Source: Syncephalis fuscata (lineage: Eukaryota > Zoopagomycota > Zoopagomycetes > Zoopagales > Piptocephalidaceae). From it: a stretch of 64,000 nt of DNA. The translations under genes and the position numbers were made by a program. The DNA is taken from contig JAHLTZ010000011.1 of assembly GCA_025786725.1 (NCBI GenBank), positions 558,001 to 622,000 on the forward strand, in the 5' to 3' direction. The notes beneath the pieces were generated by a model. The model saw nothing but the letters and a program-made list of their open reading frames with translations. It was not told where the DNA came from and did no database searches. Each line of letters opens with the position of its first letter. Position 1 is the first letter of the stretch. Shown piece after piece: positions 1-64,000 of this stretch.

Positions 1-145
1 TGTAGCTTGTAATGGAATTATAAAGTAGTTTGCAAGTGCATGCCAAAGCAAGTGTGGCAGATGGTTCACTCAAGAGTGATATATGATGAACTATCTCGAC
101 AACTTGCCATATCTTTGGTAGTGTGTTGCTATTTTGCGCTGACAT
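1..145 (-). CDS. F-box protein, N-terminal part (cut by window edge)
   Basis: Reading leftward from the ATG at 143-145, the frame is open to the window edge and gives an F-box-like segment: LPKIWQVVEIV near residues 9-19, then a conserved ALACTCKLLYNSI stretch. F-box proteins link substrates to SKP1-cullin ubiquitin ligases. This copy is nearly identical to the 5' end of the gene at 17702-19251. Relative to that copy it has three extra single bases, and these keep its F-box frame open. The rest of the gene lies outside the window. A farther upstream in-frame ATG is possible, so the start is not certain. The F-box call rests on motif spacing only. Confidence 0.5.
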   Translation of the reverse strand, partial: MSAQNSNTLPKIWQVVEIVHHISLLSEPSATLALACTCKLLYNSITSY

Positions 146-963
146 GATGGGAATAAAACTGAACAAAGATATGTTTACTTGTAGCGAACAAGGCCTTTGG
201 ATTAAATGAAATGACATGGCGAACTGCAGATACAATACATCTAAATTGAATGTTCCAGTGCTAAGCATAGCTTGTTTATGAAGCAGTTTGACATTTATAT
301 GCGCATTTCAATCCAATTTGATATTTATTTAATCTAATTTGTAAAGCATCATTTCACTTTCTATTCTGTATTGAAAGCTATTTTCATGATTATATTGGAT
401 CTTGATATGATACTTTTTGTTTTACTATTATGCTCATTGCTTTGTTTCTTTTGTGTTTCCACTTTAAACGCATTTTAGTATGTATTCAGTGATAATCGAA
501 TGCTATTCTGTTAATAGTCTTGTTTTTCTGTTGCTTTCCCTACTTTATTAATATAATTGATGTCAGTGTTTGTAACAAATCATCGACTAGCTATTTTCTA
601 GTTATTTATTTTACCATTATACATTTCAAACACACATTGTTTTTAATATTTGTAAGTAACAATATGTTTATTAAATCAACTATGTCGTTTGATAATAACT
701 GTGGATGCTTTTATTTTTATTCATTTTACTTATTATGATTCAAGAGTAAAATATATTATATACTATTAATGTGCTATTATTGATAAGTTGGTTCAAATAA
801 TTATCTATTAAATGTACCGTACTTTCTTTAACATCGCAGCAGTTGTGCCATATACTGGCCTAGGTTAAGAGAATGTCAGCATAATAGAGGTCACAACATG
901 TGATCAATCACTTCATTCTATATTGCTAAAACATGAATACAATGCACGTAAGAAGAATTTGAA
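1..963. repeat. Direct repeat, copy 1
   Basis: Bases 1-963 match 19110-20071 at roughly 97-98 percent in the same orientation, differing by scattered substitutions and 1-nt indels. The repeat covers the 5' end of an F-box gene and about 800 bp of its upstream, AT-rich noncoding sequence. The similarity stops abruptly after the shared GAAGAATTTGAA. Copy 1 begins outside the window, so its full length is unknown. Confidence 0.9.
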
Positions 964-1231
964 TTTACCGCTTACAATGAGCATCAAAATACATAAACAA
1001 AACGAAATGTTATCAAGTCGAGTGTACAATTTATATCGATTTAAATTTCATTCAATCATCACATTACAGTGCAATACTAATAATACAAGTAGCTGATTTG
1101 GTAACAAAAATCAGTGTAAAGCAATTTATAAATAAAAAAGATTGTAATAAAGAAGGTACGAATAGAAATATACTTATGTAAAACACAGTAAAAGTGGCAG
1201 AATAATTAATTTTTGTCTGCCTGTTAGATCA
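964..1231. other. AT-rich intergenic stretch
   Basis: Unique sequence between the end of the direct repeat and the 3' end of the oxidoreductase gene. I see no coding signal or RNA gene in it. Confidence 0.5.
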
Positions 1232-3575
1232 TTAACAAGTTTGGGACTTGGCTGGCAAATCGGCATTAAAGAACCGATAAATCTGACCAAGCATTAAACG
1301 TTTGCTTTTGTGACGGCAGGCAAACCACGAAGGTAGGATACCAATATATGGCCACTGTCCAGTGCCGTCCTCGGGTCCAAGACTAAGAACAAATTTAGGT
1401 ACAGGCTTGTAGCGAGCAAGTTTGGCCATTTCATCTACATGCTCATATCCTTTTTTATCTTCAGCGTCAATCTGGCTCTGTATCTGACTATCGCCGATAC
1501 ATAATAAACTATCAACGCGACTTCTAGCTGGCAGCTGCCGCTGATATTCCTGTCGGTGGCGCACCATTCTACGAATATTACGAGCACAGAACCGAGCCTG
1601 GTCGAATGCAGCCGTGGCTAGCTTAATAGGCGAAGCATCAGCGCAATCTCCTATGGCAAAAATATGTGGATACGGTACTAGTTGCAAGGTTGGTAGCACA
1701 TGAATCTCTCCCGTTCGGCTAATGACTTCTTCTATGGTGTTAGAGGCCAATTTCTCCACCAAGCGTGTATTATATCGCACATTGCCCGTGCAAACAAACT
1801 AAATCGTACAAGTTAACTAATTAATATACAATCAGTTGCCATTATTTTTGGGTACTTACGAGTAAATCAGTTTCAATAAATTCACCTTGATTTGTTGTAT
1901 AGCGTCGAGTCCCCTCAATCCAGCCACTCATACGCTGTGCTTCAGTTAGCAATACTCGCTCATGTAAACGAAGATTGACACCCATTTTCTTTAATGTTTT
2001 TTCAACGCGCAGTTGCAGCTTACGGCGCACTGCAGCTCCTTGAATTAAATAGTCCGCATAATGAACAAGTGTAACATTCTTACTAGGATGGTAATATTTG
2101 ATTTCGGTGGCTAGCTCAACGCCCGATGGTCCTCCGCCAACAATAAGAATTCTACCCGAGCGTTGAATGGCCTCGCGGACACGAGTTTGTTCAAGCATGG
2201 CTTCCTCGACCGATTCGGTTGAAAACTTCATCGGCGATGGATATTGACTGCCGGCGGCAATGACGGCATAATCAAATGGCAGTATTGTCGGAGGTGGTTC
2301 AAGTGGTCGGCCTTCGGCATCGTAATTAATTCCGTTCACTGTATTGCGATTAGCATGCTGCTCCAACGACTCTTTCGACCATGGCTCTAGCACAACATGG
2401 TGCTTCTCTAGATGAAGTACACGTGTACGACAGCGATGTACACGACCAGAAGTAAATGCTTTATCGGGATTAAGGAAACATAGCCGTCCCATGTCAATAA
2501 GGCAGGCACGTAAAAAAGCCACGTTGCAAAATAGATTTTCTCGGGGATCAATTATAGTAATGTGAAGATTATATCTCTCCGCTTGTCGGTCAAGTTCTTT
2601 CGCCACCGATAGACCGGCGAATGAGCCACCAATGATAACGATTCTCACGGGACGCGCAGTTGAAGCAATAAGCTCAGTATCAATGGCCGTATCAATAAAA
2701 TAAGGCGATAATGGTGGCGGTGACGCTGGTGTATCTGGCCAAAATGACAATGCTTCCATGGCCGAAATGGTAGTAGTATCAGCAAGACTATCGTCAGCAA
2801 TGGCGAATATGTTGTTTTCTGCTGTATCAATTGGTCGGACTTTATATTGATGAATAGGTGATAGTGGTGGCATTTGACCGGCCATATCGGTACCGGCATG
2901 TGAGATGGTTGAACTAAAGTTTGAACTGTGCAATGATTCTATCGATTGTTGAGAAAAATCAGCCTTTGTTGGCGTCATGGGCTCATTCATTGTTCTAAAA
3001 TACTTGTTGCGCTTTGCTTTAGTGAATGTCGCCAATGAATTGAATAATAAAATATTCTTCCAACCGTATTGGCGAATTTCATTGCCATTATCAAAACCAT
3101 TACAATTATTATTATTGCTGCTATTGCTATTGCCATCACTATCACTTCTTGGTGGTGTGGTAGCCATATTATTTCCATTAATTTGCTGATTTGCTTCGTA
3201 TTTTGAAATAATGGATAGTGTAGTGGCAAACGAATCTGGTGGCTGACCAGAAGCCAATGCCTCGCTCAATTCCTCGTTTATGTAATCCTCAGCTGGATTA
3301 ATGTCCTCGGGTGTTGGTGACCTTGCACGACGTTCCATATTACGTTGCTGGTCCTCTTTACGTGCCACTATATGAGTGACTAGATTGTCTTGGTTCTCCG
3401 GCGCATCCTCGGCCAATTCAGCTTCACGTTCGCGGTTCATGGCATCGTTAACAAGCGCCAATTCTTGTCTAAAACTCATATTTTCATAATGCTGGTTTTT
3501 CTCTTGTAATTCAGTTTTCTTATTCCACTGAGTGGTAATCGACAGCGTGGGCCGATTAACGGTAGCCTTTGACAT
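1232..3575 (-). CDS. FSP1/AIF-like FAD-dependent NAD(P)H oxidoreductase
   Basis: Two exons (3575-1860 and 1798-1232) with a 61-bp GTAAGT...TTTAG intron, about 760 residues. The C-terminal ~450 residues form a two-dinucleotide-binding-domain flavoprotein: VIIGGSFAGLSVAKEL near residue 310 (FAD site), ILIVGGGPSGVELATEI near 480 (NAD(P)H site), and HIFAIGDCAD in exon 2 (second FAD motif). The closing SLGPEDGTGQWP resembles the tail of the AIFM2/FSP1 group, which reduces quinones. The N-terminal ~300 residues are low in complexity, Ser/Asn/Glu-rich and presumably disordered, which is much longer than the usual family N-terminus. I see no transmembrane segment or clear targeting signal. Substrate and location are inferred from family only. 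Confidence 0.85.
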
Positions 3576-4614
3576 TATATATATATTATACTGGATATAT
3601 ATATATAAAGCTGCTAAAGTATAAATAAATAAATAGATGATTTAAAATGACACTGCGCGTCTTTAAGAAATCACCAGCACTAGCTATACGAGCAATATAA
3701 TAAAGACAATAAGCAAAAGCTATGTTTTTCAAGTAGATTTTTTACAGAAGAAAGAGTAAAGTTCGGTTAGTATTTGAAAAATAACCGAAATATTGTCGGT
3801 TTAAATATCTCTTCAATTAATTATGGGCTATTTTGTATAAAAGTCATAGCCATACACATATAAACGCGCGGAATACGGAATCAAAATAACTGTTCGTCTT
3901 GGCTATTGGCTGGTAGAAGCAGTGATATGGAAAAGGTTTGGGAATATTCATTAAAAGTAATTATAAATGGATATTGCGACGCAGTTTTAAATTACATTTG
4001 TTATGGGAACCTTTGTTACACTATTTAAGTAAATCGCGGTAAATTAAAAAGTGTGAATCAATCTAGGATCTCAATGGAAACGAAAAAGAAGCCAAGCACA
4101 CCAGCATTGAGTGATGCAAAGGTCCCGAGCGCACAGTCATTCGTTCTAGTATGCATTGACAAGTGCAGATAACTGCATCACCGATGTTAATCCCCAATAG
4201 CCTACGTAGGACAAGTTTGTTTAGATGACGAATTATTAAAAGTATCAGATGCTCGGCATTGCTTTTAATAGCACAGTGGTACAAACTCACATTGCTATAG
4301 TGTGTTCGTCTAGATTAGGCCAAGCAACTACGACAATGCCACATTAATGTTATTTTTATGTGACTACCATATCTGTTTCTCTTGCTCTCTCCCCAGCACA
4401 CCAGCACTAGTCCGATAGTAGCTAATATCGGTCTATCTGCTTTTCTATCCGCGTGGGACAACGTGCCAAATTATATCAATGGTTACAATTTATTGTTTAT
4501 TAAGGCATTTTTGTATATAAAGTTGTAAGAATACGTTTTGTGTAGCACAAGTGAGCTCTATTACATAGCAATTCTATATAGAAACTTGTTCATTTATTTA
4601 TTGAAATAAGCAAC
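3576..4614. other. Intergenic region with one possible micro-ORF
   Basis: The stretch next to 3576 is TATA-rich and probably belongs to the promoter of the oxidoreductase. An open stretch of 32 codons begins at ATG 4074 on the plus strand (METKKKPSTPALSDAKV...) and looks mildly protein-like, but I find no convincing continuation by splicing. Nothing else is supportable. Confidence 0.3.
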
Positions 4615-5813
4615 CTAGTTGGGAACTTGTGTGTACACCTCGGGTTCTGTTCGCAAGGTAGCACCGGCGTTCTCGCCTGCTGCGCTTCCGTTTAGGCTAT
4701 TGCCACGGAAAGAGCCTACAGGTGTTGGGATGTGACTTTCGGTTGCAATACGTGTAGCGGCAATGACATCATCAACATGCTCTACCACCAACGTTACCGC
4801 TACTTGATTGTCCGATCCACGAGGCACAATAAGATCCGCTTCAATCTTTGTCTATATAGTTATAATGAAAATAATAAGTATTTATTTAGTATATATAAAA
4901 AACTTACCGGTAAAATAAACCGTTCAAATGACGGCTTAACAAATCGAACATATTGCTGTAGTACTTGGTCCAATGGCATTTGTCGTCGACCCTCAGTATC
5001 ACGAATAACTACACAGCAAAATAGCTTAATTATTGCTATTTTACATTATTTAACAGTCATACTTACCACGACGTGCTAGACGCGTATCACTGTCGATATC
5101 CAGAAATACCTTAAGCGACAGATAATCGCGAACGGATGGCTTGTATAGCATGTAGGTGCCTTCAAACAACACAATATCTGGATTGTTAATCTTTTGTTGC
5201 TCTGGTCCTCTACAGATAAATGCCATTTAATTAGTATTTAACCTACACTAGCTCGATAAACCCATAGCCACTAGTATCGCTGATATTTACCGTAGCTGTG
5301 TCTTGAAATTATAACTGTGCATAGTGACGGGATTACCCTCCTTTAAATCTTTAAGCACTTGCTCCATTAAATCGAAATCCAATGAATCTTTAATTAAGAA
5401 TTAGTCTATTATTAATTATATATTTCTAAATAATATACACAACACGCTTATTAAGTGTAGATATTACCAGGATGATCAAAATTCCAATCTCTATTATTAG
5501 CCATCGCTTGTTCCGTCTCTGTCAGTTCACGGTAAAAGTCGCTTTGATGCAGCACAACAATATCGAGACTAATGCCGTTACGCTCGCCATTACTGAGCAA
5601 TTGCTGACGTACCATATCGCTTACGGTTTTCTGTTCAACGATAGCTGAGCGGTGTTTTGATTATTCGCGTTACTGTTAACCAATTACCTTACCGCAAGCT
5701 GGTCCACCCGCAATACCAATAATAAATGGCTTGCAAGCATCAGCCATGATCATCGAGTCTGATCGTACTCGTCCTGCCGTTGTGAGAAACAATTTAGTTT
5801 CGTCTTGAGTCAT
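4615..5813 (-). CDS. URK1: Uridine/cytidine kinase
   Basis: Six exons: 5813-5688, 5630-5468, 5387-5291, 5209-5067, 5008-4908, 4851-4615, about 288 residues. The enzyme phosphorylates uridine or cytidine in pyrimidine salvage. Motifs in order: P-loop GGPACGK near the end of exon 1, SDFYRELTETEQA, NFDHPD, YNFKTQLR, DIVLFEG (Walker B-like), the Arg-rich lid DTRLARRVIRDTEGRR, and FVKPSFERFILPTK followed by IVPRG, all in UCK order. The exon 1/2 junction as called reads GK-K-T rather than the canonical GK-T/S, so that junction may be off or hold a base error. The last exon adds a Ser/Gly-rich tail of about 50 residues. Start is the first ATG of the open first exon. Confidence 0.9.
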
Positions 5814-5973
5814 TGTATTTGAGAAAAGTGCGTGGTTACTACACGAATGAATTCAAAGGTGAGAAAAAAAGTGTAATAATAACACTAACAACAACGCTAC
5901 GTAATAATAACAAAGTGTAATAACAATAATAATTTATAATAAACAAATTGTCTTGATTTCTGCAAATAACAAT

Positions 5974-7076
5974 TTATATATCGGCATTTAATGCTGATAG
6001 CAATATGGCATCTTGTTTATTGGCAATCACTGCTTCAACAAAATCTTTATACATTTTACTTTGTTGAGCAGTAAAAGATTGCCATCGACGCTCACTTTTC
6101 GTCTCTCGTTCCTCGTATAAACGCATTTGCGTCAAGTGCATCGATTGCATAAGTTCAAAAAACTGCTCGTCTCGTTTTTGATAACTCTCCATTTGCTGTC
6201 GTTGAAAACTAATCATTTCCTTGCGCCATCGTTCCTGCATTGACATAATATCGCGTTGACATTGAAGTGTTTGCGTAAGCAAGTTACTTAAAATTATAGA
6301 ATCGTTATCCAATGATTTAGATAATCCAACCCGTTGTTTAGACGACGATGAAGTGAATCTTGGCAATGACCGTCGACGTTTCCTTCTTTCAAGTTCATCT
6401 TCAGTTAACTTACTCTCTTTATGTCTAAAACTGTAATCCATATCAGCTGTTGAAGATGGCGTACCTGTAAAGTAAGACCGTTTAAAGTGTTGTCGTGATT
6501 CATGTGTAAATTCACTGCCACTGTCATTCTCATCTTCTCTATTGATGCTGTTGCTATCTGTATTATGGTAGCTATCGCCATGCAATGCATCGTTATAACT
6601 ATTGCTACGATGACTAGTTCCAAACAATTGTTTCTTGTTACTATGATTACCCTTATCTTGTCTATAATAAAAATAACAATAACAGTATATTCATTATTAG
6701 CATTGGCTATTATATATTCGTCTGCCGGTGCCAGTATAGATACATTATCCATTGACATATCTACATCAATTGTAGTGGTTGGATCAGATACAGAAGGCGT
6801 ATTATCAATATTTATATTATAACTGGATTGTAGTGTAGATACAGCATCAGTTATTTCTTCTTCTTTATCTAAAATTGAAGTAGATTCTACTGCTGCTGTT
6901 GAGAATATTGTTAAGTTTGTTGAAGTGTCGCCACTTTGATCAATTAGTGAATCTGTAGTAGTAGTAGTAGTAGTAAAAGTAGTTGGTGGTGTTGTTTGTG
7001 AAATCTCTACCCCATTAGCTGACAGTGTCTCTGAATTGGGCAGTTGTTCTATAGCAAATATATCGGTGGTTGACAT
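5974..7076 (-). CDS. Ser/Thr-rich protein with C-terminal coiled coil, unknown function
   Basis: Not recognised. From ATG 7074-7076 (MSTTDIFAIEQLPNSE) a low-complexity Thr/Ser/Asp-rich region of about 135 residues is followed by a second part in another frame (SNKKQLFGTSHRSN... to the stop at 5974). The C-terminal ~110 residues are rich in Gln, Glu, Arg and Met (ERWRKEMISFQRQQMES), as in a coiled coil, after a basic patch ERRKRRRSLPRF that could be a nuclear signal. Joining the two parts needs either an intron of about 32 bp near 6640-6675 or a frameshift; I cannot choose between them. An upstream in-frame ATG at 7134-7136 would add 20 residues. It diverges from BRCA2 across about 240 bp. Confidence 0.55.
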
Positions 7077-7314
7077 ATTGTCTATTGCAACAAAGGAAAC
7101 TGAAAGATAACGACGAGTGACCAATTCAGGAGTCAATGGTTAAATATGACTCAAATATTCAAATATTTATATGGCGCGTTTTTATGTGATATTTTTTGTT
7201 CGTTTTTTTAATTTATATTTTATTTTCAAAATACTGACTGTGCGTAACACTTTGAGTTTATCCATTGTTATTGTGGTTACTACTAAGTAATGCTACTATT
7301 TGACTCGTAACAAT
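7077..7314. promoter_or_regulatory. Shared divergent promoter region
   Basis: Lies between two start codons that face away from each other (coiled-coil gene on minus, BRCA2 on plus). It is AT-rich and must contain both promoters. No specific element could be assigned. Confidence 0.4.
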
Positions 7315-10300
7315 ATGCATGAGCACACTACACCGTCTACTCCTCAATGGAGTGGGTTTAAAACAGCGGCAAATACACCAATACGTCCACCGTCAAACGA
7401 TGCTATGCGCGTGGCACGTCAACGACTAAAAGAGCTGGATAAACCAGTTCAACCAAGTTCAGGTAGAAGCTAATAGATCATATAGCACTAAATACTAATA
7501 TATAGTATGTTGTTAGAAGGACCATCTGTAGTATCTGGATTTAAAACGGCTGGTGGACGCAATATGCCCAACCCATCAGCCGCAGCATTAAAACGCGCAC
7601 ATGCGCTTTGGAAAAACGATAACGATGATACAGGTGTATCAAAACAATGTAATGTGGATCATATCATATTATAATAACAATATTTAGTTTATTATATATA
7701 GCATCTAAACGGAATCGAGCTACATCTTCAGTCACCACACCAATTACACCAATTACGCCAGGTAAATCATAACAAACTGCATAATTGATTGATAACCATT
7801 AGTAGGTAATACATTTAGTAGACCATTGGTTAAGACACCGGTTCATATGGTAACAGCGCCTCAACAGCCAGCTTTTCAATCAGCCAGTACACTGATAACA
7901 CCTAACCATACCAGTCGTACTTTTATGCGTCCAATGTTCGCATCTAATCTACGAACTCCTTTCAAGTCACCATTAAAGAAACGCACTATTTCTTTATCAA
8001 CAAATACGAATGATCAGGATAATGCCGATAAATTAAAAGAGTTAGAGCTGAAAGAACGTAATAGTTTACATCTAGCACTAGTACCGACAAAACGATCTGC
8101 TTTATTTGACTTATCTAAAACTGAACAAAATCGGAAGTCAATGCTTAGTTATTTTGGTCGTTGTCCACGTCGATTAACCATGGAACAACTTTTAAATGCT
8201 AATGTGTAAGTCTAATCACTTTATTAAATAGCATTAATAGCTCACGACTGATATAACACCAATAGACCCAGTGCAGTCATTAATATGACATGGCAACAAG
8301 CGGCCAACTACAGTTTTAACGCTGTAATACACGGACAGCCATGTCTATGGAATGCTGAAAGTGCCTATAATGCACTATTAGAATATGGAGCTGAAAAATC
8401 GCGTCTTTCTATGGATTGGGTTGAACATCATTACAGATTGATTGTATGGAAAGCGGCGTGTATCTATCGCTCATATCCGGAAGAACATGGTATATGGTCG
8501 GTTCATTGGATATTGAAACAATTAAGATATCGGTAAGTTATATTGATACCACTATTATGATAATATTAATATTAATAATAATAATAATATTAATATTAAT
8601 AATGGTTGTAATTATTTATTAGCTATGAGCGTGAAATGAATAAACGAGAGACACCAGCCATTCGAATGATACTTGAGGAACTTGAATTACCGTTATTACC
8701 GCTTGTACTCTGTGTTATAGATATGCCACGTAAGCAGTTTAAATAATCGAGTAACCATAATTGTAATAACAAATATTTATTATAGAACATGGTGTTCTAC
8801 GACTGACTGATGGCTGGTATATTATTAATGCAAGATTAGATCGAGCATTAGAAGTAATAGTTGCTAAACAACGACTTAATCCTGGTGACAAATTGGTTAT
8901 TGGATCTATTCAAGTAAGCGAACCAACTAGACAATAGTTATGATAATTAACTGTAATATTTGTTAGTTACTGGAACAGCCTGGTGAAATTACAGCATTAT
9001 CCTCTAATCCACGTCCATTATTAAATCTAGTTATAAATAATACACGACGTGCCAGGTAGAATATGTTAAAACATAGTTATCCACTTATTTATAAGTATTA
9101 ATGTGATATAGATGGGACACGCGATTAGGATTTATTAGACAACCCATGCCTATAATACATATCTCCAATATAGATCCAATGGGCGGTATGATATCGACAC
9201 TTGATGTTGTAGTGGTGCGTAAATTACCCAAGTTATTAATGGAAACAGAATTGGATGGACGTAAAATATTTACGCCATTCCGTTTATTGGGTTCATCGAT
9301 GTCGAATGAAGAGGTAATAATTATGACTATTAACCTATCAATATTAATACAAATATCTTATAGACATGGCTATCGGATCATCCTAATCTGGTATATTTGT
9401 GTGATCCAACATTTACACTGTCGGTTACTTTGGATACAGCATCTGAACAGCAAGGTAAATAGTTCAATTTGTATTAGTTGTATATTTAACACCTACAATT
9501 GTTTATTTATTAGCAAGTGCACTGTGTTCTAGTCTGTTGCAAATGGACGATATTATAGAGTACTGCGACAATCAGGCACTTGACACGATAAAAAACCTAT
9601 CAGCCTATCTACAACAGCATCCAAAGAACCAAAGTTTATTAATGGACAAAATAAGAGAACAAATTCAGGTATATAGAAATAGTTATTATTATAACAATAT
9701 ATATATACACCTTACTAATTTATGCCAGTCAAATCGGTTTAAACGACGACGCACAGGCCTATTCCGTGTACATGTGTGCGATGCTAGGATAAGTAATTAC
9801 AATGCAACGCAATCCACTATGGCATGTATTACTATATGGTCACCCCCTGAACAGTTATATGAAGAAATTAAACTAGGACAGCGCTATAAGGTAATGTAGA
9901 AGACTCAAAATGTAATATAGCATACTTATTCATTAGTAGATATCGTATGTTATGCCTTCAACAACTACCAATACTACTCATCAACAATACAATAGTATGC
10001 GCTATAATGAAATGTCACAGCTGCAAACAAATAGAAAGTCACGATGGACAGCATGTAAATTACCCGAAGATATGGAAGATATTGAAGAACGACTACCTAC
10101 AATTAAAGGTCTTGATTTGCTATCCAGTCAAGCTAACTACCGATCAGATTGGACCGATATTGTATTTGTTGTACTTTGTATCCTTGAAATAATAGATTAT
10201 ACATTCAATCAGGTATATCTTTAATTATACAACTTACATTATTAGGTACGAGTAATAATAACAATAGTGGCTATTCAGGAAAGCCCAATACAATGGCTCC

Positions 10301-10724
10301 ATTAGTTATTATAGGTGATGAATCTAATCGAATGGCATTGCTACGCTTAGAACCAAATACTATTTTACTATCATCATTCAAGGCAAGTAGATCGTTGGTT
10401 GGGTTTATTTTAAATTAATACAATAATTATAGGAAGGATACGTGTACACGTTATGTAATATACAATCGATAGATTATGATGTAAAATTTGGTATGCCTGT
10501 TATACGTACTTTGGAAAATACCGAATTATTTGGACAACAACATACGCCATCATTTGCACAATCTAAATTGCAGCAACTATTACAATGGAAGCAGGAGTAA
10601 GTTAATAAAAGTGTAATTAAGTAATTGATTGATTATTAATTGTATTATTAGACAAGTGGAGGACTATCGGGATTTAGAAGATACAGCCGTGTTAACAATG
10701 ACTACCGTTTTTTCTACTCTATAG
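7315..10724 (+). CDS. BRCA2: BRCA2-type recombination mediator
   Basis: About 16 exons (7315-7462, 7517-7648, 7702-7761, 7803-8205, 8266-8532, 8623-8729, 8786-8913, 8967-9055, 9112-9313, 9364-9454, 9514-9668, 9729-9890, 9940-10212, 10246-10382, 10433-10596, 10652-10724), about 860 residues. BRCA2 loads RAD51 on single-stranded DNA. Two BRC-like repeats lie at the N-terminus (WSGFKTAANTP... and VSGFKTAGGRNM...). Then come the helical domain (TWQQAANYSFNAVI, WVEHHYRLIVWKAACI) and OB1 with LTDGWYIINARLD and WDTRLGFIRQPMP, as in animal and fungal BRCA2. The remaining exons fit OB2/OB3. The intron after 10382 appears to start with GC. Exons 13 and 14 do not join in phase, so a base may be missing there. 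It is short for the family, with only two BRC units. Confidence 0.9.
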
Positions 10725-10893
10725 GCATTATGTTTTATCTTTAATACATATTTGTTATACTAAATGAATCAATATGCATATAATACTGTTTATTGGCACA
10801 TAGCTAGCGTATAGAATAACATAACACCTTTAGATACATTGGTGCATATGTTGTCACTTGTATAGCATATCAGGTAACCTGTTAATTAGCTTA

Positions 10894-12886
10894 TTAATGT
10901 TTATGGAAACAGTTATTACAGCTTCCTTTCTTAAATACGTTAGGAGAGAATTCGTTGCAGCCACACTCGCCACATGGGCCAACGGCTGAAGAAGGAGGAC
11001 CGTTAAGTGCATCCATCACCGATGCTGGTAGATATGCATGATTGCTGGGAGTAGATGTTACTGGTTGTGGTGGTGTTGCTGTTGCCGACATGGGTCGCAT
11101 AGTAGGTGGTTTGGCACCAGTGGGTCTAGGTGGCGGTGCAGAACTACTACCGCTAGCATGTCCTGTACTTGCTACCGACGATTGTCGTGCGTAAGGTGGT
11201 CGTGGTGCTGATACTGCCGATGCTATAACTGAAGCGGCCGATGCTACTTGTGGAATGGATGGATAAACGGGTGCTGGAGGAGAAACTACAGCTGCAACAG
11301 GAGCAGGTGGAGCAGGAGGAATAGCGGCAGCAGTAACAGTGGGTGGATTACAAGGTTTGCAATAGTTTGCCGGAAACATACCACGTCGTAAAACTCTACC
11401 ACCATCACGAATCTCGCCAACCCACCAACCTTCGTCAATCTCTTCTACTACAGCAATCTTATCTCCTTTAACAATGGATAATTCATCCTCATCTGCGCCA
11501 TCATAATTATACAATGCCTCCATGTATCGTTCATTCGTAGCCGGTGCAGCTACTGGTGCCACTGGTGCTATAATAAATTAGCAATAATCATTTAGTTAAC
11601 GTTCATATTGTATTAATTAAGCTATTTACCTCTGGGAATGGATGCTGGAGGTGTGGCAGCTGCCTGATATGAAGGCTGACGTAGTGGATTAGCCAGTGTA
11701 GATGCAGTAGATGTAATAGGAGAATGAGGAACACGACTAGCATATGCAGAATGAATACTTTGCGTATCAGATGGTTCAATATTAGACTCTTCCGCCTGAC
11801 TTGTTCGTCGTTTTGATTCGGCAAATACACTAATGGTGTATATTTATACATAAGTATTTATGCTAAATAATAGCTCTTTAACTTACGGATCACCCAATGC
11901 CTGTTTAACAGTGGTCATAATTTCTAATCCTTCACGGAAAAAGTCAAGCTGGGCCTCTACAAAACCAACTAGATCACGGTGCTGTGTTTCCTATTATATA
12001 AATTCGTATTAATTACTATTCAATATACATATACATATACATATACATATATATATGTCTTGTATCCATTACCTCCAATTCACTAATAGCCACCATTTTA
12101 TTGTGTGTATCAGCCATGGCTTCCTCGTAACGAGACTGTGCTGCTCGCATATCTTCCTCTAATTCAGGCCGTTCTCTTTTTGACTTTTGCACTTTATTTG
12201 TTTTTGAATCAAAATCAAGTCGACGTGCCTCCAATTTTTTACGTAATTGCTAATAAATCATTTCTGATTAACATTGGCCAATCTTTGTATTTACAACAAT
12301 TGTCTGCCTACCTGATAATCTTTAATTTCATCTTTAGCGCGTGCCAAGCTATCCATAAACCCGGCTTTTAATTTGACCGAATACTGCACTTGAGTTTCGG
12401 CCAATTTTTGAAATCCATCACCGGTTTTTACCAAAGACTTGCCTATATACACTTAGTAAGTATAGACCCATACTAATTGTATCGTAGCTATCTACCATAT
12501 TCCGAGTCGTTGCCTAGCTGCGATCCTAGTGTAGACATTGTAATACCCAGCGACTCCATTAATAAATATTTATCTGATTTGGTGCGTTTTACTATGCAAT
12601 AGCGTATTAGACTTTAATGGAGTAGATTCAATAGCATTACCTAGCGAATTCATGTACAGCTCCGCCACAGTACTAATATTATCGACAAAATCGTGCTTCA
12701 GGTCTATTTCATGTTCCAGTTTACGAAATTCCTCGCTTGTCTCCGTCTTGGAGGACATGCCTAGTCGCTCGCCCGTCCACTAAACACAATCATAAGCTAT
12801 ACTGACGATAGATATAATATCGGTTATCGCTATTTGTTTGTCGCTGTTGTTACCTGACGTAATCGGGTTAGATTTTTAAAAGCCAT
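10894..12886 (-). CDS. BAR-SH3 protein (endocytic membrane-curvature adaptor)
   Basis: Eight exons: 12886-12854, 12779-12641, 12573-12496, 12442-12312, 12249-12073, 11990-11887, 11829-11630, 11567-10894, total 511 residues. It begins MAFKNLTRLRQWTGERLG, typical of fungal N-BAR proteins, followed by a helical BAR domain (to about residue 230) that binds curved membranes. After a Ser/Pro linker comes an SH3 domain near residues 295-350 (ALYNYDGADEDELSIVKGD, GWWVGEI, GMFPANYC). A Pro/Ala/Ser-rich region follows, and a C-terminal Cys motif CGECGCNEF...CNNCFHKH that could bind zinc. The likely role is endocytosis or actin patch function, inferred from domain order. All exon joins keep frame. Confidence 0.88.
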
Positions 12887-13345
12887 GATGAAGGTAGGGC
12901 AGTAGAATAGGCTGAAGTTAATATATAATACGTCTCAGTATTCTTTAGTTATTTAATAAAAAGCGCTGCGTGACAACAATTAAAGAGAATTGAAAAAAGT
13001 AGAAACGTAGGTGGGAGCCGAGCAAAATGAAATAAATAGACGTTTATTCAACAACCATCATAGTAATTACTAAATTGATCATATGGCTCAACTGACTTGT
13101 GTGTGTGCTCTACATAAAAATAGCTTGATGGGATTTATCCTATGCAGATTGGTTGATTGACTATTCAACAATAACTATATCATTCTGTTTGTTGAATAAA
13201 CGTCATCTTATTTCATTTTACTCATCACTTCTTGCTGCTGTTACCGTCACTGTTTATCTATATGTAAGTGAATGACGGTAGACATCGTTTGATTGTTTAC
13301 TCAATCTATGCTATGCCATAGCTTCAGTCGTTTACAGTTGCTATT
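12887..13345. other. Intergenic region between divergent genes
   Basis: Separates the BAR-SH3 gene (minus) from the V-ATPase subunit f-like gene (plus). It should contain both promoters. I see no other gene. Confidence 0.4.
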
Positions 13346-13749
13346 ATGAGGCCCTTCGTTTCTTATGGCAATGCTGCCTGTTGCAGCATTCTTAGCGTTA
13401 TCGGTATCGTATTTCTGGTAAGTGTTGATGCATATACTGGCTATAGAGATGGCAACAGGCTTATTAACCATATATGCTGCGATTCTAGTTGATACTAGGC
13501 CATCTCTTTGACACTGAAGCAGAACAGTATACCGAGTCGAAGAACTCGCCGGCTGATCCTCATGGCGTTGCTCATGCTTGCTATGTAGCTGCAGCCATCT
13601 ATGCTGGATTTGTTGTCTGCTGTGGCGGTCAGGTAAGTTAGCAACAACACGATACAATGTATGCGTACAGCGTTTAATTGATCTTAATCTAGCTTCTGCT
13701 ACATAAACGTATACCGCGCACCGATTATGCTGCTTTACCCCAACATTAA
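13346..13749 (+). CDS. V-ATPase subunit f / RNase kappa-like small membrane protein
   Basis: Three short exons, 13346-13417, 13489-13632 and 13693-13749, splice in frame to 90 residues. The start MRPFVSYGNAACCSILSVIG and the second helix region HACYVAAAIYAGFVVCCGGQ closely follow the layout of the yeast V0 subunit f (YPR170W-B) and its animal relative RNase kappa: a short N-terminus, a first transmembrane helix, a polar loop with DPHG, a second helix, and a basic tail LLLHKRIPR. In the V-ATPase this small subunit sits in the V0 membrane sector. Nuclease activity reported for animal RNase kappa should not be assumed. The exons are too short to stand out as a long open frame, but the donor and acceptor sites (GTAAGT, CTAG) are good. 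Confidence 0.85.
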
Positions 13750-15237
<1,488 letters not shown>

Positions 15238-15484
15238 CTTTCCAAGTATGGCTGATCTAGCTATTGCACAATCCATCAATAAATATGACTGTCGTCTGTT
15301 CAAATACATAACCTACTTAACACTGTCTGTATTTTGATAAACATTTGTTGCGATGGCAAAGATTACTAATAACAATAAACAAATCATATTATGCCGACTG
15401 CTATTCATTGCTACTAGTCACTACTTGGTTAATTTAAATCTAGATATACACTGATACATATAGCACGGCGTAAAGGTTTAAACA

Positions 15485-16360
15485 ATGGTGAATACAGATC
15501 GCGGAGGCAGCTTATTGAACTCGCAAAACTTTATTGCATCCAATCGATTTTTAATTAGCCAACAAGTCGACGCAGTTTTATTTTTAATCCTATTCTGCTT
15601 TGCTTGTACGCTACATGTTTATCGTTATATTCAAACGCAATCAAATTGTCATATTTTACTAATATGTAGCGCGTGCATTGAGATCATTGCATCAGTCGCT
15701 GTACTCGCTGGAAGTATCAGTCATAATGGTCCATTGGCCTTGGTGTCATTGCCGGCTGGTATATTTGCAACCTGGCTTATACAAGCAGTACTAGTCCATT
15801 TGCTGCTACAATGGTAGCTACTTGGGATAATCATTATTTATTAGTAATCTAACACTTGAATTAGGAATCATTCTGTACGAGAAATAATAGGCAAGAAAAC
15901 CGCACTGATACATCATTTTGGCACAGTAGCACTTGGTTTACTTTCAATTGCTAATAGTGTACTACTTGCCAAGTTCACTCTGCTCTACACCTATTCGCTG
16001 GCTATTGATGTTAAAGAATTTACCATATTCATCTTGCTATATCGTATTGGCTATGGACTACGTCTGGTTGTGGAAATACTGCTGTGTTGTGTATCAATGG
16101 GACTCGCGCTTGTTGTCTTTTCTAGAAGATTGCCTATGCCGGCCAGCAAGTATCAGCAAGCAAGCATATTAATATTTACCTATTTGCTGTTGTTAATTGC
16201 TGATTTTTGCAATATCTTACTATTTCACTCTATTAGCAGTATGGCTATTGCTGTTGTATTAATAGTTGCAGCATTTCCACGTAAAATGCTAGTCAGATGC
16301 GAGGTTGTCGAAATTGATTCTGCTTCTAAAGAAATGGAGTTTGTATGTGTTGAGGAATAA
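15485..16360 (+). CDS. Seven-helix membrane protein, unknown function
   Basis: Two exons, 15485-15813 and 15865-16360, joined in frame through a 51-bp GTAGCT...TTAG intron; about 274 residues. Hydrophobic stretches suggest roughly seven transmembrane segments, beginning with VDAVLFLILFCFACTLHVY, then HILLICSACIEIIASVAVLA, a third before WNHSVREI, HHFGTVALGLLSIANSVLLA, an FILLYRIGYGLRLVVEILLC pair, SILIFTYLLLLIADFCNILLF, and a final short helix. The C-terminal tail is acidic. There is no signal peptide and I do not recognise a family; a receptor-like or transporter-like role would be a guess. The start is the first ATG of the open frame. Confidence 0.7.
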
Positions 16361-16563
16361 ATAGCAATATAAATAGTCATAAATATTACAATTCAACTTT
16401 TAAAATCAAATGGCTAAATACTTTAATTTGCTTGCTATGTCATTTTGACAGCATATTATAATTTAAGCGGCTGGACTAAACAGAGGTTGAAAGATAGTTT
16501 TATTCAATAACTGAACTTGGATATAATAGAATTATTTAACACTAATTACTCTAACATGTTAAC

Positions 16564-17277
16564 TCATGGATCGTTAATTAACTCCATATCATCCAAATTG
16601 TTTGAACTCGATTCTGACCATGGAAAAGAATCGATTAAGCGTATATTATCTGGTAGTAGCTCTAAAAGATCAGGCCACACATTCCACGGCCATACATTTT
16701 CGTCTCTTAACGATGGTGTAGGCAATGCAGAAATACTTGGTTTGGGACTGGAAGAGAGAGATGTGGAATGGTCATTACTATTACCGTCATTACCATTACT
16801 ATAATTAACCGTGCTTGTCAATGTATTCTCGGCAGCCGGTGATCTTGGTAACTCATCAAACCTTACAGTACCGACAACTACCCAGTCGATTGTTGGAGAC
16901 GCCATGGGCGTAGATGACTTGTCTACATTAAGAAGCGTCGACGATGGTTGCAATTGGGATAATTCATCGAGTAAATGTCCATCGTAAATTGATAGTGTAT
17001 CATCGAACAAATCAACTGTTTTACCCAATATCTGACTAACAATATTGTTTTGCTTTTCCGATGGATTGGGCAGTATAGCCGATTGTCCCAAAATAACAAT
17101 AAACAGCGAGGAGAAAAGCACAAGTGTTTGCCATCGTCTAAACGCTAAAGCACACCATATCCATAGCATAACTAAATGAAAGTCAACTAGAGGTAATCAA
17201 ATCGGTAAAAGCGCAATATTAAATAAAGATTGCCAACCTTCGATAAAATACGATGTTATGGTTGTTTTGGTAACCAT
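16564..17277 (-). CDS. Single-pass membrane protein with low-complexity tail, unknown
   Basis: Not recognised. The main exon (17165-16564) has one strong transmembrane segment, LVLFSSLFIVILG, followed by a Ser/Asn/Pro-rich region and a Trp-containing tail ENVWPWNVWPDLLELLPDN. A short first exon from ATG 17275-17277 (MVTKTTITSYFIE) joins in frame if a weak donor GTTGGC near 17240 and the acceptor ending CATTTAG are used. Without it, the start would be the Met just before the membrane segment. Type I or II orientation cannot be decided. Confidence 0.5.
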
Positions 17278-17701
17278 TTTGTTTTTAATTGATCTTTAAA
17301 TCCAACAAATTATTATTATGTTTTAAACTGTATGTGAATATATAATGTAGGTTTAGCTTGCAGATGTATATTTAGTATGAATAGAAGATATGGTCAATTA
17401 TTATTTAATTGAACGTGTAATTTACATTAAGCCATATCATTGGCGATAGCCATATAAAAATACGGTAATATTATTTTTATTTATTATGTATGTCATCACT
17501 TTATTTTCTATACTGTATTAAAAGTTGGTGTTTACGTTTACCGCTGATGCTGAGTGACTATTATTATTTGTTTATCTTGTTTATTACATTTACTAATATG
17601 TTGGTTGTAATTTATTTACATTATTATAAATTTAACACAACTACTGCACAAATTAATTAAAATAACGCCTATTAAATTTATTATTAATAGTGACTATTTA
17701 G
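17278..17701. other. AT-rich intergenic stretch
   Basis: Between the 5' end of the single-pass membrane protein gene and the 3' end of the F-box gene, both on the minus strand. No coding or RNA signal seen. Confidence 0.4.
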
Positions 17702-19251
17702 TTAATTTAATTCAGGCACAAAGCTTATGATAAGCGTTGTCTCTTTAGACATCAATATCATATGCCCAAATGAAACTGTACAATAACATACTTCTGGTAT
17801 TGGGAACGTATGAATATTCACGTCACCAGTGTTGGCATCAATAATGCAGTATTGATTAGTGTTATAGTAGTAGCCAATGATCTTTGTATCAATAATATGC
17901 TGAAAGTAACAGCATGTATTGTATATTTTACTTATATCGATGTAATGCTGAATCTTTCCATCCATTAGCGAGATGATAACTAATTCCGAACGGCTTCCTG
18001 AGCAAAATGCAACCAAGTTATATTGTGGAATTAAAACTGGTTTTTCATGTTCATTTGCTTGATAGTTGCATTCAAGAATAACTCCCTTACTTAAAGAGAT
18101 GACTTTAATGTAACGTTTCCAATGTGCTCTATTGCAATCAAATACTCTATGTTTGCAGTAAAATAAAATCCGATCGCTGTCAATTGAATAGAAATCTATC
18201 CATTCTAGAAATCTGGAATCTGGTATTGTGAAGCTATCTGAGATGATTGTAGTTATTTGTGCTGTGCCATGATCGGTTACCATTAAGTCAGCATCAGGCG
18301 TCAATGGCACACGGGTTATCTTGTATAAATTTTGTTTTCATAACTATAGTATTGCGAAAGAACAATTTCATTGTTTTCCGCCTTATGTATTTTAAACCTT
18401 CTCCATAGCCAGTATCTGGAACATTAAATATTGATATTCACGTAATTCTGTCTTTAAAAAGCTGTTATAAAATAGTTGGACATTTTCACTATCTTCAAAG
18501 TTGAAAAGCAGCGGAGACATGCATATAATTCTACCATTCCAATAAGCATTGAAATCAACAAATTGCAGCAGTTGGCAATTATTTGCATTCCATACTTGAA
18601 GCACTTTTAAAGGGGTTTCCTGTAGTATAAATGTATAATTACACGCATGCCATCATCAATGTCGTTCGCTTGTTGTTGATGTTGATAAAATCCTATAAAT
18701 CTTATCGATTCTAAATAGTTTTTATCCAGATCTAGCGAATGAATGTTAACCATATTCTTTGGCGAAAGTTTAAGCAAATCAACTTGCAAATCTTTATGAA
18801 TTGCGATTGCAATCCAGCCTGGATAGCTTGCAATAATTGATTCCTTAGGATATACTAGCTGTCTTATTATATTTATATCAAAAGGCTCCATATGAACCGT
18901 TGACGTTGGTTTGTTCTTTTGCCATTTGAATCTAGTTGATACGCTGATTATATCGTTGAAACCAAGTAAGTTTTGATTCAAGTTCATTTTAGCATCCGTT
19001 TCTGTAGTCTCTACTTTTTGCTCTTGTTCTAACTGCCATTCTGACCAGTCAATGGCAGTGTTGATATCACGAGGAAATTTCTGTTGATACAATTTGTGCC
19101 AAAAACTATTGTAGCTTGTAATGGAATTATAAAGTAGTTTGCAAGTGCATGCCAAAGCAATGTGGCAGATGGTTCACTCAAGAGTGATATTGATGAACAT
19201 CTCGACAACTTGCCATATCTTTGGTAGTGTGTTGCTATTTTGCGTTGACAT
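17702..19251 (-). pseudogene. F-box protein with beta-propeller-like C-terminus, frame-broken copy
   Basis: Reading from ATG 19249-19251, the F-box (LPKIWQVVE...) is interrupted by single-base deletions near 19195, 19185 and 19160, which put a TGA in the middle. The frame resumes at ACTCKLLYNSITSYNSFWHKLYQQKFP, a good F-box second half ending in the usual RxFP-like motif. Further shifts are needed near 18620 (into LQVWNANNCQLLQF), near 18400 and near 18320 to reach the last long open part ending at 17702. The C-terminal ~450 residues have repeating short beta-like stretches with Trp and Asp, like a propeller, but without clear WD repeats. The copy at 1-145 lacks the F-box deletions. Either this is a decaying duplicate or it carries sequencing errors, as other genes here do. 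Confidence 0.6.
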
Positions 19252-20071
19252 GATGGGAATAAAACTGAACAAAGATATGTTTACTTGTAGCGAACAAGGC
19301 CTTTGGATTAAATGAAATGACATGGCGAACTGCAGATACAATACATCTAAATTGAATGTTCCAGCGCTAAGCATAGCCTGTTTATGAAGCAGTTTGACAT
19401 TTATATGCGCATTTCAATCCAATTTGATATTTATTTAATCTAATTTGTAAAGCATCATTTCACTTTCTATTCTGTATTGAAAGCTATTTTCATGATTATA
19501 TTGGATCTTGATATGATACTTTTTGTTTTACTATTATGCTCATTGCTTTGTTTCTTTTGTGTTTCCACTTTAAACGCATTTTAGTATGTATTCAGTGATA
19601 ATCGAATGCTATTCTGTTAATAGTCTTGTTTCTCTGTTGCCTTCCCTACTTTATTAATATAATTGATGTCAGTGTTTGTAACAAATCATCACTAGCTATT
19701 TTCTAGTTATTTATTTTACCATTATACATTTCAAACACACATTGTTTTTAATATTTGTAAGTAGCAATATGTTTATTAAATCAACTATGTTGTTTGATAA
19801 TAACTGTGGATGTTTTTATTTTTATTCATTTTACTTTATTATGATTCAAGAGTAAAATATATTATATACTATTAATGTGCTATTATTAGATAAGTTGGTT
19901 CAAATAATTATCTATTAAATGTACCGTACTTTCTTTAACATCGCAGCAGTTGTGCCATATACTGGCCTAGGTTAAGAGAATGTCAGCATAATAGAGGTCA
20001 TAACATGTGATCAAGTCACTTCATTCTATATTGCTAAAACATGAATACAATGCATGTAAGAAGAATTTGAA
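19110..20071. repeat. Direct repeat, copy 2
   Basis: Matches 1-963 in the same orientation. It covers the 5' part of the F-box gene and its upstream flank. On the left the F-box coding sequence continues beyond it; on the right the match ends at 20071. Confidence 0.9.
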
Positions 20072-21255
20072 GTCATAACTTTTAGTCAAATATTAGGCTT
20101 TAAATAGGAAAATAATACTAAAAAACTATCAAGCTGGATGTATACTTACATTGCATCAACTCTTCAACAATAAGCATGTCACTATATAAAAATGATTATG
20201 CTAAAATGGTAAAAGCTGTATCATAAATTTAAAAAACGCTACTTTATACCTTTTACAATCCACTGGATTCGGGCATAGTTTTCACGTCTATGTGTATTAA
20301 ATAATCAGCAAAGTGATCATAGATTTTAGATAAAAAAGAATAGAGAAAACGATTAATAGCAGAACAGAATTAACTTTATCTAACGAATCTGATGTTGTAT
20401 TTGAAAATCAAGATGAGATGGAAAACGATAGAAAGTGAAAGAAAAATGTGATGAAAGCAATTCTATGGAAGTTACAATAGAATCACAGTATACAAACAAA
20501 AGTTAACTGATCATGATAGAAATGATGACAAATACAGACACATCATGAAACAGCAAAGAACTGCTGTTACTTTAAAAGAGGACATTGTAGCTAAAAATAG
20601 TGTCTTAATTTTTAAAAGACTTTAAATAACATTTGGGTTTTAAGTACTAGGTTTTAAATTGCTAACTGCAAACTACAGTTTTAACAAATGAGCAAACAAA
20701 TGTATAAATATCATTAAACTAACTATTTTTATCAGAGTATGAATGCAGGCATTTTATACACTATGTAGATTTACTTAATACTACCTAGCCTTGTTGATTT
20801 TCTATATAGCTATAATATTACTTTATATATAAAAGTTTATTCTAATAGATTACTATCGACCTCAGGGCAACATATTGCCTTATTGGCGTTGGTATATTAC
20901 AGCTAGTAGTGGCAATATTTATTTGAGTATTTCTTGGTAAAAAGTATGAATAAATGATATTGTACGCATTAAGCAAATATGTGGACTTTAAAACAGATTC
21001 AGTGAATTGTCATAGCTGAGACATGATGGATAGGCGAAGCAAAACATGAAAAGTAATAGAGAAGCTATTTCAAGTAATAAGGCAGGCGCGTGCATTCGAA
21101 CAATTCATACTTGAAACACACAGTCATTAAAAGTTGTCTATCTAGCAGCATAGTTTAGCTTTTTTTTGATATAGTCAACAACTATCAAAATTGCTTTAAT
21201 TTGTAAGGCACCCTTTCTATTTTGGGCCAGTTTAAACGAGGGTTCGATTTGAAGC
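20072..21255. other. Intergenic region with scattered coding-like fragments
   Basis: No intact gene. Several fragments look protein-like but cannot be joined: on the minus strand HRRENYARIQWIVK near 20270-20310 followed by a possible exon DMLIVEELMQ near 20150-20180; on the plus strand LSNESDVVFENQDEMEND near 20376-20430 and a segment ending TVTLKEDIVAKNSVLIFKRL near 20560-20625 (approximate frames). These may be remnants of one or two decayed genes beside the duplication breakpoint. Confidence 0.25.
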
Positions 21256-21264
21256 TATATAAAG
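21256..21264 (+). promoter_or_regulatory. TATA box of the small gene at 21322
   Basis: TATATAAAG lies 58 bp before the ATG at 21322 and is followed by a CT/CA-rich leader, a normal core-promoter layout. Confidence 0.5.
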
Positions 21265-21321
21265 AGTCATTGTTTCTCATCAATTGTCGCCAACTTTACT
21301 ATACAGACACTTTTGCTTGCC

Positions 21322-21569
21322 ATGTCCTCCACTCTATCGTTTGAAGCGTTCTGGGCGCACGTAGACCTTGATGTTGATCCGTGTAAGCAAACTTATCGTT
21401 TATTAAGTGACCACTTACATAGCTATATGTAGACAACTACGGGGGTGCATCATCATTTAAATCATCGCAGCTATCCATACCGGTGGTGCCTGACATCCAA
21501 AATTTCAGCAACTTTAATCCAGAGGACAATGGTGTCGTGGTAGTTCCAGATATCAACCATCGCCAATAA
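21322..21569 (+). CDS. Small acidic two-exon protein, unknown function
   Basis: Exon 1 (21322-21382) and exon 2 (21433-21569) splice with GTAAGC...TGTAG to a 65-residue protein that begins MSSTLSFEAFWAHVDLDVDP and ends in a Val/Asp-rich tail (GVVVVPDINHRQ). It has no signal peptide, no cysteine and no membrane segment. The good TATA box, the CA-rich leader and the clean in-frame splice suggest a real, perhaps well-expressed gene. I do not recognise it. The reading frame is short, so chance cannot be excluded. Confidence 0.55.
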
Positions 21570-23112
21570 TTTGATGATGGCTTTCGCCTAGCAAGTTTGT
21601 GGTGCCTATACAAATCCGTGGTATTTCAAGTGCCGCCTTGCACCCAAAAACACAGAATGCCGCTTTGGATACACTTGTTTACACTGGAGCCGTATCTCTC
21701 CTCTTCCTTACTTCTTTGCTATTTATTCTTTATTCTATTTCTTGCTGCCATATACATATACATACACACACATAATACTCTGTGCTTATTTCCTTTTTTT
21801 CACTTATATACACACTTAAAGATAATTCAAGTTACAAAAAACTCAAATGCAGCTTTACTGGTGCCGCTATATATGTGTCGACCGTATATAAGCCAGCGCC
21901 AGTAATTACTGTGCATTACCTACTTACTGCGCAAAACATAAACCATATAAATAAAAACACATGTAAAAAGTATACAACTGATTTCTATTTGTATAAAGCG
22001 TAGTTATTACAGCTCATTTACAACGCTATACTACGATGATGAGCGTTGAACATTCTACCAGTGAAATGCGTACTTGCTTAATGCTACTCTGGTTCTACTT
22101 TCCTATTGTCACTAGAGACGTAATTGTAGCTAAGCCTTGTAAGTCTTTATTAAAAGGCAATTTACTTAAATAAACACACACCACGTATATATATATATAT
22201 CATGCTATATTATCAATATTCAAACACTTTGACTATTCATTTAAATTTATGTCATCTTGAATAGTAGTTTATAAAAATATAGCTATTAATAAATAAATAC
22301 TGCTTATTAGCAAATTATAGACTAGTATAGAACGATATAGAACATAATGACAATATATGAATAAAGGTGACGAATCTATAGCGTATACACTAAGTGAAAG
22401 CAATGAGAGCAATGGGTCAAGTTTACAATAAATATAACTACAACAAACGAATAACAGCATTAAATAATATGCTATAGTATGAATATAGAATATATGTGTA
22501 TTGAATATATGCATACTGAATAATCTATCTATGATAATGAGTATTTTTTATGTCACTCACCACCCGCCCTCATCTTCAATAGAACAACTGTCAAGTTCAA
22601 TTACGCGAATATTAGCAAAAAGTGTCATTTGACACCAAATCACACTAAATAAATACTTGATAATTTAATACACTTTATACACTTAATCAACCAACCAATT
22701 AATTAATTAATTCTAATATTTTTAATTTTGAATCATTTGTCACAACTGCTATTATAGCAGTTTTTTTGGGGGAAGGGGTATAAAACTAGCAAGGATAAAT
22801 GTCAAGAATAAAGAGAAAGACACAAAATGAGTGACATTGGATAAGCGTCGTACTATATCGGAATAAAGACTGGATGATGAATGGGAATAAAACGATGGCC
22901 ATACAGGAAATAATGAAAGGTAGTTAGTTAGGATACAGCAACAAAAATATACGCTTGCAAAATAAAGTGTGGAGAATTGAAATAAAATAGAAAGAGAAAA
23001 GGATATAGAATGCATCTAGCAACTACATCAATAATAGGAATACTATGTAATAGATATAGTCAGCGGATGAGTGAATAGTGGCTAAATAATAAGAATAAGA
23101 ATAGTGTAGTGT
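21570..23112. other. Intergenic region
   Basis: AT-rich, with a run of TA dinucleotides near 22186-22200 and simple ATTA repeats near 22697-22712. One notable part is 22545-22660, a diverged copy of a dispersed element also present four times in the 47-62 kb region. No gene is supportable. Confidence 0.4.
22545..22660 (-). repeat. Dispersed short element, diverged copy outside the inverted repeat
   Basis: On the minus strand it has TTAGTGTGATTTGGTGTCAA, then TTGTTCTATTGAAGATGAGG and GGTGAGTGACAT, aligned in order with the copies in the inverted repeat. It shows that the element is not limited to the repeat. Confidence 0.5.
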
Positions 23113-25426
23113 TTACCAAACACAACTATCGATCGTAACGGGCATTTGGCTGGCATCGCCATTAGCACCACCACCATGAACTGGACGACAAAGGAATCGA
23201 TCGAGATCTAGATTGCCTTGTGCATCGCGGAACATACTTTTCAATTCGTTGACTTGTTCGATTGTCAACATACTACCATTGGTGGTGCATCGCGCAGTGT
23301 ACACCTTAACGATACTGGCGAGTCGGGCATCCATCTCAGTGGCGGGTGTCAGATGGGCACGTAGCCATGGCATACGTACAAGTAAATCGCCCGGCGAACA
23401 ACGTTTTTGTGGATCCAGCGATAATAGTGCTTCGATAACGGCGCGTTCACGTTCGGTAAACGTGCCAAGGAATCGTTCACGTCGATTAATGAAGTAGCGA
23501 TAGCCAGCATCTTCATCAACATCGGCCTTCTCCCAATGGAAGCAGCGACGTACCAAACATAGATAGATAACACCAAGTGACCAACTGTCAGCGGCAAATG
23601 GATCATAGCCATGATCGTCAGAAGCGCCTTGATTACGTTCACGGGCCAGTTCGTAAGAGGCAGCGGCAGTCAACACTTCAGGTGCAACATAGGGATCACT
23701 ACCATGGATCTGGTGTGACTTAATCACATTACCATTACGTTCACGAGCCGATGCAGAACTACCAAATCGATAAGTCGAAGTGAACCTGATGGATCAACAC
23801 AGGCATTTTCTAGCTTTAAATCCCGATGAGCTAGACCGTGACGATGAAGATGAGCAACGGCATAGACGAGTTGAGCAAACAGACGATCCCGTTCTTTAAT
23901 AGTCATATCTTCGCTACGTTCAATGACGGCAAATAGATCATCAGGATAGTAATCGGTCACGAGAACTGGAACATCAGCTGCACGGTAGCCAGCCTTACTG
24001 GCTTCAATGGCCGAGGCTTCTGCACGACCCATTTCCGTAGATGGCAATGATAGAGCATGAGCACGTGTTGATTTGTTCATGCGGTATACGCCAAGTGTCT
24101 GCATCAAATGGGGATGCGCAGGCAATGTCTGCGCCAATGTAAGTTCACGCCGTACTTGTTCTGTATCACGTCTAAAGAATTTAACGGCTACTCGTTGATT
24201 ATCTGACTTGCGATGGTATAGACGAACTGATCCACCAGTACCACTGCCTAATACAACACCAGCAGGCTTGTAATATGTCTCAAGTGGATCATATCGACCA
24301 TTATGGCTGTTGCCATGCGTTGATGATTTGTGGGGACGGAATACTTTGCGCAATAGTGCATTGACTGCCGTAGACACTGGACGGTGTGGCTTACTACGAC
24401 GACGAGCTGCATCGGCCGCATGACCGAGTGCATATTCACCGGTTGATGTGGATTGGGCTGGATCATAAACGGTAAATACGCTTGTATTGGCCGTGTTAAT
24501 AAACGATTCTGTCGTAGCATTATCCATAACAGATAGATTGGGACGAGATTTAGCGGCATCTAGCTTTGAATCGCGTTTTGCTTCTTCTGATTTACGTGGC
24601 ACAGCAGCCTCAGGACAAGAGGCGAGTCGGCGTGGCTGTGTGGTGGCCAATTCATCGGCATCTTCCGTTTCCGTATCTTCGCCTTCAATATGACTGGTAA
24701 CGGCAATCGATGTATCACGACAAACCGTATTGGCAATGGATAACCAGCCGGTACTTGGTTGACCACGTCCTGAACTTACAGAGACGGGTGTCATAGGCGA
24801 TAAAGGGGTCGCTGCCTCATCGGCCATCATTACCGCTTGGAGTGGCGTTATCTGTCTCGAAGATGAAGCATATGACGAGCCGGATGAAACTGTAAACTCT
24901 TGATAAGTCGCTGATGGCGTCAAAGCGGGTGTATTTGCCCGAGATGCATCCATACTCCAACGAGTAGACTCCTCACCAAACCAAGTATCCGTGGATGATG
25001 AACGAATATAGTGTTCGGAATGAGCAGATGTCGATGTAATCGCTGCCTTCGATTTACCAAGTCCCTTTTTCTTACCACCGTTACCTAGACGTGAAAATAG
25101 CTTATTAAGCTGAGCCTCGGTGGATTGTGCTTTATCCGGGCCCGGCATAGAGTTCAATGTATGTTCTGCCCCTTCAACAAAGCAACACTGCTTTTACCAC
25201 GACGATGCTTTTGAAGCTTGCTTGATGCTGCTGCTGCTGTTTGTGGCTTGCCATCAGTGGAAGAGCACGATGCAGACGATGCAGTTGATGCAGCACTGTC
25301 CTGCACCAAATGCGAAGGGCGGTGTATTCCACCAGCAATATTGCTATGGGCAGCTGCAGTGGCACTGTTCTGATATTCATCAGTACGGCGAAAACGTGCC
25401 CCCAACAGAGATTTAAGAGAAACCAT
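23113..25426 (-). CDS. NPR1/HAL4-HAL5-type serine/threonine protein kinase (two frame breaks)
   Basis: From ATG 25424-25426 (MVSLKSLLGARFRRTDEYQ) to the stop at 23113, about 771 residues without introns if two single-base losses are allowed. The first ~330 residues are Ser/Thr/Pro-rich. The kinase domain follows: VLGSGTGGSVRLYHRK (Gly loop), VAVKFFRR (catalytic Lys), HRDLKLENACVDPSG (catalytic loop), IDFGSS (Mg-binding DFG, only after restoring one T in the T-run at 23764-23766), GSDPYVAPEVL, and YDPFAADSWSLGVIYLCLV, as in fungal kinases that regulate nutrient permeases and ion transporters. The other break is near 25165-25180. The DFG break would kill the protein, so sequencing error is more likely than a real mutation. 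Confidence 0.85.
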
Positions 25427-27626
25427 GTTGGTTGGTTGGTTAGTGAACACGCAACTGTACAGACAGTGGGTGAGTTCGTGTCTAGTTGTAATAGACTAAT
25501 TATCTATAAAAGGTAGACAACTAGAGCAATAACTAACGAAGACCAGTAGAGCTGGTACGACCAATGTACGTTGAATAAGAAAAAATAAAATAAAGAAACA
25601 GTCTACTCCCGACTGAAAAATAAAATATAAAGTAGGCAGTAAAGCAACGCAACTGTGAAACAATGAAATAACACTCTTAAACAAATGCCAATATTTATGC
25701 ACTACTCTCTAACACTTGGTCAATGTTTTAGCTGACAATAATACTAGTAGAAAGAGAGAAGAGGGAGGGAGGGAGAGAGTGATGACAAGCAAGAATCCAA
25801 TGATGCAATGACAAAGAATGAGATGTTGCAATAGTGTTATGTGAAGTAACACGTTTTAAGCAAGTGCTATTGTAGAATAAAAGACAAAGAACAAGGAGAG
25901 ATACGGCTGAGTAAGCGAGCATCACTAAAAACAAATCGCGCGTCTTACTGTTCGCTCCTTTTCCCCAATGTATTTATATATTTGTCGAACGGAGTGAACG
26001 ACACACGCGTCCGATAACCGGCGTACAACGTGTATGGAAGACAACGGCCATGACTGCTACACCACCACCACTGTTGCTGCATCAGTCATTGTGAAATTGA
26101 TTGGCCGAGGCCAACAAAGTGTGAAGACATGTGTGTGTAGGAATAAAGGCGCGGAGTTGCAATGCGGATGACTAGATGCCACTAAAACGGATAAATATCG
26201 GTAAAATAAGACTCGGTTATTCGGCATTTCTACATTGCCCCTATTCTCACTCCTTTTACTAATATTTCCTTCTCTCCCTCTCTCTTCCATCCTATTTAGT
26301 ATAGATAGATGATTGATGATAGATAGGTAATTTAAATGAGGGAGGAAGATAGTTACACTATGCTTATCTGGTCAGCGTAACGATAATATCGATGATGACT
26401 CACCTATAAATATAAAGTGAGACCAATTCATTGGTGCTAACTTTAACTAAATAGCAACTATCTATCTTGGCGATGCACAATACGCATAATAGATGGCGTG
26501 GCTATTGATTTCTCGTTGACAGCCTACTTACATTGACTAGTCATTTGTAACACTATTGTATTCTTGGCATTTTTAATAAATGGTTATTGTTTAGACTTAC
26601 AGAAATTGATGGGTCATTGTTAATGATCTGCACAATGTACGTGTGTGTGTGCGCGTGTATCATCGACACATCATCATGACTCGTTTGTTATCACTGTTGT
26701 GGTGATTATTGTTGTAGTGTCATGTTGATTAATAGAAATGGTAATACTGAGTACTAATAACGAATAACGGTGAGTGAATATTTACATGGCCTAGCTAAAA
26801 ACGAATTGCAGATACTTGTATATGTGCGATGAGTCATGCAGTGAGCTGCAGCTATTCACCGAGTTATGCTTTTAGTCTGTTGAGCCATTTGTCGTCGTCG
26901 TACCTTTGTATGGCGTATGGCGTATGGCGTATGGTGTGTGTATCTATTTACACTAACGCCGCCACCCCTTCTCTTTCTTCTATTAGTCAGTGTCGGACAC
27001 CATGTATTAAGAAGGAAACAGGCTATGACCATTAAGCACGTGCAGATGGCGTGCTTGTATCAGCCGTCCCATCTAGTTACTTGCTTGTTTGGTCAATGAC
27101 GGAGTCAAGCAATATTCTATAATAGTCACTCTATCCATCATCTTAATGGTAATGATTATCGGTAGTGTTATTTGTGGAGTTAACATATAATTACCCATCG
27201 GCTATTAATGACACCCGATAGGTAGATTAGTGAATTGCATTATTTATTTTTTGTTTTCTGTTTTTTGTTTTTTGTTTTTATTCGCTATCTAGTGCCGTAG
27301 TCGTTGCCAATACTCCGTCTTATCGATCAATACGTATAACCGAGTAGCCGAGTGCGTATATTACATATCGATACTATATTTTATTTCATTCATTTATTAA
27401 ATTTAATAATTCCCACCATTTATCTGAATTAGTCCATTCGTTAATTAGTTGCTATATATGAATTATTTTCATTTTCTATATTTATTTTTAGCTTCTGATT
27501 AATAAACAATACCAAGTCGGTTGATAAAACACGTGGTAATGGCTGGTAAAACTTTTGAGCTCTTTTCTTCTTTCTTGTAATTCACTATTCAGCTATTCAT
27601 TCATTGGTAGAATAAAAGGACGCATA
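25427..27626. other. Long intergenic region
   Basis: Probably holds the kinase promoter on the left (TATA-like stretch near 25970-25980) and that of the MHF1 gene on the right. It contains simple sequence such as GAGGGAGGGAGGGAGAG near 25762, a GT-rich run near 26641, the repeat GGCGTATGGCGTATGGCGTATGG near 26911-26933, and T-rich runs near 27247-27280. No gene is supportable. Confidence 0.4.
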
Positions 27627-28501
27627 ATGAATACATTTACAAGTGCTAAGGAGCTACAAGAAACGCAACAAGGGGAGGGACAGTCGAAACAGGTACGTGG
27701 TATAGTGCAGTACTGGTGTTTTGACTTTGTCTACTAACTACAATGAACTACCTGGTAATAGCGATTAAAGGCGGCAGTATGGCATGCCGTCGGTAAAATG
27801 TGTACAGCCCATGGTAACTAGAAGAGACAAAATACAGTATTACAATAATTAAATAAAATATATTATATCCATTATTAATGTTACAGAAAGTACTATTCAG
27901 TTGACGGTGACGCCTCAATTTATCGCGGCATTGTCGGAAATGGTCTATTATCATATGGGTAAGTGATGAGTGGTATAGGCCAGTATTCATTGTTATGGCT
28001 ATTGGTATTTGGCCTTGAATAAAACATATCCTGATACATTGACGCTGAATATCTACTAGAACGACTTGGCCAAGATCTGGAGGCATTTGCACAACATGCC
28101 AATCGTTCAACCATTAAAGTGGACGATGTCAAGGTGGGTGGCGTTGCCTTGAGACATGGCCTTGATTATTTATACATATCATCATAACTCTATTTCTAGC
28201 TATACGCCCGACATAATGAGGAAATGGTAACACTATACATAATACAATATAATATCACATCATGCATTTTATTAATAGATCAACTATTTTTATTACTTTT
28301 AATATTGCTAATAGTGTCAATTTCTACAACAAATCATGGATGAACAAAAAGCTAAAGATGATAAAGATGCACGTCCTCGTGGTCGTAAACGCAAAGTAAA
28401 TAGATTGACTATTTTATTCAATAGCAATGCATAGATACGTGTAGATTGACTTTTTCTATTAATTGATATTCTAGATTGAAGCACCTTCATTAGATCCTTA
28501 A
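27627..28501 (+). CDS. MHF1: MHF1/CENP-S histone-fold protein
   Basis: Seven small exons (27627-27692, 27771-27813, 27887-27958, 28060-28133, 28200-28226, 28315-28395, 28475-28501) join in frame to 129 residues. Features in order: AAVWHAVGKMCTAH (histone-fold helix 1), VTPQFIAALSEMVYYHM (helix 2 region), LGQDLEAFAQHANRSTIKVDDVKLYARHN (the signature of CENP-S/MHF1), then QFLQQIMDEQ and a basic tail RPRGRKRKIEAPSLDP. MHF1 pairs with MHF2/CENP-X, binds DNA with the FANCM helicase, and also joins the kinetochore CENP-T-W-S-X complex. Two exons are only 27 bp, typical of this genome's small exons. Start: the first Met in the open first exon. Confidence 0.9.
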
Positions 28502-28575
28502 CTATGCATACTGCTCATCTTGTTGATGGTGTTTATTCGTATTTGTCTTTAATTTGCCATAATTATAACACTGGT

Positions 28576-30534
28576 TTACGTTTCAACTGTTGTGTCAGTG
28601 GTTGGTTGGTTGGTTGTTGTTTGTGGTGCCTTGTCCTTTATCGTTTCAGCTGCTGCTTTATCTGCCTTAATAACCATACTTTCCACATGATTTAAATAAA
28701 GCGGTGCTGGTGCCGTAATAATTGTGGGTGTTGGTGGTAGATTAGCCTCTGGATCGAGCCATCCTGCCTAATTATTGTATATTAATTATAAGTTATTATA
28801 AGATCATTGTTGCTTACTGGTAACGTGATTCTATTTAAATGAAGATGGAGATTCATGATTGGAACGATGCCTTTTCGGCTTACTTTCTATATAATGTTGA
28901 ATTTAGAAGAATAGACTATAAACAATATGTAATTCTTACCATAGGGCCTAGTACAACATATCCATATTTACGGTCACCTACAATGGGTGCTATATAAACG
29001 AATATTAATCTATTGAATAGAATAAAATATCAACAGTTTAACAAATACTTACATCGCAATACTAGGGCACAATGAGCACGTAGTTGATGCTTGCGACCTG
29101 TCTGTGGCCATAATCGTACACAAGATACAGGTCTCTAGTTGATTATTGCTTATTAACACGTATATTAGCTATTTTACTAGTATTAACTTACACCATGTAC
29201 ATCTTCCCGTTGGTCTAATACTTGATATTTTGTAACAGCACTCCATTTATTCTCGGTTTGTTCTATATACATATATACATATATATTAGATGAATAGCAG
29301 TTAGTATTTATATGTATATAAATCAAATAAGTTATTACCATTGGCTAATACTATCTTTTCCAATGGTGGTTCACCTTCAACACATAATGGTGTATCGATA
29401 GTACCCTCATTCTTCCTGGGCCATCCAGCAACCTGAGCTATATACTAATGGAATATATTAAAGTTAATACATATTAATATACATTAATATTAGGGTAACT
29501 GTAGATAACCTACTTCCTTGGTCATTGTACTATTACGAAACATTTCGCTCAACTTTATAGCTCCTGCCCGTGTTCTTCCCAATAGTAATACGCCCGTAGT
29601 AAGCTATAGAGGTATAAAGTATTAATAATAGTTATAATGGCTATAATTATTGTAAAAACACACCTTATCTAGGCGATGCACAATTCGTGGTGGTTCTGAT
29701 TTTTCAAATTTCAATTCTATTATAGTGTTATCAATATTGTTATAATGGTTATTATTCACTTTGTTATTTCTTACCATCCAAATAATTGGTTAAAACAGCA
29801 GATTCAACGCCATCACCGCCTATTTAGATTGTTTGATAGTTTTAGATATACAGCTATTTTTATTGTTATTAAACATAAAACTGTTACCTTGAACAACGAG
29901 TCCACTTGGCTTCTGAATGGCTAATAAATGATCATCTTTGTATAATACATCAAATGACATTTTTGGCACTCTAGATCGAGATTGTGGCTATTATATATTA
30001 GATGTATTCATCAGCTAAACCGTTAGCTTACTTTATATTCGGTTTTCTCTTCATCGTGATCTTGACTTGAACGATCTCTTGCCATACCTCGAAGACCGAA
30101 TACTGCAACTTGATCACCCGGTAATACTCTAAGACGAACATGGGTCTCGTCTTTGCTTAATATTACGCCATTTCTTACGGCTTGTACCTATTATAAACAG
30201 TCAGTGTTTGTATCTGCTTATTCTGTATATATGGGCTGCTTACTTTGCGAGAATTAACAATTTGTTGAATTACCGACTGAGGAAATCCAGTTTGTTCGCG
30301 AAGTAATCGGTCCAGGCGCATAATTCCATCGTCGGCTGTCTGTTTAAATACCGTCACTTCTGGATCGTCCCAGCTAATGCGATTCCAACTAAATCGGCTA
30401 CGGAATGCCACTGGCATAACATGACACGGACCACGACACCGACTGGCTAGCAGGCTAGGTGGTCCAGACAGTCTAGCGCTGGACAAGCCGCGTTCTAAAG
30501 ATAAAGAACGCACACGCACCCAAAGACCCTCCAT
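28576..30534 (-). CDS. RluA-family RNA pseudouridine synthase
   Basis: Twelve exons (30534-30244, 30187-30032, 29987-29888, 29819-29775, 29716-29664, 29603-29514, 29444-29339, 29262-29192, 29134-29053, 28989-28940, 28886-28818, 28767-28576) join in frame to 434 residues. The N-terminal ~50 residues are Arg/Ser/Leu-rich and could target mitochondria. An S4-like part (RLDRLLREQTGFPQSVIQQI) precedes the catalytic domain: DDHLLAIQKPSGLVVQ, RIVHRLDKLTTGVLLLGRT with the catalytic Asp in HRLD, TGRKHQLRAHCA, and PIVGDRKYG. This matches the RPUSD/PUS group acting on rRNA or tRNA. The tail is Pro/Thr-rich. Exact RNA target is unknown. Confidence 0.92.
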
Positions 30535-30763
30535 AGTACAAGCTAAAAGTCCACTGTCGTTACTATAAGGATCTTTGAAGATTCATAAAATAAAAGAAAG
30601 AAGAAAATGGGTGGCGGATTTTAAATTATATACACACGCACACGCACACAAATATAGTTCATTCCTTTAAAAACTTATTTACAAGCTGATTACAATATTC
30701 CCCGTATTAGTGTTTATCTACTCTAGTATTGTTTATTTTATTTACTTTTTTTCTACTATTAAG

Positions 30764-31935
30764 ATGGATGAGCAACTGTTGGCAACACTTGTCCAGCAGG
30801 GACAGACTAAAGAAAAAGAGCATGCACATTCTGATGAAGACCACGATGATGACCATAGCACTGATAATGACTCGGGTAGCGAGTATTTAGCACCTTCAAG
30901 AGTAGGTGAACTTGTAAATAGCACGTTAGTATTAAACTTACTATAGACACTTGATGTCTGTAATTATGGCTGGATTTATTTGTATACTAGCCTGCAATCA
31001 CTGAGCGCTCAACTGGTCGGCAAACCGGTCCAAAAGGTGTGTTAGCCGATTATGCACAACATCGGCAAATAGAGCGGGAGCGGCAGGCAGCCGATCGATT
31101 GGCTCAACAGACAAAAATGGGGCGCTGCCAGCCCTCTATTACAACCAACGGTACTGTTGCGGTAAAAAAGAATTATAATGATGACGAGGAGGGAAAAGGA
31201 GAAGACGAAGAGGATGAATTATTACGAGAATTGATGGAAGAGTTGGAAATGGAGGATTTTGAACAGAATGCAGCTTTAAAAAGCTATCGCGATATGAGAA
31301 TACGTGAAATGAAAGCGGCCAGGTAATTAAATGCGTGTATAAAATGTTTTATTTACTTAGTGTAATGATAGACCAGAATTTGGTGTTGTACTGCCCATTG
31401 GACAGCATAACTATGTTGAGGCCATTGATAAAGAAGTTAAATGGGTATCAGTTCTTGTATATCTCTACGAACCGGTAAGTCATTCAACAATTGTTATTGA
31501 TTATTGAGTTGAGTAATTAACCGATGATTTAGAATCTGCGTGCATCTCAATTATTAGATGATGCACTGGCCGAACTGGCAAAAAAGTATATTTATGCCAA
31601 GTTTCTACGTATCCGAGGTCAAGAGGCTGACACTAGCTTTGATCAATATGTACTGCCAGGACTATTATGCTATCGAGGAGGATTGCTTGTAGGCAATTGG
31701 ATGGGAATTGATAAAGAGATTATGCAGAATACCAAAGCCACTGGTGCTGCTGCATTGTCGGTTGAAACCCTTGAAGCGTTTCTACAAGAGTAAGTTGCTA
31801 CAGTAAATAGATGAATAATGGCTGATCCTACGGTTATTTAGTAATAATATTCTTGGAGATTCTGATCAAGCTATTGGATCCACGTTTACTAAAGATAATT
31901 ATACTGACGATGCTGATGACGATGACGATATTTAA
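30764..31935 (+). CDS. Phosducin-like protein (thioredoxin fold, CCT co-chaperone)
   Basis: Five exons (30764-30901, 30991-31322, 31372-31474, 31533-31789, 31842-31935) give 307 residues in frame. It starts MDEQLLATLVQQGQTKEKE, has an acidic N-terminus, then TGPKGVLADYAQHRQIERER, a motif of the phosducin family, an acidic helix region (EELLRELMEELEMEDFE-like) and a thioredoxin-like domain (FGVVLPIGQHNYVEAIDKE, WVSVLVYLYEP, AKFLRIRGQEAD, LPGLLCYRGGLLVGNWMGI). The C-terminus is acidic. Members fold G-beta or tubulin/actin with CCT. The PDCL-like GPKGV motif favours the G-beta branch, but I would not be strict. Confidence 0.9.
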
Positions 31936-32650
31936 ATGATGTCTAGTTATTAAAGTATATAATAAAAATTGAAATTGTTACATAAAAGAATAACGTCAAA
32001 ACAGTTAAAATATAAGAAAACTTATCCAAGTGTTAAAAATTATTGATATTGAGAATGGTTATCGTGTTTGTGACTGTGTTAATATATTGCCATTTGTTTG
32101 CAGATTAATAAATGTGTATATAGAATTCCTCAATTTCATTCACAGGCAATTTGAGTTGAATTGTTGGCGACTTTGATGTGGATATTTATATAACAAATTA
32201 TAATGATTGGAATAAAATAAGTAATTAAAAACAAAAATAAAGCTGGTCAATCAAGCTACAAAATGTAATGCTCTATGTATTACAACAAATTTCAGGATTA
32301 GCTGTTAAATAAAACTTGTTTTAGCTTTCTTTATTATTTGTTAATATGCCTGGTCGATTTTAGTATCTTAATTCATAAAATTATTTAGTAGTGTTTGATT
32401 GATACTCTATGATTATATAAACACGCTGCAAAGATAATACTTATCATATATATGCATATTCCAATAGTTTTATTTAAATATGCGTATGCTGCGTAAAACG
32501 AACTAGAGAAATGCAATCTAAACAATAAATAAACTTTAAAAATATCCATTCAAGCAACAGATGATGGTTGGAATACATATAGGTTACAAGCAATACGTGT
32601 AAACAAGTAATATTACTTGCTATAGCCACTAATGCAATAAACAATAAATA
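31936..32650. other. Intergenic region
   Basis: AT-rich sequence with no gene I can support. Confidence 0.4.
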
Positions 32651-32800
32651 ATGGCTACATTTGACTGGGATGAGCTGATGGACGAAATTGGACAAATCTA
32701 CACTCATGAGCAAAGAAATAATGACATTGGTGCCTGGGTCTATTGTTTTGTTATGAAAAAAACCGCTACACAACAGTCAATGATTAACGTTAACGATTGA
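32651..32800 (+). CDS. Possible 49-residue ORF
   Basis: ATG 32651 opens a frame MATFDWDELMDEIGQIYTHE... of 49 residues ending at TGA 32798-32800. The acidic, Trp-containing start looks protein-like. There is no recognisable domain, and it is unclear whether it is a complete gene, a first exon or chance. Confidence 0.3.
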   Translation: MATFDWDELMDEIGQIYTHEQRNNDIGAWVYCFVMKKTATQQSMINVND

Positions 32801-33257
32801 TCGACAACAACAAGACCTTTATTAACAACTGGCAGCAAAACACTAACCATGAATTGCTTATTTTATAGCTAAATACGATTCTAAATTAAATGCACGTACA
32901 AATCAATAGGTAAAGCGTTGTCAATACATTTATAGACTCGTTTGAATCAATTTGGATTCTGATGAGTACAAATGTGTTGGATCTGCTTTGTAAAGATCAT
33001 CAACATCAGCAAATAGATCAGAGAATCGATAGATGATGATGATGATGTGCACATCTCTATACCTGATATCATATCGATGATGTTTCTGATCCATGTGCCT
33101 GAGAATATACGTGTATAGGATTTGTCGCTACTTATTATCAACTACCTCTTTCTTCCTCTTGTTCTATTGTCCTTTCTTCTCTATTGTTGCCATTTGTTTG
33201 CAATAGCAAAAGCGCATTTACTCGTTTTACTTTTATTTCCTACTGTAGTTTGTGAAT
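32801..33257. other. Intergenic region upstream of 2-isopropylmalate synthase
   Basis: Contains an ATGATGATGATG run near 33033 and pyrimidine-rich sequence just before the start codon (TCTTCCTCTTGTTCTATTG near 33155), likely promoter and leader. No other gene seen. Confidence 0.4.
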
Positions 33258-35280
33258 ATGTCTAAGGAAAAGCTTATTGTATTTGATACCACGCTTCGCG
33301 ATGGCGAACAGGTAAATAGTTTAGTTTATTATTTATTAAGGCATCTGAATAACAACAAATATTAGTCGCCTGGTGTTACGTTTACGGTACCAGAGAAGCT
33401 GCAAATTGCTCGCGCCTTATCGCGTATGGGCGTTGACGTATGTGAAGCTGGCTTTCCTGTATCTTCAGAGGGAGATTTCGACGCCGTGTCGCGTATTGCT
33501 AAAGAAATCGGTCCGCTTATGGATGGCCGTGAAGCCATTGGTAAACCAATGGTAAGTTAAAAATAGACATCGTTGAGCCATGTGAATAGCTTACTAATTT
33601 ACCGAACTTTTAATATTTTATCTAGCGTATTGCCGGTCTATCACGAGCTGTGCAATCCGATATTCTACGCACGTATGAGGCTGTGAAACGTAAGTTATAA
33701 ATAAAATTGTTGTTTTTCTACACTAACGCATGCATCATCATTTGATTAGATGCACCATTGCATCGTATTCATATCTTCCTTGCCACTTCGGAGATTCATT
33801 TAACGCACAAATTGCGTATTTCCCAGGAGGAGTGCGTTAAGCGTGCTTGCGCAGCAGTGGAATATGCGCGCACGCTTTGTGATAACGTTGAATTTCACCC
33901 GAAGATGCGTGCCGTACTGAGCGCAAATTCCTTATCCACGTCCTTGGTGAAGTGATCAAAGCTGGTGCTACCACTCTGAATGTGCCTGATACTGTGGGCG
34001 TAAGTATAACGGGATAAATACTGTGCAAATGTATATTAATATGTACTGCTAGATTTGCACACCAGAGGAGTATGGCAGTATGTTTAAAGAATGATCGAGA
34101 AGACTCCAGGTGCCGATACAGTAAGTCAAAGAAAATAGATGAAATGGCCATTGAACACACACTTATGTTATTGTTTTAATTACTAGGTAACATGGTCTGC
34201 TCATTGTCAAAATGATTTGGGATTGGCAACGGCAAACACATTGGCAGCCATTCAAAATGGTGTTCGTCAGGCAGAAGTCACCATTAATGGTATTGGTGAA
34301 CGTGCAGGTAATGAATTAGAGTAGTTGTTTATGACGTGTTATTTATCCATAATATTATAGGCAATACATCGCTTGAAGAAGTTATTATGGCTATTCACAC
34401 GCATCCACACGATACTTTCCCAGTCTACCATCAAATTCATACCAAAGACATCTATAAACTATCTCAATTGGTATTGCAAACAAGTGGTATGGCCATTCAA
34501 CCACACAAGGCCATTGTTGGTGCTAATGCTTTTGCACACGAGTCTGGCATTCACCAGGACGGTGTGTTGAAGCATCCAAGTACCTATGAGATTATCGATC
34601 CAGCTGAAGTAGGTGTGCCAAGCAATGCCATTGTTCTTGGCAAGTCGTCTGGCCGTAATGCTCTACGGGCCAAATTGGCCGAATTGGGTATTCAGCTGTC
34701 TGGAGAAGATGCCCTACAACGTCTATTCTCGCGCTTTAAAGCACTTGCCGATAAGAAGACCAAGGTGACTGACCATGATTTGGTCGCTTTGGCTGAAGAT
34801 CAGGTTATTTCATCTGAAGCCAATGAACGCTTTGTACTGCGCCATCTTATGTTGATGTCTGGCACAGATACAATTAGCACGGCAACAGCTACAGTCATTG
34901 ATACTCATGCTGCACCACTAGCAAAATCGTCGTCAACGGGCACACAATCATCCAGCTCAGGAAGCGAGGACGCAGTTGATGAAAAGACAGGGCCAGTCGG
35001 CCTAGCCATTGTAGATGCGGCTATTGGACATGGTCCTATTCAAGCTGTATTTGCTGCGTTGTTGCGTATTACTGGCCATCAAGACTTGGAACTACGTCAC
35101 TACGAAGTACGCAGTATTGGTGGCGGTGAAGATGCGCTTGCCAAGGTATTTGTCAAGATTGCACGTACCGGTGCCGATACAACCCAAGTATTCTCTGGAC
35201 AAGGTGCCGATAACGACACCATTCATGCCAGTGCTAAGGCTTATTTGAACGCTATTAATCGATATGTTTCAAGCCAATGA
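33258..35280 (+). CDS. leuA: 2-isopropylmalate synthase, LeuA form (two frame breaks)
   Basis: Seven exons (33258-33311, 33366-33551, 33626-33689, 33750-33999, 34053-34120, 34187-34307, 34361-35280), about 554 residues. The enzyme condenses acetyl-CoA with 2-oxoisovalerate, the first step of leucine synthesis. Seen: [87 protein letters not shown], and a C-terminal regulatory domain ([36 protein letters not shown]). Exon 4 needs one base restored near 33893-33897 (between NVEF and SPEDA) and exon 5 one near 34090 ([12 protein letters not shown]). It resembles bacterial/plant LeuA more than yeast Leu4. No clear transit peptide. Confidence 0.92.
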
Positions 35281-36658
35281 ACTGACCAGTAATAATAATG
35301 GCTATTATGAAATACGAAAAGTAACGATGTGTTTTGATACAAGCTATAGTTTTGAATAAACGCGTTTCTTTTTATTCGATGTGACCAATTTACATATTAA
35401 GAAACAAACTATAGTAAAATAACTATTAGTTTAATGAATTAATATTTAACAACAACAATTTAAAGTGTTAAATGCACTATTTGATAATAACATAAAATCA
35501 GTATCTTTACATACAAGTAAATAAAAATCTATTAATAGATTCAATATTATTGTATTGTTTATACTTTGATCAAAGCTATTGACGGAATTAATTAAACAAG
35601 TAAACAAAAAAGAATAAATAACGATAACAATAATAATATTGAATTATAGAGTAGCTATTACTATTTGTGGCTATTTGATAATAAACTACAAATAAAGTAA
35701 TTCCTATCTACTTAAATGGAAACGTTTTATTCATTTTAACCATTATAATCATCTTGACCAACATGCTATCCTTTGTTTTACTAATCTATAATAGATTAAT
35801 ACTAATCCCTTGGTTATAATTATACGATAGCAACAAAAAAGCGGCGACAAAGGCCTACTACAAAAGATAAAACGACGACTGTAGATAAACGTGGTGCTTG
35901 TTCTATTTATCGCTTATGTGTAACCAGAATGTAACAAATATTTTCCGAAGCCGCTCGTCTTCGCTCCTAGTCTCTGCACATGCTTGCTCTCCTTTCTCTA
36001 TATCTTTCTCGGATAGGGATAATACAGCCAATGGCTGTGGAAGTGGTCGTACAAGCAATGGATTGTTTCCGTGTGTATGTGTGTGTGTATCTATATGTGT
36101 GTACTGTGATGGATATATTGACCACCATTCATTCATTCATTCGCTCCTACTTGCTATAACTGACACGCACACATCCATTTGCCCCACTTCCACTTTCAAT
36201 ATTATTGCCGTGTTGCATATGACACGTTAAGAAACTTTCTCCTTTCCTTCTATTTCTTCTTCATTCTTCGCTTGTCAGTTCACACCGATTGATAGCCACT
36301 TTTATTCTTCTTTCTACTCGCACCTTATTCATTCTACTCTGTTATCTTTTCTTTATTCTTTTCCTGCTACTTTTCTCTTCTTGCGCTAGTCGTGAGCGTT
36401 TTGCTTTTGTGACGTCGTCTACTGCTGCAACATCAATAACATAACCAACCACAACAATAGCAGCAACCAGCACTTAACACCTACCAATACTATCGCTATT
36501 ATCGCCAATCCCGCTACTATTGCTACAAAAACAACAACAACAACAACAACTACTACTACTATTACAACAACTACTTTGCTGACGATTACCTACGTTGTTT
36601 TATTCTCTTTTTACTTATAATCAAATATCGAACTATCTTTGCATGCATGTAAACAGAA
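35281..36658. other. Long intergenic region upstream of SSK1
   Basis: AT-rich in the first half; then CT/CA-rich sequence with GT and ATTC simple repeats near 36076 and 36125, a long pyrimidine-rich part from 36230, and a CAACAA/CTACTA triplet run near 36530-36565. Likely promoter and long 5' leader of SSK1. No gene is supportable. Confidence 0.45.
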
Positions 36659-39600
36659 ATGAACCCGATTGCCGACGACTCGCAGATACTTACCGAGCCA
36701 GTCGAATGGCCTGATTGGACAATCATTTCACCTCGTCGTGCTTCTACCTCTTCCACGACGGCGTCTACAGTCGTACCTGCTGCTACTGGCATGCGACGAT
36801 CAACAAGCGGTGGTCATCGTGTTTCGCAATCACAGGCTAATCTTCGTCATCGCTTGCTACGCAGCCATAATAGCGACGATGCTAACAGTCGTTATGGCGC
36901 TGAACTCGAGGAGACGGGTAACAGCACGCTTACTCGACAGCAATCGTCGCCACCGATGATTGCCGAACAATCTACGCCGCCTACATCAAATTCGATTATG
37001 TTTGCTTCGCCTGCCGTGCCCGATAGCTCCAGATTACCGTTGGTCCGTGTTACTTCGCAGATTACTACACCCGATAATATATCTATGCCGACAGAAGCTG
37101 AAAAGGCAGTGCATAAGTTTACCAGTTTGGCCTACACTGCATGTATGCTTGCTTCTTTGGCGTGTACTTTCCTAGCACCGCCTAAATCTGTTATTAAAAC
37201 AGCATACATGAATGTGCCAATTGAATGGTGGGGCATCTATTTGGTCATGACGATCTTTTGGACCATATGGCTGGGTCTGCATTCAACAAAGCAGATCCTT
37301 TTCTCGACAAGTATCTACGTGTCAAAACGTATAAGCGGTGCAATCGCCACTATTACTCTATTGGCACCTTTATGGAACTTGTATCCGCTATCGGTATCGG
37401 CAGGCTATACCATTTCCTGTCTGGTCACGCCTTTCTTTCATATTGTATTTCATATATTCTACACGCTATGGGAGCTTTATAGCAAGGAGCGTGCCGTGAT
37501 GGAAAAGCTGACTGCAAAGGAAGTTCGTGCAGTTGCAGACCAGGGCGAACAGTTATTATCGGAAGCAGAAGAACGACGCACAGCATCTGTCAAAATGATC
37601 ACCGAAGAGATTAGAGATGCTTCACGGATTGGCAAAGCTTCTATTATGCGTCTTGCACCGCCAGCCGTATTGGCTGCTTATTCGCGTGAGCATCTAGCCG
37701 CCTGCAGTATACCCATACCAACAGCATCAATAGCATCGGTCGATGCTGTTTTAAGTCACATTGAACACTTGGGTAAACATCTTGAATGTCTTAATAACAC
37801 AACGCCATTATTGGACCATAAAGATTCACCACTATCGGGTCATTTGCCTCAATTCGATGTAGGTGAGCTGTTGCAGCGTGTTGGTGATATGATGGCAGGC
37901 TGTGCCACATGTGCAAAAGTAGAAGTAGTTATTTATCACGCCGAAGCACAAATATGCCACAGAATGGTATATGGCGATGAAACGCGTTATCAACATATGT
38001 TATTTAATGTAAGTTAATAATAATAATAATAATAATATATTAATATGTTAATACTTTTATTATTTTATTAATAATAGTTGCTAAAAATGGTCATTTTATC
38101 AGCAGCACCTGGTGATTGGGTTGAGCTAGGATTGGCTGTAACAGCAGCCAAACCAAATGCTGCTAAGCCGCCTATGGGTGCCAATGAACCTCATACTCGT
38201 GCTATTAATTGTACTTTCCGTATTACGCATAGTCCAATGAATAACGATCCATTTGCTATATCACATATCCCTAATGCCAATGAAAGCCTTAAAATGATTA
38301 CTGAACTTAATGGCCAGTTGGTGATGGAACAAAAAGATGATGGGCTACATGTTATTGATATTGTACTACCTTTTGCCGCTACATCACGATCGTCCCCTTC
38401 TTCACCTTCGTTAAATCATGGCAAATCGCGTACATTATCAAATGGTATGCGTACAAGTTCAACCAGCTGTACGGCTAGTGAGCCCACGTTAGATGAACTT
38501 CGACGATTTATTAGCACGCTTCGTAACCGTGCAGTTGCTCTTTATGCCACAAATCGTTCAATTCTTGCCAAACATGTTACAGCATGGCTTACTTTATGGA
38601 GTACGGACATTTCTCATATCTCAACTGACGAAAACAAAACCGACGAGGCAGAACTAATTCGTGTATCGTCCAATGCTTCGTTTATTCTTATTGACGACGA
38701 TATTGCTACATTGGAACAATTACTACGTTATCTTGCACTAATCCAACAACATTGGTTAAAGAACAACGACCACCCAGTTCGCGTGGCCGTGCACGATCAG
38801 TTCCTGGCAATGGATCAAATGAGAGCGGCGAGATAGTAGAAGAGTATCCACCGAATGCATCAGCGTCTATGGCCAATGGCCACAATAGCAATCATAAATC
38901 AGAAAATGGCCACGAATCACGTTCCAACACAATACTAGTTAATAATGGCCGTCGATCAATCATTTATTTCACATCGATTGGTCATTATCAAAAAGTAAAA
39001 CAAGCAGTGGCCGATGTATTTAGTAACTTGCCACCATTTCCGCTAATGACGCCTCCTCAAGTTCTGGTTATTCCAAAGCCCATTGGACCTAGACGCTTTT
39101 AACAGCACTTCACACTGCTGTTACAAGGCCACACATGGATACATTGTCGTACATTCCTATTGCCACGTCACCGGCAACACCCGGCATATGGACACTGTTT
39201 AACGGTGAAGTTGAACAAAACCCAATGGATCGTGCTATGGAGTCGCGTAGTGTTACGGCCGATCCACGCATCTATTCCGGTGCCAATGGCAATACAGTCA
39301 CATTTAATGCGGCAGGCACACCGACTCGGCCATTTAATCGATCAAGACTATCACAACATAGCGGTGGTGGCAGTAATACGACATCACCCATGCCTAGTCC
39401 CAATATTAATAATGGAGGTAACAGTAGCAACAATAACGCGGCATTGGCTAGTAATGGCGGCATGGAAACACCGCCATTACTAAGTCCGGGTGCAAGACAG
39501 TCTACCAATGGTCTATCCAATGGATCACACGGCAGTCTACGTATTTCGTCGTCATTAGCACAATCGGCCATGCATACACAGTCAACACCGTCACCAAAAG

Positions 39601-40583
39601 TACGACCCAGTTCGCCATTACTACCAAATCGAACGAGTATTACTGCACCATCGCCCAAGATGCCACCCAGCAACTTGGTTTCGTCTTCGGTTATCAGTAA
39701 TGGCTTAACGGAAAAGTCTAGCAATGGCGGTACCAATACTAGTGCCGGAATTGACCAACGCCCATCTAGCACGCGGAAGAAAGGAGTTCGTTTATCAAAT
39801 GCACCTACTTTGAAGGAGCGAATGAATAGCATGTCGACCACGGCAGCCAGTAAATCTGGTTTTGTTTTCCCACCTATTAAAGTGCTTATCGTTGAAGGTA
39901 ATTGTATAATAATTGATAAACGAATATTGACTAATTTATAACTATTATAATCATACTGTCATTTAGACAATCCTATTAATCAAACTATTTTGTCCACATT
40001 TCTACGCAAGCGTAAAATTGAATATGCTGTAGCTAGCGATGGACAAGAGGCAGTTGATATGTGGAAGCAAGGCGGTTTCCATATTGTATTGGTGAGTTAA
40101 TTCCATTTGATTTTTATACAAAACTAATATAAAGATAATTAGATGGATATTCAATTGCCAGTACTCGATGGTATTGAAGCAACCAAGGAAATTCGGCGCT
40201 TTGAAAAAGAGCGCAAAGCAGCCGCCTTACCACCACCCGACTCACCGGGCGAAGTATCCGTGGAACAGCGTCGACTTGCCACTCAAATGCACACACCAGT
40301 TATTATTGTCGCCCTTACGGCCTCTGCTCTACAGGCTGATCGTAATACAGCATTGGCCGCTGGCTGTAACGATTTTCTAACCAAACCTGTATCTTTACCC
40401 TGGCTCGAAAAGAAGATTACCGAATGGGGCTGCATGCAAGCACTAATTAATGTAACTGGCTGGTCCCGCTGGAGACGACAAGATTCAGCATCTACGATAT
40501 CGATCCATGGCCGTGGCGGCAGTGGAGCCGGTACACCTTCTCCTGCCAATGTATCGCGCTCTAATTCCGAAAAGAAGCCGTAA
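36659..40583 (+). CDS. SSK1: SSK1-type response regulator with N-terminal membrane segments (two frame breaks)
   Basis: Four exons (36659-38008, 38078-39897, 39967-40091, 40143-40583), about 1245 residues. The C-terminal receiver domain is clear: [20 protein letters not shown], the phosphoacceptor Asp in [32 protein letters not shown], and [15 protein letters not shown] followed by EWGCMQALI, which is diagnostic of Ssk1/Mcs4, the regulator above the HOG/Sty1 stress MAPK cascade. Around residues 150-290 there are hydrophobic stretches ([65 protein letters not shown]) that could span the membrane. The middle is Ser/Asn-rich. Frame breaks lie near 38740 and in a T-run at 39098-39101; each is repaired by one added base. 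Confidence 0.9.
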
Positions 40584-41452
40584 ATTGCCACATTCATTAG
40601 TTATTCTTCATTTTTTTGCTTATATCGCCTTTGTAATCGCCTATACTGTGGCAATCCCGATAATAGTAATATTGTAGTTTTCCCTTTCTGCGTCTGTATA
40701 CAATGATGGATTTTATCTATTTTGGCTATTTGTGTCTATAACACCTTATTTCTAAACATTTGTGCAATGCAATTATATGATTACCTGCTAATTGAGCTAT
40801 TTGATAAGCAAATATGAGACTGCACTTTTAACTGATCCACTACTAAATGTTCTATGCTCTTTGCTCGACTCTTGGCTATTGCCAAAAGTAGTATGCGTCC
40901 TTTTTTCATTAACTTGTTTCATTTTAAATGCCAAGAATAGAAACTTGTGTACGGTTACACACACTGTCGCGTGAATATGAACAGACAAATGTATAATTGA
41001 TTTATATAATAATATTACTTAATAGTAATGAATATAAGCGTCTAATACAGGCTATAGTCATTAGAAGGGAGTTGTAATTGTTAGAGCAGATTAGTAGATG
41101 GAATAAAAGTTTAATTGTTAGTAAATTAGTTAAATAAACAGCAGATATTTAATACAATGTAGTCCATATGATCACGTTCGGCAAAATCCCCTTGACTAAA
41201 TAAATGACTTTCTACATTTGGGAATACCAGTTTGAAGAAAAAACATCGAGACTATAAAATGTACTACGATTACACCCCACATCTTGCGTCCATCGTCTTC
41301 CTTTGCCTTCAAATCCATCGCCTAACTGCTACTGTATAATCAGCTGACATAGTCTAATTTACTATACTATTGCTTCATGATGATGGTAAGTGCACCATGT
41401 CATTATTATTTGTATCTAATAGCAGTATCAGTTTCGTAGCTCAATTCGATTT
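40584..41452. other. Intergenic region between SSK1 and lipase
   Basis: AT-rich; should hold the SSK1 3' end and the lipase promoter. ATGATGATGGTAAGTG at 41376 could be a short upstream exon with a donor site, but I could not fix its acceptor. Confidence 0.4.
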
Positions 41453-42453
41453 ATGCTAAAGTGTACGGTAGTCGCTTTATTGACTACCGTTTCAAACGCC
41501 GCTCAACCATCAGACTTATCATTGACAAATACAACACCCAAACCAGCATCGCCAGAAGCTTTGAATACGCTAAAACTAATAAGCCACTTGCCTCCGTATC
41601 CGGCTGCAAAACAACCGATTGGGCATGCGGTCCACGCTGTGAAGGCATGACAGCCGGCACTCAATTCATTCGAGACTTTTACGACAAATGGACCGGTGCA
41701 TTTGCCTATATCGCCGTCAATCATCAATACAAACGCATTATTGTCTCGTTTCGCGGCACCACTACGCTTGCTAATGTAATTCAAGATCTTAACATATTCC
41801 TTGTTCGTGTCAAATGGGCCCATAACGATGATGTAAAGATGTATAGCGGATTGATCAATTGCTACAATAGTATTCGTGCCGAATTATCTAGGGAAATTGG
41901 TGCCGCCGTTAATAAATATCCCGGCTATATAGTTACCTTTACCGGTCATTCATTGGGTGGTGGTAAGTAAACTGCAGTGGCGATGTGTCGAATGAATTAT
42001 TATGCTAACGTATTTATTTATTTATTATGCAGGTATAACGACAATTGCTGCAGTAGATGCACGTCTATCGCTACCGGCATGGTACCACAGCAGCTCGTCA
42101 CTTTTGGTGCATTCCGTGCCGGTAATACAGCATTTGCCCAATGGGCCCACAAGTTACTGCATCAAGACGCTTGTCCAAGTAACGGCTATATTCCATCACC
42201 GGCACGCGTTGTTAGCTATAACGATATTATACCTCATCTACCGCCTCAATGGATTGGCTATCATCACATTGGCACAGAAGTATGGATTCCCTCGGCCAAT
42301 GGCACAAATGCTATTGTTTGTCAACCTGGTGTAGATTCCGATCCGTCTTGTTCAGCTTCACTTACTGAGAAGCGTAACATGAGTGCACATGACGTATACT
42401 TTGGTATTAAGATCGGTCTATCGGATGGATGTAATGTCCCTGGGCCTCATTAA
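41453..42453 (+). CDS. Secreted class 3 lipase (frame breaks)
   Basis: Two exons, 41453-41962 and 42033-42453, about 310 residues. The N-terminus MLKCTVVALLTTVSNAAQ looks like a signal peptide. After a shift near 41550-41580 the lipase proper begins: FEYAKTNKPLASVSGCKTTD, WACGPRCEG, IIVSFRGTT (oxyanion region), the nucleophile Ser in FTGHSLGG at the exon end, LVTFGAFRAGN, the catalytic Asp in VVSYNDIIPHLPP, and His in NMSAHDVYFG. A second single-base loss lies in exon 2 near 42075, before TGMVPQQLVTFGA. Enzymes of this alpha/beta-hydrolase family split triacylglycerols outside the cell. Both breaks are repaired by one base each. Confidence 0.85.
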
Positions 42454-42857
42454 AACCATTTGATAGTTAGGTGACTGGTTCATATATGAGGGCTATACAA
42501 TAATGATAGTTAAATAATTTATATAAAATAATAGTATTTATTGATTTACTGTATTGTATAATAACAAGTGTATATATACACAATTAATGTAATAACATTT
42601 AATAATATAAAAGTGTAGAATTACACAATTTAATCAATGTAGAAAAGTAAGAAATAAAAGACAGTGTAATGATTTCAATACAAGTATTAACAATAACATT
42701 GAAAAGTATCAATATAATCTAATCGCTATTAATCAAGTCTTTGGCAACAGCCTTATTAAAACATAACAATTGATCCCTTAATATTTTGAGTCATTGACGT
42801 TACTATTGTTACTACTACGACTACTGTTACCATTACTGTGCTTATTATAATTTTTGA
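42454..42857. other. Intergenic region
   Basis: AT-rich stretch between lipase and NPR3 with no gene seen. Confidence 0.4.
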
Positions 42858-45800
42858 ATGGCCAGTCTACTAGGCATTCTACTGGTGACCAGCACAACGC
42901 GCGGTCACACGTTGTATTTAATTATCCTCCAACGTCTAATCAGTCGCAATCAGCGAATAAGCGCAAACAGACCGCGTATCGTTCGCGAAATGAAGACCGT
43001 TCAGCACGCAACAAGCCCAAATTCCAGCCATGGCTAGCCGATAAAAAGACTGGCCAAGGCTCAACTACTATACATTCGATCACTGGCAATAAGCATAAGC
43101 ATACGTCATCAACTGGCTCTCGTTCTCACCGAGACGACAGCAGTTACGAGGATGAGGAGAGTAGTGGAAAAGGGGGATTACTTACCGGTACCAGTGGCAG
43201 TATAGGCGACCAACATCATTTCTATTGGAGCCATGGAGAAGAAGAAGAAGCAGAAGATATAGTTGAGGAAGATGAAGGCGAGGAAGATGATGGATTTGAC
43301 TATACAGATACATTGGAAGATACTGATTTTATGGACGACGATGAAAGTAGTAAACATAGTACATTTTACAGTGGACAGACACCGGATCATTTGGAAGATG
43401 GGACAAATACAACAGCATCGACTCATCATGCTGGCGAATTATTTGGAATGTCAAAGGCTATGTTAGCGAATCTACTGTCGCCTCGAGCAGCTCTTCGTGA
43501 TGGTCGATTTCAATTAGAACTAGATGGTGACATTACAGCGGTAGGCCGCCCTGTTACCTTGCCTGTCATGGACATTGCACCATATCCTATGTATAATCGG
43601 CACTCGACTCATAATTACAGTTCAAACTCAACGCCAGCGATACCATCTCGATTGGAGGAAAGTGATAAGAGTCCAGATTTAAAAGAGGCCGTAGACCATG
43701 TGCAAGTACCAATACGTAAAGTTGTTGGTCGACAAGCACTAGGCCTGCCTGATGTAGCTGAGAAACGATCATCGGATTTAGCACCACTAGCGATGCCACC
43801 TAGTTCAAGTAAATCATGCGAAGATATAGATTTATCTCGACGAATGAGTCGCAGCAAACTTACGGATAATGAAGAGCCAAAGAAGAAAACCATAGGTGCT
43901 GGTTTATCGATAGATACCAAAAAAGATACAATAGCTATGCCACACGTAAAACTTCGACGTCGATCTTCAGCTGGTACACAACCGTTGGATATGACAAAGT
44001 TAAATAGCGGCAGTACTACTGGTAATAGCGGTAATGCCAATAGCAGTAGCGGTACTGTACTTGGACCACTGTCACAGCTGTCAGCTGAAATGATGCAACC
44101 AGCAGATAAAAGTACTTGGAGTGCACCCATTGAAGCATCTGGTGTAAGTGATATTTATAGCAAGTATTAGTGTTACTTATTATTATAATTAATTAATAGA
44201 CAAAGTTAAAGCATTTACAGCTTCACCACCACCAATTACTACGATGCCATTAAAAACGGAGAAAACAACATCACCACCTTCACATTTTGAACCACAACCA
44301 CATAGACTGCATCACAAACGGTCACAATCTATTTCATCAGCACCCATGTTGGCTGTTAATAATACAGTTGCATCAAAACATGTATTAAGTGCACTGGGTG
44401 TAGGTGATCGTAATAATGAAGCTAGTAATAAACTATCAATGATTGGAAGTCAGTTACAACAACAACAGCAACAACAAGACTCGTCTATAATTAATAATGA
44501 TAGTAATCCACCCTCTCCTGACCAGATGATACGACCACCTATTTCATCACCGGCTAGTGTTGTCAGTCAAGGAAGTGATGGCTCTAATGCAACTGAACGG
44601 CGACGTGTATCTAGTGTATCAGGTGTTAGTGGCATGGGTGGTATTCGACTTGGATTAACAAGTCTACGCGCTATGAGTAGTATGGGATCAAATACCGCCC
44701 CTTCAAGTGCTATAGCCGCCAGTGCGGCACTGGCTACACCGGGCACTGTGGCAGGTACACCGACTACTGCGTCAAGAGTGGCAGCCGCTGCTTCAGCACT
44801 ACACAGTGGACTGTATTCACAAGCCCCCTCACCACTTATTAGCTTTCATTTAGTATTTGTTACACAACGGGCGCCGGCCCAATCAATGCGCAGAGCTATA
44901 GCTGCTTGGTCATTATCGTCACCGGCTGTCGATGGTCTACGCTTTCCCTCGAAGATGGGCCCAGTCAGCTACACGATAGTCCCGATCAAGGTGATAATGG
45001 CGAACTAATGTACTGGTCCAATTGGTGGCAACAAGCCACAGAAGAGGAACAGTATACGGCATTTCTTGATCAACTGTACGACAGGTAGTGCGTAAATTAA
45101 CTACAGCATTACAATACGAACAATTACGATGTGATTACGTAAGGCGTGAATCAGAGCTTATGCTTGCTATTAGTGAAGAATCACAACGTCGAGGTAAATA
45201 CTTGTCATTGTAGCTATACTGTGTATATTTATCAATAGCATTTAGATAAACATAAGGATGAAGAGCAATGGCTAAAACGTATTTTGGCTCGTTCATCTTT
45301 GGCCCGTGAATTGGCTGCTTGTTATGATGCAGTGGCTATTGGACGCACTGCAACACTTTGTGTTAATGGCGAAATTGATTTATTAGTACGTGGACCGTTA
45401 CCATGTCCACGTGGCACCGTACTAGCCAGACGAGCGATGATTGCCGCCATGCATGCTAAAGGTGCTAATTTTCGTAATCATCGTCCAGTGACTATTCCAC
45501 AAGAATTAATAGCCAATATTAATAATATTAATAATGCTAATAATACTAATGCTAATAGTAGTAGTCACGGTAATATCCATCAGCATGTTCATGGTGGATT
45601 ATCGATTTCTTTTGCCTCTGTAAGCAGTACACATTTTACACCGGATAAAGAACACAAAATGAGTTATGGTTATGATCAAATAATTCATTAAGTGGCACAG
45701 GTACATTTTCCGGTCTGGGTGACCGTCGTCGTCGTATGGATGCACGTTGGCATAATTTGGAACATTGGCTGCCTTCATTAAAGTCTGTGCGGCATTGTTT

Positions 45801-47100
45801 ACGCGCCCATCATGCATTGCTACTTTGTGACGATCCTGAAGTTGTACTGGCACATATTCCATGGGTTGGTGACGAGCGACCAATAGCACTAATTGCGTTT
45901 ATTGAATTGGCCACACCGATGAGAAGGTTAGTGCAATAAAGAAAAAGAAAAAATATGGCTGATAAATAGCGTTATTGATGATGTATACAATAATAGCCTG
46001 GCTAGTATTGCCGAAGCGCTTGGTTATGGATGGCCGGAAACCATCCAGTTAGCTGCCTATCTTGTATATCATAGAGCAGCTAGAATTATTGATCCGATCA
46101 ATTCACGAAATATCTATATGGTGGCACCTGATGCTCATTTAAATCGGTAAGTTACAATACAAACTAGACGAGTAACTATACAGACAACGATCTGACTCAA
46201 CTTGTTTAGTATCAATGAATTATCAGAAGCGTTTACGGCTGAATTAGATCCAGGATTTGAGCTAGCCTATTTACTAAGTCGACTTTCCGAGTCGCCCAAG
46301 CCATACTCGTCACATATTCCGCCCAAAGGAAGGCGTTCAGTCTATCTTGAAGCAATGGTTTTTCTAATACGCCATCGATTAGTGCGCCAATTGCATACTT
46401 ACATCTACTTTACACTACCATTATCGGTGGCACGACCCCAATCAGCAGGCTACAATCCAAGTGCTGCTTTATTAGGCATGACGACTAATTCTGCTGCTGC
46501 TGCTGCAACCACGGCACCAATTAGTAATGGCATGCTAACATTTGGTGGTGGTGGTGGTACAGGTGCGAGTGTCGTAGGGACAGCCAGTTCTTTTATTCGA
46601 CGTGGCGGCGGTGGTAGCAATGTAGATCTTGCTTCTTCGGTATTTCTTGGTTCTAATGCGTCCATTATGGATGAGCGCAGTGAAGCAGGGGATACAGTTG
46701 TTAATGATGCAGCCTCTCATATCGATGGTGGCAATAACTATGCTACTAAGAATGGTGCTGACAGTAACGATGGTATGGAGAAATGTTGCGCATTGGCTAT
46801 GCCACAAGACTATTCAAGTGATACCCTTTATGAGTATGTAGCTAGACTCGTGGCTGGCCATCCTCGTGATATTGGCAATACATTGTTTTGGTAAGTTATT
46901 ATCATAGTCTGATTTATATTTTTTTAAAACGTATATTTATCGATTATTTTTTTTTCTATTTATACAGTATGGTTAATAATGGATATTTGGACGGAAGACA
47001 CCCGGTAGAAGAGATTATCACTGATCTTAATATGAGTCGACGGGATTTGAATGAAATTATCAGTCGATTCCGTGATAATATTGTAACTGTATTGCGATAA
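42858..47100 (+). CDS. NPR3: NPR3 / NPRL3, GATOR1 (SEACIT) subunit (several frame breaks)
   Basis: Starts MASLLGILLVTSTTRG at ATG 42858, the usual Npr3 N-terminus; one missing base near 42905 shifts it into HVVFNYPPTSNQ. Later landmarks: LFGMSKAMLANLLSPRAALRD and FQLELDGDITAVGRPV, SPLISFHLVFV, YEQLRCDYVRRESELMLAISEE, SSLARELAACYDAV, LASIAEALGYGWPETIQLAAY, and a winged-helix part VYLEAMVFLIRHRLVRQLHTY with a C-terminal LYEYVARLVAGHPRD. The last exon (46969-47100) ends at TAA. Introns lie near 44142-44199, 45197-45245, 45931-45972, 46149-46208 and 46892-46968. More single-base breaks occur near 44940, 45085 and 45680. NPR3 with NPR2 and IML1 inhibits TORC1 when amino acids are scarce. Long acidic and Ser/Asn-rich inserts make it larger than usual (about 1150 residues or more). 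Confidence 0.85.
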
Positions 47101-47164
47101 ATAGCTATGATATGCGCTTTGTTTTATAAACAATTTAGTAATTATTTAGTGTGATTTGGTGATG

Positions 47165-47225
47165 AATGACCAGATTCCATCGTATTCGCTCTATTAAACA
47201 TGGAGTTGGATGATGAGTGACATCA
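47165..47225 (+). repeat. Dispersed short element, copy 1
   Basis: Contains TTAAACATGGAGTTGGATGA followed by TGAGTGACAT. Related sequences are at 48585-48690 (minus), 60800-60890 (plus), 62255-62345 (minus) and, more diverged, 22545-22660 (minus). They share an upstream GTGATTTGGTG-like block and an ATG with a possible donor (GGTAAGTGACAT in two copies). Confidence 0.6.
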
Positions 47226-47723
47226 GTAATCAAATAATCATTATTGTGGTCAATCCAATTTAGTGCTATGACATTAATTATATAAAGCTTATTTCATGTT
47301 GTTTTGAATTAATTAAAATAATATGAATAGTGATAAACATTTACAGCTTATTGTATGATGCACTGTTATTATAAAATACACACATAATTAAATAAATGTA
47401 TTAATAGTTACTTACACATATTGAAAACGATGTATGTTAAAATCTAGAATGGTAGGATATATATAGCCAAAGAATAACTAGCCAGTGACTTGTTACAAAC
47501 TGGCATCAGGCATAATAGTTAAATAGGAAAGATAAAGCATAAATAATAATGTTGATACAATGGCGCTCACTCATCGTTAAATACGCATTGAAATAGCTGA
47601 AAATAGAAAATACAAAAGAAGCAAAGTAGTGAATGCAATAGGAAGAATAAAACAGCTTATACGAAACAACAATAGTTGCTGCCTAATTAAAAGCAAATAA
47701 AGTATATAAAATACAGTACTTGC

Positions 47724-48074
47724 CCTGAAGCATAGGCTGTCGGTGTGGGCTGCGACAATGCTTGCGCCATTACCTGGTTTCTAATAACGATGAGTTAAAA
47801 AGACTACTTGGTGCGTTATTCAGCTAAAAGGATACAAAACGACCGCCAACTACAAAGGCGACGATGGCGCTTTGATTACGCGTAAAGTAGTAGCGACCAC
47901 CAGCCGTTATCGACCAGCAATCGCGTTCATTCAGCTTCTTAAATCCGTGCTTGGTCAGACGTTCACGGCATTGATTCACCGCGTGGAACGGTGAAGGTGA
48001 ATTGCGAAGAAACGCAAAAAGTCGGTTAGTTGACCAGAGGAAGTTTGTGCAGTGACCGAGGTAATAGCCGACAT
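47724..48074 (-). pseudogene. Truncated M18 aspartyl aminopeptidase, left-arm copy
   Basis: From ATG 48072-48074 the frame runs through a short leader to the conserved M18 start: RNSPSPFHAVNQCRERLTKH, ITAGGRYYFTRNQS, IVAFVVGGRF. An intron then leads to a second exon with GNGASIVAAHTDSLCFR ending at 47724, where HTDS contains the first zinc-ligand His. The rest of the enzyme (over 350 residues) is absent. A one-base loss in a T-run (DFLRF/LRNSP) is present in both arms. Cytosolic or vacuolar M18 peptidases remove N-terminal Asp/Glu; this piece cannot be active. Confidence 0.75.
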
Positions 48075-48584
48075 TGTACGAAACAAAGGTATTTGCATTC
48101 GAAAGCGAGTATTGTTGTGGTATGGAGTAAGATGGTTTGGATAATAAGGTGACCGTGAATGTGAATAATTGCAGTAAAGGCGAACACGTCACCGTAATTA
48201 AACAATGCCATAAATGGCATAAAAGAGATAGCTTCATAAAATATTTCTTTAATATCGAAATTGTGTATTTTATTTAAGCATTAGAAGCTATTTTACTCTG
48301 AGTCTCTATACTTAAACTGAAGGATAAAAAATCCATAATTCAAATAGTAAACTGCCCATCAGTTTTTAATACTGAAAAGTACTATTTGTTGAAGCAGTGC
48401 CACATCAACTCTGATTAATGCAAATGAAGATGAATCAGTCCGCATTATTTTCAATATATGATATTAGTAGTAATAAATATTATAGTATTCCATGTTACAA
48501 TAAAATATAATAAATAGATAAATGTTAATTCATATTATTGTTGCTGTAAAGTATTCAAAGCATTATAATTTAATATTTAATGTC

Positions 48585-48690
48585 ACTTACCATCCAGTTC
48601 CATGTTTAGTAGAACAACACTGTGTAGTTAATCAAGTAAAAATGTCAATTTCGGTCTTTTGACACTAAATCACATGAGTGTACTAATAAA
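48585..48690 (-). repeat. Dispersed short element, copy 2
   Basis: Same element as at 47165, in the opposite orientation, with ATG at 48601-48603 and GATGGTAAGTGACATT. It lies upstream of, and in the same direction as, the M18 fragment, so it may be an old first exon and promoter. Confidence 0.6.
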
Positions 48691-48965
48691 TTATTTAATA
48701 TTAGTGAGCTATTTACTTTCATATTTTTATTTATTTATTTCACCGCCTTTTCTTATAACTATTTTATTGTTTTATTTAGTAATATATTATATAATGCCGA
48801 ATATGACAATATAAATAACATGTGCATTCGAATATCAATAAAAGACACTATTCGATCCTAGTCTTTATTTCTCTTATTTACATCAACACCTGCTCAAGTA
48901 ATCTCAACGGCATGCCGTATCTTCTGGTTACAACTGTCGCCCCAAGATCTTCCTGGCGAAGACAC

Positions 48966-49103
48966 TTAGCCTATCATTATTGCATATGGTGGAGGTAGAT
49001 TTGCTTCATCGATGGTCGGCAAAGCATCTGCACCTACAAGTCGATACCAAGAATGCTCAAGACAATGGTGAACATCAGAAATGCTAGTCGTCCTACCTTT
49101 TTG
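48966..49103 (-). pseudogene. Short conserved open fragment (HSWYR motif), left arm
   Basis: An open stretch of 46 codons containing SDVHHCLEHSWYRLVGADAL and then TIDEANLPPPYA. It looks like a piece of an extracellular domain with Cys and Trp and is mirrored at 60364-60501. No start or other exons found. I do not recognise the family with confidence. Confidence 0.4.
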
Positions 49104-49234
49104 TCACCCTAGACGAGTATCTTACATGGTAAATCTCCCATAATACAATATTAAAATATTAGAAAATAGAAAAGATCATTCAGTCGCAAGAAATCACACT
49201 GTTGTAGTAGCAGCAATAACAACAGCGAAACGAC

Positions 49235-49624
49235 ATGGAATTGCGATCAATGGCTTTTATTAATATTCTATCAATCTTTTTACGCATAGCCAACAACAAC
49301 AATGATTGGTCTCGTGAATTTCAAAGTAATCAAATGGAAACATTGTAGCAATGTTTTTTGTACATAATAGCATTAACTTCAGTTGGAGTTAATTTTGCTT
49401 TGAGGATTCAAATTATGAGAGTCAAAGTACAATTGGAAATTTTTGAAAGGCTAAAAATGCCTGATAAGAAAAAAGTTAATTACAATAAATACAACAATTT
49501 TAATTTGAAGCTTTATTTACATAATTTAATTAGTTATAGTAATATCAACAGCAATTCCAATCGTGTTTTATTTGTCAAAAAGACTGCCAACAATATACTA
49601 GCGGCAAATACAACTCAAAAATAA
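49235..49624 (+). pseudogene. Degenerate ORF with internal stop, left arm
   Basis: ATG 49235 opens MELRSMAFINILSIFLRIAN..., is cut by TAG near 49346, and continues in the same frame (IALTSVGVNFALRIQIMRVK, then a Lys/Asn-rich part) to TAA at 49624. The mirrored copy at 59843-60232 has the same TAG and one more stop. Not recognised; possibly remains of a mobile element protein. Confidence 0.4.
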
Positions 49625-50981
49625 AATACAAAAACATGGTCTGTAAGGATTATTATTAATAATACTGAACTAGTAGCTAATACTGAAATAAACGTTTTAT
49701 TGAAAAACAAATACAAACTACTAATGAAGCAACTATCAAAATAAATAAAGTGTAATGCAAATAAAAACGATTTAATTAATAAATAGTTTTAAATTTTAAA
49801 TTTTGATTAACAAATAAAACTAGTTTGGCTTATTTAGAGTGTTTTATATGTTAGATTTAACAATTAAACAATTCCGAATTACATGAAACTACTATTGATT
49901 TAGTAACTTGAATTAATTAGCTGGTGTATCAAACAAGAGTGAAGATATGCAAAATAATGTCGTCAACATGGAATTTGTTTTTGATAAACTAAAACAATTT
50001 ACTCGCAACATTCATTCCTAAATGCCACAACAGTCACTCTAATATTCTAATTTTAAAAGCCATGGAACGTGGCGAAAGAAGCTTAAAAGAGTGCTGTGAC
50101 GAATCATTTAAACCACTTGATTTGTATTAGATCTTATGATATTTGATTGCTTAATGCAATTTGGTAATTAAACAGCTATAATAGTCACGCATTTAACTAA
50201 ATATTTGTGTTATTGAAAGTGGAATTGAGTGGTGAGTATTATTGGTTATTAAACTATTTATTTATCATTATTATTGTACTGTACATATCTATACTGTATA
50301 CAATACTATATGGCCATCTATATCATTAATATTATAGATTATAAAACTATATTAATAAAAGCTAAAAGTCTGTTGCTAACTGTATTCTTTTGGTAGATTT
50401 GATTCATTAATCTTAGTTAATTGCTTACAGTATAGTTCCACTATCACTATTCACGTATCTAATTTGTCCATTTATTTTGTTTTATAATATTGTATGCTTT
50501 ATTGCCATGTTTTATTATCAAAGTGTCTTTATTCTAATTCCAGTATAATATTATTTGACTATATGATAATGATAGCTTTGCTACATCCATACCAATCTAT
50601 GCTTATAGCTTAGGCGATATAATTATACAAATTTTGTTATCAGTTTAACCATTTGATTGATAATTGTTGATTATTGAATGCAAATAGAACATGGTATAAA
50701 TATAGCAATTTGATTGTATATAGCTAAAATGAAACCACAAGTTTATTACTATAAATTTGCACAGTTGAATAGGGGCAACTAGATGCAAGCCTGTTGATAA
50801 AATAGTGATTCCATTGATTAAAGACTGGATAAACCGGAGCATTGGCCAAAACTTGATATATAAATAGACTGGACGGCGTAGTTGTCAAATGGTCTTGCTT
50901 TTCACCGAATATATACCTAAATTGTGTTGGACTAGTGGTTCAATTGCACTACCAATGCTAACGCCTTGAAACCATTGATTA
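49625..50981. other. 3' flank of the left micro-exon gene
   Basis: AT-rich sequence mirrored at 58503-59842. The part next to the micro-exon gene (about 50640-50981) is well conserved between arms and may be its 3' untranslated region. No gene seen. Confidence 0.45.
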
Positions 50982-53342
50982 TTCTGTATTTACAAATAAA
51001 AATATTACATGACATATAATTAATTTATAAGTTAGCAATATAAATGTTGCTTACAGCCTATTAATATTAAGTTGTTGGCGCACATAGTGGATTATATATA
51101 ATTAGTGAATAGTCGATTAACATATAATACAACTTACAATCTATTAATATTAAATAATTGGTATAATTATTAAAATTATGGTTAATGTATAGTCAGTTAA
51201 TATAAATATCACTTACCCCCTATTAATATTAAATAATTGGTACAATCAGTAAATAGCATAGTTAGTGTATAGTCAGTTAATATACAATGTCACTTACAAC
51301 CTGTTAATATTAAATAATTAATGCCATCATTAAATAACATAATTAACATATGGTCAGTTAATATACAATACAACTTACACTCTATTAATATTAAACAATT
51401 GGTACAATCAGCAAATAGCATAGTTAATTTATAGTCAGTTAATATACAATACAACTTACTTCCTATTAATATTAAATAATTAATACAATTAGTAAGTAGC
51501 ATAGTTAATTTATAGTCAATCAATATAAAATATCACTTACCAGCTATTAATATTGAATAATCGGTACAATCAATAAATAGTATAGTTAATGTATAGTCAG
51601 TTAATATACAATACAACTTACAAACTATGAATATTAAATAATTGATACAATCAGTAAATAGCGCGGTTAATGTATAGTCAGTTAGTATGCAATATAACTT
51701 ACAGTCTATTAATATTGTTATTTATATGCATAATACATGGTACATAATTAGTGCATAATCAGTTAATATATAATACAACTTACTGCCTATTAATATTAAG
51801 TTATTTATACGCATAATACATGGTACATAATTAGTGCATAATCAGTCAATATATAATACTACTTACAACCTATTAATATTAAGTTATTTATACGCATAAT
51901 ACATGGTACATAGTTAGTGCATAATCAGTTAATATATAATATTACTTACAAACTATTAATATTAAGTTATTTATACGCATAATACATGGTACATAATTAG
52001 TGCATAATCAGTTAATATATAATACAACTTACATGCTATTAATATTAAGAGCGTTATAGGCATAATACATGGTGCATAATTAATGCATAATCAGTTAATA
52101 TATAATACAACTTACGGTCTATTAATATTAAGTTATTTACACGCATAATACATGGTACATAATTAGTGCATAATCAGTTAATATATAATACAACTTACTC
52201 CCTATTAATATTAAGTTATTTATACGCATAATACATGGTAGATAGTTAGTACATAGTCAGTTAATATACAATACTAGGGGACGTTGCTAGCCCAGTTGGT
52301 AAGGCAGCGTCTCCCGAGCTGAAGGCTCCGGGTTCAAACCTCAGTTTGAATCAATCCTTAAGTGGAAAATCCCCCCTCCAGTTTTCTCTAGTTAACAAAT
52401 TGCAAACCAGAACCCAATAAGTAGGTCCGGAAACAAGACCTTGGCCAGAATAGCCGAGGAAAACCCAATTGGGACCAACTTCAAGAGAATAGTGCTGTGT
52501 AGCACCATTTAAAGGAAGATGGCCCCCGTGTAAAATCTATATGGACCAGATTTTGCGCAAAAACGTGGCAGTCCACCCGTTAAAAGTTTGGAAAAAGTCC
52601 AAATATAGTGGGAAGCAGCGCAAATTCTTTAATTATGCGCAGCGGGGGCTCACAAGCTCTTCAAAATAAAATAAAATAATATATAATACAAGGGGGACGT
52701 TGCTAGTCCAGTTGGTAAGGCAGCGTCTCCCGAGCGGGACGCTTCGTGTCCAAACTGTAGATTAAATCAATTCTTAAGTGGAAAATCCACCCCCAGTTTG
52801 CTTTAGTTAAACAATATGCAAACCAAAACCAGACAAGTAGGTCTGAAAACAAGACCTTGGCTAGAATAGCCAAGGAAAAACCAATTGGGGCCAACTTCAA
52901 GAGAATAGTGATGTGTAGCATAATTCAAAAGAAGATGGCCCCGTGTGGAATCTACATGGGCCAGATTTGCGTAACAACACGGCAGTCCACCCGTTAATTT
53001 GGAAAAGTCCAAAATAGTAGGAAGCAGCGCAAATTCTTTAATTATGCGCAGTGGGGGCTCACAAGCTTTTCAAAATATAATATAATACAACTTACATGCT
53101 ATTAATATTAAAAGAGTTGTACGTATAATACATGATACATAGTTAGTGCATGGTTAGCTAATATATAATCCAACTTACGGTCTATTAATATTAAGTTAGA
53201 AATACTGTTAGTAAATACTATTACATATTTATTGTCATTGAAACATACCACGACGAACCAAAGTTGGTTTAGCATCCACCATGGCTGTAGTGGCTATTAA
53301 AGTCACAACGACGGTGCAAATGACGGCAATGGAAAGTTTCAT
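50982..53342 (-). CDS. Micro-exon-array gene, left: secreted Cys-rich peptide precursor
   Basis: Exon 1 (53342-53249) encodes a signal peptide, MKLSIAVICTVVV..., then a short pro-part ending in Arg-Arg, and stops one base into the next codon. Seventeen exons of three bases follow, each between TAG/CAG and GTAAGT/GTAAGC; lowest coordinates 53179, 53096, 52199, 52116, 52033, 51950, 51867, 51784, 51703, 51622, 51541, 51460, 51379, 51298, 51217, 51138, 51055. The last exon starts at 50983 and supplies the stop codon at once. The 147-nt coding sequence thus spreads over 2.4 kb and 18 introns. In the phase set by exon 1 the array is open and predicts a mature peptide of 17 residues with four Cys in the pattern CC-X5-C-X2-C. 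The exon/intron reading is inference from splice-site consensus; no transcript was seen. Function unknown: signal peptide, effector or defence are all possible. Confidence 0.7.
52277..52680 (+). mobile_element. tRNA-derived SINE, copy A (left)
   Basis: About 400 bp. The head GGGGACGTTGCTAGCCCAGT with following TGGTAAGG and, downstream, GGGTTCAAACCTC resembles the A and B boxes of a tRNA gene (RNA polymerase III promoter). The tail is AAATAAAATAAAATAAT. It lies antisense to the micro-exon gene inside one micro-intron. It has no coding capacity and would depend on a LINE for movement. A short ATATAATAC-like duplication may flank it. Confidence 0.75.
52692..53080 (+). mobile_element. tRNA-derived SINE, copy B (left)
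   Basis: Second copy, about 80 percent similar to copy A, directly behind it in the same micro-intron. The B-box part is mutated (GTGTCCAAACTG). ATATAATAC occurs on both sides and may be the target-site duplication. It is nearly identical to the SINE at 56597-56978 in the right arm. Confidence 0.75.
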
Positions 53343-54837
53343 GGTGATGTTGATTTGTTAAGACAAACAAATAAGAGAGATAATAGAGTGTGGTTGATAT
53401 AAAGTAGAGTAGTGTGTGTTTAGCAAGAAGTAGAGTGTGATGAGGATATCGCAGTTGGTTGTGTATATTTTGTGGGCTATTTAAGCTTACGGCTATGCTG
53501 AGATGCCAGTATACTGTAGTATACAAGATATATCATTGATGTGTGATACAAACCAATAAAACAAGCCAATTAATGCTTTAAGGTGGGCGTGTAACAGTAG
53601 ATTTATGGCATAATAGAATGCTCCCAGTCTTGATTTTAACCTGTCCAGTCTTTACTTCAATCTGTTGGTCATTAGCGTAAGTACTGTAACGGTGTTCATA
53701 GTCCAGTACATATGGTAAAAATAGACATATAAGCCTGTATTTTTGTTACATGGTCTAACTATTTGGTCAAATAAGTATTTTGTTTGGCTTTGTAAAGCGA
53801 TAACGATGTACTTGCTGCCATTTCTACCGATTCGGTTCTCAATATCTGCATGCATACAGAATAGCACACAACACTGATACAAAAACAAGTTTAATGTATC
53901 AAAATGGGGCTTTAACACAAGTTTTTACTGCTATGTATAAATCAGCTGTAATTTTTAAATTAGAAAGTGTGTTGATTGGTACATGCATGCATTTTATTCG
54001 ACACTATGTCCATTGTTAGGGAGTAATCATTGTTTCGAATTCACGCTTGTTTTTGTACCAGTGTTGTGTGCTATTCTGTATGCATGCAGATATTGAGAAC
54101 CGAATCGGTAGAAATGGCAGCAAGTACATCGTTATCGCTTTACAAAGCCAAACAAAATACTTATTTGACCAAATAGTTAGACCATGTAACAAAAATACAG
54201 GCTTATATGTCTATTTTTACCATATGTACTGGACTATGAACACCGTTACAGTACTTACGCTAATGACCAACAGATTGAAGTAAAGACCGGACAGGTTATG
54301 CGCTGTTTTGTATGCATGCAGATATTGGGGACCAAGTCATTCAGTGGAAGCAACAGGAAAGACATCATTATTGTTTTCACAAAGCCAAACAACAATATAC
54401 TTGATTCCACCAACTAGTTAGACTATGTAACAAAAAATACAGAATAATGTACATGCCTCTATCGCATATGTACTGCTCATTGGGATTGCCGCGTCATCTG
54501 TGTAAATACCGAGAAAATTGAAGTAAAGGCTGGGCAGGTTAAATTCAAGACTGGTAAGCATGCTGTCACACCATGAATCTATTGGTACATGCGTACCGCA
54601 AATCATTAGTTCGATTGATTTATTGGTTCATATTACACATCAATAGTGTACCTCATACGCTACAGTATACTGCTATCTCAGCATAGCCGTAAGTTTAAAT
54701 AGCCCACAAAATATACACAACCAACTGCGATATCCTCATCACACTCTACTTCTTGCTAAACACACTCTACTCTCCACTCTATATCAACCACACTCTACTA
54801 TCTCTTTTTTTGTTTGTCTTAACAAATCAATATCACC
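53343..54837. promoter_or_regulatory. Bidirectional promoter region between the two micro-exon genes
   Basis: The two start codons (53342 minus, 54838 plus) face outward from this 1.5-kb region. Next to each ATG is the same CT/CA-rich leader (ATCAACCACACTCTA, TTTGTTTGTCTTAACAAATC) and, about 140 bp upstream, a TTTAAATA-like motif (54694-54701; the left copy is at 53478-53486). A block of about 250 bp with GTATGCATGCAGATATTG occurs at 53640-53890 (inverted), 54045-54297 and, diverged, 54298-54560. Open frames in it look accidental. Confidence 0.6.
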
Positions 54838-57800
54838 ATGAAGCTTTCCATTGCCGTCGTTTGCACCATTGTCGTGGCTTTGTGGCCAGTACAGCCATGT
54901 GGATGCTAACCAGCCTTAGTTCGCCGTGGTATGTTGCAATATCAATAATATGCCATAGTATCTGCTTATTAACAGTATTGCTAACTAATGGTGCTACTAG
55001 ATTGTAAGTTGTATTGCGTATAACTGTGACTGCTCACTAATTACATGTCATTCACTGTGTTCATCAACAACTTAATACTAATAGACGGTAAGTTCTATTA
55101 TATATCAATAGGGCATACACTAATTATGTGTCATGTACTGTATCCATTGACAACTTAATATTAGAGAGCTGTAAGTTATATTGTATATTAGTTGATTACT
55201 CACTAATTGCATGCTATGCACTATGTGTATCAACAACTTAATACCAATAGGCAGTAAGTGATATTGTATATTAATGACTTATAAACTAATTATACCATGT
55301 ATTGCGTGTATTAACAACTTAATGCTACAGTGAGTAAGTTGTATTGTGTATTAACTGACTGTGCTAATTGCATATCATGTATTGTGTACATCAACAATTT
55401 TTTATAATAGACAGTAAGTTGCATTCTATATTATTTATTCATTTATTTTGAAAAGCTTGTGAGCCCCCACTGCGCATAATTAAAGAATTTGTGCTGCTTC
55501 CTACTATTTTGGACTTTTCCAAACTTTTAACGGGTGGACTGTCACGTTTTTGCGCAAATCTGGTCCGTGTAGATTTCACACAAGGGCCATTTTTTTTTAA
55601 ATGGTGCTACACAGCACTATTCCCTTGAAGTTGGTCCCAATTGGGTTTTCCTCGATTATTCTGGTCAAGGTCTTGTTTCCGGACCTACTTTTGGGTTCTG
55701 GTTTGCAATTTGTTAACTAGAGAAAACTGAGGGAATCTCCACTTAAGGATTGATTTAATCTAAAGGTTGGGCGCGAAGCGTCCCGCTCAGGAGACGTCGC
55801 CTTGTCTATTGGGCTAGCAATGTATTCCTTCCCTATTTTATTTTATATTAACTGATCATATGCTAATTATACATCATGCACGTGTATACCAATAACCTGA
55901 TATTAATAGATTGTAAGTGATATTATATATTAAGTGATCATTGACTAATTATATATTATATGTTGTGTGTATCAATAACTCGATATTAATAGGCCGTAAG
56001 TATTATTATATATTAACTAATTGCTCACTGATTATATCCATGCACTGTGTGTATCAACAACTTGATATTAATAGATTGTAAGTTATACTGTGTGTTGACT
56101 AACTATACATTAATTATTGTATTTACTGATTGTACCTATTATTTAATATTGATAGGCCGTAAGTGATGTTGCATATTAACTGACTATACATTAATTATAC
56201 TATTTGTTAATGGTATTAATTATTTAATATTAATAGATGGTAAGTAGTATTGTATATTAACTGACTATACATTAACTATGCTATTTACTAATTGTACCAA
56301 CTGTTTAATATTAATAGGAGGTAAGTGGTATTTTATACTAACTAACTATACATTAATTATACTTTTTACTAATTGTACCAACTGTTTAATATTAATAGAA
56401 CGTAAGTTGTGTTGTGTATTAGTTGACTATAAATTAATCATACTATTTATTTATTGTATTGGTTATTTAATATTAATAGAAGGTAAGTTGTATTGTATAT
56501 TAAATTACTATACATCAACCATGCTATTTACTGATTGTATTGCTTATTTAATATTAATAGGATGTAAGTTGCATTGTATATTATTTATTCATTTATTAGA
56601 AAAGCTTGTGAGCCCCCACTGCGCATAATTAAAGAATTTGCGCTGCTTCCTACTATTTTGGACTTTTCCAAATTAACGGGTGGACTGCCGTGTTGTTGCG
56701 CAAATCTGGCCCATGTAGATTCCACACGGGGCCATCTTCTTTTGAATTATGCTACACATCACTATTCTCTTGAAGTTGGCCCCAATTGGTTTTTCCTTGG
56801 CTATTCTAGCCAAGGTCTTGTTTTCAGACCTACTTGTCTGGTTTTGGTTTGCATATTGTTTAACTAAAGCAAACTGGGGGTGGATTTTCCACTTAAGAAT
56901 TGATTTAATCTGAAGTTTGGACACGAAGCGTCCCGCTCGGGAGACGCTGCCTTGCCTATTGAGCTAGCAATTCCCCCTTGTATTATATATTAACTAACTA
57001 TATATTAACTATTGTTATTTAATGATTATACCAATTATTTAATATTAATAGCTGGTAAGTTTATTGTATATCAATTGACTGAGCTAATTACATGCTATTT
57101 GCTAATGATACCAATTATTTAATATTAATAGGCGGTAAGTGGTATTGTATACTAACTGACTATATACTAATTACACTATTTACTGATTGTATCAACTATT
57201 TAATATTAATAGTTTGTAAGTTGTATTGTATATTAACTGACTATACATTAACTATGCTATTTGCTGATTGTACCAATTGTTTAATATTAATAGATGGTAA
57301 GCGGTATTGTGTATTAACTGACTATACATTAACTGCTATTTACTGATTGTATCAATTATTTAATACTAATAGCCAGTAAGTGACATTTTATATTAACTGA
57401 ATATACATTAACTGCTATTTACTGCTTATACCAATTATTTGATGTAATAGTGTGTAAGTAATATTATACATTAATTGACTATATATCAACTATGTTATTT
57501 ACTGATTATACCAATTTTTTAATATTAATAGGCAGTAAGTGATATTGTATATTCCTTGACTATAAATTAACTGCTATTTATTAATTATACCAATTATTTA
57601 ATATGATAGGGAGTAAGTGATATTATACAGTAATTAGCTAAATATTAACTTTTATTTACTAATAATATTGATTATTTAATATTAATAGACAGTAAGTTGT
57701 ATTGTTTATTAACTAAACATACGCTAATTATATATTATGTACTGTATGAATAACAACATTATTAATAGGTGTAAGTAGCATTGTATATTAACTAACTATT

Positions 57801-58502
57801 AATTTTGCGATTTACTGATTGTATCAATAATTAATATTAATAGGCTGTAAGTTGTGTTGCATATCAACTGACTATGCATTAATTATATACCATGTATTGT
57901 GTGTATTAATAACTTAATATTAATAGCTTGTAAGTTATATTGTATATTGACTAGCTATTTACTAATTACATGCTATTTACTGTATCCATTAACCACTTAA
58001 TGTTAATAGCTAGTAGGTTGTGTTGCATATCAATATAACATGAGCTAATTATATACCATGTACTATATCTACCAACAACTTAATATAATAGGATGTAAGT
58101 GATATTGTATATTAATTAATTAATTACTAATTATATGTTATCCATCATGTGTACAACAACTTAATACAAATAGGCCGTAGGTAACATTTTATATTGATTA
58201 ATTACTTACTAATTGCATGTTATGCACCATGTGTACCAACAACTTAATATAATAGATGGTAAGTGTATTGTTATTAATTAATTAATTACTAATCACGTCT
58301 TATGCACCATGTGTACCAACAATTAATATTAATAGAATGTAAGTGTATTGTGTATTAATTAATTATTTACTAATTACATCTTATGCACCGTGTACCAACA
58401 ATTAATATTAATAGACTGTAAGTGCATTGTATATTGCTAACTTATAAATTAATTATATACATGTACTATCTTTATTTATAAATGCAGGGACCCACGTCAT
58501 AA
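54838..58502 (+). CDS. Micro-exon-array gene, right: secreted Cys-rich peptide precursor
   Basis: Exon 1 (54838-54928) matches the left gene's signal-peptide exon but lacks three single bases in short runs, so residues 17-29 read out of frame and hit a stop; the frame is regained before GTATGT. Then come 33 micro-exons starting at 55002, 55085, 55165 (6 nt), 55251, 55331, 55411, 55910, 55993, 56075, 56156, 56237, 56318, 56399, 56480, 56561, 57052, 57132, 57213, 57294, 57373, 57451, 57532, 57610, 57689, 57769 (2 nt), 57844, 57927, 58010, 58092, 58174, 58256, 58336 and 58415. The last exon begins at 58488 with a stop at 58500-58502. In the phase fixed by exon 1 the array has no internal stop over about 38 codons and predicts a peptide with Cys in the pattern C-X3-C-X-C-X11-C. 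Exon sizes sum to a multiple of three. The 2-nt exon may be a triplet with one base lost. No transcript evidence. Confidence 0.62.
55441..55838 (-). mobile_element. tRNA-derived SINE, copy A-like (right)
   Basis: Reverse-oriented SINE of about 400 bp inside the micro-intron between micro-exons 6 and 7. The head GGGCTAGCAATG-like end is at 55815-55838 and the tail next to 55441. Like the left copies it is antisense to the host gene. Confidence 0.7.
56597..56978 (-). mobile_element. tRNA-derived SINE, copy B-like (right)
   Basis: Reverse-oriented SINE between micro-exons 15 and 16. Almost identical to the left copy B at 52692-53080, although it sits at a different place in the array. Confidence 0.72.
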
Positions 58503-59842
58503 GAGCATTACATTGGTAGTGCAATCAAGCCACTAGTCCAATACAATTTAGGTATATATTCGGTGAAAAGCAAGACCATTTGACAACTACGCCGTCCAGT
58601 CTATTTATATATCAAGTTTTGGCCAATGCTCCGGTTTATCCAGTCTTTAATCAATGGAATCACTATTTTATCAACAGGCTTGCATCTAGTTGCCCCTATT
58701 CAACTGTGCAAATTTATAGTAATAAACTTGTGATTTCATTTTAGCTATATACAATCAAATTGCTATATTTATACCCATGTTCTATTTGCATTCAATAATC
58801 AACAATTATCAATCAAATGGTTAAACTGATAACAAAATTTGTATAATTATATCGCCTAAGCTATAGCATAGATTGGTATGGATGTAGCAAAGCTATCATT
58901 ATCATATAGTCAAATAATATTATACTGGAATTAGAATAAAGACACTTTGATAATAAAACATGGCAATAAAGCATACAATATTATAAAACAAAATAAATGG
59001 ACAAATTAGATACGTGAATAGTGATAGTGAACTATACTGTATGCAATTAACTAAGATTAATGAATCAAATCTACCAAAAGAATACAGTTAGCAACAGACT
59101 TTTAGCTTTTATTAATATAGTTTTATAATCTATAATATTAATGATATAGATGGCCATATAGTATTGTATACAGTATAGATATGTACAGTACAATAATAAT
59201 GATAAATAAATAGTTTAATAACCAATAATACTCACCACTCAATTCCACTTTCAATAACACAAATATTTAGTTAAATGCGTGACTATTATAGCTGTTTAAT
59301 TACCAAACTGCATTAAGCAATCAAATATCATAAGATTTAATACAAATCAAGTGGCTTAAATGATTCGTCACAGCACTCTTTTAAGCTTCTTTCGCCACGT
59401 TCCATGGCTTTTAAAATTAGAATATTAGAGTGACTGTTGTGGCATTTAGGAATGAATGTTGCGAGTAAATTGTTTTAGTTTATCAAAAACAAATTCCATG
59501 TTGACGACATTATTTTGCATATCTTCACTCTTGTTTGATACACCAGCTAATTAATTCAAGTTACTTAAAGCAATAGTAATTTCATGTAATTCGGAATTGT
59601 TTAATTGTTAAATCTAACATATAAAACACTCTAAATAAGCCAAACTAGTTTTATTTGTTGATCAAAATTTAAAATTTAAAACTATTTATTAATTAAATCG
59701 TTTTTATTTGCATTACACTTTATTTATTTTGATAGTTGCTTCATTAGTAGTTTGTATTTGTTTTTCAATAAAACGTTTATTTCAGTATTAGCTACTAGTT
59801 CATATTATTAATAATAATCCTTACAGACCATGTTTTTGTATT
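58503..59842. other. 3' flank of the right micro-exon gene
   Basis: Mirror of 49625-50981. The first ~350 bp are conserved between arms and may be a 3' untranslated region. No gene seen. Confidence 0.45.
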
Positions 59843-60232
59843 TTATTTTTGAGTTGTATTTGCCGCTAGTAGATTGTTGGCAGTCTTTTTGACAAATAAA
59901 ACACGATTGGAATTGCTGTTGATATTACTATAACTAATTAAATTATGTAAATAAAGCTTCAAATTAAAATTTTTGTATTTATTGTAATTAAGTTTTTTCT
60001 TATCAGGCATTTTTAGCCTTTCAAAAATTTCCAATTGTACTTTGACTCTCATAATTTAAATCCTCAAAGCAAAATTAGCTCCAACTGAAGTTAATGCTAT
60101 TATGTACAAAAAACATTGCTACAATGTTTCCATTTGATTACTTTGAAATTCACGAGACCAATCATTGTTGTTGTTGGCTATGCGTAAAAAGCTTGATAGA
60201 ATATTAATAAAAGCCATTGATCGCAATTCCAT
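59843..60232 (-). pseudogene. Degenerate ORF with internal stops, right arm
   Basis: Mirror of 49235-49624. It shares the internal TAG after METL and has an extra in-frame TAA (ATTTAAATT instead of ATTCAAATT). Further amino-acid changes show that it is no longer constrained. Confidence 0.4.
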
Positions 60233-60363
60233 GTCGTTTCGCTGTTGTTATTGCTGCTACTACAACAGTGTGATTTCTTGCGACTGAATGATCTTTTCTA
60301 TTTTCTAATATTTTAATATTGTATTATGGGAGATTTACCATGTAAGATACTCGTCTAGGGTGA

Positions 60364-60501
60364 CAAAAAGGTAGGACGACTAGCATTTCTGATGTTCACC
60401 ATTGTCTTGAGCATTCTTGGTATCGACTTGTAGGTGCAGATGCTTTGCCGACCATCGATGAAGCAAATCTACCTCCACCATATGCAATAATGATAGGCTA
60501 A
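60364..60501 (+). pseudogene. Short conserved open fragment (HSWYR motif), right arm
   Basis: Mirror of 48966-49103, with the same 46 open codons. No complete gene around it. Confidence 0.4.
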
Positions 60502-60799
60502 GTGTCTTCGCCAGGAAGATCCTGGGGCGACAGTTGTAACCAGAAGATACGGCATGCCGTTGAGATTACTTGAGCAGGTGTTGATGTAAATAAGAGAAAT
60601 AAAGACTAGGAATCGAATAGTGTCTTTTATTGATATTCGAATGCACATGTTATTTATATTGTCATATTCGGCATTATTATATAATATATTACTAAATAAA
60701 ACAATAAAATAGTTATAAGAAAAGGCGGTGAAATAAATAAATAAAAATATGAAAGTAAATAGCTCACTAATATTAAATAATTTATTAGTACACTCATGT

Positions 60800-60890
60800 G
60801 ATTTAGTGTCAAAAGACCGAAATTGACATTTTTTACTTGATTGAACTACACAGCTGTTGTTCTACTAAACATGGAACTGGATGGTAAGTG
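60800..60890 (+). repeat. Dispersed short element, copy 3
   Basis: Mirror of the copy at 48585-48690. ATG at 60871-60873, then GAACTGGATGGTAAGTGACA, which reads as a short exon with a donor site. Confidence 0.6.
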
Positions 60891-61399
60891 ACATTAAATA
60901 TTAAATTATAATGCTTTGAATACTTTACAGCAACAATAATATGAATTAACATTTATCTATTTATTATATTTTATTGTAACATGGAATACTATAATATTTA
61001 TTACTACTAATATCATATATTGAAAATAATGCGGACTGATTCATCTTCATTTGCATTAATCAGAGTTGATGTGGCACTGCTTCAACAAATAGTACTTTTC
61101 AGTATTAAAAACTGATGGGCAGTTTACTATTTGAATTATGGATTTTTTATCCTTCAGTTTAAGTATAGAGACTCAGAGTAAAATAGCTTCTAATGCTTAA
61201 ATAAAATACACAATTTCGATATTAAAGAAATATTTTATGAAGCTATCTCTTTTATGCCATTTATGGCATTGTTTAATTACGGTGACGTGTTCGCCTTTAC
61301 TGCAATTATTCACATTCACAGCCACCTTATTATCCAAACCATCTTACTCCATACCACAACAATACTCGCTTTCGAATGCAAATACCTTTGTTTCGTACA

Positions 61400-61750
61400 A
61401 TGTCGGCTATTACCTCGGTCACTGCACAAACTTCCTCTGGTCAACTAACCGACTTTTTGCGTTTCTTCGCAATTCACCTTCACCGTTCCACGCGGTGAAT
61501 CAATGCCGTGAACGTCTGACCAAGCACGGATTTAAGAAGCTGAATGAACGCGATTGCTGGTCGATAACGGCTGGTGGTCGCTACTACTTTACGCGTAATC
61601 AAAGCACCATCGTCGCCTTTGTAGTTGGCGGTCGTTTTGTATCCTTTTAGCTGAATAACGCACCAAGTAGCCTTTTTAACTCATCGTTATTAGAAACCAG
61701 GTAATGGCGCAAGCATTGTCGCAGCCCACACCGACAGCCTATGCTTCAGG
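61400..61750 (+). pseudogene. Truncated M18 aspartyl aminopeptidase, right-arm copy
   Basis: Mirror of 47724-48074. Exon 1 from ATG 61400 to 61638 and exon 2 from 61694 to 61750 end after HTDSLCFR, followed by GCAAGT, a possible GC donor. No later M18 exons follow. It carries the same T-run base loss as the left copy. Confidence 0.75.
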
Positions 61751-62254
61751 GCAAGTACTGTATTTTATATACTTTATTTGCCTTTTAATTAGGCAGCAAC
61801 TATTGTTGTTTCGTATAAGCTGTTTTATTCTTCCTATTGCATTCACTACTTTGCTTCTTTTGTATTTTCTATTTTCAGCTATTTCAATGCGTATTTAACG
61901 ATGAGTGAGCGCCATTGTATCAACATTATTATTTATGCTTTATCTTTCCTATTTAACTATTATGCCTGATGCCAGTTTGTAACAAGTCACTGGCTAGTTA
62001 TTCTTTGGCTATATATATCCTACCATTCTACATTTTAACATACATCGTTTTCAATATGTGTAAGTAACTATTAATACATTTATTTAATTATGTGTGTATT
62101 TTATAATAACAGTGCATCATACAATAAGCTGTAAATGTTTATCACTATTCATATTATTTTAATTAACTCACAACAACATGAAATAAGCTTTATATGATTA
62201 ATGTCGTAGCACTAAATTGGATTGACCACAATAATGATTATTTGATTACTGATG

Positions 62255-62345
62255 TCACTCATCATCCAACTTCATGTTTAATAGAGCGAATACGATGGAA
62301 TCTGGTCATTCATCACCAAATCACACTAAATAATTACTAAATTGT
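62255..62345 (-). repeat. Dispersed short element, copy 4
   Basis: Mirror of the copy at 47165-47225, with ATG at 62273-62275 on the minus strand, near the outer end of the right arm. Confidence 0.6.
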
Positions 62346-62362
62346 TTATAAAACAAAACGTA

Positions 62363-62892
62363 TAATAATCATACCAACTTTTATTAAAAGCTTATTATAA
62401 ACATAGGTTATGATTGCGTATTTTATAATAAAGTACTAACCTTCAAAACTATTAATATTTATCATGACAATATAATTCCGCAAATAAAATAATACCGTTA
62501 TTGTGTAATATAATATATTAGCTAAACCTTTTCTTTACAATGGGCTGCCCACAGGTTCTATATCATATAAATTACTTATTTGAATGTCTAACACAAAGCA
62601 ATGTGAAGTCCAATTCACAGTGTAACAACGATGATTAGATGAATCACTGTGACATTTTTATATTTACTATCTTTTATTCATTCACAGCCCAGTCTGACAT
62701 TCAAAGTTATTCTGTCATATTGCACTCTGTTCGTTGTTCTGTTGAATATAACTGTAAAGACTCGGCCTATTTGAGATCACATAAGCTTGCACCACTGCCA
62801 AACACTTTTAAAAATTGCTGTTAAGTAGTGTAAAGGTACTAGAAGCAATTGCAACACCTGCGCATTTGTTTTATTGCAACTAAGCTATAGAA
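62363..62892. other. Intergenic region after the inverted repeat
   Basis: Unique AT-rich sequence; probably contains the promoter of the FHA gene. No gene seen. Confidence 0.4.
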
Positions 62893-64000
62893 ATGACAAT
62901 ATTCTCTCGACGGGTAAGTACAATGATGTATAATAACGATCAGTATTGCTAAGGTATAGTTATTAGAAAGCGGGGATGTTAAAGTGTTTTGCCAGTGCTG
63001 AGTGCTGTCTAAACGTTTACACCATTTATGAAGGCCGTAATCTTGTTGGCACTCTTTCAAAGAAAAACGGAAATCCGTATTTCCTAGTCCCAGTGAAGGA
63101 GCATGGCGAGAAGAGTATCCGCCGGTACTTGACAACGATTTGAACGGATATCTTGTGGACGATGCCCCTTACCACAACCTCAATTTTCCTAATTTTCCTT
63201 TTCTTTATGCGGAAATAGGCAAGTAATTAGAGCATTGATAGAATGGCAAATAACATTATTTTATAGATATAAAAGATGGTAGATGTTTTATCAAATCATT
63301 ATCGAAATCTCCCGGTATTAGCTGGGAAAAAGATAAGGAAGAACTGGTACCAGGTGTTGTTTATGAGGTTCAGCGCGGCACTGTAATAAGATTTGCCTAT
63401 TTCAATTGTGAATTTATTCATGTGGAAGATGAAGTGGTAAATATAAGGACACTAGCAGATATTGCAGTAAGTTACAATATAATAATATAGGTAATGTTAT
63501 CTGATAGTCGAATTAGCGCACAAGATATACAGATTATGCCACAACCGATGAAAATCAAGACTCTCTTACATCTACATTAATTATTCCATTAACCAATGAT
63601 GTATATGATGGTAATGATGACGGCTATGCAACAGAGACGATTGGTATTCGACCACGTTTAGATAGCAGCCAGACTGATGATAAAGCGGCTTCATATCAGC
63701 CTGAAGAACCACAAGGTTCTATAAATAAAAGGCCCATATCTATGAATGAATGGAAGTTGGAAATAGACGAGAGTCCACTTATGCAACTACCTATCGATAT
63801 TCTATTGTCCAAGCACAAAGATCCATTACCAAAGAAAATACCAATACGCAGAATTGGTAGCCAGAAGTCTTATACAAATACTGGTAATGCATCACAAAAT
63901 AGACTGTCAGATGAAGCATCGCTGGCCTCTACCATGGTCATTGAAGAGTCAAATGAAGGCTCTTCTTTAGAGGGAGAGGGTCTTTTGTGGCTACAACAAT
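62893..64000 (+). CDS. FHA-domain protein, 5' part (runs off the window)
   Basis: Exons 62893-62913, 62967-63218, 63267-63466 and 63517 to beyond 64000. After MTIFSRR the protein reads AGMLKCFASAECCLNVYTIY then EGRNLVGT, and later DGRCFIKSLSKSPGISWEK, VVYEVQRGTVIRFAYF and CEFIHVED, the strand order of an FHA domain, which binds phosphothreonine. One base is missing near 63110: the frame passes from KSIRRYL to PPVLDNDLNGYLVDD. Beyond residue ~160 the sequence is Ser/Thr/Asp-rich with TQ/SQ sites (SSQTDDKAAS), which would suit a DNA-damage mediator of the MDC1/Crb2 kind. That role is only inferred. Confidence 0.65.

What the first reader, a model, noticed from the sequence alone, without database searches (positions are those of the whole stretch)
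50982..58502. Two genes built from long runs of three-nucleotide exons
Both arrays consist of units in which TTAATATTAATAG is followed by exactly three variable bases and then GTAAGT. In the left array all 17 units fit; in the right, 31 of 33 fit, with one of 6 nt and one of 2 nt. Each array lies between a signal-peptide exon with its own donor and a last exon with its own acceptor. Read as exons, the triplets give an open frame ending in a stop at the very start of the last exon in both genes. Single 3-nt exons are known in eukaryotes, and micro-exon genes exist in schistosomes and aphids, but I know of no described gene made of dozens of consecutive 3-nt exons. This is the strongest candidate for a new system here.
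Basis: partly seen in the sequence, partly recalled or inferred. Interest (0 to 1): 0.97.

Follow-up and report, generated by a model that had tools for sequence, protein, structure and literature searches.

The report
Peptide genes split codon by codon
A fungus that parasitises other fungi carries many genes for small, apparently secreted and often cysteine-rich peptides in which almost every amino acid of the mature peptide sits on its own three-letter exon, so dozens of introns must be removed to read one short peptide.

Summary
The genome is Syncephalis fuscata, a Zoopagales mycoparasite. Genome-wide, TTAATATTAATAG-N3-GTAAGT occurs 950 times, against 4 with N0-2 and 2 with N4-30. A decoder blind to reading frame found 996 micro-exons in 40 arrays; 942 are 3 nt, 40 are 6 nt. 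Spliced in order they give cysteine-rich frames: 5 stops against 48.1±5.5 and 134 cysteines against 64.2±6.0 when exon order is shuffled, 0 of 2000 shuffles reaching either. The same signal-type exon and 3' exon also occur in intronless paralogues, natural stand-ins for cDNA; one matches directly (CKCQDEDGNCTSC spliced, CKCRDDDGYCTSC intronless). So the triplets are coding exons, joined in order in phase 1. The window's left gene is intact and would yield DPWNPFCCNFSGKCWDC after an RR site; alone it is too short to be significant. The right gene is a decayed copy (stop in exon 1, 2-nt exon). Not shown: RNA. Inferred: stepwise intron-definition splicing adding one codon per step, and a role as diversifying effectors. 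Ten literature searches found no described gene like it.

The parts
53249..53342 (-). Left gene, exon 1: MKLSIAVICTVVVTLIATTAMVDAKPTLVRR plus the first base (G) of the next codon; signal-peptide-like by eye, ends in an RR (Kex2-type) site; donor GTATGT
   Evidence: 150 of 150 scored places in the genome match it, this one included
51055..53181 (-). Left gene, 17 consecutive 3-nt exons (phase 1): 53179-53181, 53096-53098, 52199-52201, 52116-52118, 52033-52035, 51950-51952, 51867-51869, 51784-51786, 51703-51705, 51622-51624, 51541-51543, 51460-51462, 51379-51381, 51298-51300, 51217-51219, 51138-51140, 51055-51057; spliced mature peptide DPWNPFCCNFSGKCWDC
50693..50983 (-). Left gene, last exon (starts at 50983 with AATAATC; stop TAA made by the junction T|AA) and conserved 3' region; lower limit taken from the inverted-repeat arm, the transcript end was not determined
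   Evidence: a last-exon query matches 40 of 40 scored places
54838..54928 (+). Right gene, exon 1, with an in-frame stop (TAA) before the donor: broken
55001..58417 (+). Right gene, 33 consecutive micro-exons: 31 of 3 nt, one of 6 nt (55165-55170), one of 2 nt (57769-57770); all coordinates
58488..58775 (+). Right gene, last exon and conserved 3' region (acceptor ...AAATGCAG); upper limit taken from the inverted-repeat arm
52274..53077 (-). Two SINE-like insertions with a tRNA-like head (by eye) inside the third intron (894 nt) of the left gene; strand given is that of the gene
   Evidence: (pair I5, 97%); ARAGORN calls no tRNA; outer limits approximate
55437..55845 (+). SINE-like insertion in the seventh intron (496 nt) of the right gene; strand given is that of the gene
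   Evidence: limits by eye
56590..56985 (+). SINE-like insertion in the sixteenth intron (488 nt) of the right gene; strand given is that of the gene
   Evidence: limits approximate
47500..61975 (.). Inverted duplication that holds both genes: outer arms 98-100% complementary, array stretches 73-87% (25 longest of 58 pairs seen)

Best explanation
These are protein-coding genes of a large family of apparently secreted, often cysteine-rich peptides of the mycoparasitic fungus Syncephalis fuscata. Exon 1 encodes a signal-peptide-like stretch plus a short propeptide ending in RR and gives the first base of the next codon. The mature peptide is then encoded by consecutive exons of almost always 3 nt, sometimes 6 nt (11 to 45 exons in the 26 longer arrays, 17 in the left window gene), all in phase 1, so each codon is completed across a splice junction. 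A last exon gives the stop and the 3' region. Shown by sequence: the triplets are coding, in this order and this frame; the intervening units are about 78 nt with GT-AG or a few GC-AG borders; genes of the same family exist in intronless form. Inferred: the spliceosome removes the short introns by intron definition, probably from the 5' end, so that each step extends the upstream exon by one codon's worth and exposes the next GTAAGT (a ratchet like recursive splicing that leaves a 3-nt footprint); the peptide is freed at RR by a Kex2-type protease and acts outside the cell, most likely on the fungal host. Gain or loss of a unit changes the peptide by one residue without frameshift.
For: Length exactness: 950 N3 matches against 6 of other lengths from 0 to 30. 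Frame-blind decoding: 942 of 996 exons 3 nt, 40 of 6 nt. Order shuffling on all 40 arrays without filter: 5 stops against 48.1±5.5, 134 Cys against 64.2±6.0, 0 of 2000 shuffles. In the 21 arrays of at least 15 exons with all lengths divisible by 3, phase 1 gives 1 stop and 95 Cys, phase 0 gives 6 and 3, phase 2 gives 69 and 30, and the six-Cys pattern occurs 7 times against a shuffled mean of 0.001. Micro-exons of those arrays are about 46% G+C, introns 24%. Intronless paralogues run from the same exon 1 through the peptide into the same 3' exon (8 of 8 loci). Spliced C13:299645 (28 micro-exons) matches intronless L118, L110 and L104 (best score 70, shuffles 27.2±4.3, 0 of 300); Cys spacing 2-3-13-3-5 is the same in split C267:484667 and intronless L049. 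At least 12 split/intronless changes on a tree of 85 genes, 5 forced by starred branches. One ordinary intron of this genome (GAPDH-like gene in the window) is 74 nt, a similar size.
Against: No RNA was available. The window genes alone are not significant: left, shuffles reach 0 stops in 971 and at least 4 Cys in 298 of 5000; right, 504 and 586 of 5000. 10 of 40 arrays hold an exon not a multiple of 3 and 4 of 40 an in-frame stop, so part of the family is decayed or misread. Of 36 arrays of at least 12 exons tested (right window gene left out), 26 do not beat all 300 shuffles in the match to intronless peptides, the left window gene among them (72 of 300 as good). 11 introns of 149-162 nt probably hide an undetected unit. 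Public gene models at split genes that I could place do not contain the triplets (P0004, P0008, P0012). Only 10 of 20 further loci judged intronless show the 3'-exon motif near the stop. Signal peptide and Kex2 site were judged by eye.
Confidence: 0.9

Rival explanations
1. The exons are coding but optional: regulated or noisy skipping of 3-nt exons yields many peptide variants from one gene, as proposed for schistosome micro-exon genes.
For: The arrays keep one phase and 985 of 996 exons are multiples of 3, so most subsets stay in frame; schistosome MEGs are described as using alternative splicing of small symmetrical exons (PMC4350168, passages). Some intronless members are short (12-25 residues: L086, L094, L096, L099) and could be read as copies of skipped forms.
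Against: Conserved cysteine number and spacing, and lengths of six-or-more-Cys peptides near those of intronless paralogues (medians 34 of 11 split and 39 of 16 intronless), point to full inclusion as the selected product.
Confidence: 0.2
2. The arrays are relics: once coding and spliced, now mostly untranscribed pseudogenes spread by tandem and segmental duplication.
For: The right window gene is broken; 10 of 40 arrays have a frame-breaking exon length and 4 of 40 an in-frame stop; several copies are near-identical duplicates.
Against: 28 of 40 arrays have neither lesion (10 and 4 genes, two shared); of 107 unit pairs with both flanking introns at least 95% identical, 100 triplets are identical and none of the 8 changed bases lies at codon position 3 (pairs not independent).
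Confidence: 0.08
3. The intervening units are removed at the DNA level (like ciliate IES), not by splicing.
For: DNA alone fits any precise excision; intronless copies exist.
Against: Borders look spliceosomal (973 GT and 23 GC of 996, AG at the other end; the decoder demands these), exon 1 has a GTATG donor and the last exon an ordinary CAG acceptor; programmed excision of this kind in fungi is unknown to me (recalled, not searched).
Confidence: 0.02
4. A non-coding tandem repeat whose 3-bp variable slot has another cause (chance or assembly).
For: Neighbouring units are similar in sequence; the window genes alone do not pass the shuffle test.
Against: Family-wide order-shuffle test, phase dependence and intronless homologues.
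Confidence: 0.01

Closest known systems
Schistosome micro-exon genes (MEGs)
   Same: Parasite genes whose coding region is mostly very small symmetrical exons, products found in secretions (PMC4350168, PMC7263636, passages; a usual exon range of about 6-36 nt is recalled)
   Different: Here nearly every exon is 3 nt, dozens in a row, in one phase, with similar tandem introns; a fungus; no sequence relation found
Aphid bicycle genes (and the megacycle gene)
   Same: Putative effectors with many small internal exons that almost all start at codon position 2, as here (PMC9168663, passages)
   Different: About 17 exons on average; 3-nt arrays are not described in the passages I read; no sequence relation found
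Isolated 1-3-nt exons (CYP621A in Fusarium, RPS24 in humans, lipS in Dactylellina)
   Same: Exons of 1-3 nt exist; the fungal 1-nt one is supported by reads and by an intronless homologue (PMC12940212; PMC11162997; PMC5639578; passages only)
   Different: Those are one or two such exons in an otherwise ordinary gene; here almost the whole mature peptide is made of them
Recursive splicing (zero-length exons; recalled)
   Same: A 3' splice site followed almost at once by a new 5' splice site, allowing stepwise removal
   Different: Each step here would leave 3 coding bases; stepwise order is inferred, not shown

Membership tests
[quoted passage not shown]
   942 of 996 exons 3 nt, 40 of 6 nt, 3 of 9 nt; 11 not multiples of 3
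Micro-exon gene (structural class) | Secreted: signal-peptide exon at the 5' end | tested here: inconclusive
   Conserved MKLSIAV..VDA exon 1 judged by eye; no signal-peptide predictor was run
Micro-exon gene (structural class) | Alternative splicing of the small exons | not testable with these tools
   No RNA data
Schistosome MEG proteins | Sequence homology | tested here: not met
   14 of 14 database hits at E up to 0.01 are Syncephalis fuscata (limited to proteins sharing exact words and of similar length)
Aphid bicycle genes | Internal exons start at codon position 2 | tested here: met
   Phase 1 fits, phases 0 and 2 do not; a shared trait, not proof of kinship
Aphid bicycle genes | Bicycle protein homology | tested here: not met
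   No non-Syncephalis hit; no Pfam family above its cut-off in 10 proteins
Scorpion short toxin (PF00451) or big defensin (PF14862) | Pfam gathering score | tested here: not met
   Two spliced peptides reach 21.7 against 25.1 and 20.1 against 25 bits; one intronless protein has a weak Gloverin match; 7 of 10 proteins have no match at E up to 0.1
Spliceosomal introns | GT or GC ... AG borders | tested here: met
   973 GT-AG and 23 GC-AG of 996 (the decoder demands these borders, so read with the pattern counts)
Recursive (stepwise) splicing | Ordered intermediates in which the upstream exon grows step by step | not testable with these tools
   No RNA data

The most novel reading that the evidence does not exclude
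A codon-by-codon gene format: the spliceosome ratchets along an array of roughly 80-bp intron-plus-codon units, each adding one codon's worth of bases. Duplicating, deleting or skipping a unit inserts or removes one residue without frameshift, making the array both a mutational engine and possibly a combinatorial generator for a mycoparasite's secreted peptide arsenal, with complete cDNA-mediated intron loss repeatedly turning arrays into compact intronless genes.
Probability: 0.25. Interest if true: 0.98.

Novelty: new variant of a known kind. Interest (0 to 1): 0.94.

Why it matters
Single 3-nt exons are curiosities; genes made of dozens in a row push splicing to a limit where 3' and 5' splice sites nearly touch at every step. 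They make it testable how a spliceosome defines introns with almost no exon, whether splicing is strictly ordered, and what its error rate is. They also show that a whole effector-like family can be missed by gene annotation: at least 3 of the 14 database proteins of this family (P0004, P0008, P0012) come from loci read here as split, and their models lack the triplets. For evolution, a unit duplication is a frame-safe single-residue insertion, a possible reason why a parasite's peptide arsenal would adopt such costly genes.

Tried and rejected
Hypermutation of the triplets: an alignment of 12 pairs of paralogues first suggested, in several of them, much faster change in triplets than in introns. 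Unit-by-unit comparison showed this is largely unit turnover and misregister; where both flanking introns are at least 95% identical only 8 of 321 bases differ (1.1% and 4.4% in two bins, against 0.4% and 2.2% in introns). The lack of any change at codon position 3 hints at selection, on few and non-independent changes.

First guess of the organism (an arbuscular mycorrhizal fungus) was wrong; protein hits with matching contig lengths (782257 and 837042 bases) gave Syncephalis fuscata. The pair C1:496442 and C1:523550, nearly identical in the 5' region, was checked for a split copy of an intronless gene; the decoder found no array after exon 1 of C1:496442. That row (L108) is still counted as split, because its frame stops soon after exon 1; 20 of the 57 split rows there were judged in this way from 700 bases only. 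Structure prediction was not tried.

Partial intron loss: none was seen, but the decoder allowed exons of at most 9 nt. The 25 introns over 100 nt are 11 of 149-162 nt (probably a missed unit) and 14 of 223-897 nt (insertions or several missed units).

Literature: ten searches of an open-licence library gave no description of micro-exons in Syncephalis or of arrays of 3-nt exons. DeMarco 2010 is not held. Papers were seen as search listings and as passages found by terms; none was read whole.
Full report
WHAT IS THERE. The left array (minus strand, 51055-53181) has 17 units with exactly 3 bases between an acceptor-like ...AG and GTAAG[TC]; the right array (plus, 55001-58417) has 33, of which 31 are 3 nt, one 6 nt and one 2 nt. 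The 13-mer is exact in 13 of 17 and 15 of 33 units, GTAAGT in 16 of 17 and 30 of 33. Both genes lie in a large inverted duplication whose outer arms are 98-100% complementary, while the array stretches are 73-87% so (25 longest of 58 pairs). SINE-like insertions sit in three introns.

NOT CHANCE, AND NOT LOCAL. In the 28.95-Mb assembly the exact pattern with N3 occurs 950 times, with N0-2 4 times, with N4-30 twice. With up to two mismatches there are 2390 matches and 2 of the reversed control. The signal exon matches at 150 of 150 scored places, out of 326 candidates, all with E below 1e-6; a last-exon query at 40 of 40 scored, out of 256. By the tool's own statement such counts are lower bounds.

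ORGANISM. A protein search with an intronless member gave two hits, both Syncephalis fuscata, on contigs of 837042 and 782257 bases, the lengths of contigs C256 and C289 here. A profile search gave 14 of 14 hits in the same species. It belongs to Zoopagales, Piptocephalidaceae; a congener is treated as a mycoparasite (PMC6784888, passages).

THE TRIPLETS ARE CODING EXONS. I decoded arrays with splice-site weight matrices and an intron-length prior, exons of 1 to 9 nt allowed, without any use of reading frame. The matrices were trained on N3 sites and a second acceptor type was added for 6-nt exons, so exon length is better judged; order and frame are free. The 40 arrays are those fetched or already in hand, not a random sample; 14 of them are cut at 1.5 kb after exon 1 or at a contig end and C2:225326 runs off its piece. 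They gave 996 exons: 942 of 3 nt, 40 of 6, 3 of 9, 8 of 2 and one each of 1, 4 and 5. Of 996 introns 971 are up to 100 nt, with a median of 78 nt and 24% G+C; micro-exons of the 21 filtered arrays are about 46%. In the models whose phase was printed exon 1 ends after the first base of a codon, so codons straddle junctions. Translating all 40 arrays gives 5 stops and 134 cysteines in 1041 codons; shuffling exon order within each gene gives 48.1±5.5 and 64.2±6.0, and 0 of 2000 shuffles reach either. For the 21 arrays of at least 15 exons with all lengths divisible by 3, the figures are 1 stop and 95 cysteines, against 6 and 3 in phase 0 and 69 and 30 in phase 2. The two window genes alone are not significant; their case rests on the family.

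INTRONLESS TWINS. Of the 30 loci fetched, eight with a long open frame were read; all eight run from a similar 5' region and exon 1 through a peptide straight into the same 3' exon. Of 40 further loci chosen for a long open frame I judged 20 intronless by eye; 10 of these 20 show the 3'-exon motif near the stop, the others have a diverged or different end. After leaving out two copies with identical proteins (L033, L047), 16 of 26 intronless peptides have six or more cysteines; of 15 split genes 11 do. Those 15 are the arrays with a located last exon and all lengths divisible by 3; the others, the right window gene included, were left out of this count. In 14 of the 15 the stop lies at the last junction or within 5 codons of it; C245:357764 stops early. 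Cysteine spacing 2-3-13-3-5 is the same in split C267:484667 and intronless L049. Split C13:299645 gives APEEGADTCKCQDEDGNCTSC..., alignable with intronless L110 and L104 (...FGACKCRDDDGYCTSC...); best score 70 (L118) against 27.2±4.3 in 300 shuffles. In the same test 10 of 36 arrays beat all shuffles, two of them near-copies, and 26 do not, the left window gene among them. On a tree of the 5' regions of 85 genes (57 split, 20 of them judged from 700 bases only; 28 intronless) the two states change at least 12 times, 5 forced by starred branches, shuffled mean about 23.5. Since the region upstream of exon 1 is shared too, intronless genes look like copies in which all introns were lost at once, as by recombination with cDNA; the opposite direction is not excluded. 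If it is loss, the cell has made fully spliced mRNAs of such genes.

HOW IT WORKS. Shown by sequence: coding, order, phase, and full inclusion as the product that fits the family. Inferred: with 3-nt exons two splice complexes can hardly sit on both sides at once; introns are short and uniform, and one ordinary intron of this genome (GAPDH-like gene, window 14282-14355, 74 nt) is of similar size, so intron definition with stepwise removal is the simplest route, each step leaving exon 1 longer by one codon's worth and next to a strong GTAAGT. The RR at the end of exon 1 suggests Kex2-type release, so that the mature peptide comes almost wholly from the triplets. Small cysteine-rich, apparently secreted peptides of a parasite suggest effectors or toxins toward the fungal host; no Pfam family passes its cut-off in 10 proteins, and for one spliced protein PDB matches are weak (best E 0.038, a scorpion toxin), so no function is assigned.

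EVOLUTION. Where both flanking introns are at least 95% identical, 100 of 107 compared triplets are identical; more distant pairs differ mainly by gain, loss and exchange of units. C24:477757 has 45 exons, all 3 nt, with runs that look like recent unit duplications (SSSSS and a repeated GNAI). Decay is common: 10 of 40 arrays have a frame-breaking exon, 4 of 40 an in-frame stop.

COMPARISON AND NOVELTY. Structurally these are micro-exon genes at the lower limit, and they share with aphid bicycle genes exons that start at codon position 2, but no sequence relation was found. The 1-3-nt exons that I found in print are one or two per gene. I therefore call it a new variant of a known kind, and a very surprising one.

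Noticed in passing
window 47500-61975: Large inverted duplication with 98-100% complementary outer arms but clearly different arrays in the centre; also a 253-nt, 99% inverted repeat at 53637-53889 and 54046-54298 between the two genes.
   Followed up: partly
window 47824-48273 (-) and 61201-61650 (+): Two copies of an ORF that looks like the N-terminus of an M18 aspartyl aminopeptidase (RNSPSPFHAV; recalled, not tested), at the outer ends of the inverted duplication.
   Followed up: no
window 52274-53077, 55437-55845, 56590-56985; similar stretches seen after array exons of L034 and L053: A SINE-like element with a tRNA-like head is repeatedly inserted inside introns of these arrays.
   Followed up: partly
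L085, L086, L094, L098, L099 (judged intronless): The same signal exon also heads mature peptides without cysteines, so the superfamily is broader than the six-cysteine type.
   Followed up: no
arrays listed: A regular class of 6-nt exons follows a shorter acceptor (...TTAATATTAG or close to it), ends mostly in AAT or ACT (16 of 22 six-nt exons listed), and is often the third micro-exon.
   Followed up: partly
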